This document shows, piece by piece, positions 1 through 59,412 of a stretch of DNA of 59,412 bases. The notes under the pieces were generated by a model that was given only the letters and a program-made list of their open reading frames with translations, ran no database searches and was not told the origin of the DNA. Source of the stretch: Burkholderiaceae bacterium (GTDB taxonomy: Bacteria > Pseudomonadota > Gammaproteobacteria > Burkholderiales > Burkholderiaceae_B); assembly GCA_017983955.1 (NCBI GenBank), contig JAGOAJ010000019.1, forward strand, positions 1 to 59,412, in the 5' to 3' direction. How positions within the stretch are numbered: the first letter of the stretch is position 1; each line of letters begins with the position of its first letter. The position numbers were made by a program, and so were the translations under genes.

Positions 1-491
1 GCCCAGACGGTAAAGCCCAGCACACCGAACAAAGCAACATCCAATACCAGCATGATCAAAATGCCGTACAGGCTGCGACGGGTATAGATATTACGTTCTA
101 TCCAGTCATCGGGAGTGCCGTGGCCATAACGTTTTAGCGTTTCGGCGTTGGTGGCTTCTTCACGGTACAGTTCAGCGCCGCGGAAAAACACCATGCCCAG
201 GCCGAAAACAACGGGCGAGTGCGGATCACCTTCGCGTTCACACTTGGCGTGGTGCTTGCGGTGTATGGCGACCCATTCTTTGGTGACCATGCCCGTGGTT
301 AACCACAGCCAGAAACGGAAGAAGTGCATAACGGAAGGATGCAAATCCAGTCCACGATGCGCCTGGCTGCGGTGCAAAAACACCGTCACGCCAATAATAG
401 TGATGTGGGTAAGCACCAAGGCAACGATAGCAACCTGCCACCATGCCAACTGTAGGATACCGCCCGTCAGAAAATTAAGTATGTAGTCCAT
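1..491 (-). CDS. Acyl-CoA/fatty acid desaturase, 3' part missing
   Basis: The N-terminal 163 residues of a membrane fatty-acid desaturase are visible; the gene runs off the left edge with no stop. The start is the ATG at 489-491. Two of the three diiron histidine boxes are present: HRSQAH at residues 40-45 and HRKHH at 77-81. Hydrophobic segments lie at about residues 12-38 and 145-163, with a shorter one near 55-70. This is the pattern of the delta-9 (stearoyl-CoA type) desaturases, which insert a cis double bond into saturated acyl chains in the inner membrane. The third box lies outside the window, so substrate and regiospecificity cannot be judged. It is transcribed in the same direction as rsmB, with a 93-bp gap after the rsmB stop. 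Confidence 0.88.
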   Translation of the reverse strand, partial: MDYILNFLTGGILQLAWWQVAIVALVLTHITIIGVTVFLHRSQAHRGLDLHPSVMHFFRFWLWLTTGMVTKEWVAIHRKHHAKCEREGDPHSPVVFGLGMVFFRGAELYREEATNAETLKRYGHGTPDDWIERNIYTRRSLYGILIMLVLDVALFGVLGFTVW

Positions 492-584
492 AAACCTAGA
501 TTAGGCCTCATGTTAGAACACAGAAAAGTGTAGCGCGTTTGTCAGGTATAAGACAGCACTATTCCGATTAAGTTTTAACAAAGA

Positions 585-2090
585 TCAAGATACTTCTGTA
601 TCAGAATCGACTGTGGCCTGCTGTGAAATTTCATTATCAACCTTGTCAGAGTGCTGTACAAGGGGCTGTGTAACAGAATCTTTGCTACGTTCCATAACAG
701 CAGCAAAAAAGCCATCTGTGCCATGTACGTCGGGCCGCATGCTTAGATATGGACCCTGGAGTGTTAGATTCTTACAACGGTCCTGAATGATTGTGCTGGC
801 ATCCAACAAAGAAAACTGCGGGTTAGCGGCCAGAAAGGCCTGCACCTGATCTTCGTTTTCTTCAGGCAATATGCTGCAGGTGGCATATATTAACCGCCCG
901 CCCGGCGCCACGCAACGTGACGCCTGCTGCAGAATCCGAGCTTGTGTAGCAATTAGGCTTTGCAGGGACTCAGGGTGTTGGCGCCATTTCAGGTCAGGGT
1001 TGCGCCGCAAGGTACCCAAGCCGCTGCATGGCGCATCGATGAATACCTTGTGAGCCTTGCCGCGTAGACGCTTAACGCGCTGGTCGTTATCGGCGTCTAT
1101 GACCACCGGCACGATGTTAGATAAACCGCTACGGGCGAAACGCGGTTTGGCACGTGCCAACCGGGCCGCAGAAATATCAAACGCGTATAAACGTCCGGTA
1201 GAGCGCATCATGGCACCCAACACCAAGGTTTTGCCACCAGCGCCGGCGCAATAGTCTATGACCATTTCACCCCGCTTTGGAGCAACCAAGGCTGCAAGGA
1301 TCTGGCTGCCCTCGTCCTGGACCTCGATTTCGCCTTTTTCAAACATAGGCCAGCGATTGACTGGTGGCCTGCCCTGCAGACGAATGCCCCAGGGTGAATA
1401 TGGGGTGGCCTGCGGATCAAAACGCGCCGCTGGGCCATCACGCAACAACGTCAACATGGCGTCGCGTTCAGCCTTCATGCTGTTGACGCGTAAATCCAAG
1501 GGTGCAGACTGATTTAGCGCGGCGATCAAGGCATCGGCATCCTGCAGGCTGGCCAATTTTTCGTCCAACCAGTCAGGCAAGCTATCGCGCACGGCACGAG
1601 ACAAGCTGGCGGTGCTAATGCTTTGTACGCGATCCAGCCAGGAAATCTCTTCGTCGGACAAGCCGGGATTGAGTTGTGAACGATTAAATACCGAGGCCAG
1701 ACCCAATATGGCTAGACGACGGGCTGCGGGGCCAGAACCGCTTTCGGCAAACTGACGGTAGCGGCGCAAGTGACGCAAGACGTCAAACACGCCTTCGGCC
1801 ACTTCACCACGATCGCGGGCGCCCAGTTTAGGGTTGGCGCGAAACCAGTGAGACAGTGAAGCGTCTGCAGGGTATTCCCATTGCAAAATTTCGCCCAGCA
1901 CACTGCGCACCTGCTCGATACGGGCTGCCGCCATCACATAGGGACGTGGTGCGGCACCATCAGCGTCTACACGCGTGGACACAGGCCGCCGGGTGTCTGT
2001 ACGGTCGTAGGCAGGCCGTGCAGATGCTGCTGGCTTGCGGGAATCAGTACGGCGCCCTGCTGGTCGGCGTGGCTTATCGCGAGTGGTCAT
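585..2090 (-). CDS. rsmB: 16S rRNA (cytosine-967 C5) methyltransferase RsmB
   Basis: A 501-residue RsmB/Sun family protein that makes m5C967 in 16S rRNA using SAM. The NusB-like RNA-binding region lies at about residues 55-200, followed by the methyltransferase domain. The two catalytic cysteines of RNA m5C methyltransferases are visible: C355 in DAPCSGLG and C405 in ATCSILPEENE. The SAM loop is DYCAGAGGKTL. The first 50 or so residues are Arg/Lys/Pro-rich and probably disordered, an extension absent from E. coli RsmB (about 430 residues), so a later start near the MAAARIEQ stretch is possible. Its start overlaps the purN stop by 4 bp, so the two are likely co-transcribed and translationally coupled. 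Confidence 0.93.
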   Translation of the reverse strand: MTTRDKPRRPAGRRTDSRKPAASARPAYDRTDTRRPVSTRVDADGAAPRPYVMAAARIEQVRSVLGEILQWEYPADASLSHWFRANPKLGARDRGEVAEGVFDVLRHLRRYRQFAESGSGPAARRLAILGLASVFNRSQLNPGLSDEEISWLDRVQSISTASLSRAVRDSLPDWLDEKLASLQDADALIAALNQSAPLDLRVNSMKAERDAMLTLLRDGPAARFDPQATPYSPWGIRLQGRPPVNRWPMFEKGEIEVQDEGSQILAALVAPKRGEMVIDYCAGAGGKTLVLGAMMRSTGRLYAFDISAARLARAKPRFARSGLSNIVPVVIDADNDQRVKRLRGKAHKVFIDAPCSGLGTLRRNPDLKWRQHPESLQSLIATQARILQQASRCVAPGGRLIYATCSILPEENEDQVQAFLAANPQFSLLDASTIIQDRCKNLTLQGPYLSMRPDVHGTDGFFAAVMERSKDSVTQPLVQHSDKVDNEISQQATVDSDTEVS

Positions 2091-2785
2091 AATATAGGTT
2101 CAGTAGGTTCAACGCCTAATGGCGTCAATAGAAAAGAGCGGCTGTCTGCGCCGCTAACATGCACGCGCTGGTCGTGGTCCAAAGACACACGCCCCTGCGC
2201 AAGCCACGCTGTGACATCGGCATAAAGGCGATGTTCAATACGCAGCACACGGGCCGCCAGTGTATCGGGATTGTCATTTGCCTGCACGGGCAATGCGCCT
2301 TGAGCAATAATTGGGCCATGATCCAGCACTGGAGTCACGAAATGCACAGTGCAACCATGCCACTGCACGCCAGCACTTATTGCCTGCTGATGTGTCTTCA
2401 ACCCCGGAAAAGCTGGCAACAATGATGGATGTATATTAACAATGCGGCCTGTAAAGCGGGTTACGAATTCTGGTGTCAGCACACGCATATAACCTGCCAA
2501 CAGGATATAGTCAGGCTGGTAGTCATCAATCAGATCAGCCAACACGGCATCAAAGTCCTGACGGCTGGGGTAATTGCGATGATCCAGGCCGTGCGTGGTC
2601 AGACCACGATCATTAGCCCACTGCAATCCAGCGGCATCAGGTTTATTGGCAATCACCGCCACGATATCGGCAGGCAGCCCTTGCTGTTGGACTGCATTGA
2701 CTATGGCTTGCATATTCGAGCCGCGCCCAGATATTAATACAACAAAGCGGCATCTAGTGGTAAAAGTATCGCCCAAAGCCAACAA
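2087..2785 (-). CDS. purN: Phosphoribosylglycinamide formyltransferase PurN
   Basis: This enzyme transfers the formyl group of 10-formyl-THF to GAR in purine biosynthesis. The phosphate-binding loop GRGSN is near residue 20-24 and the catalytic trio is N117, H119 and D155 (in IVNIHPSLLP and VLDHGPI). The only available start upstream of the conserved VVLISG strand is a TTG at 2783-2785; no ATG or GTG is better placed. At 232 residues it is slightly longer than E. coli PurN (212). It is divergent from ribF with only 16 bp between the annotated starts, so the promoters of the two must overlap coding sequence unless one start is wrong. Confidence 0.92.
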   Translation of the reverse strand: MLALGDTFTTRCRFVVLISGRGSNMQAIVNAVQQQGLPADIVAVIANKPDAAGLQWANDRGLTTHGLDHRNYPSRQDFDAVLADLIDDYQPDYILLAGYMRVLTPEFVTRFTGRIVNIHPSLLPAFPGLKTHQQAISAGVQWHGCTVHFVTPVLDHGPIIAQGALPVQANDNPDTLAARVLRIEHRLYADVTAWLAQGRVSLDHDQRVHVSGADSRSFLLTPLGVEPTEPIL

Positions 2786-2801
2786 CCTTAAATAAGTTTC
2801 A

Positions 2802-3791
2802 ATGCAAAATTGTAAACTCTTACGTGTGAACTCTGCTGCTACTATTTATCGTACCCTGCCCCGCCATGATACCCAGCGCCCCAGCGCGGTCACCATAGGC
2901 AACTTTGATGGTGTCCATTTAGGTCATCAGGCTATCCTTGCACGCGTGCAGCAATTGGCTGCTGAGCGCAGCCTAGCGCCTACCGTCATGACCTTCAACC
3001 CCCATCCACGGGCCTGGTTTGCGCTGCGTGGGCAACGCCCGGAACTGGTACCCACACAAATATCCAGCCTGCGCGACAAGCTGCAGGCATTGACACAGCA
3101 CGGTATCCGTCAGGTAGCCCTGCTGCGATTTAATCAGGCACTGGCGGATATGTCTGCCTCTGATTTTATAGAACACCTATTGGTTCAGGGCTTAAACACC
3201 CGCTGGCTGCTAGTGGGGCAAGACTTTCGTTACGGTCACAAACGCAGCGGCGATATAGACCTGCTGCGCCGTGCGGGTAAAAAACATGGTTTTGACGTAG
3301 AAACCATCGCTGACGTAGCCGACCACCAAGGCCATCGCATTTCCAGCTCCGAAGTACGCAAGGCACTGGCCGTGGGCAGCCTGACGCTTACCCGCAGCCT
3401 GCTGGGGCACGACTACCATATCAGTGGCCATGTGGTGCACGGCGCAAAGTTGGGCCGCACCATAGGCTACCCCACCCTGAATCTGCATGTGCCCAACCAT
3501 TGCGCGGCGCGTTCAGGTATTTATGTAGTGCGTGCTCACGGACTGAATGAGCAGCCCATCTACGGCGTAGCCAGCCTGGGCGTGCGTCCCACCGTTACCG
3601 AAAGCGGCCGGCTAATGCTGGAAGTTCACCTGCTTAACAGTCAGGTCAGCGCATACGGTAAACTTGTACGTATCGAATTCCTGAAGTACTTGCGGGACGA
3701 AGAAAAATTCCCCGACCTTCCCACCCTGATCTCTGCCATCGACACCGATGTGCAAAACGCTAAAGACTATCTCGCCCTCCATGGACTATAG
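2802..3791 (+). CDS. ribF: Bifunctional riboflavin kinase / FMN adenylyltransferase
   Basis: RibF converts riboflavin to FMN and then FAD. The N-terminal adenylyltransferase has [10 protein letters not shown] at residues 33-42 and the SSEVRKAL loop; the C-terminal flavokinase has the [11 protein letters not shown] motif. At 329 residues the length is typical. The ATG at 2802 is used, but a GTG at 2826 ([12 protein letters not shown]) would give an N-terminus closer to homologues and more room for a promoter upstream. The end overlaps the ileS start by 11 bp, opening a tightly packed chain ribF-ileS-lspA-coaBC. Confidence 0.94.
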
Positions 3792-6621
3792 AAACACCTT
3801 AAATTTGCCAGAAACTCCTTTCCCCATGCGGGGCGACCTGGCCAAGCGCGAACCCGTTTGGGTTGCCGAGTGGGAACAAAATAAAATTTATGCCGCCATA
3901 CGGCTAGCCAGTCAAGGCAGACCTAAGTTTATTCTGCATGATGGCCCCCCCTATGCCAACGGCGACATCCATATTGGCCATGCTGTTAATAAAGTCCTAA
4001 AGGACATTATTATCAAAAGCCGAAATATGGCGGGCTTTGATGCGGTTTACATTCCCGGTTGGGATTGCCATGGCATGCCCATTGAAATCCAGATCGAGAA
4101 AAAATACGGCAAAAACCTGCCCGTGGCCGAGGTTCAGTCCAAAGCGCGTGCCTATGCCCTGGAACAAATCGACCGGCAGCGCGAAGATTTCAAACGCTTA
4201 GGTGTACTGGCCGACTGGGATCGCCCCTACCTGACCATGAACTACAGCAACGAAGCCGACGAGCTGCGCGTGCTGGGTCGTATCCTGGAAAAAGGCTATG
4301 TGTTTCGTGGACTGAAGCCCGTTAACTGGTGTTTTGACTGTGGTTCGGCATTGGCCGAAGCGGAAGTCGAATACGCTGACCGTACCGACCCGTCTGTCCA
4401 TGTCGCTTTCCGTTTCAACGACAAAGCCAAGGTGGCAGCCGCTTTTGGCCTGCCCGAAGTCGATGACGGCGCCATCGTCATCTGGACCACCACCCCTTGG
4501 ACCTTGCCAGCCAACCAGGCACTGAATGTCAACCCCGAGTTTGACTATGCGCTGGTAAAGCTGGATCAACCCCGCGCTACCGGCCCCCTGCTATTGCTGG
4601 CTAAAGATTTGGTTGAGTCTTGCCTGACACAATGGGGACTTAGCGGCAGCATCATCGCCACCGCTACCGGCGAGGCCCTGAAAGACCTGGAATTCCAGCA
4701 TCCTTTATACGATGCCGACCCCGGTTACCAACGCGTGGCCCCGCTGTATCTGGCCGACTATGTGACCCTGGATTCTGGCACCGGTGTGGTGCACTCCGCT
4801 CCCGCGTACGGTATCGAAGACTTTGTATCCTGCAAGGCCCATGGCCTGAAGGACGACGACATCATCAACCCCGTCATGGGAAGCGGCCACTATGCCAGCA
4901 CCCTGCCGCTATTCGGCGGCCTGATGATATGGAAAGCCAACCCAGTTATTGTGCAAGCACTGCAAGATGCCGGCAGCCTGTTGCTGGTCGAGCACCAGTC
5001 CCACAGCTATATGCACTGCTGGCGCCACAAAACCCCCATTATTTACCGCGCCACCAGCCAGTGGTTCGCCGGTATGGACCGTCAGCCAGACTCTGGTCCT
5101 ACCTTGCGCGAATCTGCCTTGGCGGGCGTGGAAAACACCAAGTTTTACCCCGCCTGGGGGCGTGCTCGACTGCACGCCATGATCGCCAACCGTCCTGACT
5201 GGACCTTGTCGCGTCAACGCCAATGGGGCGTGCCCATGGCCTTCTTTGTACATAAGGAAACCGGTGAGCTCCACCCCCGCACAGTAGAGCTTATCGAACA
5301 GATTGCCCAGCGCATAGAACAACACGGCATAGAAGCCTGGCAGTTACTGGACCCAGCCGAACTACTGGGCGACGAAGCTGATCAGTACGAAAAGAACCGC
5401 GATACCCTGGATGTCTGGTTTGACTCTGGCAGCACCCACGCCACCGTGCTGGGCGGCCAGGATCACTCCATCAAAGGCTCGCACGCCGATGTCCTGCAAT
5501 GGCCTGCCGACCTTTATCTGGAAGGCTCTGACCAACACCGCGGCTGGTTCCACTCTTCTTTGCTGACCGGCTGCATGCTGTATGGTCGCCCACCCTACAA
5601 AGCGCTGTTAACGCATGGCTTTGTAGTCGATGGCAAGGGCCGCAAAATGAGTAAGTCCGTGGGCAACGTGATTGCTCCACAGAAGATATCCGACTCCTTG
5701 GGCGCGGAAATTCTACGTCTGTGGGCCGCTTCCACCGATTACTCCGGTGAACTATCCATTTCCGATGAAATCCTGAAGCGTGTCGTGGAAGGCTATCGCC
5801 GTATACGCAATACGCTGAAATTCCTGTTGGGCAACCTGCAGGACTTCAACTTGGATACCGATGCTGTCGCGATTGCCGATATGCTGGAAATAGACCGCTA
5901 CGCACTGTCCATGACAGCGGCTATGCAAGCGGAAGTCACTGGTGGTTTTGAACGCTACGAATTTCACCCAGCGGTTTCGCGTCTGCAAATTTTCTGCTCG
6001 GAAGACTTGGGCGCCTTCTACCTGGATATCCTGAAAGACAGGCTGTACACCGCTGGTAAAACCAGTGTGGCCAGGCGTTCAGCCCAGACAGCCATTTACC
6101 ATATCACCCACGCCCTGCTTAGGTTGATGGCCCCCATACTGTCTTTCACTGCCGAAGAGGCGTGGAAAGACTTGCATAATGGCCAGCCAGTCAACAGCAT
6201 CTTCACCGAGCTATTCCATCAACTGCCCACGCAAGCCGACGCCGATGATTTGATGACAAAATGGTCGCGCCTGCGCAGCATACGCGCCGACGTCATGCGC
6301 AAAATCGAAGAAGTGCGTACTACGGGTGAGATAGGCTCATCGCTGGCCGCCGAGCTGGATGTCTATGCCAGCGGCAGCGATCACGCCTTGCTGGCCAGCC
6401 TGGGTGACGACCTGAAATTCGTCTTAATTGTCTCTCGCGCCCACTTGCACAACAGCGATCAGACAGAACTGAAAATCGTGGTCAGCCCCACCGCTCAAGC
6501 CAAGTGCGAACGTTGTTGGCATCACCGCGATGATGTAGGCAGCCAACCCGACCACCCTGGTCTGTGTGGCCGGTGCGTCAGCAATCTGTATGGCGAGGGC
6601 GAACAGCGTCAACATGCCTAA
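3781..6621 (+). CDS. ileS: Isoleucyl-tRNA synthetase
   Basis: A class I aminoacyl-tRNA synthetase of 946 residues charging tRNA-Ile. The HIGH signature is at residues 64-67 and KMSKS at 622-626, with the CP1 editing domain between ([11 protein letters not shown] motif). The C-terminus carries a zinc-binding CxxC pair: C909/C912 and C929/C932. The start at 3781 ([20 protein letters not shown]) matches the conserved N-terminus of the bacterial enzyme; an upstream in-frame ATG at 3748 lies inside ribF and adds a non-homologous tail. It overlaps ribF by 11 bp and lspA by 8 bp, the classic ribF-ileS-lspA arrangement. Confidence 0.97.
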
Positions 6622-7153
6622 AGCCCTACCATCCCCAGCCAAACAGCCCCTACGTTTTTGGGGATGGCTGTTGGCAGCCAGCTTGATTATTCTGGCTGAC
6701 CAACTGACTAAAGTATGGTTTGACGCCAACCTGCAGTACGGCCAACGTATTAACGTACTGCCTTTTTTTGACTTCACTCTGTTATACAACCCAGGGGCGG
6801 CCTTCAGCTTCCTGGCCGACGGCGCAGGTTGGCAGCGTTGGCTGTTTACCGCCATTGCCGTTGCCGCCATAGGCTTGATACTGCATTTATTGCGTCGCAA
6901 TCCGGCACAAACACTATTTTGTGCATCATTGGCCTGTATATTGGGTGGTGCTGTAGGCAACGTGATAGACCGTGTACAGCACGGCCATGTCATTGATTTT
7001 CTACTGTTTTATCAACACCCCTGGTACTTTCCCGCGTTTAACATTGCAGACATTGCGATTAGCTGCGGTGCCATACTATTAGTATTGGATGAGATACAAC
7101 GTGTGCGCCGTGAGCGTCAAAAAAAACGTGATAGCGAGCATACTCATGCCTGA
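6614..7153 (+). CDS. lspA: Lipoprotein signal peptidase (signal peptidase II)
   Basis: An inner-membrane aspartyl protease that cleaves prolipoprotein signal peptides after lipidation. The 179-residue product has four hydrophobic segments and the catalytic aspartates D119 (GNVIDR) and D146 (FNIADIAIS). The start at 6614 overlaps the ileS stop by 8 bp; earlier in-frame codons within ileS would add a tail unlike the family. The 3' end overlaps coaBC by another 8 bp. The charged tail after the fourth membrane segment ([17 protein letters not shown]) is long and basic. Confidence 0.95.
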
Positions 7154-8339
7154 TCTTGCCAAAAAACGTATTGTTCTGGGTCTGACTGGCGGAATAGCCT
7201 GCTATAAAGTCGCCGAATTCCTGCGCCGCATGCAGGATCAGGGGGCCGTGGTCGACGTTGTCATGACGCAAGCAGCCACCCAGTTCATCACCCCGATAAC
7301 CATGCAAGCGTTATCGGGTCGCCCTGTATTTGTGGATGCCTGGGATAACCGTGTTCCCAACAACATGGCGCACATCAATTTGTCGCGTGGCGCAGATGCT
7401 ATCGTCATTGCCCCTGCCAGCACCGACTTTATTGCCAAACTAGCCCACGGCATGGCCGACGACTTGCTGTCCACCCTATGCGTCGCCAAAGGTCCATGTC
7501 CTTTGCTGGTTGCCCCCGCGATGAACCGCGAAATGTGGCTGGCCCCAGCCACACAACGCAACATCCAGCAGCTCAAACTAGATGGTGTCGTCATACTTGG
7601 TCCGGACGAAGGCGACCAGGCGTGCGGTGAAACTGGCAGCGGCCGTATGCTGGAACCCCACGACCTGCTAGCCGAGGTCATAGGTTTTTTCCAGCCTAAA
7701 GCCTTGGTAGGGAAACATGTATTAATTACTGCAGGCCCAACCTCGGAAAAAATTGACCCGGTGCGCGTAATTACCAACCGGTCATCAGGAAAAATGGGCT
7801 ATGCCATTGCCCAAGCAGCCCGCGAAGCAGGCGCACAGGTCACATTGATCTCGGGCCCTACGGCCTTGACTGCACCCTATAACGTACAACGCATCCCCGT
7901 AGAAAGCGCGCTAGACATGCACGCTGCCGTCATGGCCAACGTGGCCCGCGCCGATATATTTATTTCCGTGGCCGCCGTCGCCGACTGGCGTGTGGTCAAT
8001 GCCAGTGACAACAAACTGAAGAAAACGGCAGCCGGCCAGGCACCCGAACTGCAGTTTGCGCCCAATCCAGATATCCTGGCCGATGTCGCTAAATTGGATG
8101 CTGGCCCCTGGTGCGTAGGCTTTGCCGCTGAAACTGAAAACTTGATCGAGTACGCCGAAGCAAAACGCAAACGCAAAGGCGTGCCGCTGTTGGTTGGCAA
8201 CCTGGCGCAAGACGCAATGAACGCTGACGTTACTGAGCTAGTCCTGTTCAGCGACGCTGGCCATCAAGCCCTACCCATATTGCCCAAAATACAGGCGGCC
8301 AGAAAACTGGTGCAAGTGATTGCTGCAAGCTTGGCATAA
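7146..8339 (+). CDS. coaBC: Phosphopantothenoylcysteine decarboxylase / phosphopantothenate-cysteine ligase
   Basis: The bifunctional CoaBC (Dfp) enzyme of coenzyme A synthesis, 397 residues. The N-terminal FMN-dependent CoaC domain shows the catalytic histidine H76 (MAHINLSRGAD), the PxMN motif (APAMNREM) and the substrate-flap cysteine C160 (QACGETGSGRM). The CoaB ligase domain begins near residue 189 (GKHVLITAGPTSE) with ITNRSSGKMG. The start at 7146 overlaps the lspA stop by 8 bp. In many proteobacteria dut follows immediately; here an inverted ycaC intervenes. Confidence 0.95.
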   Translation: MPDLAKKRIVLGLTGGIACYKVAEFLRRMQDQGAVVDVVMTQAATQFITPITMQALSGRPVFVDAWDNRVPNNMAHINLSRGADAIVIAPASTDFIAKLAHGMADDLLSTLCVAKGPCPLLVAPAMNREMWLAPATQRNIQQLKLDGVVILGPDEGDQACGETGSGRMLEPHDLLAEVIGFFQPKALVGKHVLITAGPTSEKIDPVRVITNRSSGKMGYAIAQAAREAGAQVTLISGPTALTAPYNVQRIPVESALDMHAAVMANVARADIFISVAAVADWRVVNASDNKLKKTAAGQAPELQFAPNPDILADVAKLDAGPWCVGFAAETENLIEYAEAKRKRKGVPLLVGNLAQDAMNADVTELVLFSDAGHQALPILPKIQAARKLVQVIAASLA

Positions 8340-8344
8340 ATGTG

Positions 8345-8364
8345 TGCTATCTAGCTAGTTAGCA
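8345..8364. repeat. 20-bp near-perfect palindrome after coaBC
   Basis: The 20 bases at 8345-8364 read the same on both strands apart from one central pair set (TGCTA-T-CTAGCTAG-T-TAGCA). It begins 5 bp after the coaBC stop. It could form a hairpin in the coaBC 3' UTR or be a protein site; there is no T-tract. Confidence 0.5.
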
Positions 8365-8382
8365 CCCCGTGGGAACATCTAT

Positions 8383-8416
8383 AGGGTTGGCCATAAGCAG
8401 ACTTACGACCAACCCT
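8383..8416. terminator. Putative bidirectional hairpin between coaBC and ycaC
   Basis: An 8-bp stem AGGGTTGG/CCAACCCT (8383-8390 with 8409-8416) contains an inner TAAG/CTTA stem with a 4-nt loop. It lies between the convergent ends of coaBC and ycaC. It lacks a strong T-run on either side, so terminator function is an inference from position. Confidence 0.45.
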
Positions 8417-8434
8417 GCCAACTGACAATTTCGC

Positions 8435-9061
8435 TTACTTTCCAGATGTGAACTTAGTATGGCTATTGATCAAGTTCCGGTAATCCGGGATATGGTTAGA
8501 GAATAACGTTCCCAGACCTTCGACATCATTACGCCAATCGCGATGTAGTTCGCAGGCCAAGCCAAACCACGTCATCAGTTGCGCACCGGCCGACGACATA
8601 CGATCCCATGCCGAATGACGAGTGATCTCGTTAAAGGTGCCGGAAGCATCAGTAACCACAAAGACATCATACCCTGCTTCAATGGCCGATAACGCAGGAA
8701 ACGCAACGCAAACTTCGGTCACTACACCAGCAATGATTAATTGCTTCTTACCAGTGGCTTTTATAGCCTTCACAAAATCTTCGTTATCCCAGGCATTGAT
8801 TTGGCCAGGACGGGCGATATAGGGAGCATCAGGAAAGGTTTCCTTTAGCTCAGGCACCAGTGGACCGTTAGGACCATCCTCGAAGCTGGTGGTAAGTATG
8901 GTTGGCAAGTGGAAATATTTGGCTAGATCAGCTAGGGCTAAAACATTATTTTTAAATTTATCTGGATCGATATCCCTAACCAGTGAAAGCAAGCCAGTTT
9001 GATGATCTACCAACAGAACCGCAGCCTGGGTTTTATCTAAACGCTTATACGGAGTAGTCAT
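8435..9061 (-). CDS. ycaC: YcaC-type isochorismatase-family cysteine hydrolase
   Basis: A 208-residue protein that closely resembles E. coli YcaC from memory of its sequence (the same length, with YKRLDK..AAVLLVDHQ.GLLSLVRDI at the N-terminus). The cysteine-hydrolase triad is recognisable: Asp in LLVDHQ, a Lys in the KATGKKQL region, and Cys in GVVTEVCVAFPAL. YcaC proteins are octameric hydrolases of unknown physiological substrate. The start is ATG at 9061, preceded by AAGGAAG; upstream in-frame codons continue to 9154 but show no homology. The gene is inverted relative to its flanking core genes coaBC and dut, which suggests insertion or local transfer. Confidence 0.9.
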   Translation of the reverse strand: MTTPYKRLDKTQAAVLLVDHQTGLLSLVRDIDPDKFKNNVLALADLAKYFHLPTILTTSFEDGPNGPLVPELKETFPDAPYIARPGQINAWDNEDFVKAIKATGKKQLIIAGVVTEVCVAFPALSAIEAGYDVFVVTDASGTFNEITRHSAWDRMSSAGAQLMTWFGLACELHRDWRNDVEGLGTLFSNHIPDYRNLINSHTKFTSGK

Positions 9062-9345
9062 TTCAATCTTCCTTGAGTTTTGGGATTGGGTGGTGATCAA
9101 TTTGCCACACCACGCCGGCAGCGGCAAGCCGCGCACGATGACCAGAAGTAACAACGCCCCGCCAAAGTGCGCATGGCTCCAAGGAACAAGGGGTGCGGTG
9201 GTAGCATCCTTGTGGCAATGATATAGGTGAAGGAAGGATTAAGTCGCCTTTATTGTTACGCTCAGGCTATCGGTAACAACCGGCTAAAATGACCCGATCA
9301 GCACCTTTTCTACTTACTTTTACTTTTTAAAATCAAACTAATACT

Positions 9346-9807
9346 ATGCATAGAAGAATTGAAGCGCGTATCGTCAATGAGATGCTGGGCAGAGACTTCC
9401 CTGCCCCAACATACGCGACCGAAGGCTCTGCCGCCATGGATTTAAGGGCATGCATTGAAGCCCCTGTGACTATCCTTCCAGGCAAGCAAGAGCTGATAAA
9501 AACCGGATTGGCTGTGAACATGATGGACCCAAGTCTGGTGGCGATAGTCGCTTCACGCTCTGGACTTGCCATGAAGCACCAGATTCATGTGTCGCAAGGC
9601 ATAGGGGTGATAGACGCGGATTACCACGGCGAGATAGCAGTGATCTTGGCCAACTCTGGGTCAGAGCCCTATACCGTTAATCCTGGCGAGCGTATTGCTC
9701 AGCTGATGTTCATGCCTGTGGTGCAGGTCACACTGGGCTTCGTGCAGCAGTTTTCGACTGAGACGGAGCGTGGTACTGGTGGGTTTGGTAGCACTGGATT
9801 GGGGTGA
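9346..9807 (+). CDS. dut: dUTP diphosphatase
   Basis: A trimeric dUTPase that hydrolyses dUTP to dUMP and PPi, keeping uracil out of DNA and supplying dTMP synthesis. The 153-residue length is usual. Motifs in order: AAMDLRA (I), SRSGLAMKH (II), [11 protein letters not shown] (III, catalytic Asp), GERIAQL (IV) and the C-terminal [10 protein letters not shown] (V) that closes over the active site. It has its own upstream region of 284 bp shared divergently with ycaC. Confidence 0.96.
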
Positions 9808-9823
9808 TTCCTGGTCTTTAGCG

Positions 9824-9890
9824 TGGCATTGTTGGTCTTTTAGGTGCGTTCAGCTTTACGTTTGGCATTGTAGGTATTTTAAGTAGCTTC
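9824..9890. repeat. Degenerate direct repeat, 39-bp period
   Basis: A unit beginning TGGCATTGTTGGTCTTTTAG at 9824 recurs with a few changes at 9863 (TGGCATTGTAGGTATTTTAA), an offset of 39 bp. It lies just downstream of dut in the 428-bp non-coding interval before livF. No known element was recognised. Confidence 0.45.
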
Positions 9891-9907
9891 GCCCGCTGTG
9901 CCGGGCA

Positions 9908-9948
9908 CCTTGCTCTGTCGCCCGCTACGCAAAGCGACTGCCGCAAGG
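9908..9948. other. Stem-loop downstream of dut
   Basis: CCTTGC (9908-9913) and GTCGC (9917-9921) pair with GCGAC (9934-9938) and GCAAGG (9943-9948), giving a two-part stem with a 3x4 internal loop and a 12-nt loop. There is no T-run. It may stabilise or end the dut transcript. Confidence 0.4.
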
Positions 9949-10058
9949 CACCCGCCACCTCGGGCTAGTCGCAGGTTCAAAATAGCTTGCTGATAACCGT
10001 TGAATAGGCATTGATACAGCGACTATAAAGTCTTTCTACAGCCCGCCAGGCAGGCGAA

Positions 10059-10113
10059 CGTTGCGATCACGGCAGGACCCTTTGCGAAGCGGGGGTCCAG
10101 AGTGATTGCGACG
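10059..10113. other. Long structured hairpin in the dut-livF intergenic region
   Basis: A 12-bp outer stem (10059-10070 with 10102-10113, two G-T wobbles) encloses a 6-bp inner stem GGACCC/GGGTCC (10075-10080 with 10093-10098) and a 12-nt loop. No open reading frame or T-tract accompanies it. It could be an RNA structure at the end of the liv or dut transcript, or a repetitive extragenic element. Confidence 0.45.
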
Positions 10114-10185
10114 GTTGACGGCCGATGATCCTAAAGAAACTAAATTATGCGACGATTAACGGTCGACGCCACTTAAGAAACTTAA
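10108..10185. repeat. Degenerate direct repeat, 41-bp period
   Basis: A unit starting GCGACGGTTGACGG at 10108 and ending AAGAAACTAA is echoed from 10149 (GCGACGATTAACGG ... AAGAAACTTAA), offset 41 bp. The rest of the 428-bp dut-livF interval shows no supported gene. Confidence 0.4.
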
Positions 10186-10235
10186 GGTCTTCAACGTAGT
10201 GCTGTTGATATATTAAGCCGCAACGCCCACTCCTA

Positions 10236-10985
10236 CTACTCAGCTAAATCCGTCCCTTCTTCTTCCCCCAAATAAGCCGCACGAACTTTGGGGTCGTCCA
10301 GCAGCTGATCTGACGGACCTTCTAAAATAATTGTGCCGGATTCCATCACATAGCCGCGGCTACTGGTTTCCAGGGCCAGTCGGGCATTCTGTTCTATTAA
10401 CAAGATGGTCACGCCTTCGGCGGCTATGGTGCGCACGACTTCAAAAATCCTGTCGATTAGCAGTGGTGCCAAGCCCATGGACGGCTCGTCCAGTAGCAAT
10501 AAGCGGGGTTTGGAGATCATCGCCCTGCCCATCGCCAGCATTTGCTGTTCGCCGCCTGACAAGGTACCGGCTGATTGCTTGCGACGCTCGGCCAAGCGGG
10601 GAAAAAGTTCGAAAACGTGCTCGATATCGCGGTGTACCTGATCACTATCAGTACGTATATAGCCACCCATTGCCAGGTTTTCGTCTATGGTTAACTGGCC
10701 GAAAATACCTCGACCTTCAGGCACCATGACTAGGCCCTGGCGCACCAACATATAAGAAGGCTTACCCGCTATGCTGTCGCCATCATAGAGAATGTCGCCG
10801 CCCGCTACGGGCTCTAGTCCGCAGATTGCGCGTAAGGTCGTGCTTTTCCCGGCGCCGTTGGCACCTATCAGGCTGACTAGCTCGCCCTGCCCTACGTGCA
10901 TGTCTATGCCGCGCACAGCGCGTATGCCGCCATACGAGACTTCAAGCTGGCGTATATCCAATAATGGGGTGTTGGCTTGAGTCAT
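10236..10985 (-). CDS. livF: Branched-chain amino acid ABC transporter ATPase LivF
   Basis: One of the two ATPases of the HAAT-type (branched-chain amino acid) importer, 249 residues. Walker A is GANGAGKST, the signature TLSGGEQQML and Walker B RLLLLDEPSMGLAP, all typical of LivF. Last gene of the livK-livH-livM-livG-livF run; its ATG overlaps the livG stop by 4 bp. Substrate range of such systems includes Leu, Ile, Val and sometimes other amino acids or amides; the sequence does not decide this. Confidence 0.94.
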   Translation of the reverse strand: MTQANTPLLDIRQLEVSYGGIRAVRGIDMHVGQGELVSLIGANGAGKSTTLRAICGLEPVAGGDILYDGDSIAGKPSYMLVRQGLVMVPEGRGIFGQLTIDENLAMGGYIRTDSDQVHRDIEHVFELFPRLAERRKQSAGTLSGGEQQMLAMGRAMISKPRLLLLDEPSMGLAPLLIDRIFEVVRTIAAEGVTILLIEQNARLALETSSRGYVMESGTIILEGPSDQLLDDPKVRAAYLGEEEGTDLAE

Positions 10986-11854
10986 AGTGTTTCCTTGGGC
11001 GCTACGGTGGCGTCGGGGCTAGGCTTGGGCTTGGCGACGGGCTGGGCAGCGCCTGCCCCCAAATAGGCTTCAATCACGCGAGGGTCGCGCTGCACCTGTG
11101 CAGGCTCGCCTTCGGCCAGCACCTTGCCGTACTCCAAAACCAAGACACGATTGCACAAACCCATGACCAGTTTCATGTCGTGTTCAATAAGCAGTACCGT
11201 CACGCCGTCATTGCGGATTTTTTCTATAAGCCGCCGCAAAACCAGAGTTTCAGAAGCATTCATGCCAGCGGCGGGCTCGTCCAGCGCCAACAGGACCGGG
11301 TCGGTCGCCAAGGCACGGGCAATTTCTAGCCGGCGCTGGTCACCATACGGCAAGGAGCGGGCAATGTCGTTAGCCCTATTTCCTATACCTACATAATCCA
11401 ATAGCTCTTGCGCCCGGTGTTCTATGGCGGCCTCTTCGGCACGCGCTTTTTTACTGCGAATCACAGCCCCGATCAGGCCGGTGCGGGTCCGTATGTGCCG
11501 CCCTATCATGACGTTTTCTATGGCACTAAGTGCACCAAACAAACGAATATTCTGAAAGGTGCGTGCCAACCCAACCTGTGCGATCTGATGGGGCTGCAAG
11601 CGTGTCAGTTGATGACCCATAAAATTGCAGCTGCCAGACTCTGGAATGTACAAGCTGGTCAGCACGTTAAACAGTGTGGTCTTGCCCGCGCCATTAGGAC
11701 CGATCAAGCCATAAATATCGCCTTTGCAAATGGAGAAACTGACATCGGACAAGGCCTGTAAACCGCCAAACCGCTTGCTTAACTTATTGGCGACCAACAG
11801 CAATTCGGCCTTGGTAGCACGTGGATCGACATTATGAGGAGTGATGATGCTCAT
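10982..11854 (-). CDS. livG: Branched-chain amino acid ABC transporter ATPase LivG
   Basis: The second ATPase, 290 residues. Walker A GPNGAGKTT, signature SLPYGDQRRLEIARAL (the LPYG variant normal for LivG) and Walker B LLALDEPAAGMN. The C-terminal 25-30 residues (AQPVAKPKPSPDATVAPKETL) are a low-complexity tail not needed for the fold. The start overlaps livM by 4 bp and the end overlaps livF by 4 bp. Confidence 0.94.
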   Translation of the reverse strand: MSIITPHNVDPRATKAELLLVANKLSKRFGGLQALSDVSFSICKGDIYGLIGPNGAGKTTLFNVLTSLYIPESGSCNFMGHQLTRLQPHQIAQVGLARTFQNIRLFGALSAIENVMIGRHIRTRTGLIGAVIRSKKARAEEAAIEHRAQELLDYVGIGNRANDIARSLPYGDQRRLEIARALATDPVLLALDEPAAGMNASETLVLRRLIEKIRNDGVTVLLIEHDMKLVMGLCNRVLVLEYGKVLAEGEPAQVQRDPRVIEAYLGAGAAQPVAKPKPSPDATVAPKETL

Positions 11855-12936
11855 GCCTGCCCCTCCTTGCGACTAAGTTCACGCCGCCGCACCGCCGATG
11901 GCCACAGGCCCGCCGGGCGGAAAATCATGACTAGTACCAAGGCAAAACCAAACAACAGCATGCGTATGGCTTCGGGGTCCAGTATGACGTCGCCAAATAT
12001 CATCTTCTGCAAGGGCACCACAATGGCGCGTAAGAATTCGGGAAAAACGGACAGTAATACAGCACCCAGGATAACCCCTCGGATATTACCCATGCCGCCT
12101 AGAACCACCATGCATAAGATAAGAATGGATTCAGTCAAACTAAAGCTTTCAGGACTGACAAAACCCTGCATTGAAGCAAATAGAGCACCAGCCATACCAC
12201 CAAAGGTAGCACCCATGGCGAAGGCCAGTAGCTTGATATTGCGGGTATTGATACCCATGGCCTTGGCAGCAACTTCGTCTTCACGCACTGCCTCCCAGGC
12301 ACGTCCTATACGCGAGTTCTGCAGGCGCGCACAAACCAGCACAATAAGCAGCGTTATGAACAACAACAGGTAGTAATACTTTTCTGGACCGGTAATACGA
12401 AAACCAAACATTTCCTGGGTGCGCCCAAAGGCGAAATCCCCTAAAGAAAATGTATCTATGCGATTGATGCCCTGAGGACCATTGGTGATATTGATAGGAG
12501 CATCCAGATTATTCATAAAAATCCGGATAATTTCCCCAAACCCCAGGGTGACTATAGCCAGGTAATCACCGCGTAGCTTCAGTACCGGTATGCCCAGCAA
12601 GACCCCGAACAGCGCCGCAATGCTGACACCAATCGGCAAAACCATCCAAAATGGCAGATGCAGGCCAAAATGCGGTGAAGCCAACAAGGCCCAGGCATAA
12701 GCGCCAACGGCGTAAAAAGCGATATAACCCAGATCTAGCAAACCGGCAAAGCCGACGACAATATTAAGGCCCAGGGCCAACATGACGTATAGCAAGGCAA
12801 AGTTAACTGTACGTATCCAGCTTTGCCCGACCATGCCCAGCACAAACGGCAGTATGGCCAAGGTAACGCCCAAGAGCGCCAAGCCCAACCAAACCTTTAG
12901 CGATACATCTGGGGAACGAGTAGTGGATGAGGTCAT
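11851..12936 (-). CDS. livM: Branched-chain amino acid ABC transporter permease LivM
   Basis: A 361-residue inner-membrane permease with about ten hydrophobic segments and the family signature near GNIRGVILGAVLL. The conserved YLAIVTLGFGEIIRI stretch identifies it as LivM rather than LivH. It overlaps livH and livG by 4 bp each, which implies a single coupled transcript. Confidence 0.94.
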   Translation of the reverse strand: MTSSTTRSPDVSLKVWLGLALLGVTLAILPFVLGMVGQSWIRTVNFALLYVMLALGLNIVVGFAGLLDLGYIAFYAVGAYAWALLASPHFGLHLPFWMVLPIGVSIAALFGVLLGIPVLKLRGDYLAIVTLGFGEIIRIFMNNLDAPINITNGPQGINRIDTFSLGDFAFGRTQEMFGFRITGPEKYYYLLLFITLLIVLVCARLQNSRIGRAWEAVREDEVAAKAMGINTRNIKLLAFAMGATFGGMAGALFASMQGFVSPESFSLTESILILCMVVLGGMGNIRGVILGAVLLSVFPEFLRAIVVPLQKMIFGDVILDPEAIRMLLFGFALVLVMIFRPAGLWPSAVRRRELSRKEGQA

Positions 12937-13865
12937 GCCCGGTCTCCTACACGCTCGCCCAGCAAACCCGAGGGCCGGAAGATAAGGACCAATATCAAGA
13001 CAATAAAGGAAAACACATCCTGGTAGTTACTACCGAACACGCCGTTGGTCAGATCGCCTATATACCCTGCCCCCAAGGATTCAATAATGCCCAACAGCAA
13101 ACCACCCAGCATGGCCCCACCCATATTGCCTATGCCCCCCAGTACAGCGGCGGTAAAGGCCTTGAGCCCCAACAGAAAGCCCATGGTGTATTGAGCCACG
13201 CCGTAATAGGTGGTGACCATGATGCCGGCAACTGCTGCCAGCCCGGAACCGATCAGGAAGGCCGCGGAAATCACTGTGTTGATATTAATGCCCATCAGGC
13301 CAGCCACTTCGCGATTTTGCGCAGTGGCCCGCATGGCAGTGCCCAGACGGGTACGATGCACCACCAGCAACAAACCGCCCATAATGACTGTGGCGGTCAG
13401 AATAATAATAATTTGCAGCAAGCTAATGCGCGCGCCCCCTAAGTGAAACACCAGGGGTTCTATGATGTGTGGAAAGCTTAGATAATTACGCCCCCATATC
13501 ATCATGGCCAAATTCTGGATAATGATGGATACCCCTATCGCCGTGATCAAGGCAGCCAGGCGCGGCGCACGACGCAAGGGACGATATGCAAATCGTTCGG
13601 CGGTCCAGCCCAGAGCCATGCACACAGGTATCGCCACCACCAAAGCCGCCGCCAAGGCAAACCACGCTGGTATGCCACCGGCGCTGCCACCTACCAGGGT
13701 AACCACCAAAGTAGTGGCCACCATGGCGCCCACCATCACCACATCGCCATGGGCAAAGTTAATAAGGCCTATGATGCCGTAGACCATGGTATAGCCCAGT
13801 GCGACCAGCGCATACACGCTGCCCACTGTAATACCATTGATCAGTTGCTGAGTAAGAATATCCAT
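12933..13865 (-). CDS. livH: Branched-chain amino acid ABC transporter permease LivH
   Basis: A 310-residue permease. The N-terminus (QQLINGITVGSVYALVALGYTMVYGIIGLINFAHG) is the characteristic LivH opening, and the GGIGNMGGAMLGGLLLGIIE segment is the conserved cytoplasmic loop that meets the ATPases. It pairs with LivM in the membrane. Separated from livK by 121 bp that contain a stem-loop. Confidence 0.95.
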   Translation of the reverse strand: MDILTQQLINGITVGSVYALVALGYTMVYGIIGLINFAHGDVVMVGAMVATTLVVTLVGGSAGGIPAWFALAAALVVAIPVCMALGWTAERFAYRPLRRAPRLAALITAIGVSIIIQNLAMMIWGRNYLSFPHIIEPLVFHLGGARISLLQIIIILTATVIMGGLLLVVHRTRLGTAMRATAQNREVAGLMGININTVISAAFLIGSGLAAVAGIMVTTYYGVAQYTMGFLLGLKAFTAAVLGGIGNMGGAMLGGLLLGIIESLGAGYIGDLTNGVFGSNYQDVFSFIVLILVLIFRPSGLLGERVGDRA

Positions 13866-13903
13866 GCTGATGACTCAGTGAGTGCCCGAACGGGCCAGCC
13901 GTA

Positions 13904-13935
13904 CGTGCCGGCACCATTTATAGGATGCCGACACG
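13904..13935 (-). other. Stem-loop between livK and livHMGF
   Basis: CGTGCCGGCA (13904-13913) pairs with TGCCGACACG (13926-13935) over 10 bp with one wobble. On the transcribed (-) strand no U-run follows. Such hairpins after the binding-protein gene commonly stabilise its mRNA and lower expression of downstream permease genes; that role is inferred from position. A smaller GCCCG-AA-CGGGC palindrome sits at 13884-13895. Confidence 0.45.
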
Positions 13936-13986
13936 AGGCTTTTTTTATAAATACAGACGATTAAACTGCCTGTTTGAAACTAGGAC

Positions 13987-15144
13987 TTACTGAGCCTGGC
14001 TGATCATGGTTTTGACCATTTCCCACTTGCCATTCTTGACTTCGTACATGGTGACGGAAATTTCTTTCAGATCGCCTTTCTTGTCATAAGCAATGTGCTC
14101 GCTGGTCGCACCCGAGCGCTGCAAAGCGGCTAGCTTAGGCAGGTAGGCGGCGGGCTTGGCGGAGCCGGCTTCTTTCATGGCGGTAATCATGTTCCATGCA
14201 CCATCATAGGCGTAAGGCGCGTAGACCCCTGGGTTGATCTTGAAGCGAGCTTTGTAATCAGCTTCGAATTTTTCACCTTTGGCCATGCTTTGCAGTGGCA
14301 CGCCGGCCAAAGACGCATAGGTGCCATTGGCCGCGTCACCCGCCAATTGCAGGAAGGTATCGCTGCGGGTCATTTCACCAGACACCAAGGGCGCGGCTAT
14401 GCCCAGGGTCATCATCTGGCGACGCATGGGACCTGACTGTGCATCCAGACCGCCAAAGAAAATGGCATCAGGCTTTTTGGCCTTGATATTGGTCAGGATA
14501 GAGGTAAAGTCGTTGGCCTTGTCAGTGGTGTATTCACGGGCAATAACTTTGCCACCTGCCGCTTCGACAGCGGCAGCCACCTGATCAGTCAACCCCTGAC
14601 CATACGCTGTGCGGTCATCAATCAGGGCCACGGTTTTGGCGCCCAAGTCCTCGACAATAAACTTCCCGTTGGCCGCGCCCTGTTGGGTATCGCTGGTCAT
14701 CATGCGGAAGGTGTTGTTGTAGCCTTGCTCGGTGTATTCAGGCGATGTTGCCATAGCAATTTCGGGCAGACCAGCATCGTTATACACACGCGAAGCGGGA
14801 ATAGTAGTGCCCGAGTTGAAGTGGCCCAGCACACCCTGCACGCCTTCATCCACGATTTGCTGAGCGACCTGTACCGCGGTACGGGGATCAGCCTGGTCAT
14901 CACGCGACACCAGTTCAAATTGGGCGGTTTTTCCATCCAGCTGAATATTGGCCTTGTTGGCTTCTTCCAGGGCCAGTGTCAGCCCGTTTTTCATGTCTTC
15001 GCCATAATGCGACTGAGGCCCAGTAAGCGGCGCGGCAAAGCCTAGCTTCACAACCTCAGTGGCCGCCTGGGCGGGCGTCAAGGCGAAGCTGCTTGCTACT
15101 GCAGCAACTGCCGCAAGAAGTTTAAATTTATTATTGGATTGCAT
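13987..15144 (-). CDS. livK: Branched-chain amino acid ABC transporter periplasmic binding protein
   Basis: The periplasmic receptor of the LivKHMGF importer, 385 residues, type I periplasmic-binding fold. A Sec signal peptide occupies residues 1 to about 27 (cut near AQA|AT). The mature start VKLGFAAPLTGPQSHYGEDMKNG is the typical LivJ/LivK opening. First gene of its operon; a TTTAGGGTTA element lies 88 bp before the start codon, also found before putA. Confidence 0.93.
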   Translation of the reverse strand: MQSNNKFKLLAAVAAVASSFALTPAQAATEVVKLGFAAPLTGPQSHYGEDMKNGLTLALEEANKANIQLDGKTAQFELVSRDDQADPRTAVQVAQQIVDEGVQGVLGHFNSGTTIPASRVYNDAGLPEIAMATSPEYTEQGYNNTFRMMTSDTQQGAANGKFIVEDLGAKTVALIDDRTAYGQGLTDQVAAAVEAAGGKVIAREYTTDKANDFTSILTNIKAKKPDAIFFGGLDAQSGPMRRQMMTLGIAAPLVSGEMTRSDTFLQLAGDAANGTYASLAGVPLQSMAKGEKFEADYKARFKINPGVYAPYAYDGAWNMITAMKEAGSAKPAAYLPKLAALQRSGATSEHIAYDKKGDLKEISVTMYEVKNGKWEMVKTMISQAQ

Positions 15145-15231
15145 GGTCGTCTCCGTTAGGTGGATAGTGATTCAATTCAGTCTGGTAGGTTCTGAATTAA
15201 ACCAAAAATAGAACTGATGTTTAATGAGATG

Positions 15232-15241
15232 TAACCCTAAA
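15232..15241 (-). promoter_or_regulatory. TTTAGGGTTA element upstream of livK
   Basis: The 10-mer TTTAGGGTTA (- strand) lies 88 bp before the livK start codon. An identical 10-mer lies 87 bp before the putA start (19159-19168). The shared position suggests a common operator or promoter element for amino-acid uptake and catabolism; no factor is assigned. Confidence 0.35.
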
Positions 15242-15259
15242 CATACTGTGGGCAAAGCC

Positions 15260-18200
15260 TTAACCCACCATCATCAGGCTGGCATTACCGCCTGCTGCCG
15301 CTGTATTGGTACTGACAGACACTTCACGCACCAAACGTTCGATACGATACTTCTGGCCAGCAGCCAATTCATCACTACTTTGTCCTTGCACTGACACTAT
15401 AGGCCCTGGACGTTGAGAAATCTGAATATTCAGTTCGCGCAAAGCATCGCCATCACCCTCGAATAAGGCCGCCTGATAATCCCCCATAAGCAGATCATCA
15501 AGCGACAGCAACTGCATAGCCTGTTGTTGCCCTGCGTCCCGACTGTGATAAAAGTCACGACCAGCCGGGTTATCCAAGAACAACATCCGATTACCGGTTA
15601 TTTCGCAGGCGTCATACTGAATCTGAGCGCCTATCCTTGTAGCGGCCACACAAAGCACCGTTCCTCTGGGTTTAAGGAAATACACATTACTTTCCCCGGT
15701 AGGTCCTTCCAGCACTAGTGGCTGTCCGTTAATACTGTCCATACCTGCGCTAACAGGCAGGCTGTCTGGACGTCGGGATAGCATGCGCAATAAGTAAAGC
15801 GGCCCGCCAGCTTTTGGACCCGTGCCCGACAGGCCTTCGCCGCCGAACGGCTGCACCCCAACCACCGCACCCACAATATTACGATTGACGTAAATATTAC
15901 CGGCATGTATACGTTCAGCGACACGTGCCACGGTTTCATCCAGCCGAGTGTGCACGCCAAAAGTCAGCCCATAGCCAGTCGCGTTAATGGCGTCCACCAA
16001 AGTGTCCAAGCCTTCGCGCTGATAGCGCAAAACATGCAGCACAGGACCAAAGACTTCACGCGTCAGTGATTGGATATCGTCAATTTCTATCAGGGTGGGT
16101 GCAACGAAAGTGCCGTGCTCGCAGGCTGCCCCTAGGCTAAGCTGTTCAATGCGATGGTCAGCCTCGCGCATAGTCTTGATGTGGGCCAGGATATTGGCCT
16201 GTGCTTCGGTGTCTATGACGGGCCCCACATCCGTGGCCAGCATGTCGGGGTTATTAACCTCCAGTTCTTGCATAGCGCCACGCAGCATGGTCAAGACATG
16301 GTCAGCGCAATCTTCCTGAACACACAGCAACCGCAAGGCAGAACAGCGCTGGCCTGCCGAATCAAACGCAGAAGTCAGCACATCGAAAACCACCTGTTCA
16401 GCCAAGGCAGAAGAATCCACAATCAAGGCATTCTGGCCGCCGGTTTCAGCCACCAGGGGAATCGGATGACCAGCATCATCAAGACGTTGGGCCAAGGTAC
16501 GGGAAATCAGATGGGCCACGTCGGTTGAGCCAGTAAACATAACCCCCCGGACATCGGGACTGGCAACCAGCGCCGCACCCACGGTCTCGCCCTGACCAGG
16601 CAATAGCTGTACGGCGGCACTGGGTACACCGGCCTGATGCAATACAGAAATAGCGTGCGCTGCGATCAGATTAGTTTGCTCTGCTGGCTTAGCCAGCACG
16701 GGATTGCCCGCTGCCAGCGCCGCGGCGACCTGCCCCATAAAAATCGCCAAAGGAAAATTCCAGGGACTAATGCACAACACTGGCCCCAAGGGTCTATGGG
16801 TATCGTTGGAAAAGTCCTGCTGTATTTGCCCCGCGTAGTAGCGCAGAAAATCAACAGCCTCGCGAACCTCTGAAATGGCGTTAGGCAAGGATTTGCCGGC
16901 CTCGCGCACGATCAGGCCCAGCAAGGGTTGCATCTCGTCTTCCAACAGTTGCGCAGCACGCAACAAGCACTGTGCGCGCTCTTCCACGGGGGTAGCTTGC
17001 CAGATGGGCGCGGAACGCACAGCAGCGGACAAGGCCTGTTTAACTTCTGTGTCGTTGGCGGTAATGACATAACCCACAATGTCGCGGTAATCGGCTGGGT
17101 TGCGTATCACCTTGGCACGAGCTTCATCCCATTGATAAGGAGCCTCACCCACCATAGGATAAGCACGCCAAGGGTGAGCCGCACCGCTAAGCAATGCGGC
17201 CGACAAAGAGCCCAGTCGATGTTCATTGTTTAGATCCAGGCCGGCTGAATTTAGACGCCCCACGGCTTGGTATATATGTCGTGGCAAGGGTATTTTGTCA
17301 TGCGGCAAACCCAGGGGCTGCAAGCGCATGGCGGTTAGCACCGGATCGGCAATCAAGCTGTCTATAGCCACCGATGGATCACCTATCTGATTGACAAATG
17401 ACGTGTTGGCGCCATTTTCCAGCAGGCGCCGTACCAGGTAGGCCAACAGGGTTTCATGGGTGCCGACCGGCGCGTAGATACGACAAGGGCGGTTTAGCTT
17501 GCCCTGAGCAACCGAACCCGTAACCTGGTCGTACAAGGGCTCGCCCATGCCATGCAGGCATTGGAATTCGTACTGTCCCGGATAGTAGTTCTGTCCGGCC
17601 ATATGATAAATAGCTGACAAGGTATGGGCATTATGGGTGGCAAACTGCGGATAAACCGCTTGCGGCGCAGCCAGTAATTTGCGGGCACACGCTAAATAGG
17701 AAATGTCGGTGTAGACCTTACGGGTATACACGGGATAGCCTTCCAATCCATCAACCTGAGCTCGTTTGATCTCGGTGTCCCAATAGGCCCCCTTGACCAG
17801 GCGCACCATCAAACGATGCCGACTGCGTTGCGCTAAATCGATGACATAATCAATGACAAATGGCGCGCGCTTCTGGTAGGCCTGGATGACAAACCCTATA
17901 CCATTCCAGCCGCTAAGCCCCGCATCAAAACACAGTGATTCCAACAAATCCAGCGACAGTTCCAGGCGATCTGCTTCTTCGGCATCGATGTTGAAACCTA
18001 TATCGTAGCTGCGCGCCATATGCGCCAGCGCGGTAATACGCGGCAGCAGTTCCGCCATGACTCGTTCGCGCTGAGCACGCGCATAACGGGGATGCAAAGC
18101 GGATAGCTTGATTGATATGCCCGCGCCTTCATAAATGCCGCGTCCCTGCGCCGCCTTGCCTATGGCATGTATGGCCTGTTCATAGGAAGCATAATAGCGA

Positions 18201-19072
18201 GCCGCATCCACCGCCGTAGTAGCCGCCTCGCCCAACATATCGTAGGAATAACGAAAGCCTTTTTCTTCGTGCTTGCGACCATTGGCGATAGCCGCTGAAA
18301 TCGTTTGACCGGCCACGAACTGTTCGCCCATCATGCGCATGGCGATGTTGACGCCCTTACGTATCAAGGGCTCACCGCCCTTGCCGATTAGGCGGGTTAA
18401 GGCCTTGGACAAAGACTGTTCGCTGTTCACGCTAACCAGCTTGCCAGTCAGCATCAGGCCCCAGGTCGCCGCGTTTACAAACAACGACGAAGACCCGCCC
18501 ATGTGCGAGCGCCAATCGCCATGGCTGATTTTGTCACGTATCAAGGCATCACGTGTAGCGCGGTCTGGAATGCGTAGCAAGGCTTCAGCCAGGCACATCA
18601 GGGCTACACCTTCTTGACTGGACAGTGAGAATTCCTGCACCAGGCCCTCGACGCCACCGCTTTTTCCCTTGCTGCGCAAACCCTGTACCAGCCGTTGCGC
18701 CAAGCCATGGACTTGTTGTGGCTGAGCCGTATGAGCCAGTTCCATCAAAGCGGGTACGCACTCGGTTTCTGGACGCCGATAAGCCGCCGTAATGGCGGAG
18801 CGCAACACAGACTGAGGCTGCACGTCCTGAGCAAACTCATAGAACGGCGGGTAGCTGTCAGTGCTAGAGGCTTCGTCATCACCGCTATCGGTGTCGGACA
18901 CGGATAAATAGGCAATTTCAGCAGGCAATTGCCCGCGCTCTATAGCGTCTATATAGGCAATCACCGCCTGCTTATGCAACCAGTGAGGCGTGCAGCCCAG
19001 CTTGGTGGCTGCTGCCCTTAAACGATCGCGCAAGGCCTCATCGACCTTGACCCCTAATGTTGTTGTCGCCAT
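15260..19072 (-). CDS. putA: Trifunctional proline dehydrogenase / P5C dehydrogenase / repressor PutA
   Basis: A 1270-residue PutA that oxidises proline to glutamate. Residues 1-47 form a ribbon-helix-helix DNA-binding domain ([15 protein letters not shown]), so the protein probably represses its own promoter when proline is low. The FAD-dependent PRODH barrel follows (motifs [16 protein letters not shown] and a C-terminal [15 protein letters not shown] helix), then the aldehyde dehydrogenase domain with catalytic C910 ([10 protein letters not shown]). A C-terminal ALDH-like extension ends near [12 protein letters not shown] and beyond, as in long trifunctional PutAs (E. coli has 1320). The start ATG at 19072 is preceded by an AGGAA ribosome site. 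No putP is present nearby; livKHMGF lies just downstream in the same direction. Confidence 0.96.
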
Positions 19073-19129
19073 TACCTTAATTCCTGTTGCTTACCCTGTC
19101 TGCACACTGAGACACAACTGAAATTGTAG

Positions 19130-19168
19130 TTAGGTTACACCCCATTCTCCATAAAGGTTAACCCTAAA
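19130..19168 (-). promoter_or_regulatory. Inverted TTAGG-type elements upstream of putA
   Basis: TTAGGTTA at 19130-19137 and TTAACCCTAAA ending at 19168 form an imperfect inverted pair 58-96 bp before the putA start. The distal half is the same 10-mer seen before livK. This may be a PutA or amino-acid-responsive operator. Confidence 0.35.
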
Positions 19169-19179
19169 TCAACACAAAG

Positions 19180-19821
19180 CTAATAGGTACAACCCTTTAG
19201 GTAAACATGGGTACTTTGTGATTCCAGAGGCTGGTTCTGCAACTGTCCCGCAATCAAACCAGAGAGCTCCCGCAGAGCCAATTGATGTCCCTTCACCATG
19301 GCGCTTACCGTGTCCTGCACAGGGATCTGTATCTGAGCACCACATAACTTGACGTTGGCATTGGGGATATTTACTGGCGTCAACAACCATGAAACATCCA
19401 AGACCGAACGTTGTTGAAACAGGGATTCGAACCGATGTACCCGAAGATTGATTTTCCAGACAGGAAGATCCAGTGCCGCCACGCTTGAAGCCGTATCCAG
19501 GGTATGCAGACTACGGGTTAGCTCGTCGACTACCGCAAGACGTATCTGGTCGGACAATGGCGAGGCCCATAAGGCTGCGTTCAATGGTATGACTTGCGCC
19601 GTATCAGGACGGGTAAACAGGATTTGAGGCCTATCAACCTCTGGAGGAACATCGACCGCTTGTACGCTAATGGCATAAGGCGCCATAGCCTGGGCAGATG
19701 CTGGCTGGGCGCTCTGCTCTATCGAATCAGGCAGCAAGGTGTAATACGTCACGGTCTGGCCAGCACAGCCAGCCAACGTGAGTGCCATTACCATTAGCCC
19801 CGCAATACGGTGAAAATTCAT
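19180..19821 (-). CDS. pqiC: PqiC-type outer-membrane-directed lipoprotein
   Basis: A 213-residue ABC-type transport auxiliary lipoprotein. The signal peptide ends in a lipobox LTLAGC with lipidated C19; the following YYTLLPDS and the VxxPPEVDRPQILF segment are typical of PqiC/YmbA. PqiC is an outer-membrane lipoprotein that forms a ring around the tip of the PqiB needle. The downstream end of the pqiABC run; 8 bp separate it from pqiB. Confidence 0.88.
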   Translation of the reverse strand: MNFHRIAGLMVMALTLAGCAGQTVTYYTLLPDSIEQSAQPASAQAMAPYAISVQAVDVPPEVDRPQILFTRPDTAQVIPLNAALWASPLSDQIRLAVVDELTRSLHTLDTASSVAALDLPVWKINLRVHRFESLFQQRSVLDVSWLLTPVNIPNANVKLCGAQIQIPVQDTVSAMVKGHQLALRELSGLIAGQLQNQPLESQSTHVYLKGCTY

Positions 19822-19829
19822 ATAGCCTC

Positions 19830-21515
19830 TTAGGGACGGATAGACAAGGTGTCGGTAGCAGGCCCGCGTATCAGCGAGGTTGGATTGGTTTGCAAGTAGT
19901 CTGCCAAGGCTCTTAGCGACTTGGCAGCATTAGCAATTTCCCGCAAGGTGCTGTCCAACCTATCAGTGACAGGGGCATCCTTGGCCAGCATGGCCTCGGC
20001 GTTGCTTAAGGCCCGGTGCGCGGTCTTGATTGCCTTATTGGTACTGGGCACCACCTGGGTTTCTATACTGGCCAACAGACGCGACAGGCCAGCCACGCTG
20101 GTACGCACCTCTTGGGCCAGGATATCGTAAGGTATGCCGTCCAGCTTGGTCACTATGCTACTAACCTGCTGCTGCAATCGATCAAAACTGCCCGCCGTGG
20201 TCGGCAACACCAGAGGTATCTGATGGGGGTTGAAACTAACGGCTGTAGCATCGGGAAAGAAATCCAAAGCCACGTACTGCTGCCCCGTCAGTAAATTAGA
20301 AGCACGTAATTGCGCTCTAAGGCCGTGTTCCACCAACGGTGCCAACAACGCTTGGCCTGGGTAATCAATATTGGTGTTCATATCAATCAAATTTTCGTAG
20401 ACCGCGCCGAACCGCAAAGGATAAAGCTGGGCCTTGACCAAGGCAAAGAAACGCTGGGTGTCCGGGTTGTACTCCAGGTCTATGTCCACTACCTTACCCA
20501 GCTCCAGTCCTCGAAAATCAATCACCGCACCCTCTTTCAAACCACGTACCGACTGTTGAAAATGCAATTCGATAGGAAACGGCATGCCATCAGGATCGGC
20601 CATCGCCAGAGGTTCGGAGTTGAACAGCTGAAACACCTGCCCAGGGTTGATCGGTTTAAATTCGCCTTCTTCAGGGTTGGCGAATGCCAAACCACCAGCC
20701 ACTACCGAAGCCAGTGAATTAGTACGCACGTTAAGGCCACCGCCATCCAGCGAAAAATCAATGCCGCTGGCATTCCAGAATCGTGTGTCAGCGCCCACGA
20801 ACTGATCCGCGGGTGCATCAACAAAAACCTGAATATTTACGGCCCTACCGACTGTATCCAGGTCATACCCTATGACCCGCCCTACCGGGATACGACGAAA
20901 GTAGACTGGCGAACCAATTTCCAACGAACCCAAGTCGGAAGCAGACAAACTAAAGCGCGTGCCGGGACGGCCACTAGTGACTTCCGGCGGCTTTTCCAAA
21001 CCAATAAATTTGTATGCCGCTGCGCCGTTTTTGGTGGTGGCGGCATCCACGCTGATATAAGCACCGGACAACAAGGTGCCCAACCCCGATACCCCACTAA
21101 CCCCCAAGCGTGGCCTGACCACCCAAAAACGGGAGCCTTCCTGGGTGATGAATTCGGCCTCGGTGGGGCGAAGTTCAGCGCTGACCAGGACTTTGTCACG
21201 ATCAGGTGCCACTGCGATCCCAGTGACCACGCCTATGACCACATCTTTGTAGCGTACCTTGGTCTGCCCTACTTCCAGACCATCAGCTGATTCAAAACTA
21301 ATGGTGATCGTAGGTCCGGTGTTGATCCAGTTACGAACCAGCAACGACGCGCCAACTACAGCCGCCAGCAGTGGGATAAACCATATCCAGGATATCCGGG
21401 TTTTCTGTGGCGGCCGCACTATGGGCGATGGAGTGACAGGTGTTGGTGCGTCCAAAGCAGTATCAATCTGGTCAGCATCGGACGCTGATGAAGTTGGCTT
21501 AATAGGTTCAGTCAT
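19830..21515 (-). CDS. pqiB: Intermembrane lipid-transport MCE protein PqiB
   Basis: A 561-residue MCE (MlaD) family protein. One N-terminal membrane helix at about residues 42-64 is followed by three MCE domains (first at about 70-160 with TISFESADGLEVGQTKVRYKDVVIG; the third with LHFQQSVRGLKEGAVIDFRGLELGKV) and a long C-terminal helical region. PqiB hexamers form a periplasm-spanning channel for phospholipid movement between membranes. It overlaps pqiA by 8 bp. Confidence 0.93.
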   Translation of the reverse strand: MTEPIKPTSSASDADQIDTALDAPTPVTPSPIVRPPQKTRISWIWFIPLLAAVVGASLLVRNWINTGPTITISFESADGLEVGQTKVRYKDVVIGVVTGIAVAPDRDKVLVSAELRPTEAEFITQEGSRFWVVRPRLGVSGVSGLGTLLSGAYISVDAATTKNGAAAYKFIGLEKPPEVTSGRPGTRFSLSASDLGSLEIGSPVYFRRIPVGRVIGYDLDTVGRAVNIQVFVDAPADQFVGADTRFWNASGIDFSLDGGGLNVRTNSLASVVAGGLAFANPEEGEFKPINPGQVFQLFNSEPLAMADPDGMPFPIELHFQQSVRGLKEGAVIDFRGLELGKVVDIDLEYNPDTQRFFALVKAQLYPLRFGAVYENLIDMNTNIDYPGQALLAPLVEHGLRAQLRASNLLTGQQYVALDFFPDATAVSFNPHQIPLVLPTTAGSFDRLQQQVSSIVTKLDGIPYDILAQEVRTSVAGLSRLLASIETQVVPSTNKAIKTAHRALSNAEAMLAKDAPVTDRLDSTLREIANAAKSLRALADYLQTNPTSLIRGPATDTLSIRP

Positions 21516-22767
21516 TAAATTCTTTTACACACAAAGCGGTAGGGTCTTGATCCCAACCTTGACGGGGATCGTAACTGAATGCAGCCAACATAGTCAGCAC
21601 GACCACCATACCAAAGCTGGCGGCGCCTGGTCCAGCGACTATTTGAGAAATACCAGGAAAATCAGCTAATGCTGTCATCAACAGCACCACAAACACGTCC
21701 AGCATAGACCACTGACCGATGAACTCGACCGCTTCGTACAAACGCGTACGTTGGCGCTGAATGATGGGACCACGCCAGCGATGGTTGATCTGTAAGGCAG
21801 CCAGTACTAGCAATTTAGTCATGGGTACCACAACACTGGCGACAAAAACTATTATTGCCAAATCCCAAGAACCCATATGCCATAACTCAACTACCCCACC
21901 CACTATGGTATGCAGGCTAACGCCGGTTGCCGTGCGCACCTGCATAACGGGCAAAACATTGGCAGGTATATAGACTATGCTGGCCGCAAGTATCAAGGCC
22001 CAAACCCGCGAACTAGTATCTGGTTTACGAAAACGGATGTGAGCGCCACAGCGCTGACAAGATTTCGGGGATGATGACGGCGATTGATTCTGCACGTAGC
22101 CGCAGGCAGAACATGCAGCCGCAGGGCGTTGCAAGTTCACCATCTCGCCGGACACGGGAACCAAAGCGGCATCTTCAGCATAACGCCACAAGCGATGCGC
22201 CGAAAACCGACTTAATATAGTTAACAGCACGGTCAGGGCAGCAAAGCCCCACAAGCCGGGCTCGGGTTCCAACGGGGCAAATCCAGAGAACTTAACGATG
22301 GCTACCAACAGGCCCAACATCAGTACGGGCACCATGCTCCAGGGCGCCAAGCGGTACAGAAAGCGCATGCCTATGCCGAAGTCTGCTGGCAAGCGCCCCG
22401 ACCTGATAGACAACAAACCCCATAGCAAAAATAGTAACTGGGTAAGCGGCATCCAAAACCCGGCCAGTCCAGTCATGATGGCCAGGACCCAATTGCCTTG
22501 CTGCCACGTCAGCCACAAGGCGCCAGGCAGACTGGCCTGGACCGTGCTGCCCTGTATGGACAGTGTGGCAATAGGAAAGGCGTTGGCAATGCCAAAGACA
22601 ATTAGCGCCGCTATCGTCAGGGCAATCCAACCATCCAGTCCTACTGCGCTTTGCCTATACAGCACATGCAAGCAACGCTGGCACGCTGCCAGCGCACCAG
22701 GCTTAATGGCCACTCGCTGATGTACAGTGGCGCACTGAGGACAACAGATCAGCGGTCGACCAGCCAC
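21508..22767 (-). CDS. pqiA: Inner-membrane protein PqiA
   Basis: A 419-residue integral membrane partner of PqiB. It consists of two similar halves with about four helices each; each half is introduced by a cysteine cluster (CCPQCATVHQ...ACQRC near the N-terminus and CSACGYVQ...CQRCG mid-protein) resembling rubredoxin-like zinc sites. The start is GTG at 22765-22767. It begins only 3 bp after the clpA stop, so pqiABC probably lies on the clpA transcript. Confidence 0.92.
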   Translation of the reverse strand: MAGRPLICCPQCATVHQRVAIKPGALAACQRCLHVLYRQSAVGLDGWIALTIAALIVFGIANAFPIATLSIQGSTVQASLPGALWLTWQQGNWVLAIMTGLAGFWMPLTQLLFLLWGLLSIRSGRLPADFGIGMRFLYRLAPWSMVPVLMLGLLVAIVKFSGFAPLEPEPGLWGFAALTVLLTILSRFSAHRLWRYAEDAALVPVSGEMVNLQRPAAACSACGYVQNQSPSSSPKSCQRCGAHIRFRKPDTSSRVWALILAASIVYIPANVLPVMQVRTATGVSLHTIVGGVVELWHMGSWDLAIIVFVASVVVPMTKLLVLAALQINHRWRGPIIQRQRTRLYEAVEFIGQWSMLDVFVVLLMTALADFPGISQIVAGPGAASFGMVVVLTMLAAFSYDPRQGWDQDPTALCVKEFND

Positions 22768-22770
22768 AGG

Positions 22771-25089
22771 CTAGTCAACCAGCTCGGGTTCCGGTCGTGA
22801 CGGGCTCACCTGGTCTGGCTTGCCGGGCTTATCTGGTGCGTCAGAGAATTCCAGAACAACCTTGCCATCCAGCAAACCGACCTGCACATGGCCACCTTCG
22901 GTGAGTCGACCAAACAGCAGTTCGTCTGCCAGAGCACGACGTATCGTATCCTGGATAAGACGCTGCATAGGCCGCGCACCCATGGTGGGGTCGAAACCTT
23001 CCTTGGCCAGATGCTGACGCAGTTCTGGCGTGAATACGACTTCCACACGCTTTTCGTGCAATTGATCTTCTAATTGCATCAGGAATTTGTCCACTACCCG
23101 GAGTATGACTTCCCGCGACAAGGGCGTGAAACCAATAATGGAATCCAGGCGGTTACGAAATTCCGGTGTGAACATACGCTTGATATCGGCCATTTCATCG
23201 CCGGTACGCGAACCCGCCGAAAACCCTATTGTGGCGCGATTCAAGGATTCCGCCCCTGCATTGGTGGTCATGACCAGAATGACGTTACGGAAATCGGCCT
23301 TGCGTCCGTTGTTATCAGTCAGCGTGCCGTGATCCATGACCTGCAGCAAGATATTGAACACATCAGGATGGGCTTTTTCAATTTCATCAAGCAACAGCAC
23401 GCAGTGCGGCTGCTTGGTCACGGCCTCGGTCAGCAGGCCGCCCTGATCAAACCCGACATAGCCGGGAGGCGCACCAATTAAACGCGATACGGTATGACGT
23501 TCCATGTATTCGGACATATCGAAACGCAGCAATTCTATGCCCAGCACAAATGCCAATTGGCGTGCGACTTCGGTCTTACCCACCCCGGTAGGCCCGGAAA
23601 ACAGGAAGGAACCTATAGGCCGATCGGGACGACCCAGCCCAGACCTAGCCATTTTGATGGCGGCGCTTAAGGCCTGAATGGCGTCATCCTGACCAAACAC
23701 CACAGTTTTCAGGTCACGTTCCAACGTGGCCAGCTTGCCCCTGTCGTCATTGGACACCGTTTGCGGTGGGATACGGGCGATCTTGGCCACAGTCGCCTGG
23801 ATTTCAGCCTTGCCTATGACTTTCTTCTGACGCGAGCGCGGCAGCAGGCGTTGGGCAGCACCCGCTTCGTCTATGACGTCTATGGCTTTATCGGGTAAAA
23901 AGCGATCATTGATATGACGTGCAGCCAGTTCAGCGGCGGCGGTAAGCGCTGCCGCTGAATAACGTACGCCATGGTGAGACTCAAAATGACTTTTTAGCCC
24001 ACGCAGTATCTGTATCGTTTCTGGCACAGTGGGCTCAGCCACATCGACCTTCTGGAAACGGCGCGACAAAGCGTGGTCTTTTTCAAAAATGCCACGGTAT
24101 TCGTTATAAGTGGTAGCGCCCATGCACTTGAGCTGGCCAGACGATAGCGCAGGTTTCAGCAAGTTAGACGCGTCCAGAGTACCCCCTGACGCAGAACCCG
24201 CCCCTATCAAGGTATGGATTTCGTCAATAAACAGGATGGCATTGCTATTGTCTTTCAGGCATTTCAGCACGCCTTTGAGGCGCTGCTCGAAGTCGCCGCG
24301 ATACTTGGTGCCTGCCAGTAAAGACCCCATATCCAAGGCATAAACCTGGGCATTGGCCAGAATTTCAGGGACGTCTTTTTGTGTGATCCTCCAAGCCAGG
24401 CCTTCGGCAATCGCCGTTTTACCAACACCGGCTTCGCCCACCAGCAAGGGGTTGTTCTTGCGGCGACGGCACAGTATTTGGATAACGCGTTCAACTTCGT
24501 GCTGACGGCCTATCAAAGGATCTATACGACCTTGCAAGGCTTCAGAATTCAAGTCTGTAGCATACAGTTCCAGCGGCGACTTCTGTTGATCGGATTTCCG
24601 ATCAGCTTCAGGAGCTTGCGTCTTGGCCGGTTCAGCGGGGACTTCTTCGCTAGCCCGGGTAATACCATGCGACAGGTAATTCACCACATCCAGGCGGGTT
24701 ACCCCCTGGCGCTGTAAGTAATAAACCGCGTGGGAATCCTTTTCACCATACATGGCAACCAGCACATTAGCCCCGGTGACCCGGTTCTTGCTGGAGTTGC
24801 CTGATGAAACATGCATGATGGCGCGCTGAATAACGCGCTGAAAACCCAGGGTAGGCTGTGTGTCGACCTCGTCTTCACCAGGAAACACAGGTGTGTTTTC
24901 ATTGATGAATTTACGTAAATCAATACGCAAGGCATCCAGATTGGCTGAACAAGCGCGCAACACTTCAGCCGCGGCGGCATTGTCCAGCAGGGACAGTAGC
25001 AAATGCTCTACTGTTATAAATTCGTGTCGCGCAGTGCGGGCCTCGACAAAGGCCATATGCAGGCTGACTTCAAGCTCTTCGGAAATCAC
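22771..25089 (-). CDS. clpA: ATP-dependent Clp protease ATP-binding subunit ClpA
   Basis: The AAA+ unfoldase of ClpAP, 772 residues from the GTG at 25087-25089, which is preceded by a strong GGAGGAAG; the next residues ([13 protein letters not shown]) match the ClpA N-terminus. An in-frame extension of ten residues upstream lacks homology. The N-terminal Clp repeat domain binds ClpS. Two AAA modules carry Walker A at 218-225 (GEAGVGKT) and 499-506 (GPTGVGKT). An acidic/Pro-rich tail follows. clpS lies 235 bp upstream in the same direction. Confidence 0.95.
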
Positions 25090-25324
25090 GCTTCCTCCAT
25101 GACATATCGGAGCGGACAAACAATTCGATAAAACCTATTCTACTGACTAAATCGACCTTGTGTATCAACAATAAGTAGGCCACCGTATGAGTTTGACTAA
25201 TGCACGGAATACGCTGCAAACCTCATAACTAGCAGATGAGATTACTATACCGGACTTTTTACCAACTACGGCAATCAACGGGCTCTTTTACGTTAACCAT
25301 TACGTGTTACCAAAAACCTGGAAC

Positions 25325-25648
25325 CTAAGCTTCGGGTGCCGGCTCCATCACACACTGTAGCGGATGCTGATGCTGATTGGCCGCCTGACGCACCATTTCA
25401 ACGCGAGTTGCAGCAATATCACGAGGGTAAACACCACACACTCCCCTGCCTTCATGATGAACCTTCAGCATGATCTGTGCCGCGCTATCGGGATCTTTAC
25501 TGAAGATGCGCTGCAAAATCATAATGACAAATTCCATAGGGGTGTAGTCGTCATTTAGCAGCACAACTTGATACATCGGCGGCGGCGCAAGTCGTGCCGA
25601 CTGTCGATCAAGAACTGTTTCCCGAATCTTTTCAATTTGAGTAACCAT
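25325..25648 (-). CDS. clpS: ClpA adaptor protein ClpS
   Basis: A 107-residue adaptor that delivers N-degron substrates to ClpAP. The core motif [13 protein letters not shown] (the N-end-rule binding pocket Asn-Asp and Met) is intact, as is the conserved [13 protein letters not shown] helix. Located between clpA and the divergent cold-shock gene, the same order as E. coli cspD-clpS-clpA. Confidence 0.95.
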
Positions 25649-25811
25649 ATCAGATACTAGTGATTTCCATAGTTGACTACCTTAAGGTAAATTGAGCATC
25701 ATCATCATATTCTGAGTGCCTGGTGGTATAAAGGTATGGCAGAAGGTGTTGGCTAAAGGGGGTATCCTTGTAGTCAAGTTCTTATGTAACACTATAGTCG
25801 AGGCAGCACGC

Positions 25812-26057
25812 ATGTCAGATTCAACCACAAGCTCTGTATCTGGGGATACCGAAAAGCTCACCGGAACCGTTAAATGGTTTAACGATGCCAAGGGATTCGG
25901 ATTTATTACTCCGGACAATGGCGGTGAAGACCTGTTCGCCCATTTTTCGTCCATCCAAATGAATGGCTTCAAGACACTCAAGGAAGGCCAAAAAGTCGCA
26001 TTTGAAATTGCTCAAGGCCCTAAAGGCCAACAGGCACTAAATATCACTGCGGCCTAA
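25812..26057 (+). CDS. Cold-shock domain protein (CspA/CspD family)
   Basis: An 81-residue single cold-shock domain protein. RNP1 (KGFGFIT) and RNP2 (DLFAHFS) are complete, so it should bind single-stranded nucleic acid. It has an unusual 17-residue Ser/Thr-rich N-terminal tail ([17 protein letters not shown]) before the GTVKWF strand. The start at 25812 is chosen because the in-frame sequence further upstream lacks homology. Its position divergent from clpS suggests CspD, but the sequence alone does not settle CspA versus CspD. Confidence 0.9.
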
Positions 26058-26093
26058 ACACCTAACTTACCATTCAGCGTTCAACCAATAATA

Positions 26094-26555
26094 ATGTTTA
26101 AATTTTACTGTTATAAGGGGCTCTTAGCCCCTGTTTTTTTTTGCATTGCTGGCTTGATGCCCGGTATAGCTGCGGCGCAAGCCATGCTGCTACCAGTAGC
26201 CGAACTTAAAATTGCCCAATACACAGTGCAAGCTGAAGTAGCCGCCACCGAATCCAGCCGGTCTTTTGGGCTGATGCATCGACCATCATTACTGCCTAAT
26301 CACGGCATGCTATTTGTGTTTGATAGCGCTGCAGGCCATTGTTTTTGGATGAAAAACACGCCGCTGCCGCTATCCATAGCCTTTATTGCAGAAAATGGCA
26401 GCATACTGAATATTGCCGATATGCAGCCATATAGCGAAGATGGCCACTGCCCCATAGCACCCGCGCTATATGCGCTGGAAATGCAGCAAGGTTGGTTTCG
26501 GGATCGAAAGATACAGGCAGGCGAGCAGGTTATCAACCTGCCCCGCCGCCCATAA
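26094..26555 (+). CDS. DUF192 family exported protein
   Basis: A 153-residue protein with a Sec signal peptide (residues 1 to about 28, ending in GIAAAQA). The rest is a DUF192 domain, recognised by RSFGLMHRPSLLPNHGMLFVF and the CFWMKNTPLPLSIAFI motif. Members are small secreted beta-barrel-like proteins of unknown function. It follows the cold-shock gene by 36 bp and may share its transcript. Confidence 0.88.
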   Translation: MFKFYCYKGLLAPVFFCIAGLMPGIAAAQAMLLPVAELKIAQYTVQAEVAATESSRSFGLMHRPSLLPNHGMLFVFDSAAGHCFWMKNTPLPLSIAFIAENGSILNIADMQPYSEDGHCPIAPALYALEMQQGWFRDRKIQAGEQVINLPRRP

Positions 26556-26595
26556 TTCCACTTTTCAAACTCACGTTTGATCTAGAAGTGGAATT
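26554..26595. terminator. Bidirectional terminator between DUF192 gene and pcaF
   Basis: AATTCCACTT (26554-26563) pairs perfectly with AAGTGGAATT (26586-26595), and inside TCAAAC/GTTTGA forms a second 6-bp stem with a TCAC loop. It fills exactly the gap between two convergent stop codons and has A/T-rich ends on both strands. Confidence 0.75.
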
Positions 26596-27801
26596 TCAAA
26601 CACGCTCTAGGATTACTGCAATACCCTGGCCTACACCTATACACATCGTGCAAAGGGCGTAGCGACCGCCAGTGCGGTGCAACTGATTGACTGCTGTGAT
26701 AGCCAGCCTGGCACCACTGGCGCCCAGCGGATGGCCCAAAGCAATAGCGCCGCCATTCGGATTGACCCTGGGGTCATCATCCTGCAAACCCAGCAAACGC
26801 AACACAGCCAGACCTTGCGAGGCAAATGCCTCGTTCAGCTCAATAACGTCCATTTGGTCCAGGGTAAGACCAGCCAAAGCCAGGACTTTTTGTGTTGCTG
26901 GCGCAGGACCTATGCCCATGATGCGAGGCTCTACGCCCGCACAGGCCATAGCCACTACCCTAGCCCTGGGTGTCAGGCCTTGCTCGCGCGCCATCGCCCC
27001 AGAAGCAATCAACAAGGCGCAAGCACCGTCATTGACCCCAGAGGCATTGCCGGCGGTGACTGAGCCATCAGCCCGTACTATGGGCTTCAAGCGTGCCAGC
27101 GCCTCTAGACTGGTTTGGCGTGGGTGCTCGTCGGTGTCTATCACCAGGGGTTCGCCCTTGCGCTGTGCAATATACACAGGGGTGATTTCATCTTTGAACA
27201 CGCCAGCGGCTTGAGCAGCCGCCGCTTTCGTCTGGCTAGCCAGGGCAAAAATGTCCTGATCCTGGCGCGACACCTTGAACTGATCAGCCACATTCTGGGC
27301 TGTTTCAGGCATGGAGTCTATGCCATAGCGCGACTTCATCAGCGAGTTAACAAAGCGCCAACCTATGGTGGTGTCGTGGATTTCAGCCTTACGCGACCAA
27401 GCGCTGTCGGCCTTACCCATAACAAAAGGCGCTCGGCTCATGCTTTCGACGCCACCAGCCAGCATCAAGCCAGCGTCGCCCGAGCGTATGGCCCTAGCCG
27501 CTGAACCAATAGCATCCAGCCCTGAACCACACAGGCGATTAATGGTGGAGCCAGGCACATCGATAGGCAAGCCAGCCAACAACGTCGCCATGTGGGCAAC
27601 ATTGCGGTTGTCTTCACCCGCCTGGTTGGCGCAACCAAGCAGCGTGTCATCGACACGCGCCCAGTCCACGCCAGGATTACGTTCTAGTAGGGCTTGCAAT
27701 GGTATTGCAGCTAGATCATCGACGCGAACTGGCGCCAATCCCCCACCATAGCGGCCAAAAGCCGTACGCGTTGCATCGCAAATGTAAGCCTGCTCTGTCA
27801 T
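26596..27801 (-). CDS. pcaF: 3-oxoadipyl-CoA thiolase (PcaF type)
   Basis: A 401-residue thiolase that closely matches the 3-oxoadipyl-CoA thiolases from the beta-ketoadipate pathway (CANQAGEDNRNVA, GGVESMSRAPFVMGKA, DTTIGWRFVNPLMKS-type segment). Active-site residues are present: C91 (NRLCGSG), H357 (GHPLG) and C387 (CTMCIGVGQG). The product cleaves 3-oxoadipyl-CoA to succinyl-CoA and acetyl-CoA. No other pca or paa gene is nearby. It starts 2 bp after the sodB stop, an uncommon pairing. Acetyl-CoA acetyltransferase is the main alternative. Confidence 0.85.
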   Translation of the reverse strand: MTEQAYICDATRTAFGRYGGGLAPVRVDDLAAIPLQALLERNPGVDWARVDDTLLGCANQAGEDNRNVAHMATLLAGLPIDVPGSTINRLCGSGLDAIGSAARAIRSGDAGLMLAGGVESMSRAPFVMGKADSAWSRKAEIHDTTIGWRFVNSLMKSRYGIDSMPETAQNVADQFKVSRQDQDIFALASQTKAAAAQAAGVFKDEITPVYIAQRKGEPLVIDTDEHPRQTSLEALARLKPIVRADGSVTAGNASGVNDGACALLIASGAMAREQGLTPRARVVAMACAGVEPRIMGIGPAPATQKVLALAGLTLDQMDVIELNEAFASQGLAVLRLLGLQDDDPRVNPNGGAIALGHPLGASGARLAITAVNQLHRTGGRYALCTMCIGVGQGIAVILERV

Positions 27802-27803
27802 GA

Positions 27804-28382
27804 TCAGCCCAGATTAGCCGCTGCAAAATCCCAGTTAACCAATGCCCAGAAGCTTTCCAGGTATTTGGGGCGCGCATTGCGGTAATCGATGTAGTAAGCG
27901 TGCTCCCATACGTCACAGGTGAACAGCGCGACATCGGATGTGGTCAGGGGTGTAGCAGCATTGCTGGTGTTAACAATATCCAGCGAGCCATCAGTTTTCT
28001 TAACCAGCCATGTCCAGCCCGAGCCAAAATTGCCAGCTGCCGACTTGCTGAATGCTTCTTTAAAGGCGTCAACACTGCCCCATTTTGCATTGATAGCGTC
28101 CAGCAAGGCACCAGTAGGCTGACCACCGCCATTGGGGGACATGCTGTTCCAGTAAAACGTGTGGTTCCAGACTTGAGCCGCATTATTGAATACGCCGCCT
28201 GACGACTTCTTGATGATGTCCTCGAGGCTGGCCGATTCGAATTCGGTACCGGCAACCAGGTTATTCAGGTTGGTTACATAGGCCTGATGGTGCTTGCCGT
28301 GGTGAAACTCTAGGGTTTCTTGGGAAATGTGGGGAGCGAGCGCGTCAATAGCGTAGGGAAGCGCGGGTAGTGTAAATGCCAT
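27804..28382 (-). CDS. sodB: Superoxide dismutase (Fe)
   Basis: A 192-residue Fe-SOD disproportionating superoxide in the cytoplasm. Metal ligands are H27, H74, D157 and H161. The second-sphere Gln at residue 70 in [13 protein letters not shown] is the Fe-type position, and the sequence closely follows E. coli SodB. The start at 28382 ([11 protein letters not shown]) has AAGGA upstream; the nine extra in-frame residues before it are not conserved. Upstream neighbour is xseA, downstream is pcaF at 2 bp. Confidence 0.95.
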
Positions 28383-28449
28383 GATCAAATCCTTATAAAA
28401 AACCAACAAGCGCTAAAAGCGCTTAAGAATATCGAACAACAACGAAAAT

Positions 28450-29799
28450 TTATAGCAGGGCATGGGCCTGCGTAACGGTAACGTGCACGCTACCCCGGCC
28501 CAGCTCTACGCTGAGTCTTTCGCCAACACTTAAGTCTAACGCATTTTTAACAATCTCCTGCTGGCTATTTCTGACTATGGCGTAGCCGCGCTCTAGAATT
28601 TTTTCAGGATTCAAGGCTTGCAAGGTTTGCACAGCCGCTAAATAGCGACGCCGCTGGGCGTCCAAACTGCGCTGTCCGGCGGCAGACAATTGCTGCAGTT
28701 GTCGCTGGACATCTAGCCTGTAGTGCTGCAGTTGCGGCTGCACATAGACCAATCTAGACCTGGCCGCGGCAAATCGCGCTAGTTTTTTATCGTAGTCTTG
28801 GAATGCCGCCCGGCTTAATCTATCCTGCAAGCCTTGCAGTCTTTCCCCTTGCTGCTGTAATCGCTGCTTAGGCGATACCAAACGGCCCACGGCACGATCC
28901 AGGCGTAGCGACGCGCGCTCAATAACGCGTTGTTGCTGATTGTCCAACACAGCAAACAGAGCCTGCACCCTATCCAGCAAATCCTGTCGCGGCCGACAAG
29001 CGAGCTCAGCAGCAGCCGTAGGCGTAGGCGCACGCAGATCAGCGACAAAATCCGCTATCGAGAAATCAGTCTCGTGGCCTACACCACTAATCACGGGTAT
29101 AGGACTAGTTGCAATGACATGGGCCAAGGCTTCATCGTTAAAGCTCCATAGGTCTTCCAGGCTGCCCCCGCCACGCACCAACAACAAAGTATCGACTTCA
29201 GCCCTGGCGATAGCGATTTGCATCGCCCGGACCAACTGATCCGCAGCGTCTGCGCCCTGCACAGGCGATGGATAAATAATGACAGGCACATGCGGGGCGC
29301 GGCGCTGCAGCGCGGATATAACATCATGCAAGGCAGCCGCCCCTAATGAAGTCACTACGCCTATAGCACGTGGCATGGCGGTAATCGCGCGCTTACGATC
29401 TGGATCAAACCAGCCCTGGGCCGCGAGTTTTTCCTTTAGGGCCAAAAAGGCCTCGTGTAAATCGCCGCGACCGGTGCGACGCATGGACTCTACCTGGACC
29501 TGGTAATCGCCACGCGGCTCGTATAGGCTAACGGTGACACGAAACTCAAACTTATCCCCCGCCTTAGGCTGCAAACCAGTGGCCTGCGCCCTGGCTCTAA
29601 ACATAACCGCCCTGACGGTGGCATCTTCATCTTTGATCGAAAAATACCAATGCCCGGACGCCGCCTGCGTGAAGTTGGAGATTTCGCCCCTGACCCAAAG
29701 ACGGGAAAACTGCGCTTGTAGCAATTGGGCCACCCGGCGATTCAGCTGGGCAACCGTCCAGACCTCGCTAACCGGGTCTTGTATGTCATTTTTACTCAT
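28450..29799 (-). CDS. xseA: Exodeoxyribonuclease VII large subunit
   Basis: A 449-residue XseA. The OB-fold (VAQLNRRVAQLL...LWVRGEISNF) is followed by the catalytic domain with the motifs VVTSLGAAALHDV, RGGGSLEDLWSFNDE and ISGVGHETDFSIADFVADLRAPTPTAAAE, then a coiled-coil C-terminus of Gln/Arg-rich helices. The start MSKNDIQDP at 29797-29799 is preferred over an in-frame extension to 29865 that lacks homology. The small subunit xseB is not in the window. Confidence 0.94.
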   Translation of the reverse strand: MSKNDIQDPVSEVWTVAQLNRRVAQLLQAQFSRLWVRGEISNFTQAASGHWYFSIKDEDATVRAVMFRARAQATGLQPKAGDKFEFRVTVSLYEPRGDYQVQVESMRRTGRGDLHEAFLALKEKLAAQGWFDPDRKRAITAMPRAIGVVTSLGAAALHDVISALQRRAPHVPVIIYPSPVQGADAADQLVRAMQIAIARAEVDTLLLVRGGGSLEDLWSFNDEALAHVIATSPIPVISGVGHETDFSIADFVADLRAPTPTAAAELACRPRQDLLDRVQALFAVLDNQQQRVIERASLRLDRAVGRLVSPKQRLQQQGERLQGLQDRLSRAAFQDYDKKLARFAAARSRLVYVQPQLQHYRLDVQRQLQQLSAAGQRSLDAQRRRYLAAVQTLQALNPEKILERGYAIVRNSQQEIVKNALDLSVGERLSVELGRGSVHVTVTQAHALL

Positions 29800-29989
29800 G
29801 AATAACCTGTTGTGAGCCTTTCTGTCCACAGAAGAAAATCGTTTGTCAAATAGGTGGAATATCAAGCCGATTCGCTACAGTCAGTAGCATTCGCTTTAGA
29901 TAGTCGCCGTAAGCTATTGATTATTAAGTATTTATATAAAATGTGACAATTGGATGAAAATTAACCATTGAACCTCCAGACGCCCTAAA

Positions 29990-30004
29990 CCCTGACTGTC
30001 AGGG
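29990..30004. repeat. Perfect inverted repeat in the exbB upstream region
   Basis: CCCTGA-CTG-TCAGGG at 29990-30004 is a perfect 6-bp inverted repeat, a few bases before the DnaA-box cluster. It could be an operator half-site pair. The surrounding 356-bp interval (29800-30155) is otherwise AT-rich and holds no gene. Confidence 0.4.
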
Positions 30005-30007
30005 AAG

Positions 30008-30042
30008 TTATGCACAGAATTATCCACAGTTTTTGTGGATAC
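30008..30042. promoter_or_regulatory. Cluster of three DnaA-box-like 9-mers
   Basis: TTATGCACA (30008-30016), TTATCCACA (30020-30028, perfect R-type box) and the inverted TGTGGATAC (30034-30042, 8 of 9) lie within 35 bp. The last two form an 8-bp perfect inverted repeat around GTTTT. An AT-rich tract (TTGATTATTAAGTATTTAT region near 29915-29945) is upstream. No dnaA, dnaN or rpmH is near, so this is more likely a DnaA-regulated promoter or titration site than oriC. Confidence 0.5.
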
Positions 30043-30155
30043 CGGCCGGAAAGCCAGTATTCATGCCGGTCTAGGGTTTTTTTTGCTAACATTGTTACTG
30101 CCGCCCGGGCTCCTGGGCACGACACCTTGCCATCTTTTGGGCCGGAGACACAACC

Positions 30156-30764
30156 TTGCTTGATATTCTACAGGCCGCAGGATGGCCAATTTGGTTTTTA
30201 GTGGCAACATCCGTTTTAGGGCTGGCCATCATTATCGAACGCCTGCTATCGCTACGTCAGAAAAACATTATGCCGCCACGCTTGCCGGGTCAGGTAGCAG
30301 AACTTTACCGCAAGGACAACGACAGCCCCGAGGCCATTTTGCGCTTAGCCGGTAGCTCGCCTTTGGGTCGTGTACTGGCAGAGGTCCTGACCACCCGCCA
30401 CGAAGGCAATGCATCGCGTGTCGCCGCCGTCGAAGACGTGGGCAAAGATGTCGCCCACCGCTTAAACCGTTACTTACCTGCGCTGGGCACAATTGCTGTG
30501 GTGGCCCCGCTGTTGGGACTGTTTGGCACGGTGGTGGGCATGATAGAAATATTTGCGTCCTACACGCCATCAGGCGGAGACCCTTCGCAATTGGCACGCG
30601 GGATATCCATCGCTCTGTACAATACCGGTTTTGGCATACTGATCGCCATTCCCGCCCTGATATTTCATCGCTACTTCCGTTCGCGGGTAGATCATTACCT
30701 ACACCAAATGGAACGCGAAGCCAGTGCGTTGAATCGCCTGCTTAATCACGGATCATCCCAATGA
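30156..30764 (+). CDS. exbB: ExbB/TolQ-family proton channel subunit
   Basis: A 202-residue MotA/TolQ/ExbB family protein with three membrane helices (about 9-28, 112-134 and 150-172). The conserved GTVVGMIEIFA and ISIALYNTGFGILIAIPALI segments line the channel. With ExbD it harnesses the proton gradient to energise TonB. The start is TTG at 30156, with GGAGA upstream. It overlaps exbD by 4 bp. Confidence 0.9.
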   Translation: MLDILQAAGWPIWFLVATSVLGLAIIIERLLSLRQKNIMPPRLPGQVAELYRKDNDSPEAILRLAGSSPLGRVLAEVLTTRHEGNASRVAAVEDVGKDVAHRLNRYLPALGTIAVVAPLLGLFGTVVGMIEIFASYTPSGGDPSQLARGISIALYNTGFGILIAIPALIFHRYFRSRVDHYLHQMEREASALNRLLNHGSSQ

Positions 30765-31171
30765 ATTTCCAAAGCAAGCGCACTGAAGACGATCTGGACA
30801 TCAACCTAATCCCTTTAATTGACGTGCTGCTGGTAATACTAATCTTCCTGGCGGCCACTACCTCGTTTACGCGCTTTAACCAGATCAAGCTGAATCTGCC
30901 GCAGGCCAGTGCCGACCAGATCGACCAGCAGGCCATGAATATCGCCATCAGCCAGGAAGGCCTATATGCGCTGGACGACAACTTGCTGAACGCTAACAAC
31001 AGCCAAGACATTGCTCAGGCATTACGGCAGGCCAGCGCCGGACGCCAGGATGCCAGCCTTATCATCAACGCCGACGCGCGCACTGCACATGAGTCCGTTA
31101 TACGCGTCATGGAAGCGGCCAGACTAGCTGGCATCACTCGTGTCAGCTTTGCCACCCAGGACCTGCATTGA
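30761..31171 (+). CDS. exbD: ExbD/TolR-family protein
   Basis: A 136-residue protein with a single N-terminal membrane helix bearing the proton-accepting aspartate D21 (INLIPLIDVLLVILIFL). The remainder is the periplasmic TolR/ExbD domain. Partner of the preceding ExbB; overlaps lpxK by 4 bp. No tonB is present here. Confidence 0.92.
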   Translation: MNFQSKRTEDDLDINLIPLIDVLLVILIFLAATTSFTRFNQIKLNLPQASADQIDQQAMNIAISQEGLYALDDNLLNANNSQDIAQALRQASAGRQDASLIINADARTAHESVIRVMEAARLAGITRVSFATQDLH

Positions 31172-32244
31172 GCCTTAACGCCCGTCTTGCCCAAACCGCG
31201 CACCGTATCTGGCGGCACAAAGGCTGGGTCAGCACCCTGCTGCTGCCCCTGGCATGGTTAAGCGCTGCCTTTGTACGCCGCAAAACAGCACAATATCAAG
31301 CCCATCCTGAGCGTGTTTTCCACAGCCACCTGCCTGTCGTGGTGGTGGGCAATATCTATGTGGGTGGCACAGGTAAAACACCGGTAGTCATGGCACTGGT
31401 GCAGGCCTTGCAACAACGCGGCTGGCATCCAGGCGTGATCAGTCGCGGCTACGGCGTGGCTGCCACTGACCACGCGCTGGTCGGCAGCGGTCAACTGAAT
31501 CCACTGCAGTTTGGTGATGAACCCACACTGATTTCCCGTGCAACATTAGCACCAGTTGCCGTACACCCACGCCGGGTACTTGCCCTGCAGGCACTACAAC
31601 AAGCCTATCCTGCCGTTGACGTCGTGATTGCCGATGATGGCCTGCAGCATTTGGCGCTAGGGCGTGATCTGGAGATCGTGGTGCAGGATGGACGCGGTAC
31701 AGGCAATGGCCGTTTACTGCCTGCCGGGCCGTTGCGCGAACCCGCGGAAAAACTGCGCCACGTCGATTTTTTGATCAGTAATCTACAAGCCGATGAAACC
31801 GTCACGCTGCCTGCCACCACCACGCCACCCCATCTGATCATGCGCCTGCAAGCCGTACGTGCCGTGAATGTAGTCAGCGGACAGGTCATGGCCTGGGCCG
31901 ACTGGCTAGTAGACCACCGCCAGGACAACATCAGCGCCGTGGCCGCGATCGGTCAGCCCGAACGTTTCTTCGCCATGCTGCGGGCTCAGGGCTTGTTCTT
32001 GGCTGACGCTGTGGCTCTACCCGATCACTATGCCTATACCTCCTCGCCTTTCCCAGCCCTAAACTCAACCATAGTGCTGATCACAGCCAAAGACGCCGTA
32101 AAATGCGCAGACTTTGCTGACCCGCGCCTATGGGCGGTTCACGTAGAGCCGGTTTTCTCGGACAACACATGGCTGGAAAGCGTCCATCAGCGACTCGTCG
32201 CCATCGCTGCAGCAAAAGCAGACATAGCATCGCCGTTACGCTGA
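31168..32244 (+). CDS. lpxK: Tetraacyldisaccharide 4'-kinase
   Basis: LpxK phosphorylates the lipid A disaccharide at the 4' position at the inner membrane. The 358-residue protein has the P-loop GNIYVGGTGKTP at residues 61-72, an N-terminal membrane-associated helix (TLLLPLAWLSAAF) and the IADDGLQH motif. Initiation is at TTG 31168, overlapping the exbD stop, so translation is probably coupled. Confidence 0.94.
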   Translation: MSLNARLAQTAHRIWRHKGWVSTLLLPLAWLSAAFVRRKTAQYQAHPERVFHSHLPVVVVGNIYVGGTGKTPVVMALVQALQQRGWHPGVISRGYGVAATDHALVGSGQLNPLQFGDEPTLISRATLAPVAVHPRRVLALQALQQAYPAVDVVIADDGLQHLALGRDLEIVVQDGRGTGNGRLLPAGPLREPAEKLRHVDFLISNLQADETVTLPATTTPPHLIMRLQAVRAVNVVSGQVMAWADWLVDHRQDNISAVAAIGQPERFFAMLRAQGLFLADAVALPDHYAYTSSPFPALNSTIVLITAKDAVKCADFADPRLWAVHVEPVFSDNTWLESVHQRLVAIAAAKADIASPLR

Positions 32245-32289
32245 CGTTAAACTGATCGTTTTATTCTTTCCATTCCCACGGAGCACCAC

Positions 32290-32490
32290 ATGGAAAACCG
32301 CCTGCTGGAAATACTGGTATGCCCCCTATGCAAAAGTCGCCTACAAGTAGACCGTGAGCAGCAAGAACTGATCTGCAAAGCAGACAAACTGGCTTTCCCG
32401 ATACGTGATGGCATACCCGTTATGCTGGAAAGCGAAGCGCGTAAGCTACACCCTCCTACAGACAACGGCCCCACTAGCCCTGCACCATGA
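32290..32490 (+). CDS. Trm112-family small protein (YcaR-like)
   Basis: A 66-residue Trm112/UPF0434 protein recognised from [19 protein letters not shown] and [14 protein letters not shown]. Homologues sit between lpxK and kdsB in many proteobacteria. Only the first CxxC pair is present, so zinc binding is unlikely to be complete. It overlaps kdsB by 4 bp. Confidence 0.9.
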
Positions 32491-33251
32491 GCTTTATTGC
32501 CATTATCCCGGCCCGGGCGTCCAGCAGCCGTCTGCCCGACAAGCCCCTGTTGGATATAGGCGGCAAGCCCATGGTGGTCAGAACAGCGGAACAGGCCGCA
32601 CGTTCCAAGGCCAGCCGCGTTATTGTCGCCACCGATGATGCGCGCATTCAGGACGTTGTGCGCAGCCATGGCTTTACGACACTACTGACCCGAGCTGACC
32701 ACCCCACCGGCACCGACAGGCTGTCCGAAGCCGCAGCCCAATTGGACCTACCCCCAGACGCCATCGTGGTCAATGTCCAGGGGGACGAACCGCTAATCGA
32801 TCCAGAGCACATCAATGCAGTGGCGGCCTTGTTGGCTGAACGTCCACAAGCCAGCATCGCTACCTGCGCCTGTCCCCTGGCTGATGCCCAAGCCTTGTTC
32901 AATCCCAATGTAGTCAAAGTCGTGTGCGACCAGCAACAACGCGCCCTGTATTTTTCACGGGCGCCCATACCTTGGGCCCGCGATGCGTTGGCGGATGGTC
33001 AGCGCGTGCTTGCCACTGGCCTGCCCGCCTTGCACCACATAGGACTGTATGCCTACCGCGCCAACTTCCTGGCCCAGTTTCCGGGCCTGCCTAGCGGCCC
33101 CCTAGAGTACTTTGAATCCCTTGAGCAATTACGCGCTTTGGAAAACGGCTACGTGATAGCTGTTCAAACCATGGCATCACACCCCGCCACAGGCGTAGAC
33201 ACAGCCGAAGATTTGGCCCGAGTACGCGACCTATTTCTAAATCGGTTATAA
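32487..33251 (+). CDS. kdsB: CMP-KDO synthetase
   Basis: 3-deoxy-manno-octulosonate cytidylyltransferase, 254 residues, which activates KDO with CTP for lipopolysaccharide inner core synthesis. Visible motifs: [13 protein letters not shown] (nucleotide loop), [16 protein letters not shown] and [11 protein letters not shown]. Ends the exbB-exbD-lpxK-Trm112-kdsB run. Confidence 0.95.
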
Positions 33252-33313
33252 ATCGGCTTCTAATTCCCGAGTTTAGGGCGCTGTCCTGCAAAAATTGCTG
33301 CGTTGCGGCATAA

Positions 33314-34015
<702 letters not shown>

Positions 34016-34060
34016 TGTCCTAGCCGACGGCATACTCCGTCAATAATCACGAGAAACACA

Positions 34061-34819
34061 ATGGAAATCAAAAATAAGGTTTTTATTATTACTGGCGGAG
34101 CCTCGGGCCTGGGTGCGGGTACCGCCCGTATGCTGGTTGCCGAAGGCGCTAAAGTCGTGCTGGCTGATGTTCAGGACGAACTAGGTCAAAAGCTGGCCGA
34201 CGAACTGGGCCAAATCTATGTACATTGCGACGTCACGCAGGAAAGCGACGGCCAGGCCGTCATCGCTGCTGCTACCGCCGCCGGTGCATTGTTCGGTCTA
34301 ATTAACTGTGCTGGCGTGGCACCTGCATCGCGCACCGTAGGACGCAACGGCCCCCACGCCTTGGACCTGTTCCAGAAAGTGGTCATGATCAACCTGGTGG
34401 GTACATTCAATATGTCGCGCCTGGCAGCAGCTGCCATGAGCGACAACACCCCTGAATCCACCGGTGAGCGCGGCGTCATCATCAATACTGCTTCTGTCGC
34501 CGCCTACGACGGTCAAATTGGCCAGGCCGCTTATGCAGCCTCCAAAGCAGGTGTGGTTGGCATGACCTTGCCTATCGCACGCGATTTGGCCAAGGTCGGC
34601 ATACGCTGCATGACCATAGCCCCCGGTATTTTTGGCACACCCATGATTTTCGGGATGCCCCAAGAAGTGCAGGACTCGCTGGCTGCCAGCATCCCCTTTC
34701 CTGCACGTCTGGGCCGCCCCGACGACTACGCCAGACTGGTCAACAGCATTATTACCAACGATATGCTGAACGGCGAAACCATACGTCTGGACGGCGCCAT
34801 CCGCTTGGCGCCAAAATAA
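34061..34819 (+). CDS. SDR oxidoreductase, 3-hydroxyacyl-CoA dehydrogenase type II-like
   Basis: A 252-residue classical short-chain dehydrogenase. The cofactor loop is TGGASGLGAGTA; NCAGVAPA and the YAASKAG catalytic Tyr/Lys are present. The insert RTVGRNGPHALDLFQKVVMINLVGTFN and the end PARLGRPDDYARLV are typical of the HSD10-like 3-hydroxyacyl-CoA dehydrogenases, so an NAD-dependent role in fatty acid or isoleucine oxidation is likely. It lies between adk and murJ, 7 bp before the latter. Confidence 0.85.
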   Translation: MEIKNKVFIITGGASGLGAGTARMLVAEGAKVVLADVQDELGQKLADELGQIYVHCDVTQESDGQAVIAAATAAGALFGLINCAGVAPASRTVGRNGPHALDLFQKVVMINLVGTFNMSRLAAAAMSDNTPESTGERGVIINTASVAAYDGQIGQAAYAASKAGVVGMTLPIARDLAKVGIRCMTIAPGIFGTPMIFGMPQEVQDSLAASIPFPARLGRPDDYARLVNSIITNDMLNGETIRLDGAIRLAPK

Positions 34820-34826
34820 GCCAGCC

Positions 34827-36383
34827 ATGAGCCTGCTTCGGTCCGCAGCGACCGTTAGCGGCATTACGCTGCTTTCGCGCATTACTGGCCTGGTCCGGGA
34901 CATACTGATTGCCAGTTCGTTCGGTGCCGGGCCACTGACAGACGCCTTCTGGGTTGCTTTTCGCATTCCCAACCTGCTGCGCAGGCTGTTTGCCGAAGGC
35001 GCTTTCTCGCAAGCCTTTGTACCCATACTTGGGCAAATCCGCAGCACCCGCCCCTCTGAAGAAGTCCGCGTATTGCTGGATCGCGTCGCCCTGCTGCTGA
35101 CCGCTACGTTGATGGTAGTTACGCTGGCAGGCATCATAGCCGCCCCCTGGGTGGTCAGCGCCATGGCCAGCGGCATGCGGGCCGCAGATCGCCATACCGA
35201 ATTCGAAGCCGCCATCTGGATGACGCGACTGATGTTCCCCTACATCGTCTGCATGTCATTGGTCGCATTTGCTTCCGGTGTCCTTAATACCTGGAGCCGG
35301 TTTGCCATACCAGCACTTACCCCGGTATTGCTGAACGTCGCCATGATAGCCGCCAGCCTGTTTCTAGTGCCCTATTTCAGCGTCCCTATTTATGCGCTGG
35401 CCGCAGGGGTCATGATAGGCGGCGTGGCTCAATTGCTGGTGCAGTGGATGGCCCTGCAGCGTTTGGGTCTGCTGCCACGTTATTCCACCCGTGTCAGGGT
35501 CGCCTGGCAAGACCCGGTAGTGCAACGCATCATGAAACAGATGCTGCCCGCGATCCTGGGGGTCTCTGTCGCCCAAATCTCACTACTTATCAACACTAAT
35601 ATTGCCACCTGGCTGACGCCGGGCAGCGTGACCTGGCTGTCTTTTGCGGATCGCCTGATGGAGTTCCCAACGGCGCTGCTAGGGGTAGCCCTGGGCACAG
35701 TCCTGCTGCCGCGCTTATCTGCTGCCCATGCCAAAAACGATACCGTAGACTACAGCCACCTGTTGGACTGGGGCCTGCGCCTGGTGGTCCTGTTGGGCCT
35801 GCCTGCCGCTTTGGGGTTGGCGCTGCTATCTGACGGATTGGTTGCCACGCTATTCAACTATGGCGCTTTCAGTGGCGACGATGTTGCCCAGACCCAGATA
35901 GCCGTGATGGCCTATTCGGCAGGCCTGCTTGGACTACTAGCCATCAAAATTCTGGCACCAGGCTTCTATGCTCGCCAGAACATACGCACGCCAGTGAAAA
36001 TAGCGATCATCGTGCTGGTACTAACCCAATTATTCAACCTTATCTTCGTACCTCTATATGCCCATGCCGGCCTGGCCCTATCCATAGGACTGGGGGCTAT
36101 GATCAACGCGCTACTACTATTAGCGCTGTTACTACGCCACAAGCTCTATACCCCAGGTCCAGGCTGGCTTAAATTTCTGTTGCGTATGGCGCCTTCCATT
36201 GCTGCCCTATCCGCTGTATTGTTGATTGCCGACCAACACTTGGATTGGATCGCTCTGGGCGCCACACCCTGGATCAGGGTATTGTGGATGCTGGGCGTAC
36301 TGCTTGCCAGCGCCGCCAGTTATTTCATCACCTTGTTTTTATGTGGTTTTCGGCCACATGACTTTACACGGCGACGTAACTAA
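34827..36383 (+). CDS. murJ: Lipid II flippase MurJ
   Basis: A 518-residue MOP-superfamily membrane protein with about 14 helices, which flips lipid II to the periplasmic side. The N-terminal LRSAATVSGITLLSRITGLVRDILIASSFGAGPLTDAFWVAFRIPNLLRRLFAEGAF block is highly characteristic, including the cavity arginines near residues 18 and 24. Confidence 0.95.
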   Translation: MSLLRSAATVSGITLLSRITGLVRDILIASSFGAGPLTDAFWVAFRIPNLLRRLFAEGAFSQAFVPILGQIRSTRPSEEVRVLLDRVALLLTATLMVVTLAGIIAAPWVVSAMASGMRAADRHTEFEAAIWMTRLMFPYIVCMSLVAFASGVLNTWSRFAIPALTPVLLNVAMIAASLFLVPYFSVPIYALAAGVMIGGVAQLLVQWMALQRLGLLPRYSTRVRVAWQDPVVQRIMKQMLPAILGVSVAQISLLINTNIATWLTPGSVTWLSFADRLMEFPTALLGVALGTVLLPRLSAAHAKNDTVDYSHLLDWGLRLVVLLGLPAALGLALLSDGLVATLFNYGAFSGDDVAQTQIAVMAYSAGLLGLLAIKILAPGFYARQNIRTPVKIAIIVLVLTQLFNLIFVPLYAHAGLALSIGLGAMINALLLLALLLRHKLYTPGPGWLKFLLRMAPSIAALSAVLLIADQHLDWIALGATPWIRVLWMLGVLLASAASYFITLFLCGFRPHDFTRRRN

Positions 36384-36447
36384 GCTAGAATTATTCTCTT
36401 TGCCAACTTAGCCTAACAGTTAACAGTTACAGGATTTACCGAACAAT

Positions 36448-36711
36448 ATGGCCAATTCCGCCCAAGCACGTAAACGCGCCCGTCAATCGGTGCAGCTCAA
36501 CAAACACAATGCCAGCCTGCGTTCCATGCTGCGCACCTCGATCAAACGCGTTCGCCAGGCTATTGAAGCCGGTGATAAAGCCGTTGCTGCCGAAGTTTTC
36601 CAGAAAACGACCAGCGTTATTGATCGTATCGCCGACAAAAACATCATTCACAAAAACAAGGCCGCTCGTCACAAAAGCCGTCTTGCAGCTGCTGTAAAAG
36701 CGCTAGCCTGA
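36448..36711 (+). CDS. rpsT: 30S ribosomal protein S20
   Basis: An 87-residue S20 protein ([30 protein letters not shown]), basic and Ala-rich, binding the 5' and 3' minor domains of 16S rRNA. It follows murJ by 64 bp and is followed by two hairpins, the second a strong terminator. Confidence 0.97.
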
Positions 36712-36743
36712 TAGCTGTCACGGCTTAGACGGCAAAATAGATT

Positions 36744-36789
36744 AAGCGGCACGCCGCTTGATAAAAAGGACGCTCATAGCGTCCTTTTT
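36744..36789 (+). terminator. Tandem hairpins and Rho-independent terminator after rpsT
   Basis: AAGCGGC-AC-GCCGCTT (36744-36759) is followed by a perfect 12-bp stem AAAAAGGACGCT/AGCGTCCTTTTT (36763-36774 with 36778-36789) with a CAT loop. The second has the U-run within the stem end, giving a strong and probably bidirectional terminator. Confidence 0.9.
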
Positions 36790-36894
36790 CATGCCTGAAC
36801 CATCTATAACCTTGGCTTCGGTGCTAGAACTAACTAACTGACGGTTTACGCTATAGTTATAAATTCCGTATCACCCTCAATCAGGTTAAGCACC

Positions 36895-37854
36895 ATGAGC
36901 ACCGCAAAACCCGTACTTTTGCAAACTACGCCCTTCTCCTTTCCCCACGTGGTTGAACATCTGGCGCAACGCTTCGAGGTCATAGAACTCTGGAAAGCAG
37001 CGGACCCCGAAGCGCTGCTTAAAGCCCGTGGTCAGGAAGTGCTCGCCATGGCGACCAGCGCCCTGACACACACGTCTGCGGCCCTGATAGACCAGCTGCC
37101 TGCTCTGAAGGTTATCTGCAGCCTGGGGGTTGGCTATGACGCCATAGACGTCAAGCATGCTCAACAAAAAGGCATCCTTGTCAGCAATACCCCAGATGTA
37201 TTAAATGACTGTGTCGCCGATCTGGCCTGGGGGCTAATCCTGGCCACGGCACGCCAAATGGGCAGTGCCGAACGTTTTGCAAGGGCCGGACTATGGCAAC
37301 CTGGGGACAGCTTTCCCCTGACCACTCGCGTTAGCCATAAAAAACTGGGTATCGTGGGACTGGGGCGCATCGGTATAGCCATTGCCCAACGCGCCGCGGG
37401 CTTTAGCATGGACATACGCTATCACAATCGCCAGCAGCGTCAGGATGTTGACTACGGCTACGAAGCCACGCTAAACGGCCTAGCGCGTTGGGCGGACTTT
37501 TTGGTCATTGCCACCGTAGGTGGAGACTCTACACGCCACCTGATCAACCAGGACGTCTTGCAAGCACTGGGGCCAGACGGCATACTAATCAATATTGCAC
37601 GCGGGTCAGTCGTGGATGAGCAGGCCTTGATCCTGGCCTTGCAACAAGGTCAAATCCGGGCTGCCGGGCTGGATGTCTACGACGCCGAACCACACATACC
37701 CGACGCGCTAAAAGTACTGGATAACGTAGTAATTTTGCCGCATATAGCCAGTGCCACGCTGGAAACACGGCGCGACATGGCCAATTTGGTAATTAGCAAC
37801 CTGGATGCCTATTTCAGTAAAGGCGCCCTACTGACGCCAATACCACCGTTATAA
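36895..37854 (+). CDS. D-2-hydroxyacid dehydrogenase (glyoxylate/hydroxypyruvate reductase-like)
   Basis: A 319-residue D-isomer-specific 2-hydroxyacid dehydrogenase. The Rossmann loop GLGRIG is at residues 155-160, and the second strand ends in HNR (177-179), which favours NADPH. Catalytic residues R236 (IARGSVVDE), E265 and H283 (LPHIASAT) are intact. The closest family is GhrB/hydroxypyruvate reductase, which reduces glyoxylate or hydroxypyruvate; the true substrate is not determined. Confidence 0.88.
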   Translation: MSTAKPVLLQTTPFSFPHVVEHLAQRFEVIELWKAADPEALLKARGQEVLAMATSALTHTSAALIDQLPALKVICSLGVGYDAIDVKHAQQKGILVSNTPDVLNDCVADLAWGLILATARQMGSAERFARAGLWQPGDSFPLTTRVSHKKLGIVGLGRIGIAIAQRAAGFSMDIRYHNRQQRQDVDYGYEATLNGLARWADFLVIATVGGDSTRHLINQDVLQALGPDGILINIARGSVVDEQALILALQQGQIRAAGLDVYDAEPHIPDALKVLDNVVILPHIASATLETRRDMANLVISNLDAYFSKGALLTPIPPL

Positions 37855-37859
37855 ACGGT
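37845..37859. terminator. Short hairpin over the stop of the 2-hydroxyacid dehydrogenase gene
   Basis: ACCGTT-ATA-AACGGT (37845-37859) is a perfect 6-bp inverted repeat spanning the TAA stop, between two convergent genes 11 bp apart. No T-run follows, so termination is uncertain. Confidence 0.35.
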
Positions 37860-37865
37860 TGACGG

Positions 37866-38165
37866 CTAGTCTTCATCCAAATCAACACCCGAGGTTTTCA
37901 GCTGGTTGTCTTTGGCAAACCCACAGACAAAATTCCATGCTAAAGGGTCAAGGTCATGTAAGCGCTGGTCAACAATGACGCAACGCACATTATCTATCAC
38001 CTTGGGAAACACATAAGGCGAGTACGTCAGGTGGCCGCCTGCAGATCCAGGCGGGCGAAACTGCGACATTACACCGGCCAGCCGCTCGGCCCAGTCACTG
38101 GGACGGAAACGCTGGCCTTCTGCTGTAACGCCGTGAATAACTAACTGCTCAACACGATGTGTCAT
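37866..38165 (-). CDS. DUF3579 domain protein
   Basis: A 99-residue protein of the DUF3579 family found mainly in Betaproteobacteria, recognised from VIHGVTAEGQRFRPSDWAERLAGVM and DQRLHDLDPLAWNFVCGFAKDN. The function is unknown. The start at 38165 (MTHRVEQL) is preceded by AGGAG; in-frame sequence upstream to 38249 is not conserved. Divergent from argF, a neighbourhood conserved in related genomes as far as is known. Confidence 0.88.
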   Translation of the reverse strand: MTHRVEQLVIHGVTAEGQRFRPSDWAERLAGVMSQFRPPGSAGGHLTYSPYVFPKVIDNVRCVIVDQRLHDLDPLAWNFVCGFAKDNQLKTSGVDLDED

Positions 38166-38336
38166 AGGCTCCTGCGGACATATCGCACGTGTGAGGCGTG
38201 CAGAACTTTCGCTACGCCGCGAATTGTATATGATAGCTATCTTCACCATGCACCCGTTACCATGGAAACTTGCCGTAGAGTTTTACGGACTACCATGCTG
38301 CGGGGTAAGATGACTCTTTTGAAACAAGGCTTATTT

Positions 38337-39278
38337 ATGTCTGACGCCCACCCAACTACAGGCCCGCTGCGCCATTTCCTGCAATTTCGCGACTTGTCTA
38401 AACAAGAAATCCAGTACGTACTGGATAGGGCGCGGCTGATAAAAAACAAATTCAAGCGCTACGAACCGCATCACACCTTGCACGACCGCAACCTAGCCAT
38501 GGTCTTCGAAAAAGCCAGTACGCGCACCCGTGTGTCCTTCGAGGCGGGTATGTACCAATTGGGTGGCGCAGTCATACATCTTACCACCGGCGACTCGCAA
38601 CTAGGCCGCTCCGAACCAATCGAGGACACCGCTCGCGTCATTTCACGCATGGTGGACTTGGTGATGATACGTACCTTCGAGCAGACCCGTATAGAACGTT
38701 TTGCAGCGCATTCACGCGTACCCGTCATTAACGGCCTGACCAACGAATTTCACCCCTGCCAGATACTGGCCGATATCTTTACCTTTATCGAGCACCACGG
38801 CCCTATTACGGGAAAAACGGTCGCCTGGGTAGGTGATGGCAACAATATGGCTTATACCTGGCTACAAGCCGCCGAACTTCTGGATTTTCGCCTGCACGTA
38901 TCCACACCACAGGGCTATCAACTGGACCCTACCCGCATAGGTACGCCATCAGCCGCCATTTTCCAAGAGTTCGACGATCCCATGCAAGCGTGCAAGGGCG
39001 CGCACCTGGTCACCACCGATGTCTGGACCAGCATGGGCTACGAAGATGAAAACGAACAACGGCGCAAGGCCTTTGCTGATTGGTGTGTGGATGCGGACAT
39101 GATGGCAGTTGCCGACCCTAACGCCATATTCATGCACTGCCTGCCTGCCCATAGGGGCGAAGAAGTAACCGGCGATGTCATAGACGGGCCGCAAAGCGTG
39201 GTCTGGGAAGAGGCCGAAAATCGTCTGCATGTACAGAAAGCCCTGATGGAGTTTCTGCTGCTGGGCCAAATCGACTGA
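38337..39278 (+). CDS. argF: Ornithine carbamoyltransferase
   Basis: A 313-residue anabolic OTCase making citrulline from ornithine and carbamoyl phosphate. The carbamoyl-phosphate loop STRT is at residues 61-64, HPCQ near 140, and the ornithine-binding HCLP has C268. The start MSDAHPTTG at 38337 is preferred; in-frame upstream sequence to 38157 runs across the divergent DUF3579 start. Convergent with argG, sharing a terminator. Confidence 0.95.
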   Translation: MSDAHPTTGPLRHFLQFRDLSKQEIQYVLDRARLIKNKFKRYEPHHTLHDRNLAMVFEKASTRTRVSFEAGMYQLGGAVIHLTTGDSQLGRSEPIEDTARVISRMVDLVMIRTFEQTRIERFAAHSRVPVINGLTNEFHPCQILADIFTFIEHHGPITGKTVAWVGDGNNMAYTWLQAAELLDFRLHVSTPQGYQLDPTRIGTPSAAIFQEFDDPMQACKGAHLVTTDVWTSMGYEDENEQRRKAFADWCVDADMMAVADPNAIFMHCLPAHRGEEVTGDVIDGPQSVVWEEAENRLHVQKALMEFLLLGQID

Positions 39279-39290
39279 ACGGATCTTAAA

Positions 39291-39337
39291 AAAAGCCCCA
39301 AACGCCGGACTTTACTGTCCTGGCGTTTGGGGCTTTT
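39291..39337. terminator. Bidirectional terminator between argF and argG
   Basis: A perfect 16-bp stem (39291-39306 with 39322-39337) with A-rich and T-rich ends, plus an inner GGAC/GTCC pairing and a 6-nt loop. It sits between the convergent argF and argG stops and should terminate in both directions. Confidence 0.92.
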
Positions 39338-39354
39338 AACGTAGAGTCTAGGGT

Positions 39355-40752
<1,398 letters not shown>

Positions 40753-40840
40753 TTAGTGCGCTTAAGCCCAGCCTTAGGGTGGTTTTCCTACAACAGCGGA
40801 CTAGGGTTTCTACTAGAGTTATAGAAGAGTGGTTGAGATT

Positions 40841-40859
40841 CGTAATGATAATGATTACC
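40841..40859 (+). promoter_or_regulatory. Fur box upstream of the TonB-dependent receptor
   Basis: CGTAATGATAATGATTACC matches 15 of 19 positions of the Fur consensus. It lies 50-68 bp before the receptor start, so the following operon is probably repressed by Fe-Fur. Confidence 0.8.
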
Positions 40860-40908
40860 ATTGCCGATCTCAATACTAAAACTAAGCATTAATTACTGGA
40901 GTTGCCCA

Positions 40909-43260
40909 ATGTCACACCCTCAACGCGTCCACAAAGAACGCGCACTTAGACTTAATTTTCTACATATTGCGATTTGCAGCGCATTGGCCGTCCCTACCCT
41001 AGCCAACGCACAACAAAATCCTGTGTCTGAATTAAGCCCGGTAAAAGTACAAGGGTCGGCACCAGGCTTTCAACCCGAGGCAGTGCAATCCACCAAATTT
41101 CAAGCACCGCTGCTGGATACTCCTCAGTCCATCACCATAGTCCCTGCCGAGGTGTTAAAGCAGCAAGGTGCCCAAAGCCTGCAAGATGTGCTGGGCAACG
41201 TCCCCGGCATTACCTTTTCCTCTGGTGAGGGCGGTGCGGGCTGGGGCGACATGTTCACGATACGCGGGTTCTCGGCCGAGCAAAGCATTACCACTGACGG
41301 GGTACGCGAAAGCGCCCTGTCTACACGCACTGACATCTTCAACCTGGAACAAGCCGAAGTATACAAAGGCACAGGTTCGGTGGAATCCGGTGTTGCCGCC
41401 ATCGGCGGCTCTGTGAACCTGGTCAGCAAAAGTCCTAAACGTGATCAGTTTTACGACTTCAGCACCGGCTTGGGCACAGACAGACATCGCCGCGTTACCG
41501 CCGACCTGAATCAGCCCTTCGGTGATTCCATGGCCTTTCGTCTGAACGCCATGTACCACGAGAACGAGGTTGCAGGCCGCAAGCATGCTGACTTTGAACG
41601 TTGGGGCGTCGCGCCATCGCTGGCCTGGGGCCTGGGCACCCCTACCCGTGTAGTCGCATCCTACTTCCACCAGAAGGACAAAAACACCCCTGATTTTGGC
41701 GTACCCATGAGCCGCAATGGCGGTCGCATGCAAGGCATAGGCCGTGACTACTGGGGTGGACTAAGCAATGCCGATATCGAAGAAACCGAAAACAATAGCG
41801 CCACCCTGTTGGTGGAACATGATTTCAACGACAAAACGTCGATACGAAATCAAACCCGCTGGTCTGAAACCAAGCGCTACACCCTGCTAAATACAGGTGG
41901 AAGGCTACTGAATGCACGTAACATGGACAGTAAAACTGGCGCAATCAGCAATGTAGCAACAGCACCTGGCGGCTATGTTACCGGCAATACCAACGACTAT
42001 TGGGGTTACGACGCCCAGGGTAATGAAACCTACCCAACCGGTAACTTGGCTGTTCCTCGTCTGAACCCCAATATGAATTCATATAAAGGCACTGTTATTG
42101 CCAACCAGACCGACCTGAATTTTGACTTCGATACTGGGACAGTAAGACACAGACTGGCAACTGGCCTAGAGCTTTATGAAGAGTCTTATCGGAAAGACCC
42201 CCATAACCGCTTAGTACCCGATCTGCCTGGTCGACGAGTTATTGATGTTCGTAACCCTGACACCCATTACACCGGCGCATGGAAGCCAGCCAATTACACC
42301 GACGAAAGTGGCGCCAAGGTATCGAACGTTGGTGTTTATGTGTACGACCAGATCACCCTGAACCCTAATTGGGAAATTGCAGGCGGCCTGCGCTATGACC
42401 GCTTCAGGGTGAAATGGTATGACGCCAACGGCTTCACACTACCTGAGCAGCAAAAAGACGGCGTCTGGAGCGGTCGTCTTGGCTTAGTCTACAAACCCGT
42501 CGAGTACGGCAGTATCTATCTGTCATATAGCCAAGCCACACAACCGTCCGCATCCGATGCGGCCTCGCGTACTGGAGGCGGCCTAGATAGTAAAGGTAAT
42601 GTTCAACAGTACTCCCCCGGCACTGCTAAAAGCTGGGAACTAGGTACGAAATGGGATCTACTGGACGAACGCTTATCCGTTACCGCGGCACTTTTCCAAG
42701 TAGAACGCAGCAACCCTACAGACGCAAATCCCGATAACCCTAGTGAGAACATTCAGTCTGCGCGTAAAGACAGGGTACGGGGATTCGAACTGGGCGTTGC
42801 GGGCAACATTACCCAAAAATGGTCAGCCTATGGCGGTCTAAGTCTGATGGATGGTGGCCGCATCATAGAAGATGCTGCAGATCCCTTGCAGGAAGGCGGT
42901 AAGCTGAAGAACGTGCCAAAAACAACATTCAACTTCTGGACTACCTACGCCTTTAATCCGCAGTGGGACGCCAGCCTGGGCGCACAGTATGTCGGGAAAC
43001 GCCGCCATGCTGCGGGCAACACGGTCGCGAAAGGCCCATTTGCAGGCCAAAGCACTGACAACTACGCGGACAGCTACTGGGTCGCCAACGCTTCAGTCGG
43101 CTACAACCTGAACAAAAATGTCAGCTTACGTCTGAACGTGAACAACATTTTTGACAAGTTCTACCTGCAGCAGGCATCGTCCAGTTCAGATGGCTTCCAG
43201 TTATTCGGTGTTCCAGGCGCAGGCCGCACCGTTGTTCTGAACGCCGACATGCGGTTCTAG
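40909..43260 (+). CDS. TonB-dependent siderophore receptor (Fiu/PiuA-like)
   Basis: A 783-residue outer-membrane receptor. Signal peptide to about residue 34 (LANA|QQ), TonB-box-like ELSPVKVQG next, then the plug (TPQSITIVPAEVLKQQGAQSLQDVLGNVPGITF, EVYKGTGSVESGVAAIGGSVNLVSK) and a 22-strand barrel ending in the aromatic terminus VVLNADMRF. The start at 40909 follows CTGGAG; the in-frame ATG at 40861 sits on the Fur box edge. The adjacent piuC-type gene mirrors the fiu-ybiX and piuA-piuC pairs, which suggests a catecholate siderophore ligand. Confidence 0.9.
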   Translation: MSHPQRVHKERALRLNFLHIAICSALAVPTLANAQQNPVSELSPVKVQGSAPGFQPEAVQSTKFQAPLLDTPQSITIVPAEVLKQQGAQSLQDVLGNVPGITFSSGEGGAGWGDMFTIRGFSAEQSITTDGVRESALSTRTDIFNLEQAEVYKGTGSVESGVAAIGGSVNLVSKSPKRDQFYDFSTGLGTDRHRRVTADLNQPFGDSMAFRLNAMYHENEVAGRKHADFERWGVAPSLAWGLGTPTRVVASYFHQKDKNTPDFGVPMSRNGGRMQGIGRDYWGGLSNADIEETENNSATLLVEHDFNDKTSIRNQTRWSETKRYTLLNTGGRLLNARNMDSKTGAISNVATAPGGYVTGNTNDYWGYDAQGNETYPTGNLAVPRLNPNMNSYKGTVIANQTDLNFDFDTGTVRHRLATGLELYEESYRKDPHNRLVPDLPGRRVIDVRNPDTHYTGAWKPANYTDESGAKVSNVGVYVYDQITLNPNWEIAGGLRYDRFRVKWYDANGFTLPEQQKDGVWSGRLGLVYKPVEYGSIYLSYSQATQPSASDAASRTGGGLDSKGNVQQYSPGTAKSWELGTKWDLLDERLSVTAALFQVERSNPTDANPDNPSENIQSARKDRVRGFELGVAGNITQKWSAYGGLSLMDGGRIIEDAADPLQEGGKLKNVPKTTFNFWTTYAFNPQWDASLGAQYVGKRRHAAGNTVAKGPFAGQSTDNYADSYWVANASVGYNLNKNVSLRLNVNNIFDKFYLQQASSSSDGFQLFGVPGAGRTVVLNADMRF

Positions 43261-43274
43261 CCTAAAATGCCGGT

Positions 43275-43955
43275 ATGCTAATTACTATCCCCGACCTGCT
43301 ACCGGCAGACCAAGTGCTCCAGTGTCGCCAGGCACTGGAGCAGGCAGACTGGACTGATGGCTTAGCCACCGCTGGGCACATCGCAGCGCAAGCTAAAAAC
43401 AATAGACAACTGCCCTTGGATCACCCCTTGGCCGCCAAAATTGGTGACCTGATCCTGCAGGCGCTAAGCCAAAATCCCTTATTTATTTCTGCTGCCCTAC
43501 CTCTACGGGTATTGCCGCCACGCTTTAACCGTTACGAAGGCGGTGGCGAATATGGCAATCATATCGACAACGCCATTTTCGGCATCCCCGGCACCTCACA
43601 AAGGGTGCGTAGCGATATCTCCACCACGGTCTTCTTCACGGATCCCCAGGCTTATGACGGCGGGGAACTGATTATTGAAGATACCTATGGACGCCATAGC
43701 GTCAAACTACCCGCAGGCCATGCCGTGATCTATCCCGGCACCAGCCTACACCGCGTAACCCCGGTCAGCCGTGGTACTCGGTTGGCCTCTTTTTTTTGGA
43801 CCCAAAGCCTAGTGCGTCTGGATCACCAGCGCGCCATGTTGTGGGAGCTGGATAACACCATACAAAGTCTGGCCAGCACGGATGCAAAAAGCCCCGCGCT
43901 GCCTCGCTTAAGCGGTATTTACCATAATCTGCTGCGAGAATGGTCAGACACCTGA
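43275..43955 (+). CDS. piuC: PKHD-type Fe(II)/2-oxoglutarate hydroxylase PiuC
   Basis: A 226-residue PiuC/YbiX family protein. The iron triad H96, D98 and H159 and the 2-oxoglutarate arginine R169 are visible (YGNHIDNAI, TSLHRVTPVSRGTRLASFFW). Family members are iron-starvation genes next to siderophore receptors; their substrate is not settled. The gap after the receptor is 14 bp, and the next gene follows directly at 1 bp. Confidence 0.92.
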   Translation: MLITIPDLLPADQVLQCRQALEQADWTDGLATAGHIAAQAKNNRQLPLDHPLAAKIGDLILQALSQNPLFISAALPLRVLPPRFNRYEGGGEYGNHIDNAIFGIPGTSQRVRSDISTTVFFTDPQAYDGGELIIEDTYGRHSVKLPAGHAVIYPGTSLHRVTPVSRGTRLASFFWTQSLVRLDHQRAMLWELDNTIQSLASTDAKSPALPRLSGIYHNLLREWSDT

Positions 43956-43956
43956 T

Positions 43957-45105
43957 ATGGCAAACATCGCTATGCCGCTAATGGATACCTATCCTTTACC
44001 GCCACTAGACCGGATCCCCAGCGATATCGCCTCGGTGACCGACTACGAAGCCTATGCCCATCAGCGTCTTAGCCCACAAGCATGGGCATACTTCAGCGGC
44101 GGCAGTGCTGACGAACACACCCTGCGTGACAATCTCAAGGCCTACAACCACCTGCGCCTGCGCAGTCGCGTGCTGGCCGACCTAAGCGGCGCACATACCC
44201 AGCTGGAACTGCTGGGCCATACCCTGCCCCACCCCTACCTATTGGCACCCATTGCTTACCAAAAACTGGCTCATGCCGACGGCGAACTGGCCAGCGTGCT
44301 GGGCGCGGGTGCTGTAGGTGCCGGCATGGTGGTCAGCACACTAGCCAGCGTCAGCCTGGAGACACTGGCCCAGGCCAGCCATGCACCGCTGTGGTTTCAG
44401 CTCTATATACAGCCCGATCGCGATTTCACCGTGCAGTTGATGCGCCGGGCTGAAGCCAGTGGCTATAGCGCCCTGGTGGTGACCGTGGATGCTCCTGTCA
44501 ATGGAGTGCGTAATCGAGAACAGCGTGAAGGGTTTTCATTACCATCGACCATCAGCGCCGTAAACTTGGCGGGCATGCAACAGCCCGCTGAAAAGCGCCC
44601 AGCAGCGGGCGCGGGACCATTATTTGGCAGCGGCCTATTGCAATCAGCCCCCAGCTGGAAAGACCTGGAATGGCTGATATCCCTAAGTCGTATGCCTGTG
44701 CTGGTCAAAGGTCTGATGACACCCGAGGACGCCCTAAGGGCGCGTGACGCGGGCGCGGCTGGGATCATTGTGTCTAATCACGGTGGCCGCACCCTGGACA
44801 GCTTGCCAGCCACCATAGACGCGCTACCCGCTATCGCCCAGGCCCTAAATGGGCAACTGCCCATACTATTGGATGGCGGCATACGACGTGGCACCGACGC
44901 CTTCAAGGCACTGGCCCTGGGTGCCAAAGCCATCCTGATCGGCAGGCCATACCTATACGGCCTGGCCGCCGCTGGCGCCCCCGGCGTCGCACACGTGCTG
45001 CAAATACTACGCAGTGAATTGGAAGTCTGCATGGCATTAACGGGCTGTCCAACCCTGGCAGATATCACTCCAGAGGCCCTGCTTGCAGCGCCCCACCCTT
45101 ACTAA
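43957..45105 (+). CDS. FMN-dependent alpha-hydroxyacid dehydrogenase
   Basis: A 382-residue (S)-2-hydroxyacid oxidase/dehydrogenase family TIM barrel (LldD, glycolate oxidase, mandelate dehydrogenase). FMN and catalytic residues are visible: K251 (VLVKG), H275 and R278 (SNHGGR), and the phosphate segment [18 protein letters not shown]. It has no membrane anchor, so an oxidase or soluble dehydrogenase is likely. It is the third gene of the Fur-box operon, 1 bp after piuC; the link to iron is unexplained. The substrate is not decided by the sequence. Confidence 0.88.
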
Positions 45106-45146
45106 ATATCGACACAAACCCGACCTTTTAGGTAGAATAAATCGTC

Positions 45147-45222
45147 GGGGGAGTAGCTCAGTTGGGAGAGCGCGTCGTTCGCAACGACGAGGTCGGGAGT
45201 TCGATTCTCCTCTTCTCCACCA
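45147..45222 (+). tRNA. tRNA-Ala (anticodon CGC)
   Basis: A full 76-nt cloverleaf with encoded CCA. Acceptor pairs include G3-U70, the alanine identity element. The anticodon stem CGTCG/CGACG frames loop TTCGCAA, anticodon CGC reading GCG. The T arm is GGGAG-TTCGATT-CTCCT (one wobble). It stands alone after the iron operon and is followed by a terminator. Confidence 0.97.
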
Positions 45223-45232
45223 AACATTTACC

Positions 45233-45261
45233 GCCCAACCAATTTTGGTTGGGCATTTTTT
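45233..45261 (+). terminator. Rho-independent terminator after tRNA-Ala
   Basis: GCCCAACCAA/TTGGTTGGGC forms a near-perfect stem at 45233-45254, followed by A and a six-T run to 45261. Confidence 0.92.
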
Positions 45262-45288
45262 CTATATGAAAGTGAAAGGGACTATTAA

Positions 45289-45819
45289 ATGCGATCAACT
45301 ATCGTGACGTTAAGCCTATTTTTGGGGGTAAGCACCTCGGTGCTGGCAGGTCCACAGGACCCTTCCAAGTTTGACGCAACACCATACACTGCCCAAAAAG
45401 CGCTTTATGACTTTAATTTTGCCCAACCTTTAGAAGGAAAACAGGCTTTAGGCTTCGTCAAGAATCACTTAAAAGCGATGAAAGAATATGGAGACCTTAA
45501 AAATTCACATATTGTAGTGGTCGCGCACGGCAACGAACTGCACGCTTTTTCACGCCTGAATCAGTCGTTGTACAAGGATATGTACGACGAACTTAAAGCC
45601 CTAAAAGATCAGGGCGTAACCTTTACGGTCTGCGCAAACGCCGCTAAATCCCGGGGCTACAAGCCAGAAGATTTTTATGATGTGATCACGGTCGTACCTG
45701 CTGCTGTGATAGACATAGCCAAATGGCAAAATCAAGGATACAGCTATATCTACCCAGCGATCTTCCCAAGAATCACCCGAGACGCACTAGTCGCTAAGCA
45801 CCCTGAACTAGAAATGTAG
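45289..45819 (+). CDS. Exported DsrE-family protein
   Basis: A 176-residue protein with a Sec signal peptide (residues 1-20, VLA|GP). The mature part has the DsrE/DsrF-like alpha/beta pattern: HIVVVAHGNELHAF, and TFTVCANAAKSRGYKPEDFYDVITVVPAAVIDIAKWQNQGYSYI with a single Cys at 115, the position of the active Cys in sulfur-relay DsrE proteins. Periplasmic members are of unknown function; sulfur or thiol chemistry is only suggested. It is a lone gene between the tRNA terminator and the ABC transporter. Confidence 0.8.
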   Translation: MRSTIVTLSLFLGVSTSVLAGPQDPSKFDATPYTAQKALYDFNFAQPLEGKQALGFVKNHLKAMKEYGDLKNSHIVVVAHGNELHAFSRLNQSLYKDMYDELKALKDQGVTFTVCANAAKSRGYKPEDFYDVITVVPAAVIDIAKWQNQGYSYIYPAIFPRITRDALVAKHPELEM

Positions 45820-46006
45820 TAGATAAATCGGTGGGGGTTACTAACAATCGGCTCCTTTCAGAGACATGAAAATCCCCATCAGAAATATTTGAAAAAGTTC
45901 TTTACATTTCAGCATCGTGCGCTAACTAAAGACTTATGATCTTTGCAAGGGCGCTCGCTGCTCGGATCAGGACGAATGCCTGTTTCTCTCAAACAAGGAG
46001 ACAACC

Positions 46007-47392
46007 ATGGCAGACGAATCAATACGAACTGACTGTACAACATCTATTGTCCAGCCCGTCTCTTCCCCTGATACCCAAAGACGCCGCGTCCTTAAGGTGG
46101 TTGGCGCAGTTGGTCTGGCCAGTATTACCGGCCCCTACTTTATCCGTAATGCCCACGCCGCCAAGAACACCCTGAAAATACTCCAGTGGAACCACTTCGT
46201 TCCCGCGTACGACCAATGGTTCGATAACACCTATGTGAAGGAATGGGGCCAAAAGAACGATACCGATGTCGTTGTCGACCATGTCGGCATCCCCGCCTTG
46301 GCCACACGCGCCGCTGCCGAGGTTTCGGCACAGCAAGGACACGATCTGTTCATGTTCCTCTCGCCACCGCCCGTGTATGAAGATCAGGTTATCGATCATC
46401 GTGAAATCTACGAAGAATGCGAACGCAAGCATGGCAAACCGGTTCCATTGGCGATACATAGTTCCTACAATCCAAAAACCAAGAAGTACTACGCCTTTTC
46501 CGATAGCTTCGTACCCGACCCCGTCAACTACCGTAAAGATCTTTGGGACAGTGTCGGCATGGCCGCACCCGACACGTGGGACGATGTACTGGCCGCTGGC
46601 ACAAAGATCAAGCAGCAACACCACCTTGGCGTAGGCATAGGCTTGTCGGCTGAACTAGATACAGCCATGGCTATGCGCACGATACTGTACGCTTTCGGCG
46701 GTTCGGTCCAGGATGAACACAGCGCTGTAGTGCTGGACTCCAAGCAAACTCTGGACGCGGTGAAGTTCGTCAAGTCACTGTACGAAAACGCCATGACGCC
46801 CGAGGTTATGGCCTGGGACGCGTCGTCAAACAACCGCGCCATGTTGGCCGGCCAGATCTCACTGTGTTTGAACGCCATCTCTATCACGCGAGAAGGTGAA
46901 AACAAGCATATTCCGATCACGCCCAATATTCAACTGACCCAGGCACTACAGGGTCCGGTGCGGCGCATAGGCATGGAACACGTCATGGACTGCTACGTGG
47001 TCTGGAAATTCGCAAAGAACATAAGCGGAGCCAAGAAATTCCTGGTTGACTACATCGACAACTTCCGCGAGGGTTTTCTTAGCAGCCAGTTCTACAATTT
47101 TCCAAGTTTCCCTGCAACCGTACCCGATCTAGAAACACTGATCGCCAATGATCCCAACGGCCAACCGAATGATAAGTACAAAGTACTTGGTCAGCTGATG
47201 AATCAAGCCACCAATGTCGGCTATCCGGGCTACGCCAACGCCGCCACCGACGAAATCTTTAACACCTGGGTACTTAACACCATGTTCGCCAAAGCGGCGG
47301 CCGGCAACACTAGCCCGGAAAACGCCATCAAAGAGGCACACGCCACCTGCAAGCGTATTTTTGAAAAATGGCATCAGAAAGGCTTGCTCTGA
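46007..47392 (+). CDS. Tat-exported extracellular solute-binding protein (family 1)
   Basis: A 461-residue binding protein of a CUT1-type importer. The N-terminus has a Tat signal: RRRVLK at 25-30, a hydrophobic stretch and cleavage near AHA|AK at about 51. The mature part has a class I SBP fold, resembling sugar or polyol-phosphate binding proteins of the UgpB/MalE superfamily (KILQWNHFVPAYDQWFDNTYVKEWGQKN, and VNYRKDLWDSVGMAAPDTWDDVLAAGTKI). Tat export implies folding, or cofactor binding, in the cytoplasm. Strong AAGGAG ribosome site. The substrate is unknown; the downstream genes point to a hydroxylated carboxylic acid or polyol-derived compound. Confidence 0.87.
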   Translation: MADESIRTDCTTSIVQPVSSPDTQRRRVLKVVGAVGLASITGPYFIRNAHAAKNTLKILQWNHFVPAYDQWFDNTYVKEWGQKNDTDVVVDHVGIPALATRAAAEVSAQQGHDLFMFLSPPPVYEDQVIDHREIYEECERKHGKPVPLAIHSSYNPKTKKYYAFSDSFVPDPVNYRKDLWDSVGMAAPDTWDDVLAAGTKIKQQHHLGVGIGLSAELDTAMAMRTILYAFGGSVQDEHSAVVLDSKQTLDAVKFVKSLYENAMTPEVMAWDASSNNRAMLAGQISLCLNAISITREGENKHIPITPNIQLTQALQGPVRRIGMEHVMDCYVVWKFAKNISGAKKFLVDYIDNFREGFLSSQFYNFPSFPATVPDLETLIANDPNGQPNDKYKVLGQLMNQATNVGYPGYANAATDEIFNTWVLNTMFAKAAAGNTSPENAIKEAHATCKRIFEKWHQKGLL

Positions 47393-47443
47393 CCCTTCCA
47401 CATGTTCCGCTTTAAGCCTGTATGCGTTTAAAGGACAAGAAAA

Positions 47444-48478
47444 ATGGCGACTGTAGAAACTCGGGCTCTGACTAAACGCTTTGACGGCGGCAACGCCGTC
47501 GACCGTATCGATCTAGCAGTGCGTGAAGCCGAATTTTTGGTTTTACTGGGGTCTTCGGGCTCTGGTAAAACCACCCTACTACGCATGATAGCGGGGCTGG
47601 AGCAGCCCACATCGGGCGATATCCTTGTTGATGGGCAGTCGGTCGTCAACCTGCCGCCACGCGCCCGGAACATGGCCATGGTATTTCAAAGCTATGCGCT
47701 TTACCCGCATTTAAGCGTCTTTCGTAATATTGCCTTCCCATTGCAAACCCAACATATGGCCCGCAGCGACATTGCCAAAAAGGTCGAGTGGGCGGCCAGT
47801 ATGTTCGGTATAGGGCATTTAATGCAACGCAAGCCACGACAGCTATCGGGCGGTGAGCGCCAGCGCGTTGCGCTGGCCCGTGCCGTGGTACGCGAACCAG
47901 CCGTTTTTCTGCTGGATGAGCCTTTGTCCAATCTGGATGCCAAGCTGCGGATTGCCGCTCGTGAAGAGTTACAGCAATTTCAGCGGCGCTTGGCCACAAC
48001 TACCATTTATGTCACCCACGATCAGATCGAAGCGCTAGGGCTGGGTGACCGCATTGCGATCCTTGACCATGGCGCCATTCACCAACTAGGCACGCCCAAA
48101 CAAGTGTATGAAGAACCGGCTAACACCTTTGTCGCTACCTTCATCGGCGCGCCACCCATGAACTTGGTCGAGCAAGAAGGCCAGCCCATTACAGGGTTTC
48201 GTCCCGAGCACTTCCTACCCCAAGAGGCCTACCCCGCTCCGGGTGAAACCCCGCAGCTTTTTCCCTTTCATGTCACGCGTATTGAAAACTTGGGGTCCGA
48301 CAGGTTGCTCTATGGCACGCTGGAATCGCCCTTGCCACAAATCAAAGTGATTTCGCGTCTTCCTTGCACCGTAGAGACAAGGCTAGCAGTAGACGAACAC
48401 TACCAGTTCGCTGTCCGGCGGCGCGACCTTCACTACTTCGACGCCAAAACCGGCTTACGCATCGAGGCCTCGCCATGA
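47444..48478 (+). CDS. ABC transporter ATPase, MalK/UgpC family
   Basis: A 344-residue ATPase with Walker A GSSGSGKT at 36-43, signature LSGGE at 134-138 and Walker B FLLDEP at 155-160. The C-terminal regulatory OB domain (residues 240-344) is divergent and shortened relative to MalK (371). It overlaps the first permease gene by 4 bp. Confidence 0.93.
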   Translation: MATVETRALTKRFDGGNAVDRIDLAVREAEFLVLLGSSGSGKTTLLRMIAGLEQPTSGDILVDGQSVVNLPPRARNMAMVFQSYALYPHLSVFRNIAFPLQTQHMARSDIAKKVEWAASMFGIGHLMQRKPRQLSGGERQRVALARAVVREPAVFLLDEPLSNLDAKLRIAAREELQQFQRRLATTTIYVTHDQIEALGLGDRIAILDHGAIHQLGTPKQVYEEPANTFVATFIGAPPMNLVEQEGQPITGFRPEHFLPQEAYPAPGETPQLFPFHVTRIENLGSDRLLYGTLESPLPQIKVISRLPCTVETRLAVDEHYQFAVRRRDLHYFDAKTGLRIEASP

Positions 48479-49410
48479 ATGCTACCCGGACAGACACAAG
48501 CTTATCGTCCCCCGTCCCGTCGCCAAGACCAAGCAATAACGATGTTCGGCTTGGCCGCTGGATGCTGGCGCCAGCCATTATTTATATCGCTCTGCTTGTC
48601 GGATTTCCATTTTTTCTTTCCATGTACTACAGCGTCTCGGACGCCACTGTCGGCAACACCAGCCTGAACTTCGTGGGCCTGGATAACTTCCGCCGGATTA
48701 CCCAAAGCAGCACCTTCTGGCGTTCAATGCTCAACACATTTGTCTTTACCATCGTCTCGCAGGTGCTGGTTGTCATATTGGCCAAGATCCTCGCCATGGC
48801 GTTGTACAACGACTTTCGCGGTAAATGGATGGTGCGGCTGCTTATCCTTTTACCCTGGGTGGCGCCGATCTCGCTAGGCACCATAGGCTGGCTCTGGATA
48901 TTCGATCCGGTGTACAGCATTATCAACTGGACGTTGCGCGCGCTGGGGCTGCTGGCGCCCCACGCTTGGCCGATCTGGCTGGGCCAGCCCGACCTGGCCA
49001 TGATTTCGATTGTCATGGTGGACGTATGGCGCCTGTTGCCGCTAGCCACCGTAATTATTCTGGCCGGACTATCAAGTATTCCACAAGATATTCACGATGC
49101 CGCATATATGGACGGAGCCGGCTTCTGGCGCCACCTGTTCCGCATCAATATTCCCCTGGTTCTGCCCATTATGTTAATTGCGTTGCTGTTCGGCATTGTG
49201 TTTACGTTTACCGACATGATCATCGTCTATGTCCTGACCCGTGGCGGCCCATTCGACACCACACAGGTGCTGGCCAGCCTGGCATTTTTTACCGGCGTAC
49301 CCGGAGGCGACTTGGCCGAAGGGGCAGCCATCTCTTTATTCCTGTTTCCCTTGTTGGTGGCAATAGTCATCCTTCTGCTGACCATTGCTCGCCGCGCGGA
49401 GGTAACCTGA
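48475..49410 (+). CDS. ABC transporter permease, MalF/UgpA type
   Basis: A 311-residue CUT1 permease with six predicted helices. The EAA loop is DAAYMDGAGFWRHLFRINIPL. The start ATG at 48475 overlaps the ATPase stop; longer in-frame sequence upstream lies inside the ATPase gene. Confidence 0.92.
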   Translation: MNATRTDTSLSSPVPSPRPSNNDVRLGRWMLAPAIIYIALLVGFPFFLSMYYSVSDATVGNTSLNFVGLDNFRRITQSSTFWRSMLNTFVFTIVSQVLVVILAKILAMALYNDFRGKWMVRLLILLPWVAPISLGTIGWLWIFDPVYSIINWTLRALGLLAPHAWPIWLGQPDLAMISIVMVDVWRLLPLATVIILAGLSSIPQDIHDAAYMDGAGFWRHLFRINIPLVLPIMLIALLFGIVFTFTDMIIVYVLTRGGPFDTTQVLASLAFFTGVPGGDLAEGAAISLFLFPLLVAIVILLLTIARRAEVT

Positions 49411-49411
49411 C

Positions 49412-50266
49412 ATGCGCTACGCTACTACACGCACAAAACGCTGGGGCGCCCGAATCGGCCACTTCCTGATTCTTACCGTATTCGTTATCTTTACTGCTTT
49501 CCCGTTTTACTGGATGCTGATTACGACGTTTAAAAGCACGCTAGATCTGGTCGACACAAAAAACAATCCTTTTCTTTTCAACGCCCCACCCACCCTGGAA
49601 AACCTGCAAGTACTGTTCTTCCAGACGCAATATATGCAATGGGTACTGAATACGCTAATCGTTGGAGTTATTGTGGTTGCGATTACGCTGTTGCTGGCTG
49701 TGCCCGCCGGCTATAGCCTGGCCCGACTTTCAGGACGCTGGGGCAGAAAACTGGCCATAGCTATCTTCCTGACCTATTTAATACCACCCACCATCTTGTT
49801 CATTCCGTTTTCGCGCATAGTTGGCGCCCTGGGCCTGCAGGATTCGCTCTGGTCGCTGGTGCTGGTGTACCCCAGTTTTACCGTGCCCTTTTGTACTTGG
49901 CTCATGATGGGCTTTTTCAAGGCGGTTCCAACCGACATTGAAGAGGCCGCCATGATGGACGGTCTAAGTCGGTTCGGCGCCTTCCTGAAGGTTGTGGTGC
50001 CGCTGTCGTCCGCTGGCATACTGACTGTAGTCATCTTTACCCTGACTTTAGTCATGCAGGAGTTTATCTACGCGCTGACCTTTATCACTAGCTCGTCGCA
50101 ATACACGGTAAGCGTAGGCGTGCCGACATTCCTAGTGCGTGGCGACGTGTACTTCTGGGGATCGCTGATGGGCGCCTGCCTGATCATCAGCGTACCCATC
50201 GCCATTCTCTACAACCTTTTCGTCGACCGCTTTGTTGCCGGCTTTACCGTTGGGGCGATCAAATAA
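49412..50266 (+). CDS. ABC transporter permease, MalG/UgpE type
   Basis: A 284-residue permease with six helices and the EAA motif EEAAMMDGLSRFGAFLKVVVPL. It follows the first permease at 1 bp and completes the importer. A 256-bp interval with a new promoter separates it from the catabolic operon. Confidence 0.93.
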   Translation: MRYATTRTKRWGARIGHFLILTVFVIFTAFPFYWMLITTFKSTLDLVDTKNNPFLFNAPPTLENLQVLFFQTQYMQWVLNTLIVGVIVVAITLLLAVPAGYSLARLSGRWGRKLAIAIFLTYLIPPTILFIPFSRIVGALGLQDSLWSLVLVYPSFTVPFCTWLMMGFFKAVPTDIEEAAMMDGLSRFGAFLKVVVPLSSAGILTVVIFTLTLVMQEFIYALTFITSSSQYTVSVGVPTFLVRGDVYFWGSLMGACLIISVPIAILYNLFVDRFVAGFTVGAIK

Positions 50267-50471
50267 GAACCAACACCACAGACCGCGCATCGAAAATTTC
50301 AGCCGCCCTAGGCTTGAACACCACTACCGTCTGCGGCGACTTACGGAGACGATAGCGCTTGAAGCAGCGCATGCTGGCTTTCTCTTGATAAAACCTTGAT
50401 TTGACTTAACTACAGCTTGAGCTGGCGAAGCCAAACTGAAGTGACTGGCCATCCTGATAGTTACTCATTCA

Positions 50472-50500
50472 TTGACAAAATAAAACGAACGTTCTATAGT
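50472..50500 (+). promoter_or_regulatory. Sigma-70 promoter of the SDR-ACAD-APH operon with palindromic operator
   Basis: TTGACA (50472-50477), a 17-bp spacer and TATAGT (50495-50500) form a near-consensus promoter. The perfect palindrome GAACGTTC (50487-50494) fills the end of the spacer against the -10 box, where a repressor would block RNA polymerase. The TetR gene at the operon end is the obvious candidate. A clear AGGAG site precedes the first gene. Confidence 0.8.
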
Positions 50501-50522
50501 TTTTTGAAACTAGGAGATAACT

Positions 50523-51290
50523 ATGCACGACACGACCTGCCTTCACGGCAAGGTGGCACTCATCACTGGGGCCGCAGGCGGCCTGGGCTCACATCTAGCT
50601 CAAACACTAGGCCGCACCGGCGCCAAAGTCGTCCTGGCGGGACGCAGGAAGGCCCCTCTGGAACAATTAGCAATCAAGCTGAAAAACCAGACGATCGATG
50701 CCCATGCCGTGGTTATGGATGTTACTGATGCACCCAGCGTTCAGGCAGGTTTCGACCAAATTCAGGAGCTTTATGGCAACGTAAACATCGCCGTGTGCAA
50801 CGCAGGGGTTACGTACACACAAGATTCGCTGACTCTGCCCGTTCAAGCATGGCAGCAGGTGATCGACGTTAATCTTACTGGCTGCTGGATAGTCGGCAAC
50901 GAAACCGCACGTCGGCTGATTCAAGCAGGGCAACCAGGTTCCATCATCAATATCTCCTCTATTCTGGGGCATCGAGTGGCTGGCAATGTCCTGCCTTATG
51001 CCGTATCCAAGGCCGGACTCGAACAAATGACCCGAGGATTGGCGCTGGAATGGGCGCGTTATGGGATCCGGGTCAATTGTCTGGCGCCCGGCTATATCGA
51101 AACTGACCTGAATCGTGAATTCTTCGCGTCCGATCAAGGCAAAGCCCTGATCAAGCGTATTCCCCAACGTCGCCTGGGCCAAGCCGCCGATCTGGACGGC
51201 CCGTTACTTTTGTTGGCGTCTGACGCCTCCCTATATATGACCGGCAGTTCCATCGTTGTCGATGGCGGCCATTTGCAGTCAACCCTTTAA
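50523..51290 (+). CDS. SDR-family oxidoreductase in the accessory catabolic operon
   Basis: A 255-residue classical SDR. The cofactor loop TGAAGGLG is at 15-22; catalytic S146, Y159 and K163 are placed correctly. Gly-Arg-Arg after the second strand (AGRRKAPLE) suggests NADP(H). It is comparable in position to LvaD of the levulinate operon, which is a related SDR, but the exact role (ketone reduction or hydroxyacyl oxidation) is not determined. First gene after the promoter; the next gene is 11 bp on. Confidence 0.87.
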   Translation: MHDTTCLHGKVALITGAAGGLGSHLAQTLGRTGAKVVLAGRRKAPLEQLAIKLKNQTIDAHAVVMDVTDAPSVQAGFDQIQELYGNVNIAVCNAGVTYTQDSLTLPVQAWQQVIDVNLTGCWIVGNETARRLIQAGQPGSIINISSILGHRVAGNVLPYAVSKAGLEQMTRGLALEWARYGIRVNCLAPGYIETDLNREFFASDQGKALIKRIPQRRLGQAADLDGPLLLLASDASLYMTGSSIVVDGGHLQSTL

Positions 51291-51301
51291 CGGATATCAC
51301 T

Positions 51302-52498
51302 ATGGACTTCACCCTTTCCAGTACCGCCGCAGACTATCGCAAGCGCATCAAGTCATTCGTCGACAGCGAGCTGATCCCGTTGGAAAAAGACCCCGCCTCC
51401 TACGACGAACACGAAAACGTTAACGAAGCGCTGCTGCAAATACTGCGCGACAAGGCCAAGCAACAGGGCCTGTGGTGTTTGCAAATGCCACGCGAGCGCG
51501 GTGGCCAAGGCTTGAAAGTGGCCGAAATGGCTGCCTGCTACGAGGAAATGAATCGATCCATCTTCGGACCGGTGGTGTTCAACTCCTCCGCGCCCGATGA
51601 CGGCAACATGATGGTCCTGAATAAAGTCGGTACGCCAGCGCAAAAAGACCGTTGGCTGCAGCCCATTATCGATGGCACGGTTCGTTCCTCCTTTGCCATG
51701 ACCGAGCCGGCTCCTGGCTGCGGTTCCGACCCATCCATGATGCAAACACGCGCCGAACGCCAGGGCAACGAATGGGTAATTCACGGCACCAAGCATTTCA
51801 TTACCGGAGCGGGCGTCGCTTCTCACTTCATACTAATTGCCCGCACATCCGACGATACCCGCAAGGGCTTGACAGCATTCATGTTTCATAAGGACGATCC
51901 GGGCTGGGAAATCGTGCGCCGCATTCCTATCATGGGGCCTGAAGAGCACGGCGGCCACTGCGAACTGCGCTTTAACGGGCTGCGCATTCCGGACGAAAAC
52001 CGCCTAATGGAAGTGGGCGATGGTTTAAAGCTGACTCAGATACGTCTGGGCACCGCACGTCTGACACACTGCATGCGTTGGCTTGGGCTGTCCAAACGGG
52101 CGCTTGAAATTGCCAGCGAGTATGTGTCCCGGCGCGAATCGTTTGGCGTTAAGCTGGCCGACCGTGAAGGAGTGCAATGGCTGCTGGGCGAAGCGGCAAT
52201 GGATATTCAGATTGGCCGCCTACTAACCATGCATGCCGCATGGACGTTGGATCAGGGCGACTTTGCCCGCAAGGAAGTGTCCATGGCGAAGGTCGTGGTA
52301 TCTGAAACCCTGCACAAGGCCGTAGATACAGCCATCCAGTTGTGCGGGGCTCGCGGCTACTCCAAAGACACGCCCTTAGAATGGATGTATCGCTATGCAC
52401 GCCAGGCGCGCCTGGTCGATGGCTCCTCGGAAGTACATAAGATGGTCTTGTCCAAGGCCTTACTAAGCGAAGGTAACGACTTTTGGCACTGGGGTTAA
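51302..52498 (+). CDS. ACAD10/11-like acyl-CoA dehydrogenase
   Basis: A 398-residue acyl-CoA dehydrogenase fold. FAD/acyl motifs such as FAMTEPAPGCGSDPSMMQT and the GIGRLLTMHAAW-like helix are recognisable. At the position of the catalytic glutamate of classical enzymes (YEGT) it has Asp373 in LVDGSSEVHK, the DGxxEVH pattern of ACAD10/ACAD11 and the lva-type dehydrogenases, which act on 4-phosphoacyl-CoA. It is therefore probably not a normal beta-oxidation dehydrogenase. Only 4 bp separate it from the kinase gene. Confidence 0.88.
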   Translation: MDFTLSSTAADYRKRIKSFVDSELIPLEKDPASYDEHENVNEALLQILRDKAKQQGLWCLQMPRERGGQGLKVAEMAACYEEMNRSIFGPVVFNSSAPDDGNMMVLNKVGTPAQKDRWLQPIIDGTVRSSFAMTEPAPGCGSDPSMMQTRAERQGNEWVIHGTKHFITGAGVASHFILIARTSDDTRKGLTAFMFHKDDPGWEIVRRIPIMGPEEHGGHCELRFNGLRIPDENRLMEVGDGLKLTQIRLGTARLTHCMRWLGLSKRALEIASEYVSRRESFGVKLADREGVQWLLGEAAMDIQIGRLLTMHAAWTLDQGDFARKEVSMAKVVVSETLHKAVDTAIQLCGARGYSKDTPLEWMYRYARQARLVDGSSEVHKMVLSKALLSEGNDFWHWG

Positions 52499-52502
52499 AA
52501 CC

Positions 52503-53534
52503 ATGAATTTCGATGAATTGGGTCAGGTGTTTGCGCAGTTTATCGGGGGCCAGACTGGCGCCAGCAAGGTCGATGTACTGGATTTTTCTCGTCTCACAGG
52601 AGGCGCCATACAAGATAACTATGCCCTAACCGTCCTGCAGCATGACGGCCACAACCCTGGCCGCAAAGAATTGGTGGTGCGTAGCGATGCACCATCGCAA
52701 ATTTCCGCCAGTTTAAGTCGGCCCCAGGAGTTTCATGTCCTTAACGTTGCCTACGAGGCTGGTGTCACAGTGCCCCAACCCTTATGGCTTTGTACAGATA
52801 CGTCCCTAATTGGGGCCGCCTTTTGCATCATGAGCCGGGTACAAGGCTCTGCCTCGCCCCGTCAACTGGTACGCGGTGGCTTAACTGACGGTCAGGCCCA
52901 AGCGCTAACACACCAGTTGGGAACAGAGCTTGCACGCTTGCACCGTGTTACGCCGCCTCGCGCCGAACTGGCTTTTTTGCACTTGCCTCTTATAAATCCA
53001 GCGCTTGATCGGGTACAGCAATATCGCAATGCGCTAGCTTCCATACCCGAGCCGCACCCAGCCCTGGAATGGTCGCTGAACTGGCTGCAAGACCATGCCC
53101 CTGAAAGCGACCCGATAGTCCTGTGCCATTGCGATTTCCGTACAGGCAACTATATGGCCCAAAACGGCCAGCTTACGGCGGTTCTGGACTGGGAGTTCGC
53201 CACCTGGAGCGACCCGTACGAAGACCTGGGATGGCTATGTGCCAAAAGCTGGCGGTTTGGCGCGAATGACCGCGAAGTGGGGGGCGTTGGGCATAAACAG
53301 GATCTCTTTAAAGGCTATGCCAGCCAATCAGGCAAATCTGTGGACACCAATAAGGTGTTGTACTGGGAAGTCATGGCCATGACGCGTTGGGCGATAATTG
53401 CCTTACAACAGGCGCAGCGTCATTTGTCGGGCGAACAATCCTCGCTGGAACTTGCCTTGACCGGACGCATGCTGCCTGAAATCGAATTTGATCTACTCAA
53501 CCAGATCCACGCACTGGAAAAGAAACATGATTAA
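52503..53534 (+). CDS. APH-fold kinase (4-hydroxyacyl-CoA kinase-like)
   Basis: A 343-residue phosphotransferase-family protein with the aminoglycoside phosphotransferase fold. The catalytic loop is H209-C-D211 ... N216 (HCDFRTGN) with the metal-binding D229 in LDWEF. The HxDxxxxN and DxEF motifs are those of the kinase half of ACAD10/11 and of LvaA, which phosphorylate 4-hydroxyacyl-CoA. Cys instead of Gly after the His is unusual. It overlaps the DUF6285 gene by 8 bp, implying a complex. Confidence 0.87.
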   Translation: MNFDELGQVFAQFIGGQTGASKVDVLDFSRLTGGAIQDNYALTVLQHDGHNPGRKELVVRSDAPSQISASLSRPQEFHVLNVAYEAGVTVPQPLWLCTDTSLIGAAFCIMSRVQGSASPRQLVRGGLTDGQAQALTHQLGTELARLHRVTPPRAELAFLHLPLINPALDRVQQYRNALASIPEPHPALEWSLNWLQDHAPESDPIVLCHCDFRTGNYMAQNGQLTAVLDWEFATWSDPYEDLGWLCAKSWRFGANDREVGGVGHKQDLFKGYASQSGKSVDTNKVLYWEVMAMTRWAIIALQQAQRHLSGEQSSLELALTGRMLPEIEFDLLNQIHALEKKHD

Positions 53535-53907
53535 TTTGCCGCACGGTCCCGACCTCTTGGCACTGGCAAGGCACACTTTGCTAAACGAGCTGCTGCCACT
53601 GCTACCGCCCGAAAAAGCCTACGAGGCCCGCATGGCAGCGAATGCCATTGCTATCGCTGCGCGTGAAATGCAGGCGCAAATCGCGCACGAACAAGATAGC
53701 GCCCAGCAAATCGCGGCCTTCCTGCAAAGTGCAGGTGTGGATGCCAAGACCGAGCCAACCGAACAAAGCCTGGCCCAGGCGATCCGCGAACGCCGGTTCG
53801 ATCCCTTAAACAACCAACCACTGCAATCCCTGCTAATGCGCTTGACACTAGCGAAGCTGGCTATCAGCAACCCCAAATACCTTCCCAGCGATTACGTGCA
53901 CGGTTAA
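53527..53907 (+). CDS. DUF6285 small protein, likely partner of the kinase
   Basis: A 126-residue, mainly helical protein (LPHGPDLLALARHTLLNELLPLLPPEKAYEARMAANAIAIAAREM) recognised as the small DUF6285-type protein that accompanies such kinases. In the lva operon the corresponding small gene lvaB is needed for LvaA kinase activity; equivalence is inferred. ATG 53527 overlaps the kinase stop by 8 bp. Confidence 0.8.
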   Translation: MINLPHGPDLLALARHTLLNELLPLLPPEKAYEARMAANAIAIAAREMQAQIAHEQDSAQQIAAFLQSAGVDAKTEPTEQSLAQAIRERRFDPLNNQPLQSLLMRLTLAKLAISNPKYLPSDYVHG

Positions 53908-53918
53908 GACTAAACATT

Positions 53919-54644
53919 ATGCAAAAAGTAAATGTCATCCTTCAAAAAGATGAACTGGACTCACTGAGAGCACCGGGTAAAGTAGCGATTGTCTTGGATA
54001 TTATTTTCGCCACTACCACCATCGTGACAGCCTTGCATCAGGGCGCACGATCGGTAATACCCGCGCTGGACGAACTCCAGGCCAGGCAAGCCGCTGCCGG
54101 GCGCGATCCCGCCAGCCTTGTGCTAGCTGGCGAATACCACGCCGACACGCTATCGGGTTTTCATCCCTACAATCCTTTAGCTATGCAGACATCGGTAATC
54201 GGGGGCAAGGACCTTATTTATTCAACCACCAACGGCACCGTAGCCTTATGCAACGCACAGGCCTGCAACCAAGTATACGTAGGTGCCCTGCTTAACGCCC
54301 AGGCCCTCACCCGTCATGTACTCCAGCACTACCCAAACGAAACGATACTACTAGTTTGCGCCGGGTCGCGCGGAGCCTTCTCCCTGGAAGACTTTTTCGG
54401 CGCCGGCTACTTTGTGCAACAACTATTGAAACAAGGCGGCGATGCACGGATCACCCTAAGCGACCCAGCCATTGCTGCTTTGCACCTGTTTGAGCGGAAT
54501 AGCCCGCTGCAAACCCTGTTATCTTCCAAAGTTGGCCAACGCTTGGCCGGGCGCGGTATGCTGCCAGATATTCACCACTGCGCGCAGCTGGACACCCACC
54601 CCATCGTCCCGGCCCTGATAGACGGCAGCATCGTCTGCCTATAA
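53919..54644 (+). CDS. Divergent ComB-like (2-phosphosulfolactate phosphatase family) protein
   Basis: A 241-residue protein of the ComB fold, which in methanogens removes phosphate from 2-phosphosulfolactate. Family landmarks are D27 in VLDIIFATTTIVTAL, AGEYHAD at 70-76, TTNGT at 103-107, CAGS at 147-150 and EDFFGAG at 157-163. Two landmarks deviate: the usual DVLRATTTI is DIIFATTTI, with Phe in place of the conserved Arg, and the usual GNSP stretch is replaced by PYNPLAM. It may thus act on another phosphate ester. Sulfonate chemistry is possible but has no other support here. Confidence 0.78.
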   Translation: MQKVNVILQKDELDSLRAPGKVAIVLDIIFATTTIVTALHQGARSVIPALDELQARQAAAGRDPASLVLAGEYHADTLSGFHPYNPLAMQTSVIGGKDLIYSTTNGTVALCNAQACNQVYVGALLNAQALTRHVLQHYPNETILLVCAGSRGAFSLEDFFGAGYFVQQLLKQGGDARITLSDPAIAALHLFERNSPLQTLLSSKVGQRLAGRGMLPDIHHCAQLDTHPIVPALIDGSIVCL

Positions 54645-54702
54645 GACTACGCCCCGCAACACGGCCAACACCATATCATTATCATCAAAAAAACAGGCCC
54701 TT

Positions 54703-55392
54703 ATGACCTCTGATTTTGAATCGTTCAAGATCCAGCTCAGTCTTTCCAAAGATGAAATCTACCGCGAGTTGTATATCAAGAACAAGGATCTGATCCGCAT
54801 CAAGAAAGAACATGTCGCGATCAAAAACCTGGCTCGTATTATCGACTCGACGCTGCGGCTGGCTGCCTCCAAGGGCTTTCATGCCATGTCCCTGCGCGAC
54901 CTGTGCGAGGACTCGGGCTTAAGCATAGGAGGGCTATATGCCTACATCAAGAACAAAGATGACCTGATCCAGTTAATTCAAGGCCACGGCTTTATCTTGA
55001 CCCGGCGTACCATGCTTACCTATACCCAAGACATCAGCCCGGCGCGCGACAAGCTGTTTACGGCCGTCAGAACTCACTTATATCTAAGCGAGTTGATGCT
55101 GCCCTGGTTTAATTTTTCCTTCATGGAAGCAAAGAGCCTGCCAGCCAAAGAAAAAAAAGCAGCCATTGCTATCGAACTTGAAATTGAAAATATCTTTTTC
55201 GATATTATTAACGAAGGCATCGCCACGCACACCTTCAAGGCCATCGATGCACGCCTTTTGTCATCTATGATCAAAGCCATGATGCAAGACTGGTATTTAA
55301 AACGGCGCAAATACCGCAATCAAGGCGTGAACGTAACTCAGTATGCCTTGTTCGTCATGAGCATCTTGGACAGCTTCCTAGTAAAAACATAA
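54703..55392 (+). CDS. TetR-family regulator with long N-terminal extension
   Basis: A 229-residue TetR-like regulator. The helix-turn-helix is at residues 63-88 (SLRDLCEDSGLSIGGLYAYIKNKDDL). About 38 residues precede the usual start of the domain and are charged and helical (SKDEIYRELYIKNKDLIRIKKEH). The C-terminal helical ligand domain has no known match. It lies 58 bp after the ComB-like gene in the same direction and most likely represses the promoter at 50472. Confidence 0.88.
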   Translation: MTSDFESFKIQLSLSKDEIYRELYIKNKDLIRIKKEHVAIKNLARIIDSTLRLAASKGFHAMSLRDLCEDSGLSIGGLYAYIKNKDDLIQLIQGHGFILTRRTMLTYTQDISPARDKLFTAVRTHLYLSELMLPWFNFSFMEAKSLPAKEKKAAIAIELEIENIFFDIINEGIATHTFKAIDARLLSSMIKAMMQDWYLKRRKYRNQGVNVTQYALFVMSILDSFLVKT

Positions 55393-55427
55393 TACTTTAG
55401 GGTGCGCGTGGGGGGTGACTCGTAACT

Positions 55428-57407
55428 TTATATCTTACTTAACTGAAAGGTAGACACCAATCGTGACAGTGTATTGGCTTGCTGCTGAAGGCTGCCAGCT
55501 GCTGCGGCGGACTCCTCGACCAAACTAGCATTTTGGCGCGTAACATCATCCATCTGTGTAACGGCTAAATTGATTTGTTCAATGCCTGTTGTTTGCTCCC
55601 GGCTAGCTAAACTGATTTCACCAATAATGTCTGTAACCCGCCTGATACCATCAACTATCCCTTGCATACTGGCACTTGCCGCATCAGCCTGTTTGTTGCC
55701 TTGAGCCATAACGTCAACTGAAAACTGGATCAGCCCCCTGACTTGACGGGCAGATGCCGCACTGCGTTGTGCCAGGGCACGCACTTCCGACGCCACTACA
55801 GCAAAGCCTCGTCCCTGTTCGCCTGCACGCGCCGCTTCAACGGCGGCATTCAGTGCCAATATATTGGTCTGGAAGGCAATGGTATCAATCACCTCAATAA
55901 TTTCCGCCATTTCCTGTGACTTCGCATTGATGTCGCCCATAGTTTGAACCAGCTCAGTGACAATAGCCCCACCGTTACTGGCTACTTGCGCTGCATCGTT
56001 GGCCAGCAGGCTGGCTTGCTGCGCATTCTTGGAATTCTGACGCACCGTAGCAGTAATTTGTTCCATAGAAACTGCCGTTTCAGCTAACGAGCTAGACTGC
56101 TCTTCAGTACGCGAAGCAAGGTCCAGATTCCCAGCGGAAATCTGACTTGATGCCATAGCCACACTATCGGCACCCTGCCGAACCTGTGAAATAATATCAA
56201 TCAACCCATCTTGCATGACTCTAAGTTGGGACACTAGGCTGTGATTATCATTAGGCCGCACGTTAATGGTCTGACTAAGATCGCCCCGCGACACACGAGC
56301 GGCCAATGCATTGGCGTCTGCCGGCTCCCCGCCCAGAGGGCGCAACACCAGCCGATTGACTGCAATACCCAGCCCAACACAGGTTAACAAGATGCTGGCC
56401 AATCCCAGGACAGCGGCTATCCATTGCAAATTACGGACATCTTTAAGAACCTCGTGGTTGGGCAGCGTTACAACAAATGCCCAAGGCGTGGCAATGTCGC
56501 CAATATGAATAGGCACCTGAATAGCTGTGGCTTCGGTGTCCAGGACAGGGTCATACAAGACGGTCGAACGCGACTGGCCTTTTGCTACGGCCTGTAACGT
56601 CGTTGTAAGCTCAAGATCATCCAGGCCACGGTTATTATCCAGCATCTTCCCAACGACACTATCATTACGATCACCCACAAACCTGCCTTGTGTAGATAGC
56701 AGACTGGCATAGCCGGTATCGTACAAACGTATGTTTTGAACAATGTCCTGAAGGCCTGCAAGGCTGATATCCACCCCTACAACGCCTACAAAGCGCCCTT
56801 GATCAAAAATTGGCACGGAAACTGTAGTTAACAATACATTTTTTCCGCCAAAATCATAGAAATAGGGTTCAAGTAGCGCATTTTTTCCACTTTTCTTAGG
56901 CACCTGATAGTAATCACCTGGCCCCGGGCTGTCATAGTCAGCCAGTACACCCGATGCTATCTTGCCCTGCCCATCCTCCCAACTGAACTGCGGCAAATAA
57001 CGACCACTTCCATCTGACTGTGGTGTACTGACAAACTCAGCGTCGCGCCCATCAAAAGCGTTAGGTTCCCAGGCAGACCAGACGCCAAGATAGCCCGGAT
57101 TCTGTTGCAAAGCCGCGCGCAAGACTGCATCGCCATCACTACGATCCGCCTGATCCGTGGCACTTAGTGCGCTCAGGCTGGCGGCCAGTGTTCGTGCTGT
57201 TTCCAGTGCCTGCCGCAAAAGAGCGGTTGCATCGGAGCCACGACGCTGAGCAAGCTCGGTAGCGTAGTTCATCGAAGTACTTAACTGGTACTGTGCGGCC
57301 TGACGAGAAAGTATTGAGACCGTCAATGCAAAGCCTGCGATAACAATGCAGGCGACGACCAGTAACAGTTGATTCCGTAAAGATAGTTTGTGAAAAAAAG
57401 CCATCAA
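55428..57407 (-). CDS. Methyl-accepting chemotaxis protein, dCache type
   Basis: A 659-residue chemoreceptor. TM1 at about 12-33, a long periplasmic double-Cache domain (GDYYQVPKKSGKNALLEPYFYDFGGKNVLLTTVSVPIF, and GVVGVDISLAGLQDIV), TM2 at about 329-350, HAMP (NRLVLRPLGGEPADANALAARVSRGDLS) and the signalling tip near residue 540 (EVRALAQRSAASARQVRGLI). There is no C-terminal CheR-binding pentapeptide. dCache domains bind small carboxylates, amines or amino acids. The gene is convergent with the TetR gene. Confidence 0.93.
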   Translation of the reverse strand: MMAFFHKLSLRNQLLLVVACIVIAGFALTVSILSRQAAQYQLSTSMNYATELAQRRGSDATALLRQALETARTLAASLSALSATDQADRSDGDAVLRAALQQNPGYLGVWSAWEPNAFDGRDAEFVSTPQSDGSGRYLPQFSWEDGQGKIASGVLADYDSPGPGDYYQVPKKSGKNALLEPYFYDFGGKNVLLTTVSVPIFDQGRFVGVVGVDISLAGLQDIVQNIRLYDTGYASLLSTQGRFVGDRNDSVVGKMLDNNRGLDDLELTTTLQAVAKGQSRSTVLYDPVLDTEATAIQVPIHIGDIATPWAFVVTLPNHEVLKDVRNLQWIAAVLGLASILLTCVGLGIAVNRLVLRPLGGEPADANALAARVSRGDLSQTINVRPNDNHSLVSQLRVMQDGLIDIISQVRQGADSVAMASSQISAGNLDLASRTEEQSSSLAETAVSMEQITATVRQNSKNAQQASLLANDAAQVASNGGAIVTELVQTMGDINAKSQEMAEIIEVIDTIAFQTNILALNAAVEAARAGEQGRGFAVVASEVRALAQRSAASARQVRGLIQFSVDVMAQGNKQADAASASMQGIVDGIRRVTDIIGEISLASREQTTGIEQINLAVTQMDDVTRQNASLVEESAAAAGSLQQQANTLSRLVSTFQLSKI

Positions 57408-57557
57408 AACGCCTTATAGTCGATTGTTATTTGGGGAGGTTACTATAGCTGTCATTCGAAACAAAACATAACCTTTCCAAAATAATCAGTAAATTCCCCT
57501 ATAACTTCCAATAACATGGGTGTGTTCCCCCAAAACTCCATTTTTTAGGTATCGCTA

Positions 57558-58310
57558 TTGTTTAGAGACTTGATTGACGATCTTGACGGCTTTTCCCTAG
57601 AGCCGGATATGCTCTTGGATGTGCCATTCGTGCCCACCGATGAGGGCGTAATCGAGGCAATGTTGGACTTGGGCGAGGTTGGCCCGAAAGATTTGCTTTA
57701 TGATTTGGGCTCGGGCGATGGCCGTATTTTAATCGCCGCCGCAAGAGATCGCGACACACGCGGCATCGGCGTGGAAATTGATCCGCTGCGAATCGCAGAC
57801 GCTATGGACGACGCCGGGCACTTTCGCGTTGAATATCTTATTGATTTTATTGAAGAAGACATCTTCACCGTCGACTTCAGCCGCGCCACTGTCGTGACTC
57901 TATACCTTCTGGAGTCAATCAATATTCAGTTGCGGCCCCGCCTTCTAAGTGAACTACGCCCAGGCACTCGCATCATTTCACATGCCTTCAATATGGGTGA
58001 CTGGAAAGCCGATGAACGGCTCCAGTTAAGCGGCGTAAACATTTACAAATGGATAGTACCGGCTCAGGTTGCAGGCGTTTGGGAATGGGACGGATTAGAC
58101 GACCAACGCTATTGCGTTGAACTCCAGCAAAAATATCAGGAAGTCACCGGAAGTGCTTGGCTGGCTGATGAAGCAGTGGATTTGAAAAGTGCAACGCTGA
58201 ATGGCAGCAGTCTGGAGCTGAAAATTCAGGCAGACAAAACAGCTACGCTCAAGACATTCACATTACATTTTGATAAAAATGATCTACAGTCCATCCAGGA
58301 AGAAACATAG
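57558..58310 (+). CDS. Class I SAM-dependent methyltransferase (FAM173/ATPSCKMT-like)
   Basis: A 250-residue protein with the SAM loop DLGSGDGR at 49-56 (motif I) and GVEIDPLRI for motif II. The segment VVTLYLLESINIQLRPRLLSELRPGTRIISHAFNM resembles the DOT1-like lysine methyltransferases of the FAM173 group. Residues from about 190 onward form a further beta-rich region. The start is TTG at 57558; no ATG fits. The substrate is unknown. Divergent from the chemoreceptor. Confidence 0.8.
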   Translation: MFRDLIDDLDGFSLEPDMLLDVPFVPTDEGVIEAMLDLGEVGPKDLLYDLGSGDGRILIAAARDRDTRGIGVEIDPLRIADAMDDAGHFRVEYLIDFIEEDIFTVDFSRATVVTLYLLESINIQLRPRLLSELRPGTRIISHAFNMGDWKADERLQLSGVNIYKWIVPAQVAGVWEWDGLDDQRYCVELQQKYQEVTGSAWLADEAVDLKSATLNGSSLELKIQADKTATLKTFTLHFDKNDLQSIQEET

Positions 58311-58348
58311 ATGCCGTTTACTTCTGAATATGGACAGGTTACCTGACA

Positions 58349-59412
58349 CTACCAAGCGCCGCGCTGCTCGGGGACGTATCTCACCAGGGGTAGCGCCAGC
58401 AATCTAATCGCCGCCAGAATGGCATAAACCCATGCTAGGATTTCGCCCATATTACTTTGGTGGGCCAGGACGGCCGCCACGACCGATATGGTAATAATCG
58501 AGCCCATCTGCAGCGACAAGCTGCGCAGTGCTGCCAACATAGAAGACGATTCGGGCGCAAGCTGGAGTCCGGCATTACGCATGGCTGGATTGATGGTGCC
58601 ATTGCCGACACCGACCAAAAACGCCGCAAAGGCAAGCCAGGCATACGGCGAGATGCCTGCCATGGGCGGAAGAGCAAGCAGTACCAGTCCGCCTATGGTG
58701 AACACGCTACCCACATACAAGGGAAGACGATAGCCTGTGCGACGCAGCGCCATGGCGGCGGCTAGCGAGCAGATCATCGCAGCGGCCCCTTGGGCCGTAA
58801 GTAAGGTTCCAGCCCCCACCACACCGAGATGATAGCGATTGATGGCATAAAGCGGCACCAGCGCCATGGCGCCAATGACAAAGCCGCTGAAAGTCATATT
58901 GACTAGATTCACTGCGCCAAAGTTTGGCCCGTAGATCAAGCGTGGATGAATGAAAGGTGATTCGGTGCGCCTAATATGTCGGAAAAAAAACACGAAGGTA
59001 GAACTGGCTAGTAGCAAGAGGGCCATGAATATCAGCAGGTTGCTGGCTGCCGGCTTCTCACCGAGCACGGTCGCTGCTAGCATCCCAGCAAGAAGACCGC
59101 TGCCCAGCAAGGCGATTCCCTTGATATCCATTTTCTTAACAGCACTATCGCCAGACGGATGATCGTGCGGTATGAAGCGCCATGCAAGCAGGAAAATCAC
59201 CAGTCCAATCGGTACATTCACAAAAAACACATCGCGCCAGGATGAATAGGCGACAAAATACCCGCCGAAAATTGGGCCTATCATGGCACCGACCGGGAAG
59301 ATGCTGCCGAAAAGACTCACGTAACGATCACGTGCCGGGCCAAAGTGGTCCACGATGATGCCGGTGGCGGTCGGTGTAAAACCGGCGCCCCCGGCGGCCT
59401 GCAACGTGCGCA
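58349..59412 (-). CDS. MFS drug exporter, DHA2 (EmrB/QacA) family, N-terminus missing
   Basis: The C-terminal 351-plus residues of a 14-TM major facilitator transporter. The reading frame continues past the right edge (preceding residues R-T-L lead into QAAGGAGFTPTATGII), so the TTG at 59404 is not a start. The TM4-5 stretch GSIFPVGAMIGPIFGGYFVAYSSWRDVFFVNVPIGLVIFLLAW is the EmrB/QacA motif C and following loop. Proton-coupled drug efflux is the usual role. It is convergent with the methyltransferase gene. Confidence 0.9.
   Translation of the reverse strand, partial: RTLQAAGGAGFTPTATGIIVDHFGPARDRYVSLFGSIFPVGAMIGPIFGGYFVAYSSWRDVFFVNVPIGLVIFLLAWRFIPHDHPSGDSAVKKMDIKGIALLGSGLLAGMLAATVLGEKPAASNLLIFMALLLLASSTFVFFFRHIRRTESPFIHPRLIYGPNFGAVNLVNMTFSGFVIGAMALVPLYAINRYHLGVVGAGTLLTAQGAAAMICSLAAAMALRRTGYRLPLYVGSVFTIGGLVLLALPPMAGISPYAWLAFAAFLVGVGNGTINPAMRNAGLQLAPESSSMLAALRSLSLQMGSIITISVVAAVLAHQSNMGEILAWVYAILAAIRLLALPLVRYVPEQRGAW

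Follow-up and report, generated by a model that had tools for sequence, protein, structure and literature searches.

Contig JAGOAJ010000019.1 of a Burkholderiaceae bacterium (assembly GCA_017983955.1), whose whole length of 59,412 nt is referred to here as the window, carries at 50523..55392 six same-strand genes that encode an SDR, an ACAD10/11-type acyl-CoA dehydrogenase (ACAD), an APH-fold kinase, a DUF6285 protein, a ComB-like PF04029 protein and a TetR regulator. The co-directional, tightly spaced arrangement described in the initial annotation is confirmed by the ORF positions and by intergenic gaps of 11, 4, -8, 11 and 58 bp in operon order, values that take the ATG at 53527 as the DUF6285 start. 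The order SDR-ACAD-APH-DUF6285-[ligase]-ComB-TetR is kept in three other genomes of the same family (L075-L077), in which the syntenic SDR is 69-74% identical to that of the operon. The features are as follows:

50485..50497, + strand: probable TetR operator ACGAACGTTCTAT, palindromic (GAACGTTC), just 5' of the SDR gene
50523..51290, + strand: SDR oxidoreductase in an LvaD-like position (Pfam PF13561, adh_short_C2, 5e-56)
51302..52498, + strand: ACAD10/11-type acyl-CoA dehydrogenase, LvaC-like (Pfam acyl-CoA dehydrogenase domains; catalytic Asp373 in DGSSEVH)
52503..53534, + strand: APH-fold small-molecule kinase, LvaA-like (PF01636, 2e-41; HCDFRTGN loop at 209, DWE at 229)
53527..53907, + strand: DUF6285 protein of 126 aa, LvaB-like in position and size (PF19802, 2e-20; 8-bp overlap with the kinase gene)
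53919..54644, + strand: ComB-like protein, F-type subfamily (PF04029, 2.6e-57; DIIFATT versus ..RATS)
54703..55392, + strand: TetR regulator, probably of the same operon (PF00440, TetR_N, 6e-10)

Sequence comparison places the core of the operon with the levulinate (lva)/ACAD10-11 type of cassette. The best PDB matches of the ACAD are to ACAD11 (2wbi/8v3u, 6e-67), the Asp of its DGSSEVH motif, residue 373, aligns to the Asp of the ACAD11 DGPDEVH motif, and in a 23-row tree the window ACAD, ACAD11 and the ACADs of other kinase cassettes form a single clade (support 92/96). PDB matches of the kinase include the ACAD11 kinase domain 8v3v (6.5e-14) and 3dxp (3.5e-15). On this evidence both enzymes are members of the lva/ACAD10-11 group, as had been proposed. 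The DUF6285 gene adjoins the kinase gene or is fused to it in all 40 loci of the family and in 29/29 loci of the phylum sample; a literature search whose coverage leaves out most subscription papers found no paper on DUF6285.

The lvaABCDE operon of Pseudomonas putida likewise comprises a kinase, a small partner (to which DUF6285 would correspond by position), an ACAD10/11-type ACAD and an SDR, a likeness that rests on family, position, size and published description rather than on the LvaA-LvaE sequences. By contrast, the window operon has the ComB-like gene and TetR, and its ligase lies outside the operon; the P. putida lvaABCDE genes, as described in the accessible part of the source, include no phosphatase (PMC6692424). 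The same partial text places a histidine phosphatase between the kinase and the ACAD/SDR genes of the lva cluster of Pseudomonas citronellolis LA18T, and its authors suggest that this enzyme strips phosphate from 4-phosphovaleryl-CoA (PMC6692424). That cluster thus likewise has a phosphatase-family gene, but a histidine phosphatase there and a PF04029 protein in the window. An lva cluster with a histidine phosphatase has thus already been published; a search with the same limited coverage of subscription papers found none on ComB in an lva or levulinate cluster. Mammalian ACAD10 and ACAD11, whose reactions are established according to the available portions of two reports (PMC11342911; PMC12440821), share the kinase and ACAD chemistry, and ACAD10, as in humans, also has a phosphatase-superfamily (HAD) domain attached to its kinase. 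In the accessible text of PMC11342911, this domain restrains the kinase and is thought to limit 4-phospho-hydroxyacyl-CoA, yet has negligible phosphatase activity and is without a full DxD motif. In ACAD10 the HAD is fused into one protein and nearly inactive; the window ComB differs in fold and is encoded as a protein of its own.

The observation that no acyl-CoA ligase is present holds for the operon itself, window genes before 47.4 kb having been typed only in part. By its similarity to relatives, the missing ligase can be assigned to a gene that lies beside an ABC transporter on a different contig (C26) of this genome. It is 71% identical to the L075 ligase and 77% to that of L237, and the transporter proteins encoded after it share 88-91% identity with their counterparts in the L237 cassette; relatives keep the corresponding transporter adjoining their kinase cassette. 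Plasmid cassettes of lva type from Stutzerimonas and Azotobacter carry acyl-CoA synthetase and DUF485 genes.

The ComB-like protein has the fold of 2-phosphosulfolactate phosphatase. Its AlphaFold model (pLDDT 96) superimposes on 1vr0_A with TM 0.93/0.95 and an rmsd of 1.5 Å, its identity to the ComB structures (1vr0, 2yyv and 2z0j) is 26-31%, and many motif residues are common to the two. D27, T103, N105, G106, T107, C147 and D182 are invariant, and E72 and D158 nearly so, when 68 rows of the subfamily are compared together with three members from outside it. What sets the window protein apart from ComB is its acyl-CoA gene context and the replacement of the RATS-motif Arg, which is Phe or Cys in 120/120 aligned subfamily rows (100 distinct). 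This Arg is present in all 10 other PF04029 proteins read; among the weak outside-type matches in the same order, the reading, by eye, took in four of the eight fetched (L116, L117, L119 and L121) and left out L118, L120, L122, L123 and a partial match in G084. F-type ComBs, as their alignment indicates, form a distinct PF04029 subfamily.

The ComB gene is found near the kinase far more often than expected. PF04029 occurs in nine of the 268 genomes of the same family, and eight of the nine genes lie <3 kb from this kinase, in cassettes that all encode an ACAD whose DG..EVH motif retains the Asp (8/8). Since any PF01636 gene would lie <3 kb from a ComB gene by chance in only ~1.4% of cases, a chance neighbor is ruled out, and the conserved linkage that the initial annotation proposed to survey is borne out. 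The link reaches into Myxococcota and recurs in Lysobacter (2), with the end of the ComB gene of L. spongiae overlapping the start of its kinase gene, in Luteibacter (1), a gammaproteobacterium, Anaeromyxobacter and a deltaproteobacterium, whose kinase is cut by the contig end. Across 100 ComB loci, 14 have the kinase <3 kb away versus ~1.4 expected, related loci not being independent; in six further loci it is 6-13 kb away, and the three of these that were mapped show divergent clusters of acyl-CoA genes. The order has 44 genomes with ComB, and in the 37 of them that were searched PF01636 lies <13 kb from ComB at least in G022, G083, G152 and G250. Plasmid records with ComB number six, all distant, and a single-protein scan of the genome contigs gave no match.

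Most sampled members are found elsewhere. The kinase is absent from the fetched flank in 70 of the 80 named F-type ComB loci, some on short contigs that may hide one, and in the ComB tree one clade of 50 rows contains no kinase-linked locus. Parsimony places four changes of the link on this tree, at least one of them forced, a score as low being reached by 58/500 sets of shuffled labels; a single origin of the link is compatible with these counts. MaoC models match in 59/80 named loci (55 with at least 100 bits) and ACADa/b in 45-46, and a hotdog gene (MaoC or 4HBT) adjoins ComB in many. With most sampled members in MaoC/ACAD clusters and no kinase in the flank, a strictly kinase-bound role for the whole subfamily is not supported.

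An unrelated histidine phosphatase occupies the same slot in other cassettes. It directly follows the DUF6285 gene in 9/40 family cassettes, all of one genus, and in seven of the 13 plasmid records inspected (Azoarcus, Stutzerimonas, two Azospirillum and three Thermus). The histidine phosphatases of related cassettes that were run match PF00300 only, and the ComB-like protein matches PF04029 only, not PF00300. Neither phosphatase is present in 25/40 family cassettes and in 29/29 of the phylum sample, so a phosphatase is not essential to the cassette; the scanning models were wide enough for the Azospirillum and Stutzerimonas proteins, and a narrower model gave the same family and phylum counts. 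ComB and the histidine phosphatase were found together in none of the loci scanned for both, but six and nine of 40 are too few for a strong test of mutual exclusion. Nor do the trees agree on a direct swap. In a sparse ACAD tree (23 rows) an Azospirillum histidine-phosphatase cassette is nearest to the window ACAD, whereas in the kinase tree (69 rows; a quick tree whose deep branches are unsure) the nearest non-ComB relatives of the window kinase belong to cassettes without any phosphatase, and Azospirillum kinases fall outside its 32-row clade. The kinase tree requires nine changes among ComB, histidine phosphatase and none, five for ComB and four for the histidine phosphatase. Taken together, the slot data suggest that in the lva/ACAD10-11-type pathway the kinase is often accompanied by a phosphatase.

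The operon probably serves the degradation of hydroxy acids, which would be phosphorylated first and then lose the phosphate. The SDR would set the oxidation state at C4, making or oxidizing a 4-hydroxyacyl-CoA; the kinase with its DUF6285 partner would phosphorylate the hydroxyl of a hydroxyacyl-CoA; and the ACAD would eliminate the phosphate to give an enoyl-CoA for β-oxidation. The reading tentatively favored here, with confidence just short of even, adds ComB to this cassette, putatively under TetR control, as a phosphatase partner that limits phospho-hydroxyacyl-CoA. ComB would hydrolyze the phospho-hydroxyacyl-CoA, or the phospho-hydroxy acid after CoA loss, that the ACAD leaves unused, and would act as a safety valve that keeps the phosphorylated intermediate from building up and trapping CoA; related cassettes would use a histidine phosphatase in its place. 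A phosphatase that acts on the kinase product, if neither slow nor selective, makes the two steps a futile cycle. The initial annotation, which noted neither the change of the subfamily residue nor the histidine phosphatase, had suggested a phosphate step added or corrected by ComB, and this is upheld in part: the step is plausible because the histidine phosphatase fills the same slot, but most cassettes lack both enzymes, the loss of the Arg means that activity could be lost or changed, and, with so many F-type ComBs lacking a kinase in the flank, the substrate is unproven.

The main competitor of the phosphatase partner, itself rather unlikely, holds that F-type ComB is a phosphatase or hydrolase of another acyl-CoA intermediate, common to kinase cassettes and MaoC/ACAD clusters, with no dependence on an LvaA-type kinase. 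The abundance of MaoC and ACAD genes around ComB, the adjoining hotdog genes and the kinase-free 50-row clade all favor such a role; the excess of kinase links, inflated as it may be by relatedness, the presence of an unrelated phosphatase in the same slot of kinase cassettes and an ACAD10/11-like gene in the ComB neighborhood in eight of nine f18 loci (one tested by tree) argue against it. An improbable alternative casts ComB as a regulatory pseudo-phosphatase that, like the ACAD10 HAD, would act as a brake without turnover by binding either the kinase or the phospho-intermediate. The precedent of that HAD, as given in the accessible text (PMC11342911), and the loss of an Arg kept elsewhere in the family speak for it, while the seven invariant and two nearly invariant residues are as expected of a working active site, and the other occupant of the slot belongs to an active enzyme class.

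Two further roles are very unlikely. Fold and family are those of ComB, as an ordinary 2-phosphosulfolactate phosphatase would require, whether with the operon by chance or in sulfonate metabolism, but all eight NCBIfam models for that enzyme match below cut-off (TIGR00298 at 100.7 bits versus 175) and the Arg is replaced, on which grounds a canonical sulfonate role was dropped as the main reading; moreover, no sulfonate gene occurs among the neighboring genes typed by Pfam, and the linkage is kept in 8/9. To an equally slight degree, the position of ComB beside kinase and ACAD and its altered motif residue would fit a phosphate lyase that replaces or assists the elimination step on 4-phosphoacyl-CoA. 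Against this, all eight kinase-linked family cassettes retain the Asp-bearing ACAD, and such an enzyme performs the phosphate elimination alone in ACAD10/11, as the available text reports (PMC11342911).

The kinase-ACAD route for 4-hydroxy acids has been described only recently. Cassettes with a separate phosphatase, drawn from two unrelated families in one slot, offer a simple test of whether a phosphatase is required to keep the level of the phosphorylated CoA intermediate down, and would in addition assign a function to a subfamily filed in Pfam under the name 2-phosphosulpholactate phosphatase. Phosphosulfolactate phosphatase and acyl-CoA dehydrogenase are co-mentioned in a biogas metagenome study and a gut microbiome study. 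A broader view, speculative and on balance doubtful, is that F-type ComBs constitute a new enzyme family of acyl-CoA catabolism in Betaproteobacteria, Gammaproteobacteria and Myxococcota that dephosphorylates phospho-hydroxyacyl-CoAs; the MaoC/ACAD clusters without a nearby kinase would then imply that phosphorylated acyl-CoAs extend far beyond lva and ACAD10/11, and three unrelated folds (ComB, histidine phosphatase and HAD) would have come to occupy the kinase-side slot.

The GAACG..TTC site that precedes the SDR gene may be where TetR acts to control the operon. An exact match to this candidate operator occurs at one place only in the genome; one mismatch adds three more sites, the same number as for a reversed control pattern. 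The same region 5' of the SDR reads GAACGATCGTTC in L075 and L236 and GAACGATCGCTC in L076 and L077, and is a diverged site in L244. TetR at the same position in L075-L077 is 70-83% identical to the operon regulator, and in L236 and L244, both without ComB, a TetR of 61-68% identity directly follows DUF6285.

The window, contig C7 with 59,412 bases, comes from a 3.32-Mb draft genome of the same family as Candidimonas humi and C. nitroreducens. The initial annotation proposed a six-gene operon, and positions, spacings and Pfam types all agree with it: genes of the SDR, acyl-CoA dehydrogenase (ACAD), APH kinase, DUF6285, PF04029 (2-phosphosulpholactate phosphatase; ComB below) and TetR types follow one another on the + strand with gaps of 11, 4, -8, 11 and 58 bp. 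Sugar/glycerol-phosphate-type ABC genes lie upstream, the last stopping 256 bp 5' of SDR, and because of this spacing they are placed outside the unit.

50485..50497, + strand: palindrome, candidate TetR operator
50523..55392, + strand: operon SDR-ACAD-kinase-DUF6285-ComB-TetR

In ACAD10/11 and bacterial orthologues, a kinase and an ACAD convert 4-hydroxyacyl-CoA via a 4-phospho intermediate to enoyl-CoA, as is established (PMC11342911, PMC12440821). Assignment of the operon to this lva/ACAD10-11 pathway, also made initially, is well supported. Among solved structures, ACAD11 is the top match of the window ACAD (6e-67 to 5e-65), with 4hr3, a putative acyl-CoA dehydrogenase, at 6e-65 and the next at 2e-53 and weaker; Asp373 (DGSSEVH) aligns with the ACAD11 Asp of DGPDEVH, and in a 23-ACAD tree the protein falls into a 14-member clade with ACAD11 and kinase-cassette ACADs (support 92/96), apart from nine other ACADs. 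The kinase, with its HxDxxxxN loop and DWE motif, matches that of ACAD11, and DUF6285 adjoins or is fused to the kinase in 40/40 family and 29/29 phylum loci. A second ACAD-SDR-kinase cassette is present in the genome (G000:C31:67000-70100; L205:5024-8096); neither ComB nor DUF6285 was seen adjoining it, and the gene after it begins, by eye, like an FAD oxidoreductase.

The link of ComB to the kinase cassette, which the initial annotation treated as an addition to the pathway, is conserved. PF04029 occurs in nine of 268 family genomes, in eight of them within 3 kb of a kinase of the operon type, and the DG..EVH Asp is present in an ACAD at all eight loci. They form three synteny types: the window with L075-L077; L066 and L079, with kinase fused to DUF6285; and L078 and L080, with 4HBT-ComB on the strand opposite thiolase-SDR-kinase-ACAD-ligase. 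With PF01636 genes at ~1.9 per Mb over 37 order genomes, chance proximity is ~1.4% per ComB gene; counted by synteny types instead of genomes, 3/4 are linked and chance is still ~1e-5. The ninth gene (G395 = L081, C4:143766-144341) contains an internal stop and is perhaps a decaying copy in a family genome; a match to acyl-CoA ligase lies beside it on the opposite strand, and the 19 kb fetched contain no kinase. Among the best 80 of 177 ComB relatives, named loci with a kinase within 3 kb comprise, beyond two Candidimonas, two Lysobacter, Luteibacter, a gammaproteobacterium, Anaeromyxobacter and a deltaproteobacterium whose kinase is cut by the contig end; in Lysobacter spongiae, the ComB and kinase genes overlap by ATGA.

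In the L075-L077 operons, an acyl-CoA ligase sits between DUF6285 and ComB. Contig C26 of the window genome carries a ligase 71% identical to that of L075 and 77% to that of family cassette L237, and the genes behind it encode a substrate-binding protein and a permease that share 88% and 91% identity with their counterparts behind the L237 ligase; from these likenesses, the pathway looks split between two places in the genome.

A palindrome directly precedes SDR: GAACGTTC in the window, GAACGATCGTTC in L075 and L236, GAACGATCGCTC in L076 and L077, and a diverged version in L244. ACGAACGTTCTAT has no second exact copy in the window genome, and its three one-mismatch copies equal the yield of a reversed control. 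In L236 and L244, a TetR 61% and 68% identical to that of the window stands right behind DUF6285 and ComB is absent, which makes ComB an optional part.

The phosphatase slot beside kinase-DUF6285 is variable. Of 40 family cassettes, nine, all in genus g2, have a histidine phosphatase directly 3' of DUF6285 (PF00300 run on one of the nine), six have ComB (three right behind DUF6285 or its fusion, three behind the ligase) and 25 have neither; both are absent from the 29 phylum-sample cassettes. Thirteen kinase-bearing plasmid records were opened, chosen from 219 found: a histidine phosphatase follows DUF6285 in seven (Azoarcus KH32C, Stutzerimonas S116, Azospirillum B510, A. ramasamyi, three Thermus) and not in six, one of which, Azotobacter, gives a weak match, perhaps a remnant. 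The B510 gene is split by an IS21-type element (L285:6379-9719). A sparse ACAD tree places the Azospirillum cassette nearest to the window and C. humi (100/100), whereas in a denser kinase tree the nearest non-ComB cassettes lack a phosphatase and Azospirillum falls outside; given this disagreement, slot variability is established and direct exchange is not. The lva cluster of P. citronellolis LA18T includes such a histidine phosphatase, and its authors propose that it removes phosphate from 4-phosphovaleryl-CoA; lvaB was not found by them (PMC6692424). The published locus numbering jumps from 0390 (kinase) to 0393 (phosphatase); DUF6285 occupies the corresponding position in Stutzerimonas, and lvaB/DUF6285 may have been overlooked there (PMC6692424).

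By sequence, these ComBs form a distinct PF04029 subfamily. Arg precedes AT[ST], or holds the equivalent RSF/RAF position (aligned by eye in four), in 10/10 readable outside proteins, namely 1vr0, 2yyv, 2z0j and seven from loci, a count that excludes four further order matches. In the subfamily, by contrast, 118 of 120 rows (100 distinct) have Phe at the position and two have Cys. One of the patterns that retrieved the 80 named rows favours F/C, but the 40 rows from family and order, for which only the Pfam model was used, have Phe/Cys in 40/40. A second canonical Arg (GER) occurs in just 3/10 outside proteins and by itself proves nothing; other motif residues are retained. The predicted model of the window ComB (pLDDT 96) superposes on 1vr0 with TM 0.92-0.95, and all eight NCBIfam models named for 2-phosphosulpholactate phosphatase match the protein below cut-off.

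The likeliest role inferred for ComB is that of a phosphatase that partners the kinase and would hold down the level of the phosphorylated intermediate. MaoC/ACAD loci whose fetched flank lacks a kinase and a clade with no kinase link count against a simple kinase-ComB story, and ComB may act on a different substrate. Among the 80 named loci (the best 80 of 177 ComB relatives), the MaoC model matches in 59 (55 at 100 bits or above), an ACAD pair is present in 45-46, and in 70 the fetched flank contains no kinase (up to 9 kb on either side, shorter where the contig is short). In a quick ComB tree, with 34/101 inner branches open, one 50-row clade lacks any kinase link, and all kinase-linked rows lie within the other 50. 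Overall, a kinase lies within 3 kb of 14/100 distinct ComB sequences and 6-13 kb away in six more; in the three of these six mapped (G022, G083, G250), the kinase is part of a ligase-ACAD10/11-kinase-thiolase group that runs divergently from an ACAD-MaoC/4HBT-ComB group. In group f18, an ACAD10/11-like gene lies in the ComB neighbourhood at 8/9 loci, and the best kinase is elsewhere in the four genomes examined (G065, G109, G148, G185). ComB may instead be regulatory and non-catalytic: the HAD domain of ACAD10 restrains its kinase with negligible phosphatase activity (PMC11342911). That domain is fused to the kinase; the window ComB is a separate protein. Published work already covers both the pathway and the proposal that a phosphatase takes part in it; the literature searched yielded no mention of the ComB subfamily, of its residue change or of one slot common to unrelated phosphatases.

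Many uncultured Betaproteobacteria share a conserved cluster (L107, L138, L132, L129 and alike) of two ACADs, 3-hydroxyacyl-CoA dehydrogenase, MaoC dehydratase and F-type ComB (Phe or Cys for Arg), often with a gene that we take, from its N terminus, to be MlrC-like (13 of the 80 named loci). ComB-fold proteins may be paired with kinases more widely. Other PF04029 proteins adjoin sugar kinases: on a Mesorhizobium plasmid the neighbour is ribokinase (L284:3025-4714), and in Allomeiothermus it is the phosphoribulokinase of a group of Calvin-cycle genes (L282:1341-4666).
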